The position numbers were made by a program, and so were the translations under genes. The notes under the pieces were generated by a model that was not told where the DNA came from, ran no database searches, and saw nothing but the letters and a program-made list of their open reading frames with translations. A stretch of 51,310 nucleotides of DNA, taken from assembly GCA_028823445.1 (NCBI GenBank), contig JAPKBH010000012.1:1-51310 (forward strand). The letters are read 5' to 3'. This document shows positions 1-51,310 of the stretch, piece after piece (within the stretch, counting starts at the first letter, position 1; every line of letters begins with the position of its first letter). Source of the DNA: Acidimicrobiales bacterium. Lineage in GTDB: Bacteria; Actinomycetota; Acidimicrobiia; Acidimicrobiales; MedAcidi-G1.

Positions 1-246
1 TTCCGACTGACCCCGATCACAAGGACTGGTTGAACGGTTGTATTCAAGCACCTGTTGACTCAGGTCGCACTTCCGGATTCCGAGGTTGTCTTCCGACTGA
101 CCCCGATCACAAGGACTGGTTGAACGGTTGTATTCAAGCACCTGTTAGTTCCTACACGGAAGTCGAGTGGACTCTCAAAGCGTCAGTTAGAGGCAACAAT
201 CGAGGCGAGTGGGTGGTCGAAGCACCTGTTAGTTCCTACAGGGAAG
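1..246. repeat. Direct repeats at the left edge, possibly the 3' end of a repeat-protein gene
   Basis: Bases 1-56 and 91-146 are identical (56 bp, period 90). The end of that unit recurs: 136-156 is repeated exactly at 220-240 (period 84), and both copies then continue, after one mismatch, into GGAAG. A looser third version of the front part is seen at 258-290 (CGACTG.CCCC...ACAAGGA). Both main periods are multiples of three. The frame starting at base 3 is open from the window edge to a TAG at 297-299, which overlaps the stop of the convergent glutaredoxin gene by 4 bases, as in three other convergent pairs here. This fits the tail of a gene with 28-30-residue repeats entering from the left, but there is no recognisable domain and an eroded non-coding repeat is equally possible. 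Confidence 0.55.
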
Positions 247-295
247 ACGGGGCGGGACGACTGTCCCCACATAACAAGGATTTGAAACATTTAAG

Positions 296-568
296 TTAGT
301 TCTCGCCCAGTTCGTTTATCAGCGCCAGCAATTCGCGGATGCTGGGGTTGACCATATTGCGGTCTCCCAACGAAACCGTAGGCACAACCTCATTGCCTCC
401 GGTCACCGAACGCACAAAAGTCGCCGCCTCGGGGTCTTCCCAAATGTTTCGGGTTTCAATTTCTAAACCCGCCTCTTCAATGCCGCGCATCAAGCGCATA
501 CAAAATCCGCAACCGGGCCGCCAGTAAACAACAGGAGTCATACGGTCAAGGATACGGCCCAGACCCAT
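296..568 (-). CDS. Mycoredoxin-type glutaredoxin
   Basis: A 90-residue thioredoxin-fold redox protein. The active site is C20-G-F-C23 following a Trp-Arg-Pro-Gly lead, the cis-Pro loop is VVPTV near residue 62, and a GGN motif sits just before it. This set (CxxC, AAxFVxSVxGGN, VPTV) is the pattern of actinobacterial mycoredoxin, which reduces mycothiol mixed disulfides in the cytoplasm; the family assignment is from motif knowledge. It starts 12 bases after the HNH endonuclease gene ends and may be co-transcribed with it. Met10 (codon 539-541) is an alternative start, but the full-length N-terminus has a purine-rich AAGGCAG upstream. Mycothiol use in the host is inferred, not shown. Confidence 0.8.
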   Translation of the reverse strand: MGLGRILDRMTPVVYWRPGCGFCMRLMRGIEEAGLEIETRNIWEDPEAATFVRSVTGGNEVVPTVSLGDRNMVNPSIRELLALINELGEN

Positions 569-580
569 ACGGTGGCTGCC

Positions 581-1489
581 TTATGCAGATTCTTTAAATT
601 GCTCCCACCGCTCTTCGAGAAGTTCAACATCCGGACGAGAGACCTTTGCCCTTGGGGGTCTTATTCTTTGCCCATTCATGCCCTGCAATGAATAGCGCAG
701 CGTTGGACCATCTTGTTCCACCATAATGTCGGGTCGCAATCGGATTTCATGATCAGGGCGGATACCTAAAATGTTGGCGTCGTAAGCGGCGTGATGAATT
801 TTGCACATCAAAATACCGTTTTGCACAATCGGTCTTCCGCCGTCAGCATCTGACTTGATGTGCGCAGCATCTAACAAAGGCTCGTGGCGGAGATTACAAA
901 GTGCGCAACTTCCGTCGTAGGCGCGTAACACTTCAGACCGAAAAACCGGTTGATGCACCCGGGTTTTTGTCACGTGCTGGGTGTACTCTCGAGCCCGATC
1001 AAGATCAACAATATTTCGATTTTCCCAATGGCTCGCCGACATCTGATCTAGAGCAATGACAAACTGTTGGCTCTGCGGTTCCTCTCCCACCAAATACACG
1101 GGAAAAATCGGCTCATAAACCGCCCTAGCGATGCCTTTAAAATAAATAAGCGGCAACCCCTGTTGCATGGCCATACGGAGAGCACGATTCTTCGGGTGAT
1201 CCGCATTATCTCCTTGCCACTTGTAGCGCAAGAAATCATCCGGGCCAAGATGATCCTCATAAGGGCGGCGACCCTCAAGAGCAAAAATTGAGACAAAACT
1301 TAAGGCCGCCGACAACTGACGAGGCTTCCAAATACCCGACTGGGTGGGCATCAAACGAAATGACGAACCACGAAACTGGTAACTGTCGACATCTGATTGT
1401 TTTATTGGGCCACCAGTACGTAGTTGGGTGGCCCGCAAATAAGCAAACGCTCCCTCTCTGAACTCCCACTCCGCTGCAGTATCCAACAT
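581..1489 (-). CDS. HNH endonuclease, possible modification-dependent restriction enzyme
   Basis: A 302-residue protein with a C-terminal HNH nuclease domain (about residues 180-245): zinc-type cysteines C195-x2-C198 and C229, catalytic H210 in DAAH, N224, and H232-H233. The N-terminal part (about 20-150) contains NRALRMAMQQGLPLIYFKGI (101-120) followed by an IFPVYLVG segment. This resembles, from memory, the N-terminal domain of actinobacterial HNH proteins of the ScoMcrA group, whose sulfur-binding domain reads phosphorothioate DNA. That target is inference. No methyltransferase or dnd genes lie beside it, so it looks like a stand-alone type IV-like restriction gene. The start is uncertain because a GGGGAG directly abuts the ATG, which is too close for a normal ribosome site. 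Alternative: a general HNH nuclease. Confidence 0.75.
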   Translation of the reverse strand: MLDTAAEWEFREGAFAYLRATQLRTGGPIKQSDVDSYQFRGSSFRLMPTQSGIWKPRQLSAALSFVSIFALEGRRPYEDHLGPDDFLRYKWQGDNADHPKNRALRMAMQQGLPLIYFKGIARAVYEPIFPVYLVGEEPQSQQFVIALDQMSASHWENRNIVDLDRAREYTQHVTKTRVHQPVFRSEVLRAYDGSCALCNLRHEPLLDAAHIKSDADGGRPIVQNGILMCKIHHAAYDANILGIRPDHEIRLRPDIMVEQDGPTLRYSLQGMNGQRIRPPRAKVSRPDVELLEERWEQFKESA

Positions 1490-1529
1490 CTCCCCAGGAT
1501 GACAGCTTTTGTGAGGTCGTGCTCGAGAA

Positions 1530-3614
1530 CTAACCAGAAACAGGAATAGGAGTCCCCGGCGGAGGCATGACCTCGGCTGGGCCTACCAAGGTGAGCTGAT
1601 CGTCGGCTTCGAGCACCACGTCGTCTTCGATCGACACCGACACGCCGAAACGAATAAGCGCCGCCACTTCAACGCCCTTCGGCAAACCAAGCGAACCCAC
1701 TCGTTTCCCAATCAACGCCGCATCAAGGCCCTCCGGAAACAACGTGTATTGGCCGATCATGGCCTCTGGCAACAACGCCGACTTGACCGCTGCTTCATCG
1801 GCGGCCTGGCCAACCTCTTTTGCTCCGGTGTGCAAATGGCTGGCCAACTCGCCGGCCAAACGAAGCGACCGGCCCGGGTTGGCCGTGGTGCCCGCTAAAA
1901 AGAACAAAGCATTCACCCGTTCACCTGAACCACCCCAGGCCGCCGGAATACGAATACCTGCCTCGGCCCGCACGATCACCAACTGATCGTCATCAATAAC
2001 CTCAAACAAAGCCACCGGAGTCGCCGTGGGGTGGTCGCTTGATGGTTGGATCCACAATGAACCGGTTTCTAAAAATCTTTCCGTTACCCGTTCTCTGGGT
2101 AACCCAATTTGGTCCGATAACACGGTGGCAGCTCGTTCGGCCGCTTCGGTAATGTCGGTTCCTTCCGGTACTGACAACACCGAGGCTCGAGCAATTAACC
2201 CGTGATAATCGTCCACGGCTCGCAATCCGTGCCCGGCCATAGCAGCGCTCATTTCTCGATCTAAGCCGCGGTCCACTTCGGCCCCCCAACGCTCAAACAC
2301 GTGACGGATAGCGCCCGCTCGTTTGGTGCGACCCTGGGCGTAAAAGTGATGCCATGTCCAGGCCACGACACTCACCACTAATACAAACAACTGCGGCACT
2401 GGGCCCAATTGCCAAATCAAATACACCGAAACCGCGATACCGGCAAACTGAGTAAACGGGTACAAAGGCGCCCGAAAAGCCGGGGCGTAAGACTGGATAC
2501 GCGACGCCCGCAGCACCAGAACCGCCAAGTTGACCAAACCCAACGTCAACAAGACAAAAGCACTAGCCAACTTGGCAATAGACTCTGCGTCAAAAATCAA
2601 TACCACCAAAGCAATGGCTGAACCGGTAGCCACCACCCCCACCGTGGGGGTACCGAACTTACTAATACCGCCCAAGCGTTTGGGCAACAAGCCATCTTGC
2701 GCCATTGCCATGGGGTACCGGGCCGCCGCCATAATCCCGGCATTTACTGCCGAAGCAAAAGCGGCCAACGCGGCCAGCACAATAAGGCCCACCCCCAGCG
2801 GCGGCAAAACCGCTTGGGCTGCCGTATAGATCGGCGCTAAATCTTGATGGAGTTGCTCGGGGGGTACCACCACCACCGCTACCAACACGCCCAAAGTGTA
2901 AAGCAAAGTGGCTACCCCCAGCGACAACGCCATACCCAAAGGAATGCGATGCGAAGGGTCTTCAACTTCTTCAGCAGCGCTGGCCACTTTGGTGAGACCG
3001 CCGTAAGAAACAAACACCAACCCCACTACCGCCATTACTCCCGAACTGCCGGTAGTGAAAAATGGGTCAAGGTTAGAATTGGACAAACTCCGGCTTTGCA
3101 CTTCCCACAAACCTTCAACCAAAAACCACCCCATGACGGCAATCACAAAGGCCACCAAAATCAACTGCACCGAAGCGCTGGCTTTGGACCCCACCACGTT
3201 AATAAAGGTAAAAAAACCGATAAGCGCTAAAGCCAGCCACGTGGCGTTGACATCTAAAATAAGCACCAGGTAGGCGCTCATGCCCACCATGGCGAACGCA
3301 TCTTTGAGCACCAGCGAAAGCCAAGTGCCGAACCCGGCCACCGTGCCTACGGCTGGTCCAAGGGCCCGCTCTAAGAAATAATAAGCCCCTCCCGCTTTTG
3401 GTAACGCAGTAGCCAGTTCAGACACGCTGAGCATGGCCGGCACGGCCAAAACCCCGGCTATGAGGTAAGCCAGGATGGCCGCTGGCCCGGCTTTAGCAGC
3501 CGCCAACCCCGGCAGCAAAAACAATCCGGAAGACAGCATGGCGCCCGTAGACAATGAGAATACGTGGCGAAGACCCAGCGAGCGGGTCAGTTTCCCTGAT
3601 TTGTCTCCCGCCAT
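1530..3614 (-). CDS. APC-family permease with EIIA-like and TrkA-C-like cytosolic domains
   Basis: A 694-residue membrane protein. Residues 15-425 form about twelve hydrophobic helices of the amino acid-polyamine-organocation fold, with the early Gly-rich segment STGAMLSSGLFLLPG (22-36) and PKAGGAYYF (72-80). The cytosolic tail has two parts: about 480-600 resembles a PTS EIIA (mannitol/fructose) fold, and about 615-680 resembles a TrkA-C/RCK-C ligand-binding domain ending in DDQLTLVGP. The EIIA-like part lacks the PH dipeptide that carries the phospho-histidine in true EIIA proteins, so any role is regulatory rather than phosphotransfer. It probably imports an amino acid or amine at the cytoplasmic membrane; the substrate cannot be told. 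It lies 42 bases after the epoxide hydrolase gene on the same strand. Confidence 0.85.
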   Translation of the reverse strand: MAGDKSGKLTRSLGLRHVFSLSTGAMLSSGLFLLPGLAAAKAGPAAILAYLIAGVLAVPAMLSVSELATALPKAGGAYYFLERALGPAVGTVAGFGTWLSLVLKDAFAMVGMSAYLVLILDVNATWLALALIGFFTFINVVGSKASASVQLILVAFVIAVMGWFLVEGLWEVQSRSLSNSNLDPFFTTGSSGVMAVVGLVFVSYGGLTKVASAAEEVEDPSHRIPLGMALSLGVATLLYTLGVLVAVVVVPPEQLHQDLAPIYTAAQAVLPPLGVGLIVLAALAAFASAVNAGIMAAARYPMAMAQDGLLPKRLGGISKFGTPTVGVVATGSAIALVVLIFDAESIAKLASAFVLLTLGLVNLAVLVLRASRIQSYAPAFRAPLYPFTQFAGIAVSVYLIWQLGPVPQLFVLVVSVVAWTWHHFYAQGRTKRAGAIRHVFERWGAEVDRGLDREMSAAMAGHGLRAVDDYHGLIARASVLSVPEGTDITEAAERAATVLSDQIGLPRERVTERFLETGSLWIQPSSDHPTATPVALFEVIDDDQLVIVRAEAGIRIPAAWGGSGERVNALFFLAGTTANPGRSLRLAGELASHLHTGAKEVGQAADEAAVKSALLPEAMIGQYTLFPEGLDAALIGKRVGSLGLPKGVEVAALIRFGVSVSIEDDVVLEADDQLTLVGPAEVMPPPGTPIPVSG

Positions 3615-3656
3615 TCGCTAACCCTAGACCACCAGAGCGGGCAAGGGAACCTGTTT

Positions 3657-4637
3657 CTACGAAAGACCCTCAATGAACTCCAACAGCAAGTCGTTTACTT
3701 GGTCGGCTGCTTCTTGTTGCAACCAGTGGCCAGCGCCTTCCAAAATATGAGTACCGCGAATACCCGGCAAGGTTTCCGAGAACCGACTAATGGCTCCGGC
3801 CCCCCAAAGGGTGGGCCCGTCTTTTTCGCCGCCGATGAACAGTGACGGCTGGACGATGGGGGCGTGATGCCATGGGCGAAGATCTACCCAGTCGTGGTCG
3901 ATGCAGCGGTAGCGGTTCAAACCACCGGTGAAACCAGCTCGGTCAAACTCGCCAACGTAAAAATCTAAATCATCATCGGTCATCCAATCAAGCGGCCCCG
4001 AAGGATACGAAAACCGGTCGCTAAGCAACCCTCCACTAGCCACGAAGCCCATAGATGTTTGACCAGGTTCGGGAGGCGGGCAGTCCCCCGATGCCGAAAA
4101 ATAGAAGCCTTCCAGCCAGCGACGCGGATTTTTTGTTATTTCTGCTTCGGCTCGCCCCGGCTCTTGAAAATAGGTGATGTAAAATTCTTCGGTTTCGCTG
4201 AAACTGGCGAATGTCTCGGAAGGCCGGTGGCTGTTGCGGGCATCGTAAGGAACGCTCAGCAAAGCCATTGCCGTAAAAACATCGGGCCGTAAACGGGCGG
4301 CGGCGGCCGCTATAGGGGAACCCCAGTCGTGACCCACGATGGTGGCCGTGGTTTCGCCAAGTGCTTCAACTACTCCAACACAATCGGCAGCCAAGTCAAT
4401 TAGCCGATAAGCGTCGAGCCCTTCTGGGGCGGCCGATGACCCATAACCGCGCACGTCTATAGCGGCGGCTCGGTACCCGGCAGCTGCCAATGCCGGCAGT
4501 TGGTTGCGCCACGAATACCAAGATTCGGGGAAGCCATGAACAAACAACACCAGTGGCCCTTCACCCATTTCGGCCACATGTATTTGGTAGCCAAAAGCGT
4601 CTACATTGTGTCGTTTTACTTCATTTAAGAAACTCAT
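3657..4637 (-). CDS. Epoxide hydrolase (alpha/beta-hydrolase)
   Basis: A 326-residue alpha/beta-hydrolase that would open epoxides to diols in the cytoplasm. Visible features are the oxyanion-hole HGFPESWYSW (34-43), the nucleophile elbow GHDWG with D104, the acid D273 in GEKDG and the base H304 in GAGHW. Cap-domain tyrosines that would hold the epoxide oxygen are candidates at Y153/Y156 and Y243. An aspartate nucleophile in GHDWG separates it from serine esterases; haloalkane dehalogenases share the Asp but not the cap tyrosines. AAAGGA lies six bases before the ATG, supporting this start. It heads a minus-strand run with the APC permease, but a shared pathway is not evident. Confidence 0.85.
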   Translation of the reverse strand: MSFLNEVKRHNVDAFGYQIHVAEMGEGPLVLFVHGFPESWYSWRNQLPALAAAGYRAAAIDVRGYGSSAAPEGLDAYRLIDLAADCVGVVEALGETTATIVGHDWGSPIAAAAARLRPDVFTAMALLSVPYDARNSHRPSETFASFSETEEFYITYFQEPGRAEAEITKNPRRWLEGFYFSASGDCPPPEPGQTSMGFVASGGLLSDRFSYPSGPLDWMTDDDLDFYVGEFDRAGFTGGLNRYRCIDHDWVDLRPWHHAPIVQPSLFIGGEKDGPTLWGAGAISRFSETLPGIRGTHILEGAGHWLQQEAADQVNDLLLEFIEGLS

Positions 4638-4749
4638 AGTTTCCTTTCATTGCCGACTCTTGTTTGCTAGCAGCGTGGCCGATGCGGGGGTGCTCTGGCA
4701 AACCAGGCCGATTTGTACTATTCTTTGAGCAGCGTAAAAAGGGGGCACT
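4638..4749. promoter_or_regulatory. Divergent intergenic region between epoxide hydrolase and Trp-repeat protein
   Basis: These 112 bases must hold the promoters of both divergent genes. The minus-strand gene has AAAGGA near 4644-4649. For the plus-strand gene AAGGGGG (about 4738-4745) precedes the GTG, and TACTAT (about 4716-4721) is a plausible -10 element; no convincing -35 is seen. No palindrome stands out. Confidence 0.4.
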
Positions 4750-7203
4750 GTGGAAAGCACAGAAAGTAAGCCAACGGGTGGGAGCATTACAGAAAACCCG
4801 AAAGCGCGTCTTGGCGCGGTAGTGCTTATTGTCGCACTTATTGCGGCAACCTGCATGTTCACGGGGGGCGACGATACGACAGAAAGCGCCCCGAGCGATG
4901 CATTTGCTGGCTTATCGCCGGTTACTGATTACGTCTTCCAGCCCGCTACCGCTCCTGGCCCTGACCCTTTTGGGCCTTCGTTCGCTAACTACACCATCAC
5001 CGTCCCCACTGAGGATCTTTCCTCTGGTTTGGTGGGCAGTGGCAGTACTGGTCTTTATGGCGGAACCGGTGAAAATGCTTGCGACGTCGGCAAAATGATT
5101 GACTTTTTGATGGCCAATCCCGATCGAGCCGCCGCTTGGGCCGGGGTTCAAGGTATCACCGTGGCGGAGATTCCCGATTACTTAAACTCACTTACCCCAG
5201 CCATTTTGATGGAGAACACTCTGGTCATAAACCATGGTTACTCCAGTGGTTCGGCTACACCGTTCTTGGCAGTGTTAGAGGCTGGCACCGCCGTGCTGGT
5301 AGATGCCGATGGCATCCCACGAGCTCGTTGTGCTTGCGGCAACCCCTTGGGGCCCGTTGAAGAACCGCCCGCCACCACGGAAACAACGACCACCACCGTG
5401 GGTGGCGAGGTAACAACGACCACCACAAGTGTCACCATCTTCACCGACTGCCCAACGACCGAAGCTCCCCCTTACGGCTTCAACCAAGAAGCAGATGGCA
5501 AGTGGACGCTTCACACTCCAGAGGGCCGCTATGTCTGGGCGCCAACAGTGCCCGGTTGGCACTCATTGCCTGATGACGGCAACATTTACGCCACGGAATC
5601 CGATGTACCCGGTTACGACGTTGTCTGCTGGCCCTGCCCGGCGGAGAGCAGCGGGGGCGACACCCCGTCTTACGACACCGACGATGACGGCGACTACATC
5701 TCTGACGAACGCATGCTGTTGAGCCTCGGTCTCGACCGAACCGAAACCTACGTGGTGATCGTCACTAAAGACCTGTACCCGGAAATCTTGACGTCAACCA
5801 TTGACCCCGATGCTATAGGGACTTTTGCTCCTGGGGCCATATCCACCATTACCCCGAATGATGCCAAAGACTACGAGCCAGAGTACGACGCCACGGAAGG
5901 CTCTTTTGATGGATGCTTCCCTCCTTGCCCTGATGACGGCACATGGGGTTGGGAAACAGGGCTTGGAAAAAACGGCACGGTTTACGTTTGGGTCGCCCCC
6001 AATGGTGACCGCTGGACTTGGAGCGACGGAGGGTGGGGGAACTTCGACACCGAGAGTGCGATTAGTTATCCTAGTTTCCGCGACTTGCCGGGTTGGAACG
6101 ATGACTGCTTCGAATGTCCAGAGTGGGGCTGGTCAGTGACCGATGGTGTATGGACTTGGACTGGTCCCGACGGAATCCCATGGGAATTCAAGAACATCAT
6201 TGACCTCTACGACCTCGGCCCCGATGAAACCATCTGGGTCTGGTCAGCCACCATCACCGACAAAGACGACGGCGAATACGTCCTCAACATCACCGACCTC
6301 CCCGGCTGGGACGACGATTGTAATGAATGTCCTGAATGGGGATGGCAACAAAATGCCGATGGTTCTTGGGTGTGGGTTGACCCCAATGGGACAACCTGGG
6401 CTTTTGAACAATATACCCTTGGGTGGCGGTGGGTATTTAATAATCCGACAGTGGTCGATACCGAATCTGGTTTCGAAAACATTGTCGATCTTCCTGGCTA
6501 CTTAGAAGACTGCAACGAATGCCCTGAATGGGGATGGGAGCAAGACGAGGACGGCATCTGGGAGTGGCGAGACCCCGATGGCAGCATCTGGATTGACACG
6601 GGTGACGGCACCTGGAAGTCAGCCTCTACCGATGTCACCTATGCCCACTGGTCAAGCCTTCCTGGTTGGTCTGATGACTGTAATGAGGGCCCACCGGAGG
6701 AAACCACCGTCGATCCTCCCAAGGACACGACTACCACGACGACCACAGCACCACAAGACTCCACTACCACCACTACCACCACAGCACCACAAGACTCCAC
6801 AACCACCACTACCACCACGACGACCACAGCACCACAAGACTCCACTACCACCACTACCACCACTGCTCCAGCTGCCTACCAACCTGCCCTTATTAACAAT
6901 CCTGACCCGAGTTGTGCAGCGCTGTACATCACTTGGAGAAACCCCGACCCCACCGCGCCCACTGCTTGGGAAGTTTTGGTGACGGTAGACGATCTCCAAA
7001 CCGACCCAGTAACAAAAACCAAAGAAACCGTCTCAGGGACGGACTTAGCGTTGGACTTCTTTCCTTATGAATTTTACGGAGGCGCCTGGCCACCGGGCGG
7101 CCAATTCAAAGTTGTGGTATCTCGGATTGATGGCGCCGCTGCTCCACTGGTCAGCACCCCATCAGACGCCTTTGTAGGGAATCTCCCCACCTACTGCTCT
7201 TAA
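4750..7203 (+). CDS. Membrane-anchored protein: DUF6777-like head, Trp/Cys repeats, poly-Thr stalk, Fn3-like end
   Basis: An 817-residue envelope protein of unknown function, starting at a GTG after AAGGGGG. Order: cytosolic basic tail; single membrane helix (about 20-38, GAVVLIVALIAATCMF); a DUF6777-like domain (about 60-202; GSGSTGLYGGTGENACD, then INHGYSSGSATPF and RARCACGNPL); a short Thr linker; then 5-6 repeats of about 64 residues from C234 to E646, with cores CPEWGW, DGxWxW, PDGxxW and LPGW-DDCNE. Residues 309-320 (D-x-D-x-D-G...S-D-x-E) look like a calcium-binding thrombospondin-3/dockerin-type loop. A poly-Thr/APQDS stalk (about 659-706) leads to a C-terminal domain (about 708-817) of fibronectin-III-like character. 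Adhesion, glycan binding or wall attachment are guesses. The DUF6777 match is from memory of the family pattern. Confidence 0.85.
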   Translation: MESTESKPTGGSITENPKARLGAVVLIVALIAATCMFTGGDDTTESAPSDAFAGLSPVTDYVFQPATAPGPDPFGPSFANYTITVPTEDLSSGLVGSGSTGLYGGTGENACDVGKMIDFLMANPDRAAAWAGVQGITVAEIPDYLNSLTPAILMENTLVINHGYSSGSATPFLAVLEAGTAVLVDADGIPRARCACGNPLGPVEEPPATTETTTTTVGGEVTTTTTSVTIFTDCPTTEAPPYGFNQEADGKWTLHTPEGRYVWAPTVPGWHSLPDDGNIYATESDVPGYDVVCWPCPAESSGGDTPSYDTDDDGDYISDERMLLSLGLDRTETYVVIVTKDLYPEILTSTIDPDAIGTFAPGAISTITPNDAKDYEPEYDATEGSFDGCFPPCPDDGTWGWETGLGKNGTVYVWVAPNGDRWTWSDGGWGNFDTESAISYPSFRDLPGWNDDCFECPEWGWSVTDGVWTWTGPDGIPWEFKNIIDLYDLGPDETIWVWSATITDKDDGEYVLNITDLPGWDDDCNECPEWGWQQNADGSWVWVDPNGTTWAFEQYTLGWRWVFNNPTVVDTESGFENIVDLPGYLEDCNECPEWGWEQDEDGIWEWRDPDGSIWIDTGDGTWKSASTDVTYAHWSSLPGWSDDCNEGPPEETTVDPPKDTTTTTTTAPQDSTTTTTTTAPQDSTTTTTTTTTTAPQDSTTTTTTTAPAAYQPALINNPDPSCAALYITWRNPDPTAPTAWEVLVTVDDLQTDPVTKTKETVSGTDLALDFFPYEFYGGAWPPGGQFKVVVSRIDGAAAPLVSTPSDAFVGNLPTYCS
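5449..6687 (+). repeat. Trp/Cys-rich protein repeats of about 64 residues
   Basis: Coding repeats inside the large surface protein. Units begin at Cys 234, 296 (divergent), 393, 456, 527 and 591 of the product. The last three are the most alike: each opens with CPEWGW, has a DGxWxW and a PDG/PNGxxW turn, and closes with LPGW or LPGY, then D-D/E-D-C-N-E. The conserved cysteines at each end could pair within or between units. The similarity of late units and divergence of early ones suggests recent duplication at the 3' side. Confidence 0.8.
6724..6870 (+). repeat. Poly-Thr/APQDS stalk coding repeat
   Basis: Low-complexity ACC/ACT/ACG tract broken three times by GCACCACAAGACTCC, coding APQDS at residues 667, 679 and 694. 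It gives T7-10 blocks typical of extended, perhaps glycosylated, stalks in exported actinobacterial proteins. Such tracts are prone to slippage, so copy number may vary between strains. Confidence 0.85.
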
Positions 7204-7275
7204 GTGACCCCCGGCTAGGGTTTTAAGCGACTCTTGCTCTAGTTTTCTTATTGACCCCTAATTAGTGAGGAAACC

Positions 7276-8598
7276 ATGGCAATCGGCCCCGGAATGCACA
7301 TCAACGACCCCAGTGACCCCAGCCTGAACTTGGCCATGTCCGAGGGGGCTCGTCCTCTCTATGATGCCGTGGTTGATTTCATCGCTACCGAAGTAGAGCC
7401 GGTTACCGCCGAATATCACCGGTTGGGTTCCATTCGCGAAGTTCATTGGGGTTACCACCCCGGGCAGATTGACATCATGGAACAACTCAAGGCCAAAGCC
7501 CGAGAAAAAGGCTTATGGAACTTTTTTCTTCCTGACGCGGAAACCGGTGAAGGGCTTTCCAATTTGGACTACGCCTACATCGCCGCAGAGTTAGGAAAAA
7601 ACCCTCTCGCCTCGGAAAGCTTCAATTGCTCGGCTCCCGATACCGGCAATATGGAAGTACTTGAACGGGTCGGCACTCCAGAACAAAAAGAACAATGGCT
7701 CACGCCATTGCTAAACGGTGAGATTCGTTCTTCCTACGTCATGACCGAACCCGATGTGGCCTCTTCTGATGCGAAGAATTTGTCTTGCCAAGCAATATTG
7801 GATGGTGAAGAATGGGTTATCAACGGCACCAAGTATTACGCCTCGGGGGCCGGCGATCCACGCTGCAAGATTTTGATTGTCATGGTGCAAACCAACCAAG
7901 ATGGGCCACCCCATCGCCGCCAATCACAGATTCTGGTGCCTATTGATACTCCCGGAGTAACTGTTGACTTCGGTATGAAAGTTTTTGGCGATGATGACGC
8001 CCCCCACGGACACATGCATCTCACCTTTAAAGACTGTCGGGTGCCGGCCGCCAACCTTTTGTTAGGCGAAGGACGGGGCTTTGAAATTTCACAACTACGG
8101 CTCGGCCCAGGCCGCATTCATCACTGCATGCGCTCCATTGGGGCTGCCGAGCGGGCCGTGGAATTAATGGTACGCCGTGGCCTACACCGCGAAGCTTTTG
8201 GCAAAACCATCCTCAAACTCGGCAAAAATATGGAAGTGGTTTCGCGAGCCCGCATTGAAATTGAAGCCATGCGCCTCATGGTGTTGCGAGCCGCCAAAGC
8301 CATGGACACCATGGGCAATGCTGAGGCCCGGGTGTGGATCAGCGCCGTTAAAGCCATGGTCCCCGAAAAGGTGTGTCACATCATTGATGAAGCCATTCAA
8401 ATGCACGGCGCCACCGGTATTTCTCAGTGGACTCCCCTAGCCAAGCTTTATACCTCGCAGCGAACCTTACGACTGGCCGACGGCCCCGACGAAGTACATC
8501 ACTTTGTGGTAGCCCGCTTTGAGTCAGGCCGTTACGGCGACGGCCCTGGCCCGGTTCCCATGTTAGAAAACACCGGCCACATTTTTAGCGGCCCGTAA
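7276..8598 (+). CDS. Acyl-CoA dehydrogenase, ACAD10/11-like
   Basis: A 440-residue flavoenzyme expected to form the alpha-beta double bond of an acyl-CoA in beta-oxidation. It has the ACAD N-terminal helical domain, the middle-domain flavin signature YVMTEPDVASSD (154-165), a long helical C-terminal domain with the R280...GAAERAVELM stretch, and HGATGIS (377-383). The segment near the usual catalytic base reads ADGPDEVHH (401-409), the form seen in ACAD10/11-type enzymes, which have Asp rather than the classical Glu. GTGAGG precedes the ATG. The alkylsulfatase gene starts two bases after the stop, so the two are probably co-translated and may act on the same alkyl chains. The chain-length preference is unknown. 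Confidence 0.9.
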   Translation: MAIGPGMHINDPSDPSLNLAMSEGARPLYDAVVDFIATEVEPVTAEYHRLGSIREVHWGYHPGQIDIMEQLKAKAREKGLWNFFLPDAETGEGLSNLDYAYIAAELGKNPLASESFNCSAPDTGNMEVLERVGTPEQKEQWLTPLLNGEIRSSYVMTEPDVASSDAKNLSCQAILDGEEWVINGTKYYASGAGDPRCKILIVMVQTNQDGPPHRRQSQILVPIDTPGVTVDFGMKVFGDDDAPHGHMHLTFKDCRVPAANLLLGEGRGFEISQLRLGPGRIHHCMRSIGAAERAVELMVRRGLHREAFGKTILKLGKNMEVVSRARIEIEAMRLMVLRAAKAMDTMGNAEARVWISAVKAMVPEKVCHIIDEAIQMHGATGISQWTPLAKLYTSQRTLRLADGPDEVHHFVVARFESGRYGDGPGPVPMLENTGHIFSGP

Positions 8599-8600
8599 AC

Positions 8601-10496
8601 ATGCCTGAACAACACACGCGAAAAATTCTCCAAGATTTTTCTGCATCTTTGCCTGACGATGACGGTACAGACGCCGCCAACGTAGCGCGGGGTTTTCTCG
8701 GAACCAGAGCAGAGCCAATCATTGAACGAGACCAGCCTTCGGCATGGCAACCTGCCGCTTTTGATCTCTCGCGCTCTGACTTCGTAACCGGCGCCGCCCC
8801 TAGCACCGTAAACCCAGCCTTATGGCGACAAGCTGGTTTTAATGCGCAACACGGCCTTTACGAAATCTGTGAAGGTATCTGGCAGGTTCGAGGTTTTGAT
8901 ATTTCAACCATCACTTTTATTGCTGGTGACACCGGTTGGATAATCATTGACCCCTTAACCACCGCGGAAACCGCTCGTGCTGCTTTTGCCTTGGTTACCG
9001 ATCATCTTGGCCAGCGGCCAGTCAAGGCTGTCATCTATACCCACTCCCACGTAGATCACTACGGCGGCATTTTGGGGGTAATAAGCCCCGAACAAGTGGC
9101 CTCTGGGAAAATCCCTATCGTGGCTCCTGAGGGCTTTATGGCCGAGGCGGTCAGTGAAAACATTATCGCCGGGCCCGCTATGGGCCGTCGAGCCGTTTAT
9201 CAGTTCGGTATTTTGTTGCCGTGGGACGAAAAGGGCCATGTTGATACCGGGTTAGGCAAGGGAGCGGCTACCGGGTCCACCGCTTTGGTGCCGCCCAACG
9301 TTGAAATTACTGAAACCGGGCAAGAGTTGACCCTCGATGGCGTGCGGGTGGAGTTTCAACTCACTCCTGAGAGTGAAGCACCAGCAGAGATGCATTTCTA
9401 TTTTCCCGACTTCAAGGCACTGTGCATGGCCGAAAACTGTACGTCCACCATGCACAACGTATTGACCTTGCGGGGTGCTTTAGTGCGTGATGCCCTTATG
9501 TGGAGCCGCTATATAGACGAAGCCCTGGACCGCTGGGGAAAAGAAGCTGATGTAGTTTTTGCCAGCCACGGTTGGCCACATTGGGGCAACGACAACGTGC
9601 AGGGTTACTTGACTCGCCAACGCGACCTCTACCGCTGGACGCACGATCAAGCGGTTCGGTTGCTCAACTTGGGCCACACACCCGATGAGATAGCGGCCCG
9701 GGTAGACATGCCAAAGCGTCTCTGGGAAGACTGGCTGTGCCATGGTTATTACGGCACCATGAGCCACAACGTACGGGCTATTTACCAACGCTATTTGGGG
9801 TGGTACGACGGCCACCCGTCAAGCCTGCACCCCTATGAACCGACCGAAGCAGCTACCCGCTATGTGGAGTTCATGGGAGGCATGGATCGCCTTTTAGAAC
9901 AGGCTCAGGTTTCTTTTGAGCAGGGGGACTACCGCTGGGTTGCTCAGGTGCTTCGCCATGCCGTGTTCGCTGACCCCACTAATCAGGCCGCCCGCGACCT
10001 TCAAGCAGCATCCTTTGAACAATTGGCTTACCAAGCAGAGTCTGGGGTATGGCGCGATGTGTACCTGTCTGGTGCTCAAGAATTGCGGCAAGGCACACTA
10101 GACCTCCCGGTCATTCGCCGTCCTCCAGCCGATGTGGCGAGCGGGCTTTCGGTGCAACAAATCTTTGATTATCTGGCAGTCCAGATCGACGGCCCGGTGG
10201 CCGATGCTTTGGGTTCGCTGCGTATCAACTGGGTATTTTCTGATGATGAGCCAACGGTGCGGATAACCCTCTCCAATGGGACCTTACATGCGGTACCGGG
10301 TCGCCACAATGAACTTCCTGATGCCACCATCACCTGTAGCCGTGCACAACTTGAACGCTTGGTTTCCACTGGCGAGGGGTTGGCCACATTGGTAGACGAA
10401 GGTCAAGCCACCATTGAAGGTGACCAACACCGGGTCTTGGCTTTGTGGGATACTTTCACTGAATTTCCGTTGTTTTTTAACATAATTGAGCCTTAA
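8601..10496 (+). CDS. Alkylsulfatase (SdsA-type, metallo-beta-lactamase fold)
   Basis: A 631-residue class III sulfatase that hydrolyses alkyl sulfate esters. The metal site is intact: H148-x-H150-x-D152-H153 in THSHVDHYGG, E278 in MAENC, H285, and H323 in ASHGWPHWG. A helical dimerisation region follows and the C-terminus (about 505-631) is the SCP2-like domain of this family. Unlike secreted SdsA1 it has no visible signal peptide, so a cytoplasmic location is likely. It follows the acyl-CoA dehydrogenase by two bases, suggesting that released fatty alcohols enter oxidation; this link is inference. A second, degenerate paralogue lies at 43500-45236. Confidence 0.9.
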   Translation: MPEQHTRKILQDFSASLPDDDGTDAANVARGFLGTRAEPIIERDQPSAWQPAAFDLSRSDFVTGAAPSTVNPALWRQAGFNAQHGLYEICEGIWQVRGFDISTITFIAGDTGWIIIDPLTTAETARAAFALVTDHLGQRPVKAVIYTHSHVDHYGGILGVISPEQVASGKIPIVAPEGFMAEAVSENIIAGPAMGRRAVYQFGILLPWDEKGHVDTGLGKGAATGSTALVPPNVEITETGQELTLDGVRVEFQLTPESEAPAEMHFYFPDFKALCMAENCTSTMHNVLTLRGALVRDALMWSRYIDEALDRWGKEADVVFASHGWPHWGNDNVQGYLTRQRDLYRWTHDQAVRLLNLGHTPDEIAARVDMPKRLWEDWLCHGYYGTMSHNVRAIYQRYLGWYDGHPSSLHPYEPTEAATRYVEFMGGMDRLLEQAQVSFEQGDYRWVAQVLRHAVFADPTNQAARDLQAASFEQLAYQAESGVWRDVYLSGAQELRQGTLDLPVIRRPPADVASGLSVQQIFDYLAVQIDGPVADALGSLRINWVFSDDEPTVRITLSNGTLHAVPGRHNELPDATITCSRAQLERLVSTGEGLATLVDEGQATIEGDQHRVLALWDTFTEFPLFFNIIEP

Positions 10497-10536
10497 CCGC
10501 CCGGCAAAGCTTTTTGATCTGTGTCACAATGATCAG

Positions 10537-12240
10537 ATGCGAAGTGTAAAAATCTTTCCTTGGGCGGCCCTACTGATTAGCGTATTACTAGTAGCGGGCT
10601 GTAGCGGCAGCAGCGACACTCAACCACCGACTACCACCTTGGACGTTACCCCAGCGACCACTGCCTCTCCCGTTGAGACCACTGCCCCCATGGCCACCAG
10701 CACCTCCACGACCACGACCACGACCACGACCTTGTCCCCTGCCGAACAGTATTCTCTCCTCCTGGAAAAAGTTTCCACTTGCCAAAAGCAGCCCTACGAG
10801 ATTTCACCGGTCACCGGTCAAGCCGATTGGCCCCATGAATTTCTTTCGGTAAGCACCTCGTGTGAGGTACAAAACCCTGATGACAATTTTGCTCTCTTTA
10901 TGAACGTTTCTTGGTTGCGGGTAGCAGGTACGGGGGTTGATCAAGCCGTTAACGACACGCTTGAAGAACTCGGTATCGGTATGGCGGAAATGTTTCTTGA
11001 GGACACCTTGTCCTTTGCCGGTGATTTTGATCGAGATGCTGGATCACTCCCAGAAATCGGGTGGTCTATCGACGTATCCTTTGACTCGCCTCGCCTGCTA
11101 GGGGTCACCATAACTAGCGGCACCTTTTGGTACGGGCGGGCCGGCTTGGAATACGCTTCACAACAAATACTTTTTGACCTGGCCACCGGCCAACAGTTGT
11201 CCTCTACTGACATTTTCTTGCCGGGTGTGGACTGGGCCGGCCAATTGGCTCCCTTGGTGGCGGCGGCAGTTCTTGAGAAATACCCCGATGCTCAAGACGC
11301 CGGTTGGGACTTAACCGAAGAGTTAGACAACTTTTCACCTACCCCCGAGGGCCTTACCTTTACTTTGTTTGCCCCGCTGTTTCGCTTATTTGAAGACCCA
11401 GTGGTGACCATTGATTGGGCCGAAGTCAGCGACCTCTTAGCCACCGATGGCCCGTTGTCCAATTTCATCGTGGCCCCACCCAATCTTGATGTTTTTACTG
11501 ACGAAATTCTTTCCTGCCGTAACGAAAACCCCGCCATTACTCCAGTAGAACACCAAGCAGGTTGGGCAAATACCTATACCTCAAAGTCCATTTCTTGTAG
11601 CCATCCCAATGAGTGGGGTGGGGTAGATTTTGAGGCTCAATGGGTGCAAGTCGCTGGCCCCTTAGCCAGCCAAACCATCAACGCCGCCATTGAGAGTTAC
11701 CTCAACACCGAACTTGATCGGTACATCGAGTGGGCTATTGAAACTGCTGACTACAACATGACCACCAACTGGACGCCGGGGAGTGGTTCGTTTGCTCATT
11801 GGGGCACCGAGGTCACTATGGACTCCCCTAACTTGGTCAGCGTAGTTATTCGCCACTGGTCTTATTTCTCCGGTGCCGCTAACGGAAACGAGTCGGCTCA
11901 GTCTTTTAACTTCAACGCCGAAACCGGGCAACTCATTACCTTGGAGTCTCTTTTCTCTGCGGATAACGATTGGGTGGACAGCCTCGGCCAGTTAGCTTTT
12001 GACTCCCTTAATTCTGAAGTTGAGGGTATAGAGCCTTTGGAAAACTGGCAAGGGTGGCCGTCGCCCACGGTGTTCGGCCATTTCGCACTTAGCCCCGGTG
12101 GTTTGCAACTCAACTTTGACGAGTACTCGGTGGCCCCGGGCTATCTCGGTGGACTTTCGGTCACCCTCCCCTGGCCCAGCCTTGGTTCGATTATTGACAT
12201 TGGGGGCCCTATGGGGTACCTCTACCCCATGGTTGACTAA
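10537..12240 (+). CDS. Lipoprotein with two tandem RsiV/DUF3298-like domains
   Basis: A 567-residue predicted lipoprotein. The start is taken at the ATG that begins a typical signal peptide ending in lipobox LVAGC (C22); a TTG further upstream would run inside the sulfatase gene and add a tail unlike a signal peptide. A Thr/Pro linker (about 30-68) leads to two homologous halves (about 77-305 and 322-565). Each begins with a Cys pair (C82/C109; C327/C354), continues with W-x-Q/R-VAG, and contains the DUF3298 hallmarks F-D/N-x-x-TGQ, a D-W segment, and T/S-PEGL or SPGGL with a following F or L core. RsiV-like domains bind lysozyme or sense envelope stress in other bacteria; that role is not established here. 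No sigma factor is adjacent. Confidence 0.75.
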   Translation: MRSVKIFPWAALLISVLLVAGCSGSSDTQPPTTTLDVTPATTASPVETTAPMATSTSTTTTTTTTLSPAEQYSLLLEKVSTCQKQPYEISPVTGQADWPHEFLSVSTSCEVQNPDDNFALFMNVSWLRVAGTGVDQAVNDTLEELGIGMAEMFLEDTLSFAGDFDRDAGSLPEIGWSIDVSFDSPRLLGVTITSGTFWYGRAGLEYASQQILFDLATGQQLSSTDIFLPGVDWAGQLAPLVAAAVLEKYPDAQDAGWDLTEELDNFSPTPEGLTFTLFAPLFRLFEDPVVTIDWAEVSDLLATDGPLSNFIVAPPNLDVFTDEILSCRNENPAITPVEHQAGWANTYTSKSISCSHPNEWGGVDFEAQWVQVAGPLASQTINAAIESYLNTELDRYIEWAIETADYNMTTNWTPGSGSFAHWGTEVTMDSPNLVSVVIRHWSYFSGAANGNESAQSFNFNAETGQLITLESLFSADNDWVDSLGQLAFDSLNSEVEGIEPLENWQGWPSPTVFGHFALSPGGLQLNFDEYSVAPGYLGGLSVTLPWPSLGSIIDIGGPMGYLYPMVD

Positions 12241-13418
12241 TCGTCCAAGAGTTCTTGGCGAATTTCTTCGCCGTGTTGATCATTAACGGGCGGTGGGCGG
12301 CGCACGGCCGGTGGAGTAGCCGAGAGTTTGAGTGGTGATCGCACCGAACGAAACTCACTATCTTGATTGGTCAAGGTGGTTATTGGGTCAAGTCCCAAAG
12401 CCTGGGCCGCAATAAAGGCTTGGCGCACATTGTTAATAGGGCCGGCGGGGATCCCTGCTTCTTGGAGCAAGGCAACCCAGTGCTTCACGGTGTTGGTTGC
12501 CAACACGCCGTTTACCTCTTCGGCTAGTTCTTCTACGTTGGCTACTCGGGCTTCATTGTTGGCAAAACGGGGGTCGATTTTCCAAGCCTGGCGATCAAGT
12601 GCTGCGCAGAGACGCTCCCACAAAACAGGGCTGGCCGCTGCTACCACCACCGGCCCATCGGCGGCTTGGTAGGGCTCGTAGGGAGCGATGGAAGGGTGAC
12701 GGTTTCCGTGACGGCCCGGGTCTACGTCGGCAACCACATGAGCGGACCCTACGTTTAGTAAACCGGCTAACGCTGACTGCATGAGCGACACCTCGACGTG
12801 TTGGCCGAGTCCGGTGCGGTGGCGTTCTTCTACGGCGGCCAAAATACCTACGGCGGCGTACAGGCCGGTGAGTTGGTCCACCATGGCAGACCCAATTTTT
12901 GAAGGCTCACCGTCTACTTCGCCGGTGATGTGCATGATCCCGCTCATGGCTTGAATCAAAAAATCGTAGCCGGCGAGGTCGGCCCCAGCCCCGGTGCTTC
13001 CGAAACCGGTGACCGAACAGGTAATAACACCGGGATGAACCTTGGCCAGTTTTTCGCGATCTAAGCCAAATCGTTCCATAGTGCCGGTTCGAAAATTATC
13101 TACCACCACGTCGGCGCTTTGGCAGATTTGTCGAGCTACCTGCAGATCTTGTTCTTGACGTAGGTCTAAAGAAATGGAGCGTTTGTTTCGGTTTAAGCCT
13201 AAGTAGTAGGTGCTCGTTGCGGCCTCGCCTTCACCCCACCATGGCGGCCCCCAAGTGCGGGTGTCGTCACCCATGCCAGGTTGTTCGATCTTTATTACGT
13301 CGGCCCCTAAGTCGCCCAGCACCATGGTGGCCAACGGGGCGGCCAACACGCGGGAGAAGTCGGCTATACGTAGGGCCCCTAAGGCTCCTTGGCTGGATCG
13401 GTCGGAATGGTCGGGCAT
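12237..13418 (-). CDS. Family III CoA-transferase (CaiB/BaiF)
   Basis: A 393-residue cytoplasmic enzyme that moves CoA between carboxylic acids. The N-terminal Rossmann-like segment LRIADFSRVLAAPLATMVLG (16-35), the GADVIKIEQPG motif (38-48) and the catalytic aspartate D152 in AGYDFLIQAMSG are all present, as is the C-terminal AGIPAGPINN. I placed the start at the ATG giving MPDHSDRSS; a longer open frame would run back into the putA gene and adds nothing family-like. It lies 43 bases downstream of putA and shares a 4-base convergent stop overlap with the lipoprotein gene. The substrate is unknown. Confidence 0.85.
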   Translation of the reverse strand: MPDHSDRSSQGALGALRIADFSRVLAAPLATMVLGDLGADVIKIEQPGMGDDTRTWGPPWWGEGEAATSTYYLGLNRNKRSISLDLRQEQDLQVARQICQSADVVVDNFRTGTMERFGLDREKLAKVHPGVITCSVTGFGSTGAGADLAGYDFLIQAMSGIMHITGEVDGEPSKIGSAMVDQLTGLYAAVGILAAVEERHRTGLGQHVEVSLMQSALAGLLNVGSAHVVADVDPGRHGNRHPSIAPYEPYQAADGPVVVAAASPVLWERLCAALDRQAWKIDPRFANNEARVANVEELAEEVNGVLATNTVKHWVALLQEAGIPAGPINNVRQAFIAAQALGLDPITTLTNQDSEFRSVRSPLKLSATPPAVRRPPPVNDQHGEEIRQELLDD

Positions 13419-13461
13419 GGGTCCAGTCTGGCCGCCCAATGCCCGATACACCAACCAGTGT

Positions 13462-16400
13462 TTATTCGTTGCTGGCGGAAATGAGGTTTCCGAAGCGGTG
13501 CAGGGTGCGACTAATGGCTTGCTCGCGTAGGTACCACCGCAGTTCAAGTCGACCGCTGGCCGTAACTGGTGCATCAATAATGTTGATTTCGGCGGCTTGA
13601 GCGGCTTGTCTTATTTTCGGGCTGACTGGGCCAATTATTCGCAACCGTCCAAAGCGGTGGCCGGCCAAGAGGTCAGCGAATTCTTGATCGCTAGTTTGGT
13701 CGCCGTGGCTTAGGTGGGGGGTTACGCCACAGCGTTCCGTGGCGGCCAGTATCCGGTCGATAATCGTTTGTTTTGTTCCTGCAGCAATGCGAATCAACAC
13801 ATCGGGGTGCGGAAGGTAGCGCAGGATGTTGGCTTCACAAAATAGCCCGGTCGGGTCATGGTCAATGCGGTAATGCTGTTCCCACCATTTTTGATCGTCG
13901 TCGGGGGCGGCGCTGAGGTCGCTGGCATCGATGGGCTGCCAGGTGCCGAGTTGCAGCAGGTAATCGGTGCCCCCGGCTTTGGCTCCGAGGCCGATGGCTG
14001 AGCGTTTCCATCCACCAAAGGGTTGCCGGTTGACGATGGCTCCGGTGATGACCCGGTTGACGTAGGCGTTCCCGACTTCTACTTGGTTGAGCCATTGCTC
14101 AATTTCGGTGGGGTCTAGGGAGTGGATGCCGCCGGTGAGTCCGTAGTCAACATCGTTTTGCCAACTTATGGCTTCTCCAAGGTCTGTGGCGGCCATGAGG
14201 CCCAGCACGGGCCCGAAGCATTCGGTTTGGTGAAATGCCGACCCTGGGGTGACGCCTGTTTTTATACCGGGGGTCCAGCGGCGGCCTTCATTGTCGAGCG
14301 CTGTGGGTTGAAGTAACCATTTTTCCCCGGGAGCCAGAGTGGTGAGGGCTTTTAAGAGCTTGCCTTGGGCTGGGGCAATGAGTGGGGCGAAGGTGGTGGC
14401 TGGGTCGTGCGCTGGGCCCAGCACTAACGACGCCGCTGCATCAACGATTTGACGCAAGAATCGCTGGTCGGTGGCTACCGACCCCACCAAAATACCTAAA
14501 CTGGCTGCCGAACATTTTTGGCCTTGGTGGCTAAAGGCCGAGCGCACGAGGTCGGCGGCGGCCAGGTCGAGGTCGGCTTGCGGGGTGACGATGAGGGCAT
14601 TTTTTCCGCTGGTTTCGGCGAAGAGTTTTATTTCTGGTTTCCATGAGCGAAATAACTCTGCGGTTTCTGCTCCTCCGGTCAGGACCACTCCGTCGACTGT
14701 GGTGACTAAATGTTGCCCTACCTGATCGTCGGGGGTGCGTACGAATTGCAGTAGTTCTTTGGGCACTCCGGCGGCCCAGCAGGCTTCGGCGATCACCTCG
14801 GCGCAGCGAGGGGTTTCAGGTGCTGGTTTAAAGATCACTCCGTTTCCGGCGGCCAAGGCCGCCAGCACTCCGCCGGTGGGGATGGCTACCGGGAAGTTCC
14901 AGGGAGGGATGACCGCTATTACCCCTAGAGGGGTAAAGCGAGCGTGGTCTGTTTGTTCTAGTTCGCTACTTTGTTGGGCGTACCAGCGCACAAAGTCAAT
15001 GGCTTCGCTTATTTCTCCGTCGGCTTCGGCTCTGGTTTTTTCTGCTTCGTGGGCCATGGTGACCATGAGTTCTGCGTGGCGGGCCAACAGTTCGTCGGCT
15101 ACCTTTCTCAATATGTTTTGGCGTTCTTTAAGCGGTCGCTGCGCCCATGCTTTTTGTGCATTTTTAGCTGAGGCCACCACTGCGCTTATTTGTTCCAAAG
15201 AGGTAGTGACCGGGGCTTGTACTGGTTGAGGTTGTTGGTCTTCTAGTTGCTGCAACCATTTTTGGGTGGTTGGCATGGCTGGGTCAAGGTCGGGTTGGTT
15301 AACGAATGCGTTACCTTCTGTTGACGTTGGAATGGCATCCCGCCGAGGAACAGAACCCACTTCGTGGCGGTGGTTGACGGCTTGGCGGAAAAGTTGCGCT
15401 TGTTGAGCAAACTCGGGGCTTTTCGGGTGAAGAGTAAATAAGTGCCGTAAAAAGTTGTCGGCTGAGGCGTTTTCTTCGAGGCGTCGAAAGAGGTAACTGA
15501 TGGCTACGTCAAAATCTGTTTTGCCCACTACTGGGGTATAGAGCAGTAGCCCATCGGTATCGCTTTGTACTTGCCGGGCTTGAGCGGGGGCCATGCCTTG
15601 GAGCATTTCGAACTCTATGCGGTGGGCGACTTGCCGTTCTTGAGCCAGCAGGTGGGCCCAAGCCACATCAAACAAATTGTGGCTGGCTAAACCTACGCGC
15701 ACAGCATTAAGCCGCTCGGGGTGAAATACCCAATCCACACATCGTTTGTAGTTGGCGTCTACTTCTGCTTTGCTGGCGTAGGGGGCGGGTTGCCAACCGT
15801 GGAGCGCTGCTTCGACTTTTTCCATGGCCAAGTTGGCCCCTTTTACGAGGCGTATCTTTATGTCGCCGCCGCCGTTTTCTTTTCGTTGGGTGGCCCAGGT
15901 GGTGAGGTTTTGCAATACGGCGTAGGTGTCGGGTAGGTAAGCCTGCAAAACTATGCCGGCGTCAAGGGAACGTAATTCTGGTTCAACGAGCAGTTCGGTA
16001 AAGGCTCTAACCGTGAGATGTAGGTCGCGGTATTCTTCCATGTCAAGATTGATAAAAGTGGGCGGTTGCGAGGCGGCGGCTTGGCGGTATATCTCTCGTA
16101 GTTGGGCTTTGACGCGCCCCAGGGTGTGGTCAAAAGCCCAAAGGTTTATTTGACTGGTGACCGATGAAACTTTGATGGAGACGTAGTTGACTTCGGGGTC
16201 GTTGATGAGGTCAATGGTTTGTTGGTAACGGTGGGTGGCTTCTTGGTTACCGAGTACCGCTTCTCCTAACAAGTTGACGTTGCAGGCATACCCTTCTGCG
16301 CTGCGGGCTTCAAGGTGGGCACGCATGGCTTCTGGTTCGGCGTCTACCACGAGGTGGCCGACCAAACTTCGCATGCGTAGCCGGGCGAGCGGCAAAACTA

Positions 16401-16728
16401 TTCCCGGGAGGTGTGGTGCCAGCCGTGCCCCTATTTGGAGAAGTAACCGGTCGACCGGGCTCAGGAACTTGGGGAGTTTTTGTTCGGCTACTAACCGTTG
16501 GAGTTGCCGGGCTGCTGCTTTGTTGCTCCGGTGACGAGCCACTCGGTCGACGAAACGCATGGTGAAGGCCACCCCTTCGGCGTCTTCAATCAGCGTGGCG
16601 AGACGGGCGTTAAGTTTTTGTTCGCTTTTTGTTTCGCTTTTTTGTGCTGCGGTAAGCCACTGGGCGACTAGTTCTACAGCCTGACCGGTAAGCGGGTCAA
16701 TGCTCTGGGGCGAACGTTTTTCTTCCAT
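13462..16728 (-). CDS. putA: Bifunctional proline dehydrogenase / pyrroline-5-carboxylate dehydrogenase
   Basis: A 1088-residue enzyme that oxidises proline to glutamate in two steps. The PRODH half has RLVKGAN, YASKAEVDANYKR, EFEMLQGM and the substrate-pocket stretch YLFRRLEENASADNF. The aldehyde dehydrogenase half has PPWNFPVAIPTGG, catalytic Glu in ETSGKNA and catalytic Cys in GQKCSAA. A degenerate ALDH-like C-terminal domain follows, as in long PutAs. There is no N-terminal ribbon-helix-helix domain, so it is not an autogenous repressor. I chose the ATG giving MEEKRSPQS; an upstream TTG would overlap the divergent regulator gene. A PAS-AraC gene is divergently placed 52 bases away and probably controls it. 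Confidence 0.92.
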   Translation of the reverse strand: MEEKRSPQSIDPLTGQAVELVAQWLTAAQKSETKSEQKLNARLATLIEDAEGVAFTMRFVDRVARHRSNKAAARQLQRLVAEQKLPKFLSPVDRLLLQIGARLAPHLPGIVLPLARLRMRSLVGHLVVDAEPEAMRAHLEARSAEGYACNVNLLGEAVLGNQEATHRYQQTIDLINDPEVNYVSIKVSSVTSQINLWAFDHTLGRVKAQLREIYRQAAASQPPTFINLDMEEYRDLHLTVRAFTELLVEPELRSLDAGIVLQAYLPDTYAVLQNLTTWATQRKENGGGDIKIRLVKGANLAMEKVEAALHGWQPAPYASKAEVDANYKRCVDWVFHPERLNAVRVGLASHNLFDVAWAHLLAQERQVAHRIEFEMLQGMAPAQARQVQSDTDGLLLYTPVVGKTDFDVAISYLFRRLEENASADNFLRHLFTLHPKSPEFAQQAQLFRQAVNHRHEVGSVPRRDAIPTSTEGNAFVNQPDLDPAMPTTQKWLQQLEDQQPQPVQAPVTTSLEQISAVVASAKNAQKAWAQRPLKERQNILRKVADELLARHAELMVTMAHEAEKTRAEADGEISEAIDFVRWYAQQSSELEQTDHARFTPLGVIAVIPPWNFPVAIPTGGVLAALAAGNGVIFKPAPETPRCAEVIAEACWAAGVPKELLQFVRTPDDQVGQHLVTTVDGVVLTGGAETAELFRSWKPEIKLFAETSGKNALIVTPQADLDLAAADLVRSAFSHQGQKCSAASLGILVGSVATDQRFLRQIVDAAASLVLGPAHDPATTFAPLIAPAQGKLLKALTTLAPGEKWLLQPTALDNEGRRWTPGIKTGVTPGSAFHQTECFGPVLGLMAATDLGEAISWQNDVDYGLTGGIHSLDPTEIEQWLNQVEVGNAYVNRVITGAIVNRQPFGGWKRSAIGLGAKAGGTDYLLQLGTWQPIDASDLSAAPDDDQKWWEQHYRIDHDPTGLFCEANILRYLPHPDVLIRIAAGTKQTIIDRILAATERCGVTPHLSHGDQTSDQEFADLLAGHRFGRLRIIGPVSPKIRQAAQAAEINIIDAPVTASGRLELRWYLREQAISRTLHRFGNLISASNE

Positions 16729-16780
16729 TTGGTAAGTCTGCTGAAATAACTTGCTGGGGTCTTGTACGATTTCCCTTGTT
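16729..16780. promoter_or_regulatory. Divergent putA / PAS-AraC promoter region
   Basis: Only 52 bases separate the chosen starts of putA and the AraC-type gene, so the promoters must overlap each other or lie partly within the coding starts. Neither gene has a clear Shine-Dalgarno sequence, which would suit leaderless transcripts. No strong palindrome is visible. Confidence 0.4.
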
Positions 16781-17515
16781 ATGACGGAAAAATTAAACAA
16801 TCAGTCGCTTTTTTCTCCTGGGTCTACTTCTGCTTTGGTTGAATTGTTTGATGCACTCCCCCATGTCATGTTTTGCATGAAGGGGGCCGACGATCGCTAC
16901 TTGGCCGTTAACGATGCTTTTGTTCGACGTTCGGGCCGGGCGTCCAAGCGTGAAGTTATTGGGGCGCGAGCGGTTGATCTTTTTCCTCGCGAGTTGGCCG
17001 AGCGTTACGAAGAGCAAGATGCACATGTTTTGGCTACCGGCGAGCCGCTGCGTAACGAGTTGGAGTTGATTCGCCGTCCGGATGGTTCGTTCGGCTGGTA
17101 TCTCACCGTCAAGTTGCCGGTGATGGAGGGTTCTCAAGTTTCTGCTTTGGTGAGCGTCAGCCGTGATTTGGCGACGCCCAGCGAAGAGAGTATTTCTTTT
17201 GAGTCGCTCACTCGGGTGGTTGAGTTGGTTCAGCAACGGTTGGCGACGCCGCTGCGGGTGGCTGATTTAGCGGAGGCTGCGGGCTGTTCAGAAAAGCAGT
17301 TAGAGCGACGTATGAAAAAAGTATTTGGTCTGAGCGCTACGCAATATGTGTTACGGGTTCGGGTTGACCGGGCCACCTCGTTGTTGTTGAACTCGGCGGA
17401 ACCCATTGCTTCGGTTGCTGTTTCTTGTGGCTTCTATGACCAAGCCAGTTTTACCCGTCAGTTTGGTCGTTTAGCCGGTGAAACGCCGGCCCGTTTTCGA
17501 GCGTTGTCTGCTTAA
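16781..17515 (+). CDS. PAS-domain AraC-family transcriptional regulator
   Basis: A 244-residue regulator. A PAS domain spans about 20-130 (LPHVMFCMKGADDRYLAVND, then RRPDGSFGWYLTVKLPV), and a two-helix-turn-helix AraC DNA-binding domain covers about 150-240, with VADLAEAAGCSEKQLERRMK as the first HTH and the second HTH ending at GFYDQASFTRQFGRLAGETP. PAS domains bind small ligands or cofactors; the ligand here is unknown. Divergent placement from putA suggests it activates proline catabolism in response to an internal signal, which is inference. Its stop overlaps the convergent GNAT gene by four bases. The ATG is preferred over a TTG ten codons upstream. Confidence 0.88.
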   Translation: MTEKLNNQSLFSPGSTSALVELFDALPHVMFCMKGADDRYLAVNDAFVRRSGRASKREVIGARAVDLFPRELAERYEEQDAHVLATGEPLRNELELIRRPDGSFGWYLTVKLPVMEGSQVSALVSVSRDLATPSEESISFESLTRVVELVQQRLATPLRVADLAEAAGCSEKQLERRMKKVFGLSATQYVLRVRVDRATSLLLNSAEPIASVAVSCGFYDQASFTRQFGRLAGETPARFRALSA

Positions 17516-18138
17516 GGCTGGTAGTCGGGGTTGTCCCACACGATGAGCACGGCGTTGTTTCCTACTGTGGGGTCGTCGAGGTAGCCGGGTATAGCTCCAC
17601 GGGCTTGAAAACCGTTGGCGATTTGAAAGCTGAGGGTTGGGTCGTGGAGGTTGCCGGCTACCACTCGGTCAATGTATTGGTCGGCGGTCATTTCGTTTAG
17701 GTGTTTGGCGTAGCCGGGGATTACCCCACCGGCCACCATGCCTTTTTTGTTTAGCGTGCGTACTACTTCTTTGCGTAGTTCGTAAAGACGATTGCCGATG
17801 CCTCGTTTTCGGTATTGCGGGTTGACGGCGATAGTTACCCCGTAATACCAGTCGCCGTCCGGGTTGTGGTTGCCGCAGTCTTCTTCGCCGGTCAGGTCAT
17901 CTAACGAGTGGCTGGTGTCTTCGAAGTCAAAGTCCAGCAAAATGCCGAGGCCGAAACCGACTGGGGTATCGCCGTCGAGGGCCACGAAGCCGCCTTCGGG
18001 AAACACCCGGCAGTAGGCCTCCATATCACGCAGGCTCAGCAGGTCTTCAATGTCAATACTGGCGAACACCGTGTGTTCTATTTCGGTGAGTTGTTCGGCC
18101 CACTTGGGGTGAAGATTGGTGTAGGTGAGGTCAGCCAT
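17512..18138 (-). CDS. GNAT-family N-acetyltransferase
   Basis: A 208-residue protein with a GNAT fold. The acetyl-CoA pyrophosphate loop is visible as VNPQYRKRGIGNRLYELR, following a YYGVTIAV beta strand, and an N-terminal FVALDGDTPVGFGLG strand-turn is typical. The chosen ATG lies inside the last codons of the upstream C45 gene (8-base overlap), implying translational coupling; an upstream extension would overlap that gene further. The substrate is not identifiable. A joint role with the C45 acyltransferase-like enzyme, such as acylating and deacylating one metabolite, is plausible but unproven. Confidence 0.82.
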   Translation of the reverse strand: MADLTYTNLHPKWAEQLTEIEHTVFASIDIEDLLSLRDMEAYCRVFPEGGFVALDGDTPVGFGLGILLDFDFEDTSHSLDDLTGEEDCGNHNPDGDWYYGVTIAVNPQYRKRGIGNRLYELRKEVVRTLNKKGMVAGGVIPGYAKHLNEMTADQYIDRVVAGNLHDPTLSFQIANGFQARGAIPGYLDDPTVGNNAVLIVWDNPDYQP

Positions 18139-19234
18139 GGAAGGGGATGTGCTGGTAGTCGTTGTGGCTGGGGACGCCCCATACCGCCCAGAAGTCACCA
18201 GTAGCGGGCCGCATGATGGCTCCGCCGCTGGACTCTAGGTGGAAGGGTTCGGAGGAAATCTGGCAGATTGCTTCGGGGTGGCGGGTTACCGCCATGAGGT
18301 CTTGAGGGGTGAGGTCGTGACGGTCGAGGAGTTTGGTGGCTTCTTGATGACGTTTTTCTGAGTTGGCTTTAAGGAGCGGATTTTTTGCTCCTTCAAAGGG
18401 TTGGGCATCGTCCCACAGAACATGGTTGGTGTGGATTAAAGCATCTTGGTCCAAGGTGGCGTAGGGCCGTTTGCTGGGCATGGCTTCGACCATGTAACCG
18501 GCTCCACTTTTGTCGAAGATTAGAAAACTGTGGGCCCCGGCCAGGTCGGCGGTAAGTATTTCCTGTAACGCTTGGTCAGCTGATTCGGTAGCCAAAGCGG
18601 CCCGCACTACGGAGGGCCACATCACGCCGGGGCCGCCGTCGGTGGCCGTCAGGTTGTTTATGCCCACACAGACCCCGGCTTCGTTCATACCGATTTGCCC
18701 GAGGCAACCCACGGTAGAAAAAACTAGGGCGGCGGGTGCGTCTTGGGGGCGGAGACGCAACAGCACAACGTGTTCGGTGGCTGAGTCGTGCATGTCCCAG
18801 GTTTGGCCGTAGAGGCCTTGGCCGTTGATGCCTCGCTGGTTGGGGACAATAAAGGCGGTGCAGTCGTCTTCGACTACGGGGTCGGGGTGGGCGCCGGTGA
18901 CCACGCTGCGCACGGTGTCTACGAAATCGGTGAAACCACCAACCACTACTGCTTCGGCGGGGGTGATGCCGGCCCCTTCGGCGAGAGCGCACATTTCTGC
19001 GTAGAGGTCGGGTGAGTGGGCCTGGTGGGCGGGCAGGGTGGACTCGGCGATCTCTAAGACGGATGCTTTGTCTATTTCTCCGCCGGCCCAGAATTCGGTG
19101 CCTGCTAAAGCGATGCGATCTTCGGCGTAGGCCTGTATTTCGTCGGCGTGGGTTTTTCCGTGGGTATGTCCCATGGCTTCGGGGCTTCCGGCTAAATCAA
19201 GAATGCGCATGGGTGGTCGTTGCATAGAGGCCAT
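18131..19234 (-). CDS. C45-family peptidase / acyl-CoA:6-APA acyltransferase-like Ntn hydrolase
   Basis: A 367-residue Ntn-hydrolase of the family that includes penicillin acyltransferase and related choloylglycine-type enzymes. These precursors cut themselves before a cysteine that becomes the N-terminal nucleophile; here it is C125 in EDDCTAF. The following GQTWDMHDSATEH and GINNLTATDGG segments are typical of the beta chain. About 124 residues form the alpha part, with GHTHGKTHADEI near the start. No signal peptide is evident. The first ATG of three close in-frame choices (19234, 19225, 19210) was used. Its 3' end overlaps the GNAT gene. Likely action is amide hydrolysis or acyl transfer on a small molecule. 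Confidence 0.82.
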   Translation of the reverse strand: MASMQRPPMRILDLAGSPEAMGHTHGKTHADEIQAYAEDRIALAGTEFWAGGEIDKASVLEIAESTLPAHQAHSPDLYAEMCALAEGAGITPAEAVVVGGFTDFVDTVRSVVTGAHPDPVVEDDCTAFIVPNQRGINGQGLYGQTWDMHDSATEHVVLLRLRPQDAPAALVFSTVGCLGQIGMNEAGVCVGINNLTATDGGPGVMWPSVVRAALATESADQALQEILTADLAGAHSFLIFDKSGAGYMVEAMPSKRPYATLDQDALIHTNHVLWDDAQPFEGAKNPLLKANSEKRHQEATKLLDRHDLTPQDLMAVTRHPEAICQISSEPFHLESSGGAIMRPATGDFWAVWGVPSHNDYQHIPFHG

Positions 19235-19353
19235 TGTTGCCGCTTTGTACTCTTTGTGCAACCAAGTTGATCGCCGTTTTCTTTTTTAGCGACTAATTAT
19301 GTTGCGGCGTGAGGTTTGGTGGGGTCTGACTGTTCGCCGGGCAAACTGAACGA

Positions 19354-20271
19354 GTGACCACCTCTAATTTTTTGCTGATTGCTCCTGAAGTAGCTGATGC
19401 TTTGGCCGAGCAACGACCGGTGGTGGCTTTAGAGTCCACCATCATTAGCCACGGCATGCCACATCCTCGTAATGTGGCGACCGCTTTAGCGGTGGAAGAT
19501 GCGGTGCGCCAGCAGGGGGCGGTGCCGGCCACCGTGGCTTTGTTGGATGGCTGTTTGGTGGTGGGTCTCACCGCCGACCAAATCGAGCAGTTGGGTTCTG
19601 CGCCCGACGTAGCCAAGGTGAGTTGGCGTGACGTGGGCGTCACTTTGGCCAACAAAACCTTGGGGGCCACCACGGTGGCTACCACCATGTTTGCTGCCCA
19701 TCAGGCAGGTATTCGCCTTTTTGCGACCGGCGGTTTGGGTGGGGTGCATCGCGGCGATACCGGTGACGTTTCTGCTGATCTCACCGCTTTGGGTTCTCTG
19801 CCGGTGGCGGTGGTTAGTGCCGGGGTCAAAGCCGTGCTGGATTTGCCTCGTACGTTGGAAGCTCTTGAAACTTTGGGGGTTCCGGTTTTGGGTTGGCAGA
19901 CCGAAGTTTTCCCCGAGTTTTGGACTCGTGGCCATGACCTGCCGGTTACCGCCTCGGTTGCTGATGCCGCCCATACGGCGGAGATTCTTCATGCCCACTG
20001 GGCGGTGGGGCTCACCACTGGTGCGGTCCTCGCCGTACCGGTTCCGGCGGAACACGAAGCCGACCAAGTCATTATTGAGGCTGCTATTGAAGCGGGTTTA
20101 GCGGCGGCCCATGATCAAGGTGTTTCTGGAGCGGACATCACCCCATTTTTGTTGGCCCATATTGTGGAGACCACCGGCGGGGCCAGTTTGGATACCAACG
20201 TTGCTTTGGTCACCCACAACGCCACGGTGGCTGCCCAGGTGGCAGTGGCTTTAGCCGGTTACGAAGCGTAA
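19354..20271 (+). CDS. psuG: Pseudouridine-5'-phosphate glycosidase
   Basis: A 305-residue enzyme that splits pseudouridine 5'-phosphate into uracil and ribose 5-phosphate. Recognisable blocks are VALESTIISHGMP (with E27), KTLGATTVATTM, FATGGLGGVHRG and SAGVKAVLDLPRTLE with the Schiff-base lysine K159; the glutamate and lysine match the catalytic pair of E. coli YeiN. Translation starts at a GTG. The usual partner, the kinase PsuK, is not adjacent, so phosphorylation must come from a gene elsewhere. Its end overlaps the convergent sulfotransferase-like gene by 13 bases. Confidence 0.92.
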   Translation: MTTSNFLLIAPEVADALAEQRPVVALESTIISHGMPHPRNVATALAVEDAVRQQGAVPATVALLDGCLVVGLTADQIEQLGSAPDVAKVSWRDVGVTLANKTLGATTVATTMFAAHQAGIRLFATGGLGGVHRGDTGDVSADLTALGSLPVAVVSAGVKAVLDLPRTLEALETLGVPVLGWQTEVFPEFWTRGHDLPVTASVADAAHTAEILHAHWAVGLTTGAVLAVPVPAEHEADQVIIEAAIEAGLAAAHDQGVSGADITPFLLAHIVETTGGASLDTNVALVTHNATVAAQVAVALAGYEA

Positions 20272-20972
20272 GCGCAGAGCCGTTGGTAGAGCGGCTGTGC
20301 TTGGTCAATAACCGGTTGTAGGTGTTTCGCCACGGTGGCGGTGCTGGGTTGGTAAGGCAAAAAGCCATTGGAGGCATGCACCCCGGCGTACCAGTGTTTT
20401 TCCCATACCCCGTCTTCGGGTTTTGGGCCGGCGGGCCAGGCCAGCATTGCCTCGTCGAAGGGCAAACCCAGTTGGCTGCAGAACGCTTCTAATGCTTGGC
20501 GGGGGTTGCGCCGCAGGGTGGTGGCGTCCAGAACAATCGGGGTTTCTCCGTTGCCCAATATTTCTTCGAGCAGCATCACTTGGGCTTCGAGACCGGTGTC
20601 GGCCAGAGTGGCGTCAGTCATTTTTACCGAATAAGAGGCCAACATTTCTGTGGGGTCTCGCACCAGCAACACGTTGGCGCATTGGGTCAAAAACGATCGA
20701 TCCATTTCGATGAGGTGATGGGCCATTTGTTTAAAAAACACCACCGGGGTGCCGTGGTCACCCAACATTATTTCTTCAGTTACCTGGCCGGGGTCGGTGC
20801 TTTGACTGGCTAGTACTTCGTCTCGGCCGGGGTGTTGGCGCCCGGTGACCTTGAGGTAGTGGGCGTAGAAAGGTTCGTCAAAAACTGTGGTGTCGCTGCG
20901 TTGACGAAACGAGTACATCAAAGCAGTAGAGAGATTTCGGGGCCCCGAACAGCAGTTGATGCGCAGGGTCAT
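20259..20972 (-). CDS. Sulfotransferase-like P-loop protein
   Basis: A 237-residue P-loop protein. The N-terminal SGPRNLSTALMYSF (9-22) corresponds to the 5'-phosphosulfate loop of PAPS sulfotransferases, and VLLVRDPTEMLASYS to the 3'-phosphate loop. Its ATG overlaps the aminotransferase stop (ATGA, 20969-20972), so both are translated together. From memory, plants carry a fusion of a very similar P-loop domain with a class IV aminotransferase, so the pairing seems conserved. Whether it transfers sulfate, phosphate or only binds a nucleotide cannot be told from sequence. Confidence 0.75.
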   Translation of the reverse strand: MTLRINCCSGPRNLSTALMYSFRQRSDTTVFDEPFYAHYLKVTGRQHPGRDEVLASQSTDPGQVTEEIMLGDHGTPVVFFKQMAHHLIEMDRSFLTQCANVLLVRDPTEMLASYSVKMTDATLADTGLEAQVMLLEEILGNGETPIVLDATTLRRNPRQALEAFCSQLGLPFDEAMLAWPAGPKPEDGVWEKHWYAGVHASNGFLPYQPSTATVAKHLQPVIDQAQPLYQRLCAYAS

Positions 20973-21883
20973 TGCCCCACCGAAGCTGCTACCGCCTCGG
21001 CGTAGAGGCTGCGCAAGCGTTGGGTCATCGGCCCCGGGGTGGGGCCTGACACGGTACGCCCGTCTACTTCGGTAACCGGGGTGAGCCCGCCGAAGGTGCC
21101 GGTAACAAATACTTCTTGGGCGGCGTACACATCGGTCAAGGTAAACGGCGCTTCTTTGGTAGGGATACCTGCTGCTCGAGCTACTTCGAGCACCATCTGG
21201 CGGGTGATGCCGTTGAGGTTGTATTGACCGGTGGAGGTGTGCAGCACCCCGTTGCGGACAATAAAAAAGTTGGTGGCGTTACAGGTGGCCACCGCTCCGG
21301 TGGGATCCAACATGAGCGCTTCGTCGGCGCCGGCGTGCACGGCTTGGATGAGGGCAATAACTTCGTGCAGTTTGGAGTGGCAGTTGAGTTGCTGGTCCAA
21401 CATGTCGGGGGCGGGGCGCCGCACGGTGGCCGTAAACAAGGTGATGCCTTGGTCGGCTACTGCTGGGTCGGCGGCTTTATGTTCGGCGATGATGACCATG
21501 TTGGGCCCGCCCACCACGTTGGAGGGGTGTTGCGAGGGGGTTTTTTTGTCGCCTCGGGTGATCATGAGCCGCACGTGCACCCCGTCGTGCATGTCGTTGT
21601 GATCCACAGTGGCTTGCAGTGCGGCCGCTACTTGGTCTTTGCTAAGGCCCAGGTTTATGTCGGTGGCGGCCAGGCCGGCGAACAATCGATCAAGGTGCCG
21701 GTCGAGAAAAGCAAAGGTGCCATGGTGAAGTCGTATGCCTTCCCACACGCCATCCCCCACCAAGAATCCGCTATCAAAAACCGACACTTTGGCTTCGTGT
21801 CGGGGAAAGAACTCGCCATTTATGTAGATCTCTACCGTGGCGTTGCGTTCGTCGGCTAGGGCTTGGTGGGTGCTGCGGGTCAT
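20969..21883 (-). CDS. Class IV aminotransferase (BCAT/D-amino-acid-transaminase fold)
   Basis: A 304-residue PLP enzyme. The fold-type IV features are VSVFDSGFLVGDGVWEGIR (33-51), the PLP lysine K171 in LNCHSKLHEV, and TFGGLTPVTEVDGR near the end. In the conserved G-x-x-x-E-x-x-x-x-N-x-F block the sequence is GAVATCNATNFF, so the Glu that normally contacts the PLP ring nitrogen is replaced by Thr. That points to a distinct subfamily rather than a standard branched-chain transaminase. It sits between a ThDP enzyme (gap of 9 bases) and the overlapping sulfotransferase-like gene. Substrate unknown. Confidence 0.85.
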   Translation of the reverse strand: MTRSTHQALADERNATVEIYINGEFFPRHEAKVSVFDSGFLVGDGVWEGIRLHHGTFAFLDRHLDRLFAGLAATDINLGLSKDQVAAALQATVDHNDMHDGVHVRLMITRGDKKTPSQHPSNVVGGPNMVIIAEHKAADPAVADQGITLFTATVRRPAPDMLDQQLNCHSKLHEVIALIQAVHAGADEALMLDPTGAVATCNATNFFIVRNGVLHTSTGQYNLNGITRQMVLEVARAAGIPTKEAPFTLTDVYAAQEVFVTGTFGGLTPVTEVDGRTVSGPTPGPMTQRLRSLYAEAVAASVGQ

Positions 21884-21892
21884 GGGCAGAAC

Positions 21893-23548
21893 CTAATGGC
21901 CTTCACGCAACGATGCCACCGTGGACCACGGGGTTATCTGGTTGGGGTCCACCATAAGGTTCAGTAGCGCCCCGGTGGTTGAGGCGGAAGCTCGTTCAAA
22001 TGCGCCAGCAAAATCTTGTGTGTTGGTTACTTGCTCGGCATAAAAACCGTAGGCCTGGGCCAGGGTCACGAAGTCGGGGTTGACAATGTCGGTACCCACC
22101 ACCCGTCCCGGATGACGGCGCTCTTGATGCATACGGATGGTTCCGTAAGTGCTGTTGTTAACCACCAGCACTATGGGTTGCGCTGCTTCTTGTTGGGCGC
22201 TGCCGAGTTCTTGAATATTCATTTGCAAATCACCGTCACCGGCAAAACACACCACGGTGCGGTCAGGGTGCACCACTTTGGCGGCCACCGCAGCGGGCAG
22301 GCCGTAGCCCATGGTGCCGTTTTGGGGGGCCAACAAAGTGGCCTCAGCCCCGTAGAGAAAAAACTTGTTGGGCCACACAGCGAAATTTCCGGCTCCGTTG
22401 GTAATGATGGCATCGGACGGCAGCACTTTTTGCAGGTGTTTGGTTACGACAGCCATATCCACTCCGCTCGCCGGGGGTTCCACTTCTTGAGTGGAGAGAA
22501 AGCGTTGTCGGGCCTCGCTGCGCCACGACCCCCAAATGCCCTGGCTCAACGAAACATCGGACAGCGCCGCCATCATGGCGTTAGGTCCTGCTTCTATGGC
22601 CAAGACGGGCACCACTACTTTGCTGAATTCTTCGGCCGAAGCATGAACATGAACAATTTTTTGTTGGGGATCGTTAAACAAGGTGTAAGCATTGGTGGTC
22701 ATTTCACCAAAACGCACTCCAAGGGCGATTATCAAATCGGCACGGGCCAGAGTTTCACGCACCGGAGCGGGCATACCCACTCCGGCTTCTCCGGCGTAAC
22801 TCTCAGTGGTGTTGTCAAAGAGGTCGTGGCGTCGAAAACTCACGACCGCTGGTAGCTCGTTTTGGTTGGCCCAAGTGGTGAGAGTGTGTCGGCTTTCGTT
22901 GGTCCACCCTCCCCCGCCGGCCAAAACCACCGGGCGTTGGGCATGAGCTAACAGGTCAACCAATTGGTTGAGGTCTGCAGTGGCCGGTATTTTTTCTTTA
23001 ACGACGATGGTGGCCAAAACGGGGGAAGTTGTTTCGGCCCGCAGAACATCTTCCGGCAAGGCAACCACCACGGGCCCGGGGCGGCCTTGTTGAGCTACGG
23101 CAAAGGCTTGGTTTACTACGGCTGGAATGTCATCGGGGTTTTTTACCTCTACCACCCATTTAGCTAAGTCGGCAAAAAACGAGCAGTAATCCACTTCTTG
23201 GAAAGCTTCTTTACCTTGATGGTCGGTGGGTACTTGACCAACAAATAACACCATCGGGGTGGACCCCTGGTCAGCGGTGTGCACGCCAATAGAGGCGTTG
23301 GTCGCTCCCGGGCCGCGGGTTACCAAACACACTCCGGGTCGGCCGGTCAGGCGGCCGTAGGCTTCAGCCATGTAGGCGGCCCCGCCTTCTTGGCGACACC
23401 CCACTAAACGAATGCTGGTCTCGTCGTACAGGGCATCAAGCACCTCAAGGTACGACTCGCCGGGTACCGCAAAGGCGGTATCCACCCCGTGTGCTACTAA
23501 AGCTTCAACCACTAAACGGCCGCCGTTGCGGATCACTGGTTCGTTCAT
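21893..23548 (-). CDS. Thiamine-diphosphate enzyme, acetolactate-synthase-like
   Basis: A 551-residue ThDP-dependent enzyme. The cofactor-activating glutamate is E54 in GCRQEGGAAYMAEAYGRLTG, and the metal/ThDP motif is CFAGDGDLQMNIQEL about residue 425. A central domain with GARF-like ALGVRFGEMTTNAYTL follows the standard three-domain order. Overall it resembles IlvB but is not next to a regulatory subunit, and the neighbouring class IV aminotransferase suggests it works on a 2-oxo acid. Exact reaction (carboligase or decarboxylase) is open. The ATG giving MNEPVIRNGG was chosen because earlier codons enter the divergent hotdog gene. Confidence 0.85.
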   Translation of the reverse strand: MNEPVIRNGGRLVVEALVAHGVDTAFAVPGESYLEVLDALYDETSIRLVGCRQEGGAAYMAEAYGRLTGRPGVCLVTRGPGATNASIGVHTADQGSTPMVLFVGQVPTDHQGKEAFQEVDYCSFFADLAKWVVEVKNPDDIPAVVNQAFAVAQQGRPGPVVVALPEDVLRAETTSPVLATIVVKEKIPATADLNQLVDLLAHAQRPVVLAGGGGWTNESRHTLTTWANQNELPAVVSFRRHDLFDNTTESYAGEAGVGMPAPVRETLARADLIIALGVRFGEMTTNAYTLFNDPQQKIVHVHASAEEFSKVVVPVLAIEAGPNAMMAALSDVSLSQGIWGSWRSEARQRFLSTQEVEPPASGVDMAVVTKHLQKVLPSDAIITNGAGNFAVWPNKFFLYGAEATLLAPQNGTMGYGLPAAVAAKVVHPDRTVVCFAGDGDLQMNIQELGSAQQEAAQPIVLVVNNSTYGTIRMHQERRHPGRVVGTDIVNPDFVTLAQAYGFYAEQVTNTQDFAGAFERASASTTGALLNLMVDPNQITPWSTVASLREGH

Positions 23549-23609
23549 TTCGTTAGTCTCGCACGGCCCAAACCACTTGAAGTGCTTCGCCTGCCCTAGA
23601 TTTAACGCC
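23549..23609. promoter_or_regulatory. Divergent promoter region with an 11-base palindrome
   Basis: Sixty-one bases between the ThDP enzyme and the hotdog gene. CACTTGAAGTG at 23574-23584 is a perfect odd palindrome and a candidate operator for either direction. It is short, so chance occurrence is possible. Confidence 0.35.
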
Positions 23610-24554
23610 ATGACCGACGGCCCGTTTTTCGACGACCTAACTTGCGGAGACATCATTGCTCCGTTGCCTGCTCTGACGGTGACTCAATCCGACAACACCG
23701 CTTACCGGGCCATTACCGGTGACCAGCATTTAGCAACTGCCGACCATGGCCTTTATCAGCAGATCAGCGGCCGTTCTGGCGCCTTGGTAAACCCCGGTTT
23801 AGTAATGCAAATCGCCATTGGGCAAACCACCAATGCCACACGAAAAGCTATCGCTAACCTTTATTACCGTTCGGTGGAAATCCTGCGGCCCGTGGAGGTC
23901 GGTGAAACGTTGTCTACCACCACTACCGTTTTGGGCTTGCGTGATGCTTCTCCTAAGGGCGACCTCAACCGAGGCAAAGTTTGGCTGGGCATAGAAACCC
24001 GTTGCGGCAACGAGCTGGTGGTGCGCTATCAACGGGTGGCTTTGCTGCCTTGCCAAGGGAGTGCACCAGGACACCAAGACGAAATTCCTGGCCCTACCGA
24101 CCCATCTTCATTAGATTCCTGGACCAGTTTGGTGCCGTCGTGGGACCTTTCATCGCTGCCAACTACCGCTTGGGCCGTCGGAGAGGAGCGCCTTGATCCG
24201 TTGGCCGACCATGTTGATTTAGCACCGGCGCTCGCTCGATTGACTTTTAACCAGGCTGCTATTCATCGAGATGCCGAGGCTTCTACTTTTGGCCAGCGGC
24301 TGGTTTATGGTGGCCACACCCAAGGGCTAGCCCAGGCTTCGTTAAGCCGCTTGCTGCCTGGCTTGGCCACCGTGGTGGGGTGGGATGGTTGTGATCATCT
24401 GGGCCCAGTGTTTGAAGGCGACCGGTTGACCTTTCGCCATCGACTCATCGATGCTCTACCGCTGACTTCGGGGCAGCTTTTGCGTTTTGAGGTACGAGCC
24501 GCTCGGGAGGGCGACGACCTATTGTTATGGACCCCTATCGTGGTGGCGGTATGA
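23610..24554 (+). CDS. MaoC-like double-hotdog dehydratase
   Basis: A 314-residue protein with two hotdog-fold halves. The first (about 25-140) contains GRSGALVNPGLVMQIAIGQT and a central strand set; the second (about 205-300) contains FNQAAIHRDAEAS followed by RLVYGGHTQGLAQASL, close to the MaoC hydratase pattern in which Asp and His activate water. It is likely to hydrate or dehydrate an acyl-thioester. The stop overlaps the next start (ATGA at 24551-24554). Why it is coupled to an amidotransferase and PFK is unclear. Confidence 0.8.
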   Translation: MTDGPFFDDLTCGDIIAPLPALTVTQSDNTAYRAITGDQHLATADHGLYQQISGRSGALVNPGLVMQIAIGQTTNATRKAIANLYYRSVEILRPVEVGETLSTTTTVLGLRDASPKGDLNRGKVWLGIETRCGNELVVRYQRVALLPCQGSAPGHQDEIPGPTDPSSLDSWTSLVPSWDLSSLPTTAWAVGEERLDPLADHVDLAPALARLTFNQAAIHRDAEASTFGQRLVYGGHTQGLAQASLSRLLPGLATVVGWDGCDHLGPVFEGDRLTFRHRLIDALPLTSGQLLRFEVRAAREGDDLLLWTPIVVAV

Positions 24555-25252
24555 CGAAACCACTTATTGGCATCTCTGGCAAGCAAGTCTTCGGGCGCGA
24601 TGTGGCGGGCAATATTCCCAGCCTGTACGAGGCACCCGCCCACGTGTACTGGACAAATTACTCGCAGGGCATCTTGGCGGCGGGTGGCATTCCAATTTAC
24701 CTGCCACTCAACATGGACCCCGTAGATGCTGTTGAGCGCTGCGATGGATTGTTGTTGACCGGCGGTACCGACATTTCTCCTGACCTCTATGGCCAAGAGT
24801 CGACAACCGATGCCTTTGCTAAGGAACCGCTCCGTGATTCTTTCGAGTTGGCTTTAATGGATGCCGCAGTGGACGCGGCTTTGCCGGTGCTGGGTATTTG
24901 TCGGGGGCATCAAATAATTAATGTGCACGCTGGTGGTTCGTTAAACCAAGATGTGCCCGAACACGGAGCGTTTGACCTACCCATAACTACCGAACGCCAC
25001 GAGGTGACCTTCGCTGAGGGTTCCGTGCTGGGTGGCCTTTACCCCAAGCACCACAAGGTCAACTCGCTGCACCATCAAACGGTGGCCCGTTTGGGTGATG
25101 GCGTGGTGGCTACCGCTTTTGATGAAGAGGGTTCGGTGGAGGGCTTAGAGCGCCCCGGGTTGCCCATTGTTTCGGTGCAGTGGCACCCGGAGATGATGAC
25201 CTCTCGAGACACCGACCCAGTCTTCGAGTGGCTGGTTAACCAGTCTTCATGA
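24551..25252 (+). CDS. Class I glutamine amidotransferase, PuuD-like gamma-glutamyl hydrolase
   Basis: A 233-residue peptidase C26-type enzyme. The triad is C117 in LGICRGHQ, H212 and E214 in QWHPE. Further family marks are LLTGGTDISPDLYG (68-81) and VNSLHHQTV. In the PuuD group such enzymes release glutamate from gamma-glutamyl-GABA or similar amides. The start overlaps the preceding stop by four bases, and its own end overlaps the PFK start the same way. A GlnA4-like gamma-glutamyl ligase lies about 1 kb away on the other strand, so the two could form and cleave the same amide; that is inference. Confidence 0.85.
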   Translation: MTKPLIGISGKQVFGRDVAGNIPSLYEAPAHVYWTNYSQGILAAGGIPIYLPLNMDPVDAVERCDGLLLTGGTDISPDLYGQESTTDAFAKEPLRDSFELALMDAAVDAALPVLGICRGHQIINVHAGGSLNQDVPEHGAFDLPITTERHEVTFAEGSVLGGLYPKHHKVNSLHHQTVARLGDGVVATAFDEEGSVEGLERPGLPIVSVQWHPEMMTSRDTDPVFEWLVNQSS

Positions 25253-26283
25253 AGTTAGGCATTTTGACCGGGGGCGGTGATTGCCCCGGGTTGAATGCTG
25301 TCATTCGGGCTGCGGTGCGTAAAGCAGAACGCGGCTACGGCCACTCGGTGGTTGGTTTTATGGACGGCTGGCGGGGAGTTATTGAAGACGACACCATGGT
25401 GTTAGACATTGAGACCTGCCGTGGTTTGTTGCCCCGTGGCGGCACCATATTGGGCACCACGCGTCTCCAACCTTTTGGCGTTGAAAACGGAGTGGAGCGT
25501 TGCCGAGCCACCCTAGAAACTCACGGCATCGATGCGCTGTTAGTTATCGGCGGGGAGGGCACGCTTTCGGTTGCTCAGGGCCTTTACGAACTGGGCTTTC
25601 CGGTTATTGGTATTCCCAAAACCATTGACAATGATATTGATTGCACCGAAATGACTTTTGGTTTTCAAACGGCGGTCGAAATTGCTACCGACGCCATTGA
25701 CCGTCTGCACACTACGGCGGAGTCACATGACCGGGTCATGGTCGTTGAGGTCATGGGCCGCCATGTTGGTCATATCGCTACTTGGGCCGGTATAGCGGGC
25801 GGGGCTACCACTATTTTGATCCCTGAAGAGCCGTTTGATATTGAAGAAATCAGTGCTGATGTGCGGGCGCGCCATGCCAACGGTCGTTTTGCTTCCACCA
25901 TTGTGGTAGCCGAAGGGGCTTTACCAAGGGAAGGCACTTTAGAAGTCGCTGAACCAGAGGTCGACCAGTTTGGCCATAAACGCCTAGGTGGTATTGCTAA
26001 TGCCGTGGCGGCCGGCATTGAGGCCCGTACCAAGTTCGAAACTCGGGTAACTATTTTAGGGCATGTGCAGCGCGGGGGCACTCCTAATGCTTTTGATCGG
26101 GTGCTGTCTTCTCGTTACGGAGTGGCTGCCGTAGAGGCCGCTCATGACCAAGACTTTGGGCAGATGGTGGCTTTGCAGGCCAACCGTATTGTGCGAGTAC
26201 CGCTCACCGAAGCCGTAGCCGAATTAAAATTGGTAGACCCAGCCTTGTGGGCTACCGCTAAAGACTTGTTCCGGGGCGCTTAA
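25249..26283 (+). CDS. pfkA: 6-phosphofructokinase, ATP-type of the actinobacterial group
   Basis: A 344-residue PFK that phosphorylates fructose 6-phosphate in glycolysis. Key positions fall on E. coli numbering: GGEGT at 101-105 with G104, PKTIDND at 123-129 with K124 and catalytic D127, MGRH about 168, and HVQRGG about 277. Gly at 104 favours ATP over pyrophosphate, while Lys at 124 is common to pyrophosphate enzymes; this mixed pair is usual in actinobacterial ATP-PFKs. The coupled position after a gamma-glutamyl hydrolase-like gene is unusual. The phosphoryl donor should be tested rather than assumed. Confidence 0.93.
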   Translation: MKLGILTGGGDCPGLNAVIRAAVRKAERGYGHSVVGFMDGWRGVIEDDTMVLDIETCRGLLPRGGTILGTTRLQPFGVENGVERCRATLETHGIDALLVIGGEGTLSVAQGLYELGFPVIGIPKTIDNDIDCTEMTFGFQTAVEIATDAIDRLHTTAESHDRVMVVEVMGRHVGHIATWAGIAGGATTILIPEEPFDIEEISADVRARHANGRFASTIVVAEGALPREGTLEVAEPEVDQFGHKRLGGIANAVAAGIEARTKFETRVTILGHVQRGGTPNAFDRVLSSRYGVAAVEAAHDQDFGQMVALQANRIVRVPLTEAVAELKLVDPALWATAKDLFRGA

Positions 26284-26322
26284 CCAGTTGGCCCATAGCC
26301 TTTAATTTCGGTACTTTTCGAG

Positions 26323-27669
26323 TTAGATGCGTTCGAAGTAGCGGCGGTGTTCCCAGTCGGTGACTGCTTTTTGGTGGGCCTCGACTTCGCTAGAGAAAAA
26401 GTGGCTGTAGTGGTCAACCACTTGGTCACCGAGCAAACGTCGGGCTTCTGTACTCGCAGCAAAACGGGCGTTGGCCGCTTCCAGGCTGTGGGGCACAGTG
26501 GGCAGGTCGGAGGCTGCGTAAACATCTCCAGAAAATTCGTCGGGTGGCTCAATCTGATTGGCAATGCCATCGAGGCCGCTGGCTAGGGCCGCCGCAAACG
26601 CTAGGTAGGGGTTGACGTCGCCGCCGGGAATACGGTTTTCGATGCGTAGCCCTGAACCGGTTCCCACGATGCGAAAACCGGCGGTGCGGTTGTCGGTAGA
26701 CCAGGCAATGCGGGTGGGCGCCCAGGAGGCATCTTGGTAGCGCTTGTACGAGTTGACCGTGGGGGCGTAGCAGGGCATCAGATCAGCGCAGTGTTTCATC
26801 CACCCGCCGAGGAACCAGCGAAACAGGTCAGAGCGGCCGTTGGGGCCGTCGCCTACAAAAGCGTTGGTGTCTCCTTGCCACAAGCTGAGATGCAGATGGC
26901 AACTGTTGCCCGGTTGTGCAGCGTCTGGCTTGGCCATAAAGGTCACGCTGACCCCTTGTTGGTCGGCCAGTTCTTTCATGGCTTGTTTCATGATGACGTG
27001 GCGGTCAGCCATGGCCAATACATCGGTGTAGCGAATGTTTAGCTCGTGTTGGCCAATGGCTGCTTCGCCTTTGGAGTTCTCTACCGGAACACCAGAGGCG
27101 GCCAGAACTCGCCGGGCGGCCCCTACATAATCCTCAACCCGGGCGCCTTGTAACAGGTGGTAGTCCTCGACGTACCAACCGGCAGATTTCAAATCTCGGT
27201 AGCCCTTAATATGGGCTTCTTCGTAGGAATCTCGGTAGAGGAAAAATTCCAGTTCAGAGGCGGCGGCAATGGTGAAGCCTGCTTGGGCGGCGGCGTCTAC
27301 TTGCTGACGCAAAATAGATCGGGGGGCCACCGGCACCAGGGCATGGTCTTCGCCTTGGTGGAGGTCGCATAAAACAAATGCCGTACCTTCGGTCCAGGCG
27401 GCGAGGCGCAGGGTGGCAAGGTCGGGTACGAGGTGAAAGTCGCCGTAGCCGCCGTCCCAGTCAGAATATTCATAGCCTTCTACGGGTTCCATTTCCATGT
27501 CAACGGTGAGCAAATAGTCGCAGGCGTGGGTGCCGTCTTCGATGACTTCGCAGAAAAATTCGGCGTCGAATCGTTTGCCCATGGTGCGGCCGTAGTGGTC
27601 GGTGAAGCCCATTACTACGGTGTGGATGGTGCCGTCGGCTACGGAAACTTGGAGTTCGTCGGGGGTCAT
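26323..27669 (-). CDS. Glutamine synthetase-like amine gamma-glutamyl ligase (GlnA4-like)
   Basis: A 448-residue member of the glutamine synthetase superfamily. Metal and substrate residues are visible: ASELEFF (E139, E141), GEAAIGQHELNIRY (201-214), NSCHLHLSL (255-263), and NRIPGGDVNPYLAFAA. The N-terminal half reads THACDYLLTVDMEMEPVEGY and GYGDFHLVPDLATLR, close to Streptomyces GlnA4, which ligates glutamate to ethanolamine. The C-terminal VTDWEHRRYFERI is also of that type, and the adenylylation tyrosine region of true GlnA is absent. It lies last in a five-gene run, 6 bases after an iron-type alcohol dehydrogenase. The amine could be ethanolamine, taurine or a polyamine; only the class of reaction is well supported. 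Confidence 0.85.
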   Translation of the reverse strand: MTPDELQVSVADGTIHTVVMGFTDHYGRTMGKRFDAEFFCEVIEDGTHACDYLLTVDMEMEPVEGYEYSDWDGGYGDFHLVPDLATLRLAAWTEGTAFVLCDLHQGEDHALVPVAPRSILRQQVDAAAQAGFTIAAASELEFFLYRDSYEEAHIKGYRDLKSAGWYVEDYHLLQGARVEDYVGAARRVLAASGVPVENSKGEAAIGQHELNIRYTDVLAMADRHVIMKQAMKELADQQGVSVTFMAKPDAAQPGNSCHLHLSLWQGDTNAFVGDGPNGRSDLFRWFLGGWMKHCADLMPCYAPTVNSYKRYQDASWAPTRIAWSTDNRTAGFRIVGTGSGLRIENRIPGGDVNPYLAFAAALASGLDGIANQIEPPDEFSGDVYAASDLPTVPHSLEAANARFAASTEARRLLGDQVVDHYSHFFSSEVEAHQKAVTDWEHRRYFERI

Positions 27670-27675
27670 GGCGTT

Positions 27676-28845
27676 TTATCCTACGGCTAATGTGCCGTTA
27701 CAGGCTGCGGTGAACACTTGGGCGGCAAATTCGGGGGTGCAAGGCAGCGGGTTGGTGCCCGCTGAGGGGTCTACGGCGGCCGCGGCAGAAATGGCGTCTA
27801 CGGCGTTGGCGTCTACGCCGAGGTCCACCAAGGTGTGGGGCACGTCAAGGGCGGACCGCAAAGCCAAGAGGTGTTCCATAAACCCATCGAAACCGCCGGT
27901 GATACCGGCGTAGGCAGCCAGAGACGCTATTTTTTCTTCAATGGCCGGGCGGTTGGCTTCTAACACGTAGGGCATCACCACGGCGTTGGTCATGCCGTGA
28001 TGGGTGTCAAAGGTGGCCCCGATGGGGTGCGCTAAAGCATGCATGGCTCCTAAACCTTTTTGAAAGGCCACCGCTCCCATGGCGGCGGCAGCCAACATGG
28101 CGGTGCGACTGTCGAGGTCTTCAGGGTTAGCGGCCACCAGCGGTAGGTGTTCGAGCACCAAGCGGCTGCCTTCAAGGCCAATACCGTGGGCCATGGGGTG
28201 AAAGGTGGGGGCGCTTATGGCTTCGAGAGAATGCGAGAGGGCATCGAGGCCGGTGCCCACGGTGAGTATGCGGGGCAAACCAACGGTAAGTTCGGGGTCG
28301 CAGATGACCGTCTTGGGCAGCAGTTTGGGGTGAAACACGATGACCTTGCGGCCTTGTTCTTCGTTGATTACCACCCCGGCGCGTCCTACTTCTGAGCCGG
28401 TGCCGGCCGTGGTGGGTACGGCTACTACGGGGGCGATGGCTTGAGCGTTGGCTCTGGTCCACCAGTCGTCGATGTCTTCGAAGTCCCAGAGGGGGCGGGT
28501 TTGGCCGGCCATGAGGGCCACTAATTTGCCAACGTCTAGGGCTGAACCACCGCCCAAGGCCACTACTCCGTTGTGGTCGCCACTTTTGTAGGCCGCTACG
28601 CCGGCGTCCACGTTGGCCCCCACGGGGTTGGCCCGGACATCGGTGAACACCCCGGCGGTTATCCCGTCGGCGGCCAGTGCTGCTTGGACCACGCCTAAGA
28701 GGGGTAGTTGGGCAATCCCGGGGTCGGTGACGATGAGTGGCCGGGTCATGCCAGCCGCTACACAGGCTTGGGGTAGTTCGCTAATGCGGCCCGCGCCGAT
28801 GCGTATTTGGGTGGGGAAACCCCAGGTTGCGTTAAGTTCAGCCAT
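27676..28845 (-). CDS. Iron-type (group III) alcohol dehydrogenase
   Basis: A 389-residue NAD(P)-dependent dehydrogenase. It has GGGSALDVGK (98-107) for nucleotide binding, TTAGTGSE (146-152 region), and metal ligands D201 and H205 in GLDALSH, H269 in GAMHALAHPIG, and H283 in THHG. The ATG two codons after a TTG was chosen as start. It lies 27 bases downstream of xsc. In Bilophila the sulfoacetaldehyde reductase is a protein of this family, so interconversion of isethionate and sulfoacetaldehyde is a reasonable hypothesis; the sequence alone cannot exclude other short alcohols. Confidence 0.85.
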   Translation of the reverse strand: MAELNATWGFPTQIRIGAGRISELPQACVAAGMTRPLIVTDPGIAQLPLLGVVQAALAADGITAGVFTDVRANPVGANVDAGVAAYKSGDHNGVVALGGGSALDVGKLVALMAGQTRPLWDFEDIDDWWTRANAQAIAPVVAVPTTAGTGSEVGRAGVVINEEQGRKVIVFHPKLLPKTVICDPELTVGLPRILTVGTGLDALSHSLEAISAPTFHPMAHGIGLEGSRLVLEHLPLVAANPEDLDSRTAMLAAAAMGAVAFQKGLGAMHALAHPIGATFDTHHGMTNAVVMPYVLEANRPAIEEKIASLAAYAGITGGFDGFMEHLLALRSALDVPHTLVDLGVDANAVDAISAAAAVDPSAGTNPLPCTPEFAAQVFTAACNGTLAVG

Positions 28846-28872
28846 CCCCAAACGGTACCGGAGATAACTCGC

Positions 28873-30639
28873 CTACACGTAGTCGATGTATTGTTCGAGG
28901 TTGCGTACTGGTGTCGACAGGGCGTCTTTGCGAAACGGCGCACCGAGTTCTTTGGTGCACATGATTTCGATGACCGTGGTGACTCCGTCGTTCATTTGTG
29001 CTTCTATGGCTGCGGTGAGTGCGGGGCCTACTTCTTCAAGTTCGTTGACCCGTACGCCTTGGGCACCCATGGCTCGGGCGATTTCTGAGTAGTCTTCGCC
29101 GCCGTCGAGTTCTCCGGCTACGAAACGGCGGCCGTAGAAGTCCACTTGATTTTTCTTTTCGGCGCCCCATTGCCGGTTGTGGAAGACCACGGCGGTCACG
29201 GGAATGTCGTGGCGTACGGCGGTCATTAGTTCGCTCATGCTCATGGCCCAAGCTCCGTCGCCGGCGTAAGAAATGGCGGGGCGGTCGGGGGCGGCTGCTT
29301 TGGCGCCGATGATGGTGGGTAGGGCGTAGCCGCAGTTGCCCCAACTCATGGCGGCAAAGAAGGAGCGTGGTTCTTCGAAGCGCAGGTAACTGTTGGCTAC
29401 CGAGTTGATGTTGCCAATGTCGGTGGACACCATGGCTCGGGCTGGCAGAGCTTTTTCAAGTTCACGCAATACTTGGCGGGGGTGCAGCCAGTTGTCTGGT
29501 TCGTCGATGGCTTCTTTAATCATTTCGATGCTGAAGTCATCAGTTTCATGGGTCCAGTCGTCGAGTTCGGCTTCCCATGTTTCTTTTTCTTGGGCGGTGC
29601 GGGCAGCGCGTTCTTCTCGGGTGGCGTCGCAGGCCAACGTGCGGTCGGCTAAGCGATCGGTTAGTGCTCGGGCCGAGGCACCGGCGTCGCCGCAGATACC
29701 GACGGAGATTTTCTTTACCAGGCCCAGCATTTTTTGGTCGGCGTCTACTTGGATGATTTTGGCGTTGGCGGGCCAGTAGTCCATGTCGTGTTGGGGCAGG
29801 GTGCCGAAGGGGCCTAAGCGGGTACCGAGGGCCAGTACTACGTCGGCTTGGGCAATGAGTTTCATGGCGGCTTTGGAGCCTTGGTAGCCGAGAGGGCCAC
29901 ACCATTGTGGGTGGCTGGCGGGGAAGGAGTCGTTGTGGAGGTAACTGTTTACAACTGGGCAACCGAGGCGTTCGGCCAGCGCTATGGCGTCGTCCATGGC
30001 GTCGCCCATCACTACCCCGCCGCCCGAAATAAGTACCGGGAATTCTGCTTGGGCCAAAAGGTCGGCGGCTTCGTTGAGGGTGCGTTCGCCGCCGGGGCCG
30101 CGATCGAGGCGCATGGGTTCGGCGATTTCTACATCAATGTCGCCGTAGAAGCGGTCGCGGGGAATGTTGAGTTGGGTGGGGCCCATTTCTGACATGGCCC
30201 GGTCGAAGCAGCGGGCGGTTATTTCGGCCATGCGGTGTTCGTTGTTGATGTGGCCTTGGTATTTGGTGAATTCTTGAAACATGGGGAGTTGGTTGGCTTC
30301 TTGGAAGCCGCCCAGGCCGATGCCCATGGTGCCGGTTTCGGGGGTGACGATAACTACCGGGCTGTGGGCCCAGAAGGCGGCGGCGATGGCCGTAACGCAG
30401 TTGGAGATGCCGGGGCCGTTTTGGCCGACCACTACACCGTGGCGGCCGCTTACTCGGGCGTAGCCGTCTGCCATGTGGGCGGCGCCTTGTTCGTGCACTA
30501 CGGGGACGAGGCGAATGCCAGCGGGGGCAAAAATGTCCATGGCGTCCATGAAAGCTGAACCCATGATGCCAAAGGTGGTGTCAACGCCGTTTGCCACCAT
30601 GGTCTCGACGAAGGCTTCGCTGGGGGTCATTTTGGTCAT
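28873..30639 (-). CDS. xsc: Sulfoacetaldehyde acetyltransferase
   Basis: A 588-residue ThDP enzyme that converts sulfoacetaldehyde plus phosphate to sulfite and acetyl phosphate, the key desulfonation step for taurine and isethionate. The start MTPSEAFVETMVANGV and the stretch FGIMGSAFMDAMDIFAPAGI are near-identical to known Xsc proteins; the ThDP glutamate is E50 in VVHEQGAAHMADG, and the ThDP loop is YAGDGAWAMS. GGAGA lies six bases before the chosen ATG. It lies 52 bases after the deacetylase gene in a minus-strand run. No phosphotransacetylase, taurine aminotransferase or sulfite exporter is in the window, so those steps must be encoded elsewhere. Confidence 0.92.
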   Translation of the reverse strand: MTKMTPSEAFVETMVANGVDTTFGIMGSAFMDAMDIFAPAGIRLVPVVHEQGAAHMADGYARVSGRHGVVVGQNGPGISNCVTAIAAAFWAHSPVVIVTPETGTMGIGLGGFQEANQLPMFQEFTKYQGHINNEHRMAEITARCFDRAMSEMGPTQLNIPRDRFYGDIDVEIAEPMRLDRGPGGERTLNEAADLLAQAEFPVLISGGGVVMGDAMDDAIALAERLGCPVVNSYLHNDSFPASHPQWCGPLGYQGSKAAMKLIAQADVVLALGTRLGPFGTLPQHDMDYWPANAKIIQVDADQKMLGLVKKISVGICGDAGASARALTDRLADRTLACDATREERAARTAQEKETWEAELDDWTHETDDFSIEMIKEAIDEPDNWLHPRQVLRELEKALPARAMVSTDIGNINSVANSYLRFEEPRSFFAAMSWGNCGYALPTIIGAKAAAPDRPAISYAGDGAWAMSMSELMTAVRHDIPVTAVVFHNRQWGAEKKNQVDFYGRRFVAGELDGGEDYSEIARAMGAQGVRVNELEEVGPALTAAIEAQMNDGVTTVIEIMCTKELGAPFRKDALSTPVRNLEQYIDYV

Positions 30640-30691
30640 GGGTTTCTCCGAGGTTGATCAACTATGTTGGCAAATCGCCGTAAGTGAGAGA

Positions 30692-31852
30692 CTATAACGT
30701 TTTCGTGAGGATATCTAGTCCTAGTTTTTCTAAGGACTCAAGGCACGCTTCGAGGTCGCTCAAAGCCACCGATTCGTCAGGCTTATGGGCCACCTCAATA
30801 TCACCTGGCCCCCACACCACTGCCGGCACCCCCGCTGCTTGAAAAAGCCCTGCTTCGGTTCCGTAAGACACCACCTCAACCGGGTTTTCCCCCAACAACT
30901 CCCCCATAAGCAACAAAGCGGGGGAACCCTCGGCGAACTCCAACCCGCGCACCTCGCACACTGTTTCAGTTTCTATGGCCGCCTCAGGGTGCGTCTGACG
31001 CATCTCAGCCACCAATGCTTCTGTAGCGGCCGCCAGTTCGGTACGCACAAAGTCGGCATCAGAATCTTGGATAGGGCGCATTTCCCACTCCACCACGCAG
31101 TCTCCGGCCACCGTGCAGCGGGCTATACCCCCAGAAATAACCCCCGCGTTTACCGTGCTCGAGGGCGGATTATAAGGGCTGTCGGTTGGTGCCAAGGCCG
31201 GCAAGGCTGCACCAAGTTCAAGAAGTCGAGCAATAAAGCGCACCGCATAATGCACGGCGCTGACTGCTTGGTCAGGGAGTGAACTGTGACCGTTCATCCC
31301 GGTAAAGGTGGTGGTGTATTCAAAGCACCCTTTATGAGCACCAACCACTCGGAGGCCGGTTGGCTCACCAATGATGACCGCCGCTGGGGTGGGCCCGTTG
31401 CGCACCAGTTCTTCTAAAAGGATGGGTGCCCCATGAAAGCCGTCTTCTTCGTCGAAGGTCAAAGCAATGTGCAGCGGTCGTTTTAGGTCCAATGCCGCAT
31501 AGCGAGGCGCCATAGCCAACACGCAAGCAATAAACCCTTTCATGTCGGCCGTACCTCGCCCGTAAACACGGCCTTGGCGATAGTCGGTAGTAAACGGTGG
31601 GGTGGCCCAGTCGGCGGGGTCTACCGGCACCACGTCGCTGTGGCCAGAGAGCACTATCCCTCCGTTGCCTTCTGGCCCCAAAGTGGCGAAGAGGTTTGCC
31701 TTGGTTTGGTCTGGGCTGTGGGTCAAAGTGATGCGAGCCCCCAAGGGTTCCAGATAGTTCACCACATAATCAATGAGCTCCAGGTTGGGGGTTAAAGCCA
31801 CCGACTCAAAAGCGATCAAGTCGTCAAGAATTTTTAGCGTGTCGTCCAGCAT
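30692..31852 (-). CDS. M20-family ArgE-like deacetylase, probable N-acetyl-diaminobutyrate deacetylase
   Basis: A 386-residue M20 metallo-deacylase. The dinuclear metal site is visible: H71 and D73 in SGHSDVVPVD, D103 in GRGTADMKG, and E135/E136 in FDEEDG. It resembles acetylornithine deacetylase ArgE. Its ATG begins two bases after the ectoine hydrolase stop, so the two are almost certainly co-translated. Ectoine hydrolase yields N-acetyl-2,4-diaminobutyrate, which is one carbon shorter than acetylornithine, and the known deacetylase DoeB/EutE belongs to a different (AstE/AspA) family. I infer that this enzyme takes DoeB's place. An ordinary ArgE role in arginine synthesis is the alternative. 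Confidence 0.85.
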   Translation of the reverse strand: MLDDTLKILDDLIAFESVALTPNLELIDYVVNYLEPLGARITLTHSPDQTKANLFATLGPEGNGGIVLSGHSDVVPVDPADWATPPFTTDYRQGRVYGRGTADMKGFIACVLAMAPRYAALDLKRPLHIALTFDEEDGFHGAPILLEELVRNGPTPAAVIIGEPTGLRVVGAHKGCFEYTTTFTGMNGHSSLPDQAVSAVHYAVRFIARLLELGAALPALAPTDSPYNPPSSTVNAGVISGGIARCTVAGDCVVEWEMRPIQDSDADFVRTELAAATEALVAEMRQTHPEAAIETETVCEVRGLEFAEGSPALLLMGELLGENPVEVVSYGTEAGLFQAAGVPAVVWGPGDIEVAHKPDESVALSDLEACLESLEKLGLDILTKTL

Positions 31853-31854
31853 GG

Positions 31855-33036
31855 CTATTTCACAAAGAGTTTGCGCTCAAGGTTAGTAAACACTTCGGGG
31901 GCCCCTTCAGCAGAGATGGCGAAACTTTCGGTTATTTCTAGCCCCCAGTCGTCCATCCAGATGCCGGGCATGAAATGAAAAGTCATGCCCGGTTTCAAAA
32001 TGGATTCGTCGGTACCCCGTAATGAAATGGTGCGCTCTCCCCAGTCGGGTGGGTAACTCAAACCAATGGGGTAACCGCAGCGGGCGTCGCGCTCAATGCC
32101 GGCTTTGGCTAACTCGTCGTGTAGGGCATTCGCTATATCGCATGCCCGGTTGCCGGGTAGAGCGACTGCTAGCCCTGCTTCTAGCCCTGACACCAGCGCT
32201 TTTTCAGCTTCGACCATTTTTTGCGGCGGCGTACCCAAATACACCGACCGACACAGCGGCACGTGGTAACGGCGGTGGCAGCCGGCCAATTCAAAAAAGG
32301 TCCCCGCCTCGTTTTCGAACGGTTTGTCGTTCCAGGTGAGGTGCGCTGCCGAAGCGTCAGCCCCAGTGGGCATGAGCGGAACCATGGCCGGGTAGTCGCC
32401 GCCAAATTCATCGGTGCCAGAGATTGCTGTGTGGTACACCTCGGCCACCAAATCGTTTTTTCGCAATCCAGGCTCAACCAATTCAAGAATCCGGTTATGC
32501 ATATTTTCAACAATGGTGGCGGCGCGGCGCATATAAATCAGTTCTTGCGCCGACTTCACGGCCCGTTGCCAGTTAATAAGCGCCGTAGCGTCAACCACGG
32601 TGGCTTCGGGCAAACCAGCCAGCAAGTGACCGTGGGAGGCCGCCGAATAATAGTAATTGTCAAGTTCCACCCCAATGGTGGCCTGACTAAAACGAGAGGC
32701 GACCAATAAGGCCGCCAAGTGTTGGAAGGCGTGGCGTTCGGTGGACATCACGTGGTCGTCGGAGTAAGCCACGATGTGACGTTCGTCCATGTAGACGGTG
32801 CGTAGTGCCCCTTTGGCGTCCATGCCTCGACCCCACCAGATGGGGTCATCGTCGAGGGTAACGATGACGGCTTGGGGCGTATAAAAAGACCAGCCGTCGT
32901 ACCCGGTTAGCCAAGACATATTGGAAGGGTCCGTGGTTACCACCACATCAAGGCCGTGGTTTTCCATGGACTGGCGCACTTTGGTTAACCGGGTGGCATA
33001 TTCTTCCCGGCTGAAATTTAGTTCAACATCTGGCAT
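31855..33036 (-). CDS. doeA: Ectoine hydrolase
   Basis: A 393-residue M24-fold enzyme that opens the ectoine ring to N-acetyl-diaminobutyrate. It has the long blocks typical of DoeA/EutD: DPSNMSWLTGYDGWSFY (36-52), GRGMDAKGALRTVYM (69-83), NWQRAVKSAQE (155-165), GTFFELAGCHRRYH (245-258), GYPIGLSYPPDWGERTISLR (321-340) and FHFMPGIWMDDWGLEITES (353-371). The start MPDVELNFS has GGGG eight bases upstream; a longer N-terminus exists but is not family-like. It leads a run of five genes on the minus strand. It differs from the creatinase at 37733 though both share the fold. No ectoine transporter is within the window. Confidence 0.93.
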   Translation of the reverse strand: MPDVELNFSREEYATRLTKVRQSMENHGLDVVVTTDPSNMSWLTGYDGWSFYTPQAVIVTLDDDPIWWGRGMDAKGALRTVYMDERHIVAYSDDHVMSTERHAFQHLAALLVASRFSQATIGVELDNYYYSAASHGHLLAGLPEATVVDATALINWQRAVKSAQELIYMRRAATIVENMHNRILELVEPGLRKNDLVAEVYHTAISGTDEFGGDYPAMVPLMPTGADASAAHLTWNDKPFENEAGTFFELAGCHRRYHVPLCRSVYLGTPPQKMVEAEKALVSGLEAGLAVALPGNRACDIANALHDELAKAGIERDARCGYPIGLSYPPDWGERTISLRGTDESILKPGMTFHFMPGIWMDDWGLEITESFAISAEGAPEVFTNLERKLFVK

Positions 33037-33307
33037 CGATTTACCCCTTAGCCCTTTACGAACAATCATGGCAACGTAGCCTATTCTCGTCAATAACGCC
33101 AGCGAAGAAAAAAATATGCCGGCCCAACCATCGCCGTGCGGGCCTTGGTGCTTTTTCTTTTTGTTGTGCTTATACCTCGGGCTTGGTGATTGTGAGCGAG
33201 GACAGGCCTTGCGTGTCGTCTAAGCAAGCCATGTTGTGGCATTGTTTACGCTTGGTCGGCATAGATGACCGGCTTGAGGGTTTAGGCGTTTTGTTTAGGG
33301 AGCATTG
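33037..33307. promoter_or_regulatory. Divergent region between doeA and the 5-oxoprolinase gene
   Basis: The longest intergenic stretch in the window (271 bases). It must carry promoters for the ectoine/sulfonate run (minus) and the oxoprolinase gene (plus), with AGGGAG just before the latter's ATG. T-rich blocks (around 33160-33175) are present, but I could not pick a reliable -35/-10 pair or palindrome. No coding frame with family features is seen. Confidence 0.5.
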
Positions 33308-36300
33308 ATGAGCGGTTGGCAGTTTTGGATTGATCGAGGCGGGACCTTTACCGATGTGGTAGCGCGCCGCCCCGATGGCACCACGGTGACCCACAAGTTG
33401 CTCTCCGAAAATCCTCGCCATTACGACGATGCCGCCATGGCCGGTATTCGGTATTTGTTGGGCTTAAGCGATGGTGAACCACTGCCCGCCGAAGCCATCA
33501 GTGCGGTAAAAATGGGGACCACAGTGGCTACCAACGCTTTGTTAGAGCGTCAAGGTGAGCCCACCATTTTGTTCACCACCAAGGGTTTCGCCGACGCTCT
33601 GCGCATTGGCTATCAAGCACGCCCCGAGTTGTTTGCTTTAGACATCGTGTTGCCCGAGATGCTTTATCAAGAAGTCGTTGAAATAGACGAGCGGATGAGC
33701 GCCCAAGGTGAGGTCATCACGGCGCTTGGTTTAGAAGCAGCGCGTGCAGCCTTGCAAAAAGCAAAAACTGATGGTTTTGATTCGGTGGCTATTGCTTTGC
33801 TCCACGGTTATCGCTACACCGAACACGAAGCGGCCCTCGGTGCTTTAGCCCGAGAAATCGGATTTTCTCAGGTCTCGGTGAGCCACGAAGTTAGCCCCCT
33901 CATGAAACTGGTATCTCGGGGCGACACCACGGTGGTTGATGCTTACCTGTCTCCTATTTTGCGTCGTTACGTCAACCAGGTGGATAGCCAGTTGCGGCCT
34001 GATGGGCAGGGTCCGCGGCTCATGTTTATGCAGTCCAACGGGGGCTTGACCGATGCTCACCATTTTCAGGGCAAAGATGCTTTGCTTTCTGGGCCGGCGG
34101 GTGGCGTGGTGGGCATGGTACGTACCGCTGAGGCAGCAGGTTTTGATCGGCTGATTGGTTTCGACATGGGCGGCACCTCTACCGATGTCTCCCATTACGC
34201 CGGTGAGCTTGAACGCACCCACGAAACCCAAGTAGCCGGGGTGCGAGTGCGGGCCCCCATGATTCATATTCACACGGTGGCCGCCGGCGGCGGGTCGATC
34301 CTGCATTTTGATGGAGCCCGCCTGCGAGTAGGGCCCGACTCAGCGGGGGCCGACCCCGGCCCAGCTTGTTACGGCAATGGCGGCCCGTTGGCTATCACCG
34401 ACGCCAACGTGTTGTTGGGTCGTTTGCGTCCAGAGTTTTTCCCACAAGTTTTTGGCCCAAACGGTGACCAGCCATTAAATGTGGCCACCGTGGAACAACA
34501 GTTTGACCAACTGGCGGCCGCGGTTTCTGAAGCTTCTGGCGTGGAGCAAAGCCCGGAAGTCGTGGCCGAGGGTTTTCTTTCTATTGCCGTAGAAAACATG
34601 GCTAACGCCATTAAGAAAATATCCGTGCAGCGGGGGTACGACATCACCTCGTACACCTTGGTTTGTTTTGGCGGGGCAGGTGGTCAGCATGCTTGCTTGG
34701 TCGCTGATCGACTGGGCATTACTCGTATTCACCTGCATCCACATGCCGGGGTGCTTTCTGCTTTAGGTATTGGGTTGGCCGACATACGCCAGGTCATAGA
34801 CGGCTCGGTTGAAGCAAACTTGGACGACGCATTACTCGATAGCCTTACCGCTCGGTGGAGGCAGATGGAAACTGAAGGCCGAGCCGTGGTGGCTGGCCAA
34901 GGAGTCGCCGATGACCGCATTTCCACGGTGCGTCGCTTGGGGGTGCGCTATGCCGGGTCGGACACTGCTTTATCGTTACCTGCCGGGTCGTTTGCCGAAG
35001 TACAGGCAGCTTTTGAAGGCCAGCATCAAGCTCGTTTTGGTTTTATTTCTCCTGAAAAAACCCTCGTTGTAGAATCACTACAGGTTGAGACTGTTGGTGC
35101 CACCGATGCCGTGAACTTAGTGCCGGAGGCTGCTGCTCCCGGGGCTGGCCAGCAGGGAGTATTTGCCACCGTTATGGCAAGCCAAAGCCGTGACACGGTG
35201 TTTGTTGATCGTTCTTCGTTGGCTCCGGGGCAGCCTTTGGCCGGCCCGGCCGTGTTGTTAGAAGAAACCGGCACCACCGTTGTCGAACCGGGATGGGCCG
35301 CTACTGCGCAAACCAACGGCGACTTAGTACTTGAAAGAGTAGAGGCGCTCCCCGCTCAGGTAGCGGTGGGTACCACTGTTGACCCCGTGCAGTTGGAGAT
35401 CTTCAACAACTTATTTATGAACATCGCCGAACAAATGGGTGTGGTGTTAGAAAACACGGCGGCTTCAGTCAACATTAAGGAACGGCTGGATTTTTCTTGT
35501 GCAATCTTTGACCCGAGCGGCGAGTTGATTGCAAATGCCCCACATATGCCGGTGCATTTGGGTTCGATGAGCGAGTCCATTAAGTCAATTATTCGCCAGA
35601 ACCCGCACATGAACCCAGGCGATGTGTATGTAATGAACGCTCCGTACAACGGAGGCACCCACCTGCCGGACATTACGGTGATTAAGCCGGTATTTAACGA
35701 TGCGGAGACCGAAGTAATTTTTTATGTGGCTTCGCGGGGCCACCATGCTGATGTGGGTGGGCGGGTGCCGGGGTCGGCCCCGGCGGATTCCACCACGGTG
35801 GACGAAGAGGGCGTGCTGATTGACAACTTGTTATTGGTTTCGGAAGGTCGTTTCCTTTACGACGAAATTCATACCGTGCTGACCAGTGGCACCTGGCCGG
35901 CCCGCAATGCAGAACAAAACATTGCCGATTTGCAAGCTCAGGTGGCCGCTTGCGAAAAAGGCACGAGCGAATTGCAGTCGGTCATAAGCCACTACGGTCT
36001 TGATGTGGTGCACGCTTATATGGGTCACGTGAAGGACAACGCCGAAGAGTCGGTGCGGCGAGTTATTGATGCTTTAACCGATTCGTCGTTTACTTATAAA
36101 ATGGACGATGGTCATCAGGTTTCGGTGACCATCACCGTGGACCACGCTGACCGTTCGGCCTGCATTGATTTCACGGGCACCAGCGACACTCACCCGGGGA
36201 ACTTCAACGCCCCTTCTTCTATTGCCCATGCGGCGGTGCTTTACGTGTTCCGCTGTTTGGTCAACGATGACATTCCGCTCAACGCTGGGTGCATGAAACC

Positions 36301-36907
36301 GCTCAAGGTGGTGTTGCCCGACGAGTCGATGATTAACCCGTCGTACCCGGCTGCCGTGATTGCCGGCAACGTTGAAACCAGCCAAGTGGTGGTGGACACG
36401 TTATTTGGAGCGGTCGGGGTGATGGCTGCTCCTCAGGGCACCATGAACAATTTCATTTGGGGTAACGACCGATACCAAAATTACGAAACCATTTGTGGCG
36501 GTTCTGGGGCCACTGCTCAGGCCGACGGCTGCGATGCGGTCCATACCCACATGACCAACTCTCGGTTAACCGACCCGGAGGTTTTGGAGTGGCGTTTTCC
36601 GGTGCGACTTGAAACTTTTCATATCCGTCGGGGTTCCGGCGGGGCGGGAAAACATCGGGGCGGCGACGGCACGGTGCGCCGGGTGTTATTTGAAGAAGCC
36701 ATGGAGGTCAACGTGTTGTCGGGCCACCGGGTGGTGCCGCCTTACGGGGTGGATGGCGGGTTGCCGGGGGCGGTGGGTCACACCCGATTAATTGCCGTCG
36801 ACGGGACGGTCACCGAGTTTTCGGCCAGTGCACAAACCTTGGTGCAACCCGGCGACCGTATAGAAATCGAAACCCCGGGCGGCGGCGGTTTCGGCCGCCC
36901 GAGTTAA
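33308..36907 (+). CDS. Fused HyuA-HyuB protein: 5-oxoprolinase / N-methylhydantoinase family
   Basis: A 1199-residue ATP-dependent amidohydrolase with both subunits in one chain. The HyuA half (1 to about 685) has the actin-like ATPase marks FWIDRGGTFTDVVARRPDG, KMGTTVATNALLERQGE, GPAGGVVGM and GFDMGGTSTDVS. The HyuB half starts near residue 690 with VDPVQLEIFNNLFM and contains IANAPHMPVHLGSM and GGTHLPDITV. The fused layout and N-terminus match 5-oxoprolinase. However the nearby creatinase suggests it could instead open N-methylhydantoin from creatinine. Both reactions use ATP to open a five-membered lactam ring. AGGGAG precedes the ATG; the TTG immediately before it is a less likely start. 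Stop overlaps the convergent nucleotidyltransferase by 4 bases. Confidence 0.88.
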   Translation: MSGWQFWIDRGGTFTDVVARRPDGTTVTHKLLSENPRHYDDAAMAGIRYLLGLSDGEPLPAEAISAVKMGTTVATNALLERQGEPTILFTTKGFADALRIGYQARPELFALDIVLPEMLYQEVVEIDERMSAQGEVITALGLEAARAALQKAKTDGFDSVAIALLHGYRYTEHEAALGALAREIGFSQVSVSHEVSPLMKLVSRGDTTVVDAYLSPILRRYVNQVDSQLRPDGQGPRLMFMQSNGGLTDAHHFQGKDALLSGPAGGVVGMVRTAEAAGFDRLIGFDMGGTSTDVSHYAGELERTHETQVAGVRVRAPMIHIHTVAAGGGSILHFDGARLRVGPDSAGADPGPACYGNGGPLAITDANVLLGRLRPEFFPQVFGPNGDQPLNVATVEQQFDQLAAAVSEASGVEQSPEVVAEGFLSIAVENMANAIKKISVQRGYDITSYTLVCFGGAGGQHACLVADRLGITRIHLHPHAGVLSALGIGLADIRQVIDGSVEANLDDALLDSLTARWRQMETEGRAVVAGQGVADDRISTVRRLGVRYAGSDTALSLPAGSFAEVQAAFEGQHQARFGFISPEKTLVVESLQVETVGATDAVNLVPEAAAPGAGQQGVFATVMASQSRDTVFVDRSSLAPGQPLAGPAVLLEETGTTVVEPGWAATAQTNGDLVLERVEALPAQVAVGTTVDPVQLEIFNNLFMNIAEQMGVVLENTAASVNIKERLDFSCAIFDPSGELIANAPHMPVHLGSMSESIKSIIRQNPHMNPGDVYVMNAPYNGGTHLPDITVIKPVFNDAETEVIFYVASRGHHADVGGRVPGSAPADSTTVDEEGVLIDNLLLVSEGRFLYDEIHTVLTSGTWPARNAEQNIADLQAQVAACEKGTSELQSVISHYGLDVVHAYMGHVKDNAEESVRRVIDALTDSSFTYKMDDGHQVSVTITVDHADRSACIDFTGTSDTHPGNFNAPSSIAHAAVLYVFRCLVNDDIPLNAGCMKPLKVVLPDESMINPSYPAAVIAGNVETSQVVVDTLFGAVGVMAAPQGTMNNFIWGNDRYQNYETICGGSGATAQADGCDAVHTHMTNSRLTDPEVLEWRFPVRLETFHIRRGSGGAGKHRGGDGTVRRVLFEEAMEVNVLSGHRVVPPYGVDGGLPGAVGHTRLIAVDGTVTEFSASAQTLVQPGDRIEIETPGGGGFGRPS

Positions 36908-37455
36908 CTGACTGTTTGACGGGCTTCGGCCAGTGCTTGTGTGACGCCGAGATTGTCGGCCCAATAATCTAAGTACTGGTGGTCAACACTCTTTTGGTTC
37001 GCTTTTAACATTGCTACGACATCCCCCATTTGTCGCTCTGAACCCGACCTTTGACCCCACTCCAGTTTGGCCAAAATTGTGTCTTCAAGGGTGGCAAAAA
37101 ATATTTTCTCTCCGGCGAAATTCACTGGTTGCCGGCGAGAAAACTCTGTCTCGCTAAAGAGCCGGTCCTTGCGTATTATCAGATCTATTTTCCACCCCGA
37201 TGCGTTGTCCAAAATATTGAACATGGTCTGATGGGCCACGGCCGCCACCGCATCTCCCACGTAGAGTTCCGCACCGGAAAGTACCGCAACAAAAACTTCG
37301 ATAGTTTCTGGAGTCGGGTTGACCACTACATCAATGTCTCTGGTCATGCGTGGTTCGCCATAGAGGCTGCTCGCCGTAGACCCCGCCACCATGTAATCAA
37401 TCTCTGCTTTTTCTAAGCACTCAATAACTTTTTTTAGGAGCTCGTACTGAATCAT
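36904..37455 (-). CDS. Nucleotidyltransferase-like protein, probable toxin of a two-gene module
   Basis: A 183-residue protein with a nucleotidyltransferase core: VAGSTASSLYGEPRMTRDID (23-42) gives the G-S helix and the D-x-D metal pair (D40, D42), and WKIDLII supplies a further Asp. This is the AbiEii/MNT-like type. Its ATG overlaps the stop of the small upstream gene (ATGA), the usual arrangement of a toxin-antitoxin pair. Base composition looks more A/T-rich than the flanking catabolic genes, which hints at transfer. A tRNA or protein target is not evident. It could also be a resistance or housekeeping transferase. Confidence 0.7.
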   Translation of the reverse strand: MIQYELLKKVIECLEKAEIDYMVAGSTASSLYGEPRMTRDIDVVVNPTPETIEVFVAVLSGAELYVGDAVAAVAHQTMFNILDNASGWKIDLIIRKDRLFSETEFSRRQPVNFAGEKIFFATLEDTILAKLEWGQRSGSERQMGDVVAMLKANQKSVDHQYLDYWADNLGVTQALAEARQTVS

Positions 37456-37694
37456 GACCGAGTTGATGCTTCATAAACTTGACGGCCGAGTTCTCCATGG
37501 AGAACCTCTAATAGCTCAGCCCGTATACCTTCTTCATCAAGATCAGGAAGGCGTAGCCGAAGGCCGTCCAAGGTAGCTTGCCGGGCATGTTCACCGATTT
37601 CAAAAGCGGCCATTACTCGCTCTGCCGGCGCCATACTCCGATACACCTCAAGCTGTCGTTTGCGGACATCTGGGGTGGTGTCTTGCGGCTCCAT
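37452..37694 (-). CDS. Small partner protein of the nucleotidyltransferase, probable antitoxin
   Basis: An 80-residue charged helical protein with RQLEVYRSMAPAERVMAAFE followed by ARQATLDGLRLRLPDLDEEG and a C-terminal LLEVLHGELG. Small proteins with an 'MxPAERV...A...GI/L R..P.L...' pattern often sit directly upstream of AbiEii-like nucleotidyltransferases; I recognise the pattern from memory. It overlaps its partner by four bases. An antitoxin role is inferred from position and size. Placement inside a catabolic island suggests insertion. Confidence 0.65.
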   Translation of the reverse strand: MEPQDTTPDVRKRQLEVYRSMAPAERVMAAFEIGEHARQATLDGLRLRLPDLDEEGIRAELLEVLHGELGRQVYEASTRS

Positions 37695-37732
37695 AGAGCA
37701 AACTTACTCTCCTGGTGCGACAAGGGTGCAAG

Positions 37733-38962
37733 TTAACCGCCGATGATGTTGTGGGCGGGGCCGTAGGGGAAGCCGGTGATGTTTTCGGCGTCTCGCTCAC
37801 CCACGATCAATATGTCGTGTTCGCGGTAGCCGCCGGCACCGGGCTGGCCGTCGGGGATAGCAATCATGGGTTCCATAGAAACCACCATGCCTGGTTCCAG
37901 CACGGTTTCTACGTCTTCGCGTAGTTCTACCCCGGCTTCTCGACCGTAGTAGTGGCTGAGCACCCCGAAACTGTGGCCGTAACCAAACGAGCGGTATTGC
38001 AAAAGGTCGTAGCTGCGGTAAATGTCGTTGAGTTCGGCGGCAATGTCACAGCAGCGGGCACCGGGCACAATGAGTTCGAGGCCTCGTTCGTGCACTTCGA
38101 CGTTGATTTCCCAGAGCCGCAGGTGTTCGTCGCTGGTCACGTGGTCACAGAAAAGAGTGCGCTCTAATGCCGTGTAGTAGCCGAAGATCATAGGGAAGGT
38201 ATTGATGGACAAAATGTCGCCTGATTCGATCAGTTTGTTAGTGACCGGGTTGTGGGCGCCATCGGTGTTGATGCCCGACTGGAACCAGGTCCAGGTGTCC
38301 ATGAGTTCTACAAAGGGGAAGCTTTGGGAGATCTCGCGCACCATGGCTTGGGTGGTAGCGAGCGCTACTTCGTGTTCGGGCACCCCGGCGGCCACTGCTT
38401 CTACGCAGGCGGCGGCGCCCAGGTCGCAGATGCGGGTGCCGTGGCGAATCAGGTCGTGTTCTTCGGGGGATTTAATGGTGCGCATCCACATGGTGGCGGC
38501 GCCGATGTCGACCAGTTCTACGCCGTCGAGTTCAGTTTGTAGGGCTTGGAATTGTTCCACGCTGAGGTGGTCGAACTCGACGCCTAAGCGTTTGGCGCCT
38601 TTGAGTAGTGAGCGCACTGCTTGGTAGTAGTTGTCTCGTCGCCAGTCGGAGTACACCACGTTGTCGCCGTGGGTGCGCCGCCAGGGTTGGCCGCCGTCGA
38701 TGCCTGCAGAAATGGTGGTGGCCGCTTGAGCGTCGATGACCATGCCGTATTTACGCCCGAAGTAGCAGTACAGCCAACCGGAGTAGTAGCAGATGTTGTG
38801 AAAAGAGGTCAGCAGACAGGCATCAATATTTTCGGCGTCAAGGTGAGCACGTAATGCGTTTTGTCGACGGTCCATTTCGGCGGACGAAAACGGCGACCAC
38901 TCTTTTTCTCCCCACGCCCATCGGGTGACGTGGACCATGTCGTCGGTGTTTGGTTGCTTCAT
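37733..38962 (-). CDS. Creatinase (creatine amidinohydrolase)
   Basis: A 409-residue M24-fold enzyme that hydrolyses creatine to sarcosine and urea. It matches Pseudomonas creatinase along its length: LRAHLDAENIDACLLTSFHN, GQPWRRTHGDNVVYSDW, WFQSGINTDGAHNPVT with catalytic H237, YYTALERTLF with E267, FGYGHSFGVLSHYYGREAG, and VSMEPM with E364. GGGAGGAA stands six bases before the ATG. Neither sarcosine oxidase nor urease is in the window. It lies between the toxin-antitoxin-like pair and glpD; the oxoprolinase/hydantoinase beyond the pair could feed in from creatinine via N-methylhydantoin only through other enzymes not seen here. Confidence 0.93.
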   Translation of the reverse strand: MKQPNTDDMVHVTRWAWGEKEWSPFSSAEMDRRQNALRAHLDAENIDACLLTSFHNICYYSGWLYCYFGRKYGMVIDAQAATTISAGIDGGQPWRRTHGDNVVYSDWRRDNYYQAVRSLLKGAKRLGVEFDHLSVEQFQALQTELDGVELVDIGAATMWMRTIKSPEEHDLIRHGTRICDLGAAACVEAVAAGVPEHEVALATTQAMVREISQSFPFVELMDTWTWFQSGINTDGAHNPVTNKLIESGDILSINTFPMIFGYYTALERTLFCDHVTSDEHLRLWEINVEVHERGLELIVPGARCCDIAAELNDIYRSYDLLQYRSFGYGHSFGVLSHYYGREAGVELREDVETVLEPGMVVSMEPMIAIPDGQPGAGGYREHDILIVGERDAENITGFPYGPAHNIIGG

Positions 38963-39055
38963 GCGGTTCCTCCCGTTCTTAATTGGCGCAGATTAGCAAG
39001 AATTCTGCCCGTCGTTGGATTTTTCTCCTTCTGGTTCGTGCCCTAAGGTGAGGCC
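38963..39055. promoter_or_regulatory. Divergent promoter region between creatinase and glpD
   Basis: Ninety-three bases. GGGAGGAA serves the creatinase start and AAGGTGAGG the glpD start. TTAATT and GATTAG stretches occur near 38980-38995, but no confident promoter pair can be named. Confidence 0.4.
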
Positions 39056-40642
39056 ATGGTTTCTTTGTCGCCGGTGGGGCGCCCCCAAGATTTGGATAAC
39101 CGCCACCGGGCTGCCCTGTTTGCTCGGGCCGAGGAGCAAATCTTTGACATAGTAGTGGTCGGCGGGGGCATTACCGGGGCCGGTATTGCTCGGTCGGCAG
39201 CCAGCCGGGGGCTTTCGGTGGCTTTGGTGGAGGCCCAAGATTTAGCGTCGGGCACCAGCAGTCGGAGTTCCAAGATGATTCACGGCGGGGTGCGTTATTT
39301 GGCCCAGGGCGATTTGGGCTTGGTCCGTGAGGCGGCTCAAGAGCGTCAGGTGTTGCGCCGGGTGGCTCCGCATTTAACACGACGTATCGGTTTTTTGTTA
39401 CCTACCCGTTCGGCGGCTGGGCAGGCCAAGTTTCGTAGCGCCATGTGGACCTTTGAGAAACTGGGCAAGGTACCGAACGAAGATCACCATGAAGTGTGGA
39501 GCATTGATGACCTTCACCAGCAAGAACCTTTGGCGGCTATTGAGGGCAGCAATGGGGCGGTGCGGTATTTTGAGTTCGTTACCGATGATGCCCGGTTGAC
39601 GCTGGCTAATGCTCGGTCAGCGGCCCGAGACGGAGCCTTGATTCTTACTTACGCTCCGGCCGTTGAGTTTTTGCAAGAAAATGGCCGGGTGACCGGCGTA
39701 CGGGTGAAGGGTGCGCTGCCTCAAGAATCTTTGGCGGCCACGTTGCGGGCTCGGGTAGTTATTAACGCTGCTGGCCCTTGGGTTGATGCAGTGCGGGCTT
39801 TAGAAGATCCTGCGCAGGCCCCGCGTTTGACCTTGACCAAAGGTATCCATTTGGTGGTGCCTCATGAAAGGTTGCCGCTCAACAACACGGTTTTGATGAC
39901 CACCACCGATAAGCGCAGTGTGTTTGCTGTGCCTCGAGGGGCGGTTACTTATTTGGGCACCACTGACACTTTTTATGCCGAAAATAACCGCTGGCCTGAG
40001 GTAACCGCGGAAGATGTGGATTACCTTTTGGCGGCCGCCAACCGTAGTTTTACCGGCCCGCCCTTGGTGCCTCACGAGGTCATCGGTAGTTGGGCCGGGT
40101 TGCGGCCGTTGATTGCCGAGGCCGGTAAGAAGCCTTCGGAGATTTCTCGCCGTAACGAACTGTGGACCGGCCCCGGTGGGGTGTTGACCATGGCCGGCGG
40201 CAAGTTGACTGCTTATCGTTCTATGGCAGAGCGGGTGGTTGACCAGGTGGTGGAAACCTTGGGGGTGACTGCTCGCCCCGACGACACCGACCAGCAGCCC
40301 TTAGTGGGTGGCGATGTAGCGATCGCTGAGCGGAACCGCTGGCTTGACCTCTACGGCGATGAAGCCGCCGCGGTACTTAACGATGGCGGCGATGTGGCCG
40401 CTGAGGTGCGCCAAGCGGTGCTGCGTGAAGGTGCTGTCCGGTTGGAAGATTTTTGGGTACGTCGGGTGCCTCGAGCTTTTTTTGCTTTGGATGGCGGGCA
40501 AAGCATTCTGGCATCAGCGGCAGCCGAGATGGGCCGCTTGCTGGGTTGGTCTGGTGAACGCCTTGACCAGGAATTAGCTACTTGCCTTCAACGTCACACC
40601 GCCGACCATGCTTTGTTCACCGATTCTTTACCCACCGACTAA
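39056..40642 (+). CDS. glpD: Aerobic glycerol-3-phosphate dehydrogenase
   Basis: A 528-residue FAD enzyme that oxidises glycerol 3-phosphate to dihydroxyacetone phosphate at the membrane, passing electrons to quinone. The FAD-binding DIVVVGGGITGAGIARSAA starts near residue 31, followed by LASGTSSRSSKMIHGGVRYL, both hallmarks of GlpD. GSWAGLRPLI and LTMAGGKLTAYRSMAE are the C-terminal flavin contacts, and the last about 130 residues form the helical GlpD_C domain. AAGGTGAGG precedes the ATG. It heads a plus-strand run with an alkyl-DHAP-synthase-like flavoprotein and a glycerol-kinase-like enzyme. Confidence 0.92.
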   Translation: MVSLSPVGRPQDLDNRHRAALFARAEEQIFDIVVVGGGITGAGIARSAASRGLSVALVEAQDLASGTSSRSSKMIHGGVRYLAQGDLGLVREAAQERQVLRRVAPHLTRRIGFLLPTRSAAGQAKFRSAMWTFEKLGKVPNEDHHEVWSIDDLHQQEPLAAIEGSNGAVRYFEFVTDDARLTLANARSAARDGALILTYAPAVEFLQENGRVTGVRVKGALPQESLAATLRARVVINAAGPWVDAVRALEDPAQAPRLTLTKGIHLVVPHERLPLNNTVLMTTTDKRSVFAVPRGAVTYLGTTDTFYAENNRWPEVTAEDVDYLLAAANRSFTGPPLVPHEVIGSWAGLRPLIAEAGKKPSEISRRNELWTGPGGVLTMAGGKLTAYRSMAERVVDQVVETLGVTARPDDTDQQPLVGGDVAIAERNRWLDLYGDEAAAVLNDGGDVAAEVRQAVLREGAVRLEDFWVRRVPRAFFALDGGQSILASAAAEMGRLLGWSGERLDQELATCLQRHTADHALFTDSLPTD

Positions 40643-40650
40643 GGACTCCC

Positions 40651-42060
40651 ATGCTTGATTCTTCGCTTATAACTTCGCTCACCGACTTGTTGGGCGCCGA
40701 CCAGGTGCTAACTAGCGATGAGCAGGTAGCCGACCGGCGCCATGATTACTGGGTGCTTAGCCATCTGCGCTCTTGGGCCGGGGTTTTTACGGGCCGCCCG
40801 GGTGCGGTGGTGCGGCCCCAAAGCACTCAAGAGGTGCAGGCCATCATGCGTTTGGCCAGCAAAACCAACACTGCGGTGGTTCCTTTTGGTTTGGGCAGCG
40901 GGGTGTGCGGCGGGGTGCAACCAGACCAAAGCGTGTTGTTGCTTGACCTCTCGATGCTCAACCAAATTCATGCCATAGATGAGGTTAATTTGACCGCTAC
41001 TTTTGCTGCGGGGGTCAACGGTTTGGTGGCTGAAGAGGCCGTGGCCGCTAAGGGACTTACCATTGGGCATTGGCCACAGTCCATTGCCGTGAGCACGGTA
41101 GGCGGTTGGGTTTCTACCCGTGCGGCGGGCCAGTTTTCTACCGCTTACGGAAACATCGAAGACATGGTGTATTCCCTTGAGGTGGTGTTACCTAGCGGCG
41201 AGTTGGTGACTTTGGGTTGTGCGCCACGAGCGGCCGCCGGGCCCGATTTACGGCACTTGTTTTTGGGTGCTGAGGGCGTCATGGGGGTGGTGACCTCGGT
41301 GACTTTGGCTTTGCATCGCCAAGCTGAGCAGCGCACTTACCGGGTGTTTCATACCCCATCTCTGGCTGCAGGTTTAGAAGCCCAACGGTTGATTATGCAG
41401 GCCGGGTGGATGCCGCCGGTGGTTCGCCAGTACGACGCTCGAGAGACCCGCCGCAATTTTAAAGAGTGGTCAGTTAAGGGCGACGGCATGTTGATGATGG
41501 TCCATGAGGGCCCGGCGGGCCGGGTAGCAGCTGAGGTGGAGGCCGTTGATGCGTTAGCTGCTGAATGCGGCTTGACCCGAGCCGACGATCAGGTGGCTGC
41601 TCATTGGATGGAAAACCGCAACCACGTGCCGTCTTGGGAGGAACTCTTTGACCAAGGCCTCGTGGTGGACACCATTGAGATTTCTGGGTCGTGGACAACC
41701 ATCGAAGCCATTTACGACCAAGCCATTGCTGATGTTTCAGCGCTGGAGGGGGTGGTGGCGGTATCAGCCCATAGTTCACACGCTTATCGAACCGGGGTGA
41801 ACTTGTATTTCACTTTTGCCGGGGTCAGCGATGACCCGCAGGTGTTGGAAAGTATCTACTTGGCTTGCTGGCATGCAGTGATGGAAGCCACGGCAGCCCA
41901 TGACGGCGGGGTGGCTCACCATCACGGCATTGGTCGAGTGCGTAAAAACTATTTAGTCCACGATTTAGGAGAAACCGGCGTGGCTTTGTTGCGGACCGTT
42001 AAAAATGCTGTTGACCCGCAGGGTTTGATGAACCCGGGCAATTTATTACCTGATGCCTGA
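40651..42060 (+). CDS. FAD-linked oxidase, alkyl-dihydroxyacetonephosphate synthase-like
   Basis: A 469-residue PCMH-fold flavoprotein. The FAD-binding half contains PQSTQEVQAIMRLA, VPFGLGSGVCGG, and SVGGW-type AVSTVGGWVSTRAAGQFS plus YGNIEDMV. The C-terminal half has a triple histidine, HHHGIGRVRKNYL (H423-H425), which matches the active-site histidines of alkyl-DHAP synthase, the enzyme that makes the ether bond of ether lipids. Lactate or glycolate oxidases share the fold but not this motif. AAGGA overlaps the glpD stop and lies five bases before the ATG. With glpD and a glycerol-type kinase it points to ether-lipid or glycerol-ether handling; direction is unknown. Confidence 0.85.
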   Translation: MLDSSLITSLTDLLGADQVLTSDEQVADRRHDYWVLSHLRSWAGVFTGRPGAVVRPQSTQEVQAIMRLASKTNTAVVPFGLGSGVCGGVQPDQSVLLLDLSMLNQIHAIDEVNLTATFAAGVNGLVAEEAVAAKGLTIGHWPQSIAVSTVGGWVSTRAAGQFSTAYGNIEDMVYSLEVVLPSGELVTLGCAPRAAAGPDLRHLFLGAEGVMGVVTSVTLALHRQAEQRTYRVFHTPSLAAGLEAQRLIMQAGWMPPVVRQYDARETRRNFKEWSVKGDGMLMMVHEGPAGRVAAEVEAVDALAAECGLTRADDQVAAHWMENRNHVPSWEELFDQGLVVDTIEISGSWTTIEAIYDQAIADVSALEGVVAVSAHSSHAYRTGVNLYFTFAGVSDDPQVLESIYLACWHAVMEATAAHDGGVAHHHGIGRVRKNYLVHDLGETGVALLRTVKNAVDPQGLMNPGNLLPDA

Positions 42061-43507
42061 CCTGCTGCTGGGCCTTGATGTGGGCACCTCGAGTGCTCGG
42101 GCCATGGTTTTTACGCCCGATGGGGTGGCGGTGGGCGCAGCACAAACCGGTTTGTTGAGCACCCAACCCGCCGCGGGGCGAGTTGAGCAAGACGCTGCCA
42201 TGGTTTGGGAAGCGGTGCAGCAGGTACTGGCACAAGCCTTGGCAAACGCCGGTTGCGCACCCGGCGATGTGGCTTCGCTGGGGGTAACTACCCAGCGTTC
42301 CAGCGTGGTGGTTTGGGACCGATCCTCGGGGCAACCGGTGGCTCCCATGGTGGTGTGGAATGACCTGCGAGGTAGCGAACGGTCCGGCCAGTTGCAGGCT
42401 GAGGGTTTCCCGGTGATGAACATTACCGCAGCGGCCAAGCTTGAGGGGGTGCTTGATGAGGTGCCCGAGGGGCGGCAACGAGCCCATGATGGGGGGTTGG
42501 CCTGGGGTACTTTGGAAAGTTATTTGGTTTTCCGGTTAACGGGTGGGCAGCGCCATATCACTGATCGATCGTGTGCTTGGTCTACGGCTTATCTGGATTT
42601 TTTTGACCCCACCCGGTGGAACGAGGCACTCATTGCCCATCAAGGGTTGCCCATAGAGTTTTTCCCTACCTTGGTTGACACCACCGGCCCCTTGGGGTTT
42701 ACCGATGTGCAGGTTTTTGGGGCGCCCGTGCCTTTGGGCGCCGTGGTGGCCGATCAGCAGGCGGGCATGTTTGCTCATCAGGCTTTGGAGGCTGGCCGAT
42801 GGAAGGCCACCTTTGGCACTTCGGGCGTGTTGATGGTGGCTACCGGCGAAGAGTTGGACGTTTCGTCGGGTTTGGTGCCCATGGCTTTGGCGGGGTGGGG
42901 CGATAAAACGTTGCTGGCTGCCGAGGGAATGGTGCGTAGTGCCGGGGAAATGTTGCCGTGGGCCATCGGGCGAGGTTTTGCTCAATCGGTTGAAGAGGTG
43001 TGCGACTTGGCTGGCCAAACACCCGACGCCGGCGGGGTCACTGTGTTGCCCGCTTTGCATGGTTTGGGCACACCGCATAATGACCCGGCGGTTGGGCTGG
43101 CCGTGAGCGGTCGAACTGTCTCCACCACACCCGGACAACTTTGCCGAGCGGTGTTAGAAGGGGTGGCTTTTCGGATGGCCGAGATCGTTGACCTGGCCGC
43201 CGCAGCGCACCGCAAAGATCCGGCGGATGTTTTGCCGGTAGATGGTGGCCTTTCTCGTAGCGATATTTTTTGTCAGATCTTGGCCGATGCCTTGGCCCGC
43301 CCGGTGCAGCGGTTAGCGCAACCTGAGGCGACGGCTTGGGGTGCGGCGCAAGCGGCCGCCCAAGGGCTCGGGGCGACTGACCACGGGCCACCGGCGTTAG
43401 GGCAATGTCTTTTCCCGAACCTTGACCCGTCCACCGCCGCCCAGCGCCTCGTCGTATGGCAGACTCAAGCCCTTAATCTTTCCCCTAATGGAGATGCCCA
43501 TGAATAA
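42053..43507 (+). CDS. FGGY-family carbohydrate kinase (glycerol kinase-like)
   Basis: A 484-residue sugar or polyol kinase with the actin-like ATPase fold: LLGLDVGTSSARAMVF near the N-terminus, VTTQRSSVVVWDRSSGQP, WNDLRG, and the C-terminal VLPVDGGLSRSDIFCQ and PEATAWGAAQAAA. It overlaps the preceding gene by eight bases. Family-level features fit glycerol, xylulose or related kinases; the link to glpD favours glycerol or a glycerol derivative. The exact substrate is not readable from sequence. Confidence 0.86.
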   Translation: MPDLLLGLDVGTSSARAMVFTPDGVAVGAAQTGLLSTQPAAGRVEQDAAMVWEAVQQVLAQALANAGCAPGDVASLGVTTQRSSVVVWDRSSGQPVAPMVVWNDLRGSERSGQLQAEGFPVMNITAAAKLEGVLDEVPEGRQRAHDGGLAWGTLESYLVFRLTGGQRHITDRSCAWSTAYLDFFDPTRWNEALIAHQGLPIEFFPTLVDTTGPLGFTDVQVFGAPVPLGAVVADQQAGMFAHQALEAGRWKATFGTSGVLMVATGEELDVSSGLVPMALAGWGDKTLLAAEGMVRSAGEMLPWAIGRGFAQSVEEVCDLAGQTPDAGGVTVLPALHGLGTPHNDPAVGLAVSGRTVSTTPGQLCRAVLEGVAFRMAEIVDLAAAAHRKDPADVLPVDGGLSRSDIFCQILADALARPVQRLAQPEATAWGAAQAAAQGLGATDHGPPALGQCLFPNLDPSTAAQRLVVWQTQALNLSPNGDAHE

Positions 43508-45236
43508 CCCGATTCCGGCAAGTTTTGCTCACGATGATTCACTAGTGGGTACCGGCCGGCAAGGCCAGCGAGCCCATCAGCAGCATTTGGCTCATGGGGA
43601 GCGTCTTGAGAAACGCCTTTATGCGGTGACCGACCAAGTGTGGTGCATGGTGGGCAATGGATTGTCTAACCAAACTTTCGTAGAGGGCCCGGAGGGGCTT
43701 ATTGCTATTGATACTGGTGAGTCGGTAGAAGAAATGGCCGAAGCGCTTCGTGCGGTGCGGTCCCATACTTCGGCCCCCTTGGTGGCGGTTATTTACACCC
43801 ATTTTCATTATTGCAGCGGCACACAAGCCGTATTTGCTGAGGCTGAGGGTGCGGTACCCGTTTGGGCGCACCACCGGGTGGAGTCCAACTTGCAGGCCAT
43901 GGGGGGAGAACTCGGCCCTTCGGCGAGCCGCGGCTTGGTGCATCAGTTTTCCATTGTTTTGCCCGAGGAAGGCCCAGATGCTTTGACCCATGTGGGGTTG
44001 GGTTTGTCTTATCGTCAAAAGGGGCATGCCCCGTTTACTTCGGGTTTTGTTGCTCCCACCCATTTGATTACCGAAGCGACCAGCACGGTGATTGCCGGTT
44101 TGCGGGTTGAGATTACTTTGGCTCCTTCTGATGCTGACGACAACATCACTATTTTCTTTCCGGAGTTGTCGGTTTGTGTCAATAACTTGGTGTGGCCGGC
44201 TTTGTTTAATGTGTTTGCCATTCGTGGTGAGGCTTACCGGGATCCGCAAATTTTGTTGCGAGGCCTCGATGAGATTTTGGCTTTGGAGGCCGAGTATTTG
44301 GTGGGGGCGCACGGCCCGCCTCTGGTGGGGGTTGAGGAAATCCGGGCCGGGGTTACTGATGGGCGTGATGCGCTGCAGTACTTGTGGGATCAAACAGTGC
44401 GGGGGGTCAACAAGGGGTTGACCGATGGTGAGTTGATTTCGTTTGTACAGTTGCCGGAGTTTTTTGGTCGGTCTTATTTGACGCAACAGAACTATGGGTT
44501 GGCTGAGCATCACGTGCGACAGATTTCTCAGGGGTTGACGGGCTGGTTTGATGGTTTGGAGGCTTCGTTGTTTCCGTTGCCGACGGCGGAGCGTTGCTGT
44601 CGCCTGATTGAGGGTTTCGGTGGGCGGACTGAGGTGGCTCGCCAAGCAGAGGAAGCCCTCGGCGACAACGACCTGCGGTGGGCTTTAGAACTGGCTACCT
44701 GGCTGGTGCGCAGCGAGGTTGACGCTTCGGGCCGAGCTGACGCTGGTTCGTCTACGGAACGAGCATTGTTGGCTTCGGTATTGCGGGCTTTGGGTCAGCG
44801 CACGACGTCGGCCAATATTCGGGGCTGGTGCCTTACTCGTGCTTTGGAGTTAGATGACCAACTGGATTTGTCTCGTTTCCGCATGCACCGTTTTGGTCGA
44901 AGGCAGGTGTTGGCTGGTGACCCGGTGGTGTTTATTCAGAGCCTGCGGGTTTTGTTAGACCCGATTGCGGCGGCCGATGTTGAAGGTCATTTACGTTGGT
45001 GCATCACTGATGGCCCAACAACCGGGTTGTTGATTCGTCATCAGGTGGCGGTGCCTACCGATGGCCAGGGCGCTGACCTTGAGGTTGCCTTAAGCCATGC
45101 CGCTTTAGCCGATTTGCTCTCTGGGAAGGTGGGTTTTTCAGATGCCGTGGCTGCCGGAACCATCAGGGTCTCTGGTGACCTCACGCAGGTCACCGACCTC
45201 CTCGCTTGTTTCGAGTTGGCTTCATTGCGGAGTTAA
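43500..45236 (+). CDS. Alkylsulfatase-like metallo-beta-lactamase-fold protein with degenerate metal site
   Basis: A 578-residue paralogue of the alkylsulfatase at 8601. The fold and the C-terminal SCP2-like region are kept, but where that protein has HxHxDH this one reads THFHYCSG (H101, H103, C105, S106), and the MAENC glutamate region has become CVNN. H271 in GAHGPP is kept. Loss of the Asp, the third His and the Glu should disrupt the two-zinc site, so it may be inactive, single-metal or do other chemistry. Because the frame is intact, it is not a decayed copy. The start with GGAG six bases upstream overlaps the kinase by eight bases. Confidence 0.85.
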   Translation: MNNPIPASFAHDDSLVGTGRQGQRAHQQHLAHGERLEKRLYAVTDQVWCMVGNGLSNQTFVEGPEGLIAIDTGESVEEMAEALRAVRSHTSAPLVAVIYTHFHYCSGTQAVFAEAEGAVPVWAHHRVESNLQAMGGELGPSASRGLVHQFSIVLPEEGPDALTHVGLGLSYRQKGHAPFTSGFVAPTHLITEATSTVIAGLRVEITLAPSDADDNITIFFPELSVCVNNLVWPALFNVFAIRGEAYRDPQILLRGLDEILALEAEYLVGAHGPPLVGVEEIRAGVTDGRDALQYLWDQTVRGVNKGLTDGELISFVQLPEFFGRSYLTQQNYGLAEHHVRQISQGLTGWFDGLEASLFPLPTAERCCRLIEGFGGRTEVARQAEEALGDNDLRWALELATWLVRSEVDASGRADAGSSTERALLASVLRALGQRTTSANIRGWCLTRALELDDQLDLSRFRMHRFGRRQVLAGDPVVFIQSLRVLLDPIAAADVEGHLRWCITDGPTTGLLIRHQVAVPTDGQGADLEVALSHAALADLLSGKVGFSDAVAAGTIRVSGDLTQVTDLLACFELASLRS

Positions 45237-45317
45237 ACCCCAGCCGTGCTCTTGTCGCTCGGCAAGATATATTTACATCGTTATCGACGGCTCAGCCACT
45301 TCCTGATTGGACAACCA

Positions 45318-45920
45318 ATGACTGCTCTTATACATCTTCCCGCTCCCACCACTCTGTTGGATTTCTTTCCCCGTTCTCGGGTACGCGACCTTTTAGCGGT
45401 CTCTAGTTTTGCTTTACTAACTGCTTTGGCGGCCCAGGTAACTATTCCTTTGGGCTTTACTCCGGTGCCAATCACCGGGCAAACTTTTTCCGTGTTGCTG
45501 GCCGGGGGTGTCTTAGGGGCCCGGCTTGGCGCTTCCTCACAACTTCTTTACATTTTCTTAGGAGCAATGGGCCTTCCATTTTATGCTGAGGCTCAAGGGG
45601 GTTGGGCAGCGGCTACTGGTTCAACAGCCGGCTATTTAGTGGGGTTTGTCGTTGCTGCTTTCATGGTGGGGCTTATGGCAGAGCGAGGCCAGGACAGAAA
45701 CCTCGTTACCTCTTTACCCGCTTTTTTGGCTGGGAGCATCATTATTTACAGCCTGGGCGCTCTTTGGTTGGCTTATCGCCTCAATATCCCGTTGTCGGCA
45801 AAAGCCGGTGAACCGAGTGCTATTGCTTACGGGGTGGCACCTTTTTTGGTGGGTGATTTGTTAAAGGTTGTAGCGGCCGGGGTGTTGTTGCCTACCGTTT
45901 GGCGTTTTAGCGAACGGTAA
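45318..45920 (+). CDS. bioY: Biotin transporter BioY (ECF S-component)
   Basis: A 200-residue membrane protein with about six hydrophobic helices. The BioY signature FTPVPITGQTFSVLLAGGVL, the LGASSQLLYIFLGAMGLPFY stretch and the GYLVGFVVAAF helix identify the substrate-capture unit of the biotin energy-coupling-factor importer. The usual A and T subunits (EcfA, EcfT) are not adjacent, so it may act alone or with shared modules. The ATG starting MTALIHLP was chosen; an earlier GTG would add a basic tail not seen in the family. No Shine-Dalgarno or biotin-type operator is clear in the 81 bases upstream. Confidence 0.9.
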   Translation: MTALIHLPAPTTLLDFFPRSRVRDLLAVSSFALLTALAAQVTIPLGFTPVPITGQTFSVLLAGGVLGARLGASSQLLYIFLGAMGLPFYAEAQGGWAAATGSTAGYLVGFVVAAFMVGLMAERGQDRNLVTSLPAFLAGSIIIYSLGALWLAYRLNIPLSAKAGEPSAIAYGVAPFLVGDLLKVVAAGVLLPTVWRFSER

Positions 45921-45925
45921 GTTTT

Positions 45926-46867
45926 TTACCCCATGCGGGTGCGCATGGCCCAGAGCTCGGGGAAGTAGCGCTGGTCGGTGGTGTGTTTAAGCCATTCCAC
46001 ACCGGTCGAACCCCCGGTACCAGGTTTGTAGCCAATGGTTTTGGCTACCAGTACATAGTGGTGCCAGCGATAGCGCGAGATCAGTTCGTCGAGCGCCACA
46101 AGACTCTCCCCTACTTGGTAGAGGGTGTTGCTCGGTGTGGGGTCTTGGTAAATGTCGAACCAGGCTTGTTCTACGCTGTCGTCGGCTTGGTAGGGCAACG
46201 ACCAGTCGTGGTTTAAGGCGGTGTCAGAGATAGCGAACCCTTGGCGGTTCAACAAGGCAATGGTTTCGTCGTAGAGGCTGGGGGTTTCGAGGGCTTCTTT
46301 CATGGCTGGCCAAATGTGGGGCACGTTTTCATGGGCGCTGGCCATTCGTTGATCTTTGTTGCCCAATACGAACTCTACGTGGCGGTACATGAACGAGAGT
46401 TGGCCGGAGGCTTGGTCGAGGTAGTTGCGAAATTGGTTGAACCCTTCGGCCGAAACGGTGCCCACCACGTCCCAAGTTTTGATAAGTAGCCGGACAAACT
46501 CTTTGCTGCGTTCCAAGATAAAGAGTGCGTCATCGACGGCATCTACTTTGATACGTTCTCGAGCGTTGTAAAGCTCGTGGTGGAGACCTTTGAACAAGAG
46601 TTCTTTGGTTTGGCCCATGATGTAGAAGCACATCTCGTCGTAGGCATCGCTGCGGGTGTTTTGTAGCGAGAGCAGCAGGTCGATGCTTTGGTAGGCGATG
46701 TAGGGGTTCGTGGTGTCGGCGAAATCTACTCGCGGTTGGCCTTCGGTTTTTTTTACTTGTTCGGCTCGGGTGTCGTCGGTGGTGATGCCCATGGGGCGCG
46801 GGTCTATACCGAGTTCTACCCCTTCGGGGTCCACAATGCGGGGGGTTACGGGTTTGAAGTTCGGCAA
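45926..46867 (-). CDS. kynA: Tryptophan 2,3-dioxygenase
   Basis: A 313-residue heme dioxygenase that opens tryptophan to N-formylkynurenine. The N-terminal YDEMCFYIMGQTKELLFKGL is a variant of the TDO substrate-site region, and the C-terminal RYRWHHYVLVAKTIGY plus KPGTGGSTGVEWL carries the proximal heme histidine (probably H270) and the GTGGS loop. AAGGAG precedes the ATG. The kynurenine formamidase gene ends 13 bases upstream, so both first steps of the pathway are together. The divergent substrate-side motif leaves a related indole or quinolone dioxygenase possible. Confidence 0.87.
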   Translation of the reverse strand: MPNFKPVTPRIVDPEGVELGIDPRPMGITTDDTRAEQVKKTEGQPRVDFADTTNPYIAYQSIDLLLSLQNTRSDAYDEMCFYIMGQTKELLFKGLHHELYNARERIKVDAVDDALFILERSKEFVRLLIKTWDVVGTVSAEGFNQFRNYLDQASGQLSFMYRHVEFVLGNKDQRMASAHENVPHIWPAMKEALETPSLYDETIALLNRQGFAISDTALNHDWSLPYQADDSVEQAWFDIYQDPTPSNTLYQVGESLVALDELISRYRWHHYVLVAKTIGYKPGTGGSTGVEWLKHTTDQRYFPELWAMRTRMG

Positions 46868-46880
46868 TGGGTGCTCCTTG

Positions 46881-47732
46881 TTAAACGTTCATCAGAGAGA
46901 TTAGGTGCTGAGAGGTAGGGGTGCTGAGGTCGCTGAGTTCGAACACTACGTCGAAATGGTTTCGCCCCGCTATTTCGTATTGCTGGCATTCGGTGCCTTG
47001 GGCTTGGAGGGCGACGGCGAACGCTTGGCTTTGGGCTTTGAACTCGGTTGTTTCGTTTTCTCCCCAACACACCACGCTGGAGGGAAAACCAGGTTGAGGC
47101 TGGACGCTGAGCTCTTGGGCTTGGGTTTCATTGAGTTGCAGGGCTTCGTTGATTGAGGTGCCGACTAGGGGGACAAGGTCATAAATGCCGGAAAACAAAA
47201 CGGTGGCCTTAACAGAAACCGTGTTGGCCACCATGGCTGCTAAGTGTGCTCCGGCCGAACTACCGGTCAACACCATGCACTCGGGGTCTAGGTTGAGTTC
47301 TGTGGCGTGGGTTTTGAGGTGCCGTATGGCTTGGCAGCATTCTTCGGCTATTTCGGCCAGGTTGGCGTGGGGGGCCAGGGTGTAGTCCAACGCGGCAAAG
47401 GCCACGTTATTTGTGACCCAACTTGGAGCAGCAAAAGATGATTCGCTCTTGGAAAGTTCTTGCCAGTAGCCGCCGTGAATAAATACTACGAGGGGGGCCA
47501 GGTCGCCGGGGGGCAAGGTGGGCAAAAAGAGGTCCAAGGTTTGGGCAGGTTGGGGGCCGTAAGCCACTTCTTGGCCGGGGCCTATTTCGGCACGGGCGGC
47601 TGCGCTTTGGGTGGCATAGGCATCAACAAAAGGCTGGTAGTTACCGCCGATGCATGAGCTTGGCGAGTAGGCCTCTTCTCGTTGGGCCGCCGTCATGGTG
47701 GGCCATTGCACGAGGTGTTCGGTGAGGGCCAT
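46881..47732 (-). CDS. Kynurenine formamidase-like alpha/beta-hydrolase
   Basis: A 283-residue hydrolase. The oxyanion motif HGGYW (86-90) and the nucleophile GSSAG with S159 (157-161), with the His near H259 in GRNHFD, match the AFMID-type kynurenine formamidase that removes formate from N-formylkynurenine. Its ATG shares one base with the acyl-CoA dehydrogenase stop (TAATG), so translation is coupled, and the dioxygenase gene follows. Neighbourhood and HGGxW together make the role likely. An ordinary carboxylesterase is the alternative. Confidence 0.85.
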   Translation of the reverse strand: MALTEHLVQWPTMTAAQREEAYSPSSCIGGNYQPFVDAYATQSAAARAEIGPGQEVAYGPQPAQTLDLFLPTLPPGDLAPLVVFIHGGYWQELSKSESSFAAPSWVTNNVAFAALDYTLAPHANLAEIAEECCQAIRHLKTHATELNLDPECMVLTGSSAGAHLAAMVANTVSVKATVLFSGIYDLVPLVGTSINEALQLNETQAQELSVQPQPGFPSSVVCWGENETTEFKAQSQAFAVALQAQGTECQQYEIAGRNHFDVVFELSDLSTPTSQHLISLMNV

Positions 47733-48844
47733 TACTTGCGTGGTTCGCGGGGCAGGCCCAATACTCGTTCGCCTAAAATATTGCGCATAATATTTGAGGT
47801 GCCGCCCATGATGGTGTAGCCGGGGGCGTAGATCAAGCCTTTTACGTCGTCGTTCCACAGGGTGGCGGCAGCACCAAGGGTTTTAAATACAAACTCGGCG
47901 ACCCGTTGTTCGTGTTCGGTGCAGTAGGCCTTGGTGGCGGCGCTGAAACCTGCGGGGGCTTGGCGCTGCACTTCGCGATATACCAGCAGGCGTCCGAGCC
48001 GGTAACCGGTTTCTAGACGGGCTATTTCTTGTCGCACCCGTGCGTCGCTACGGTCGGCATGTTCTAAAGCCAAGTCGTAGAGCGGGCGGTTAGAGACCAA
48101 ACGATCAATGCCGCCGCGTTCGAACTCCAGTTGTTTCATGGTTTGGCGAAAGGCATCGCCTTCGGTCCCCACCAAGTTTTCTATGGGCACCTCAACGTCG
48201 GTAAAGTACACCTCGCAGAAATGCCGGTTGGTGGTCATGTCGGTAATGGGGCGTATTTCTATGCCGGGCAGGTTTGTTGGCACCACGATTTCTGAAATGC
48301 CTTTATGGGGCGGGCCTTCGGTGGTAGTGCGGCATATGAGGTAAATGAAGTCGGCTTGGTGGGCGAAACTGGTCCAGATTTTTTGGCCATTAATGACCCA
48401 ATGGTCGCCGCGGCGTTGGGCGAAGGTTTTTAACGAGGCCAGGTCGGATCCGGCGTCAGGTTCGCTCATGCCGATGCACCAAGTGCTTTCGCCGCTCAAT
48501 ATGGCGGGCAAGTATTCGGCTTGTTGTTCGGTGGTGCCGTGGGCGATCAGGCTGGGGCCCATTTGCCGGTCGGCGAACCACATGCCGGCAATGGGTGCAC
48601 CGGCGGCGATCATCTCTTCTCCGACGATGACCCTTTCAATGGGTGAGCGTGCTCCCCCGCCGTGTTCTTTGGGCCAGCCCATGCCGATCCAGCCTTGGTC
48701 GGCCATGACTTGAGAAAATTCGGGGGAGTTGCCGTTGATCCAACTGTCGGTGTAACGCCCAAACCGGGCTACCCCATCGGCGGCCACTTCGGCCGCGTGG
48801 GCTCGTAACTGTTCAAGTTCCGGGCTAAGTGAAAAATCCAACAC
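47732..48844 (-). CDS. Acyl-CoA dehydrogenase
   Basis: A 370-residue acyl-CoA dehydrogenase. The flavin and substrate loop reads GMSEPDAGSDLASLKT, followed by GQKIWTSFAHQADF, and the C-terminal GYTIMGGTSNIMRNILGERV is the usual end of FadE-type enzymes. It leads the transcription unit with the formamidase and tryptophan dioxygenase. The link may be to a kynurenine-derived or branched acyl-CoA, but that is a guess. A nested palindrome lies 36-70 bases upstream of its start. Confidence 0.9.
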   Translation of the reverse strand: MLDFSLSPELEQLRAHAAEVAADGVARFGRYTDSWINGNSPEFSQVMADQGWIGMGWPKEHGGGARSPIERVIVGEEMIAAGAPIAGMWFADRQMGPSLIAHGTTEQQAEYLPAILSGESTWCIGMSEPDAGSDLASLKTFAQRRGDHWVINGQKIWTSFAHQADFIYLICRTTTEGPPHKGISEIVVPTNLPGIEIRPITDMTTNRHFCEVYFTDVEVPIENLVGTEGDAFRQTMKQLEFERGGIDRLVSNRPLYDLALEHADRSDARVRQEIARLETGYRLGRLLVYREVQRQAPAGFSAATKAYCTEHEQRVAEFVFKTLGAAATLWNDDVKGLIYAPGYTIMGGTSNIMRNILGERVLGLPREPRK

Positions 48845-48879
48845 GTTGTAGTTCTACACCCTGACAAGGTCTTTACCCC

Positions 48880-48914
48880 ACTTGTGACTTGGTGTCTGAC
48901 ACCATGTCACAAGT
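48880..48914. promoter_or_regulatory. Nested palindrome upstream of the acyl-CoA dehydrogenase operon
   Basis: ACTTGTGAC (48880-48888) and GTCACAAGT (48906-48914) form a 9-bp inverted repeat. Inside it TGGTGTC-T-GACACCA is itself a perfect odd palindrome, separated by one T-T mismatch on each side. The element could fold as a strong hairpin ending the multicopper oxidase fragment, whose stop it overlaps, or serve as an operator for the downstream minus-strand operon. The absence of a U-run on the minus strand favours an operator slightly. Confidence 0.55.
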
Positions 48915-49264
48915 TAGGCGGTGGCTTCGAAGATGCCCATCATGCCTTGATCTTCATGGTCCAAGATGTGGCAGTGGTACACCGCCTTTCCAGGGAAGTC
49001 AGTGATGTGCAATACGAACTTGACCCATCCGCCGGCTGGCACAACCACTGTGTCTTTTAGTCCGGGGGAAACAAGGCGCTGGTCGCAGGCTTCGGTTACT
49101 TGGAATTGCCATACATGGATGTGAAAGGGGTGATCCACCATGGAAGGGTTGGTGATGGTCCACTCTTCAACGTCGCCCATAGTGAGGTGTTGGTCAACTC
49201 GCTCATGGTCAAAGGTTTTGCCGTCAATGGTGAACGACATGCCAGACATATTTAGTTCCAGCGT
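48914..49264 (-). pseudogene. Multicopper oxidase, C-terminal fragment only
   Basis: Only the last about 117 residues of a multicopper oxidase remain: the type 3/type 2 copper motif HPFHIHVWQF, then VVVPAGGWVKFVLHITDFPG and the final HCHILDHEDQGMMG. The two N-terminal cupredoxin domains, which would need about 300 more codons, are absent. Homology appears to begin about 49264 where it meets an oppositely oriented transporter fragment. A frame continues further upstream on this strand, but it is antisense to the transporter remnant. The protein cannot be a working oxidase. Confidence 0.8.
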
Positions 49265-49466
49265 CTTTATGGGTTTCGTAGCGAGCGAAGACCCGGTGGT
49301 AAAAATGATGGGCGTGGGTTTAGCCACTGCCGTCATTGTTGACGCCACCATCGTGCGCATGGTTTTGGTCCCCTCAACCATGGCCCTCATGGGGGACCCA
49401 AACTGGTGGCTTCCCAAATGGCTTGATCGTTTGCTCCCCCACCTCGACTTAGAGGGTGAAAGCTAA
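49254..49466 (+). pseudogene. MMPL-family transporter, C-terminal fragment only
   Basis: About 70 codons coding the last membrane helix and tail of an MMPL/RND-type transporter: FMGFVASEDPVVKMMGVGLA, then TAVIVDATIVRMVLVPSTMA, MGDPNWWLPKWLDRLLP and an acidic end. DATxVR...LVP and NWWLP-WLD are characteristic of actinobacterial MMPL proteins. The preceding several hundred codons are missing; upstream sequence on this strand is antisense to the multicopper oxidase fragment. There is a strong terminator 47 bases after the stop. Confidence 0.75.
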
Positions 49467-49512
49467 AATCCACTAACTCTCTCTTTGGCGCCCTCCAGAG
49501 CGCCCCCTCCCT

Positions 49513-49551
49513 AAACCTCCCACGTGGGGTCTGACCCTACGTGGGAGGTTT
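49513..49551 (+). terminator. Strong hairpin terminator after the MMPL fragment
   Basis: AAACCTCCCACGT (49513-49525) pairs perfectly over 13 bp with ACGTGGGAGGTTT (49539-49551), with a 13-base loop whose GGGTC/GACCC ends can stack further. A TTT tail ends the stem on the plus strand and AAA begins it, so it could act in both directions. It separates the rearranged fragments from the ACC deaminase gene. Confidence 0.8.
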
Positions 49552-49617
49552 GCTGTTGATTGGCCTTCAGTACTTGTTTTGCTTTACTGTTGAGCAACCC
49601 TCGAATTAGGAGAATTT

Positions 49618-50637
49618 ATGAGTCTTGATGATTTTCGCCGCCAATCGTTGTTGTTCGGGCCCTCGCCCGTACACCCGTTGCCTCGTTTGAGTGAGGCCTT
49701 AGGAGGCCAAGTTGAGATTTGGGCTAAGCGGGAGGACTGCAATTCGGGCATTGCTTTTGGCGGCAACAAGGTGCGCAAGTTGGAGTACCTGGTGGCCGAG
49801 GCAATAGATACAGGGTGTGACACTTTGGTTTCTATTGGGGGCATTCAGTCCAACCACACCCGGCAAGTCACTGGGGTGGCTCGCCACCTGGGTTTAGGAG
49901 CGGTCACCGTTCAAGAAGGGTGGGTGGATTGGCCCGATATGAACTACGACAAAGTAGGGAACATTCAACTGACTCGCATCTTGGGGGGCGACATTCGAGT
50001 TGATCCGGCGGGTTTTGATATTGGTATTCGGGATTCCTGGAAGCAAGCACTGGCATCCGTTGAGGAGGCGGGGGGCAAGCCTTACCCCATACCAGCCGGG
50101 GCTTCGGATCATCCTCTGGGAGGTTTGGGTTTTGCCAACTGGGCCCGAGAGGTGGCGGTGCAAGAAGCAGATCTGGGGGTCTTTTTCGACACGGTGATTG
50201 TCTGCACGGTGACTGGGTCGAGCCATGCCGGGATGATTGCCGGGTTTGCTTTAGAGGATCGTGATGACCGGAGGGTTCTTGGCATTGATGCTTCGGGGAC
50301 TTTGGCTCAGGCGGTGGATCAGGTCACGCGCATTGCCAATAATACGGCCGAAAAAATAGGAGTGGGCCGAGCTTTGCGCTCGGAAGAAATAACCGTGGTG
50401 GCAGGTTACGAAGGCCCGGCTTATGGGGTGCCCGATCAGCAAACCATTGAGGCTATTCATTTAACGGCCCGCACCGAAGGCATGTTGACTGACCCGGTTT
50501 ATGAGGGGAAGTCCATGGCTGGGTTAATAGGCATGATTCGTTCGGGGGAAATACCATCAGGGTCTCGGGTTCTTTACTGCCACCTGGGTGGTCAACCTGC
50601 CCTCCCTGCGTACGCCGGCGCCCCTGGTTTGGGCTAG
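49618..50637 (+). CDS. acdS: 1-aminocyclopropane-1-carboxylate deaminase
   Basis: A 339-residue PLP enzyme that turns ACC into 2-oxobutyrate and ammonia. It aligns closely with Pseudomonas Acd[21 protein letters not shown] with PLP lysine K51, [12 protein letters not shown] with S78, DHPLGGLGF, and [11 protein letters not shown] with Y295 and E296. The residue matching Leu322, which together with Glu295 separates deaminases from D-cysteine desulfhydrases, is L323 in CHLGG. AGGAGA precedes the ATG by six bases. ACC deaminase is best known from plant-associated bacteria; here it may help use cyclopropane or D-amino acids from algae. Confidence 0.92.
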
Positions 50638-50694
50638 GCCCACGGTTTCTCACCCAGGTTTACGCGACTCAACACTGTACTCCCCAGCAAAAGT

Positions 50695-50725
50695 CCGTGA
50701 TCTGAGGCCTATCCCCGTATCACGG
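50695..50725 (+). terminator. Weak candidate terminator after acdS
   Basis: CCGTGAT (50695-50701) and ATCACGG (50719-50725) form a 7-bp stem with a 17-base loop, followed by GCTTT. The stem is short and the T-run weak. The perfect 10-bp repeat that follows may be the main stop signal instead. Confidence 0.35.
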
Positions 50726-50736
50726 GCTTTGGGTTA

Positions 50737-50780
50737 CCGTTAACCAAAGAACGACCAAAGAGTCGCTCTCTGGTTAACGG
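50737..50780. terminator. Inverted repeat between convergent acdS and pirin genes
   Basis: CCGTTAACCA (50737-50746) and TGGTTAACGG (50771-50780) are perfect inverted copies enclosing 24 bases, which hold a smaller GAG-TCG-CTC hairpin. On the plus strand GGTGGCTTTTTG follows, giving a T-run suitable for termination. The pirin stop codon (50774-50776) lies within the right arm, so it probably stops transcription from both sides. Confidence 0.6.
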
Positions 50781-51310
50781 GTGGCTTTTTGTTGCGACTC
50801 CCAAATGATGATCTCGCTGTCTCCCCGACTGGTTACCTTTAAGGCACCGGCATGAGTTAGCCGGGCGGCATCTCCTTCTTCTAAAATGACGCCGCCTAAT
50901 TCCACCGAACCTTTAGCGACAAAGAGATGCACAAAGGGCGCTGCTGGCAACACTGCTCCAGCACCCTCCACAAGACGCCCCACCCACATAGCCGCCCCCT
51001 GCTGGTGAATGGGCATAGCCCCTTGGTGGCCTTGGCCCGAAGCTACGGCAACCAGCCCTCCCTCTGTCAATGCTTCCGAAAAATCTCGATCCTCGTAGGT
51101 TGACGCAACGCCCAGAGTGTCGGGCACCACCCACATTTGCACCAAATGGACCGGGTCAGTTTTACTGGCGTTCACTTCAGAATGGGTAATGCCGCTTCCC
51201 GCTGACATGCACTGCGCTAGCCCGGGGCGAAGAACCCCCTGGTTCCCGTTTGAATCCCAATGTTCAAGTGCCCCTTGCAGCACCCAAGTCACAATCTCCA
51301 TATCGGCGTG
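50774..51310 (-). CDS. Pirin-family protein, truncated at the window edge
   Basis: The C-terminal 178 residues of a pirin-like bicupin, running off the right edge. The retained HADMEIVTWVLQGALEHWDS, GNQGVLRPG and CMSAGSGITHSEVN belong to the first cupin, including part of the metal site (the usual lead is HPHRDMEIVT). The gene start lies outside the window. Pirins of the YhhW type oxidise quercetin or act as redox-linked regulators; no further role can be given. Its stop lies in the terminator shared with acdS. Confidence 0.87.
   Translation of the reverse strand, partial: HADMEIVTWVLQGALEHWDSNGNQGVLRPGLAQCMSAGSGITHSEVNASKTDPVHLVQMWVVPDTLGVASTYEDRDFSEALTEGGLVAVASGQGHQGAMPIHQQGAAMWVGRLVEGAGAVLPAAPFVHLFVAKGSVELGGVILEEGDAARLTHAGALKVTSRGDSEIIIWESQQKATR

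What the first reader, a model, noticed from the sequence alone, without database searches (positions are those of the whole stretch)
4750..7203. Surface protein with a new-looking Trp/Cys repeat
About 64-residue units with CPEWGW, DGxWxW, PDGxxW and LPGW-DDCNE cores repeat 5-6 times between a DUF6777-like head and a Thr-rich stalk. I know no named family with this repeat. The dense aromatic residues suggest carbohydrate or peptidoglycan binding, and the Cys pairs suggest a disulfide-stitched rod.
Basis: partly seen in the sequence, partly recalled or inferred. Interest (0 to 1): 0.72.

Follow-up and report, generated by a model that had tools for sequence, protein, structure and literature searches.

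The report
Trp/Cys-repeat surface protein, marine Acidimicrobiales
A marine actinobacterium carries a membrane-anchored surface protein built from a tandem repeat, rich in tryptophan and closed by paired cysteines, that matches no family in the libraries searched; it recurs with changing copy number in relatives of the same order, and its partner is unknown.

Summary
The repeat is real. The 817-aa ORF (4750-7203) has an N-terminal membrane anchor, a DUF6777 domain (PF20568, E 2.5e-40), five Trp/Cys units (four strong at residues 390-644, one degenerate at 239-293), a Thr-rich linker and a C-terminal beta domain. A profile built only from other genomes' units finds all five; 1000 shuffles give none. 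The Cys-flanked stretch 296-389 is not a unit.

No Pfam, NCBIfam, PHROGs or PDB sequence match; no significant fold match. Relatives with 3-7 strong units occur across Acidimicrobiales, behind DUF6777; none turned up outside that order. Every complete array has an even number of cysteines with strictly alternating long/short spacing, so disulfides most likely close each unit rather than stitch units together. AlphaFold2 models each unit as a four-stranded antiparallel sheet (three units: mean pLDDT 81, pTM 0.75).

Two corrections: DUF6777 is the membrane-proximal base, not the distal head; and the 'stalk' carries a tip domain, not a cell-wall anchor. Carbohydrate binding is plausible but untested; much of the Trp may be hydrophobic core. 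New lead: DUF6777 elsewhere is the extracellular part of a Ser/Thr kinase or lies next to one.

The parts
4750..7203 (+). ORF of the DUF6777 / Trp-Cys repeat protein (817 aa, GTG start)
   Evidence: homologous over the DUF6777 and repeat parts in the same genus with conserved neighbours
4798..4857 (+). N-terminal hydrophobic segment (res 17-36), membrane anchor or signal, N-in/C-out by the positive-inside pattern
   Evidence: direct reading (KAR-LGAVVLIVALIAATCMF-TGGDD); helix 17-36 (low confidence); homologue L021 has a zinc-ribbon before, and DUF6777 after, its membrane segment
5041..5388 (+). DUF6777 domain (PF20568), profile positions 6-122 of 163; its last ~40 positions are missing
   Evidence: E 2.5e-40, 138.4 bits (cut-off 27)
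5449..5628 (+). degenerate Trp/Cys unit 1 (Cys234-Cys293)
   Evidence: found by profiles of units (E 7e-5, 6e-5, 2e-12)
5635..5916 (+). Cys-flanked non-repeat segment (Cys296-Cys389), with DTDDDGDYISDE, an EF-hand-like loop by sequence
   Evidence: not a repeat unit; a segment of this kind is flanked by Cys in the homologues; calcium binding not tested
5917..6108 (+). Trp/Cys unit 2 (res 390-453)
6109..6321 (+). Trp/Cys unit 3 (res 454-524)
   Evidence: AlphaFold2
6322..6513 (+). Trp/Cys unit 4 (res 525-588)
   Evidence: AlphaFold2
6514..6681 (+). Trp/Cys unit 5 (res 589-644)
   Evidence: AlphaFold2
6700..6873 (+). Thr/Pro-rich linker ('stalk')
   Evidence: direct reading; replaced by PTPTPEP-type or DPDP-type linkers in other genera
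6886..7200 (+). C-terminal ~105-aa beta domain with a Cys at each end (C722, C816); no Pfam match; homologous to the tips of L025/L027/L029/L032

Best explanation
A membrane-anchored, extracytoplasmic modular protein. Shown from sequence: anchor, DUF6777, a tandem array of Trp/Cys units, a Thr-rich linker and a C-terminal beta domain; the units are homologous and the array changes length between relatives. Inferred from Cys parity and structure prediction: each unit is a small four-stranded antiparallel beta-sheet with a core of conserved Trp, closed by one disulfide between its first and last residues, and successive units hold fixed relative positions, so the array is a stiff, acidic spacer. 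Inferred: the array lifts the C-terminal domain away from the membrane and forms the contact surface of the protein, for attachment or for sensing of the envelope or surroundings; unit gain and loss tunes its length and surface. The ligand is unknown.
For: Units verified by an independent profile and shuffles. Same architecture in relatives: MedAcidi-G2B (956+ aa, 7 strong units), AG-410-I20 (1109 aa, 7), L024 (7), L025 (6), L027/L029 (5), G323 (3), and divergent arrays in G133, G291 and G070. Cys counts in complete arrays are 10, 12, 14, 16, 18, 20 - always even - with long and short gaps alternating; the first and last Cys have no CxxC partner, so pairing within units is the arrangement that leaves none over. 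C, W and LP positions invariant in 31 units. AlphaFold2 of three units with 30 aligned rows: mean pLDDT 81.4, pTM 0.75, the same strand pattern in the second and third unit. Array turnover: the last four units of L024 and AG-410-I20 correspond one to one, the proximal units and those of the window do not. Strongly acidic: net charge -44 over 253 residues, 11.9% Trp.
Against: No coordinates were available to measure Cys-Cys distances or Trp exposure. Surface location, disulfides and function are untested. The full-length model is poor outside the repeats (mean pLDDT 43), so the geometry of base, linker and tip is unknown. The gene has no functionally related neighbour.
Confidence: 0.55

Rival explanations
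1. The units are glycan-binding repeats (peptidoglycan, teichoic-type or algal polysaccharide): exposed Trp of the beta-hairpins stack on sugars, as in choline- or glucan-binding repeats, and several units give avidity.
For: Trp density and the GW...DGxWxW...PxGxxW hairpin grammar recall, from memory, choline/glucan-binding repeats. Weak Foldseek rows include C. difficile CROPs and a streptococcal glucosyltransferase (E 0.1-1, probability under 0.1). Marine particle and phytoplankton glycans would be a natural target for an epipelagic bacterium.
Against: No sequence match to any binding-repeat family at E up to 10. Aromatic residues (44) outnumber aliphatic ones (35) in the array, so the invariant Trp may simply be the core of each small domain. 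The Foldseek rows are not significant.
Confidence: 0.25
2. The protein is the extracytoplasmic half of a signalling system: DUF6777 is a sensor or protein-contact module for Ser/Thr kinases, and the repeats are its ligand-binding extension.
For: In G389 DUF6777 is the extracellular part of a kinase: Pkinase 11-260 (E 4.9e-39), then DUF6777 493-653 (E 1.2e-58) in one ORF. In G448, G497 and G371 a kinase domain is encoded about 2.3 kb upstream on the same strand. A Rhodococcus plasmid has DUF6777 beside a PknD-annotated kinase.
Against: The window protein has no kinase domain, and the genome's two strong kinase matches are on other contigs (C18, C9). The three genomes with an adjacent kinase share one genus and are not independent. 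The repeat-bearing members lack the last ~40 profile positions of DUF6777.
Confidence: 0.15
3. The units are blades of a beta-propeller (four-stranded meanders, one per unit).
For: Four-stranded units of 50-70 aa; many of the weak Foldseek rows are propellers (GH43, GH32, GH130, Sec13).
Against: Strong-unit counts vary from 3 to 7, which suits an open array better than a closed ring; a non-repeat segment interrupts the array; TM-scores of those rows are 0.12-0.17 with rmsd mostly 15-20 A; VIA-align finds nothing at Z 5 or above.
Confidence: 0.05

Closest known systems
DUF6777 (Pfam PF20568)
   Same: Anchor plus the GLYGG ... CACGNPL core, well over the Pfam cut-off
   Different: Repeat-bearing members match only up to about position 112-122 of 163; the array follows where other members have the C-terminal W-x-[GY]-[FY] segment and a disordered, PPC-like or FN3 tail
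Ser/Thr kinase with extracytoplasmic DUF6777 (G389, 784-aa frame)
   Same: DUF6777 outside the membrane, linked to an N-terminal cytoplasmic part
   Different: The window protein has no kinase domain and no kinase neighbour
Choline/glucan-binding repeats (CW_binding_1 type)
   Same: Tandem aromatic beta-hairpin units at the surface (from memory)
   Different: No Pfam or PDB sequence match; units here are about three times as long, carry two invariant Cys and end in LPGW-xx-C
Fibronectin type III (PF00041)
   Same: AG-410-I20's homologue has a true fn3 near its C-terminus (E 3.4e-9)
   Different: The window's own C-terminal domain does not match fn3; the tip domain is exchanged between homologues

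Membership tests
DUF6777 (PF20568) | Match over the Pfam gathering score | tested here: met
   138.4 bits against cut-off 27
DUF6777 (PF20568) | Full-length domain (163 positions) | tested here: not met
   Positions 6-122 only; the same truncation in L063, L064, L065, L092 and L029
Choline/glucan-binding repeat | Sequence-profile match of a unit | tested here: not met
   Ten units scanned singly against Pfam at E up to 10: no such family; no PDB sequence hit of that kind
Choline/glucan-binding repeat | Beta-hairpin solenoid fold | tested here: inconclusive
   Only non-significant Foldseek rows
Choline/glucan-binding repeat | Binds choline, glucan or another glycan | not testable with these tools
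   Needs a binding assay
Beta-propeller | Closed ring of four-stranded blades | tested here: inconclusive
   Variable unit number; no significant fold match
Receptor Ser/Thr kinase (PknB/PknD type) | Kinase domain in the protein | tested here: not met
   Pfam scan of the whole protein
Sortase-anchored surface protein | C-terminal LPXTG plus hydrophobic tail | tested here: not met
   The protein ends ...SDAFVGNLPTYCS
Fibronectin type III tip | PF00041 match at the C-terminus | tested here: not met
   No fn3 in the window protein; met in L018

The most novel reading that the evidence does not exclude
A new, disulfide-closed, Trp-cored beta repeat, apparently peculiar to Acidimicrobiales, that these cells use as a length-variable adhesive or sensing array on a membrane-proximal module (DUF6777) that other actinobacteria couple to Ser/Thr kinases.
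Probability: 0.35. Interest if true: 0.6.

Novelty: new variant of a known kind. Interest (0 to 1): 0.45.

Why it matters
It adds a repeat family, absent from the libraries searched, to the little-known cell surface of mostly uncultured marine Acidimicrobiales. It also gives a functional lead for DUF6777 (fusion and adjacency to Ser/Thr kinases), a domain named in none of the 5.39 million open papers searched. The strict Cys grammar makes the disulfide prediction directly testable with one recombinant protein.

Tried and rejected
Membership in a named repeat family: rejected by Pfam, NCBIfam, PHROGs and PDB-sequence scans. Segment 296-389 as a sixth unit: rejected. Phage origin: no match in phage records and no confirmed match in viral contigs. 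Operon partner: neighbours are an amino-acid permease, an alpha/beta hydrolase, an acyl-CoA dehydrogenase and an alkyl sulfatase, conserved also in sister genera that lack this gene; no link seen. Calcium loops: one canonical EF-hand-like loop in the window (0.05 expected by shuffling), but the strict pattern is not kept in all homologues, so not claimed. Fold search: nothing significant in PDB or BFVD; this does not show the fold is new. The full-length structure model was too poor to use. Two order-wide genome searches failed and were replaced by class and phylum samples. A first genome-collection scan with the single protein found nothing; the repeat alignment then found nine loci. Absence of the gene in G006 is not evidence of loss: its contig begins 180 bases before the neighbouring hydrolase.

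Full report
What was checked. The ORF at 4750-7203 (+) is real and complete: 817 aa, GTG start. Homologous proteins occur in genomes of the same genus, with the same neighbours on both sides in AG-410-I20; identity over the three-protein alignment is 52-54%. Two of those genomes are named records, MedAcidi-G2B (JUEO01000011) and AG-410-I20 (QCKS01000005), so by the tool's kinship the window comes from the MedAcidi-G2B genus of the family MedAcidi-G1, epipelagic marine Acidimicrobiales with genomes near 1.95 Mb (PMC10205998); this genome holds 1.93 Mb.

Architecture. Residues 17-36 form a hydrophobic segment preceded by basic and followed by acidic residues, so the C-terminal part should lie outside. 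Support comes from L021, whose DUF6777 protein carries a zinc-ribbon-like stretch (24.4 bits, just under the cut-off of 25) before its membrane segment, and from G133, whose homologue begins with a lipoprotein-type signal (LLIGAACSGG; judged from memory of the lipobox rule). DUF6777 covers 98-213 (E 2.5e-40). Then come a Thr-rich linker, the repeat region (234-644), a longer Thr-rich linker and a C-terminal beta domain (713-817) with a Cys at each end. There is no LPXTG motif and no C-terminal hydrophobic tail.

Repeat statistics. A profile from 44 units of other genomes finds five units in the window protein and nothing in 1000 shuffles. The degenerate first unit was also found by genome searches with other unit profiles (in the window; its counterpart in G003). 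Residues 296-389 are not a unit. In 31 aligned units the columns C, G-W, W, L-P and C are invariant, and further W, P, G and W columns are nearly so. Nucleotide identity between window units is 0.63-0.68, so the units are old and collapse in assembly is unlikely in this contig.

Cysteine grammar. In every complete array the number of Cys between the CACGNPL motif of DUF6777 and the last unit is even (10 to 20), and long gaps (46-97) alternate with short ones (2-12), apart from two extra Cys at the start of the G291 array. The odd counts in L026, L028 and L032 come from masked or truncated sequence. Because the first and last Cys have no CxxC partner, disulfides within units leave none unpaired, while CxxC disulfides would leave two. 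In G133 the short gap widens to 12 residues while the long one stays near 53, which also favours closure within the unit. This is inference, not measurement.

Structure. AlphaFold2 on units 3-5 with 30 aligned triples gave mean pLDDT 81.4 and pTM 0.75. Each unit is a four-stranded antiparallel meander; the second and third end in the same strand-and-short-helix element before the Cys pair. Foldseek and VIA-align found no significant match in PDB or BFVD. The query held three units, so a match to a single unit could have been diluted; the fold is not claimed as new.

Distribution. A motif scan of one genome for each of 84,980 species confirmed nine loci, all from Acidimicrobiia records, including a 'Candidatus Microthrix sp.' assembly. 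Profile searches found units in 3 of 48 genomes of the family, 4 of 296 of the class and 3 of 396 of the phylum, the window's genome included each time. All positives lie in the same order, and every positive protein examined whose N-terminal part is held also has DUF6777. DUF6777 itself occurs in 20 of 346 genomes across the phylum, mostly without the repeats. Two distinct paralogues occur in one assembly (PBMJ, L025 and L029) and three loci in another (PAEG), where contamination is possible.

Array evolution. The last four units of L024 and AG-410-I20 pair one to one with high scores, L024 unit 1 pairs with AG-410-I20 unit 3, and the window's four strong units pair best with L024 units 1 and 3 and with late units of other genera. 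Units have therefore been gained and lost. Linker chemistry and tip domain change too: Thr-rich in this genus, PTPTP-type or DPDP-type elsewhere; fn3 in AG-410-I20.

Locus. In sister genera (G008, G009, G012) the same hydrolase - acyl-CoA dehydrogenase neighbourhood exists without this gene; in its place are a PIN-like and a ribbon-helix-helix-like ORF resembling a VapBC pair, judged from sequence by eye. Contigs of G001, G002 and G003 end inside the gene, and that of G006 begins beside the hydrolase next to where it would lie, so its apparent absence in draft genomes must be read with care.

DUF6777 and kinases. In G389 a single 784-aa frame holds a Ser/Thr kinase domain (11-260), a membrane segment and DUF6777 (493-653). 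In G448, G497 and G371, one genus, a kinase domain is encoded about 2.3 kb upstream on the same strand. In Rhodococcus sp. DMU1 the next gene is annotated PknD. This suggests that DUF6777 is an extracytoplasmic sensing or contact module. In the window's genome the kinase matches are on other contigs, so the link is not shown here.

Function. The most economical reading is a surface array that presents itself and a tip domain at a distance from the membrane. Glycan binding is a fair guess from Trp density, but in these small units, with few aliphatic residues, conserved Trp may be core. No paper in the open library names DUF6777, and two further literature searches for such a repeat returned nothing.

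Verdict. It is a new repeat family within a familiar kind of object, the modular bacterial surface protein.

Noticed in passing
L120 1029-3380 (-); L117 5545-8829: DUF6777 fused to, or beside, Ser/Thr kinases in other actinobacteria: a functional lead for a domain of unknown function.
   Followed up: partly
L114 4146-4816, L115 3866-4518, L113 4000-4670; window site 4637-7276: Sister genera carry a VapBC-like PIN + ribbon-helix-helix pair at the site where this genus carries the repeat-protein gene: a possible hot spot of gene exchange.
   Followed up: partly
L008/L020, L007/L019, L005/L017, L116: Draft contigs of four genomes of the genus end inside or right beside this gene, probably because of the repeats and the Thr-codon runs.
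   Followed up: partly
window 5635-5916: Cys-flanked acidic segment with an EF-hand-like loop (DTDDDGDYISDE) and a YVVI strand; Cys-flanked segments of this kind occur in the homologues, in different array positions (e.g. L065 res 659-722).
   Followed up: partly
window 10486-12240: Neighbouring lipoprotein-like ORF with a DUF3298 match (E 5.9e-10) and its own Thr-rich linker.
   Followed up: no
L025 and L029 (PBMJ); L024, L026, L027 (PAEG): Two or three paralogues of the repeat protein in single marine Acidimicrobiaceae assemblies.
   Followed up: no
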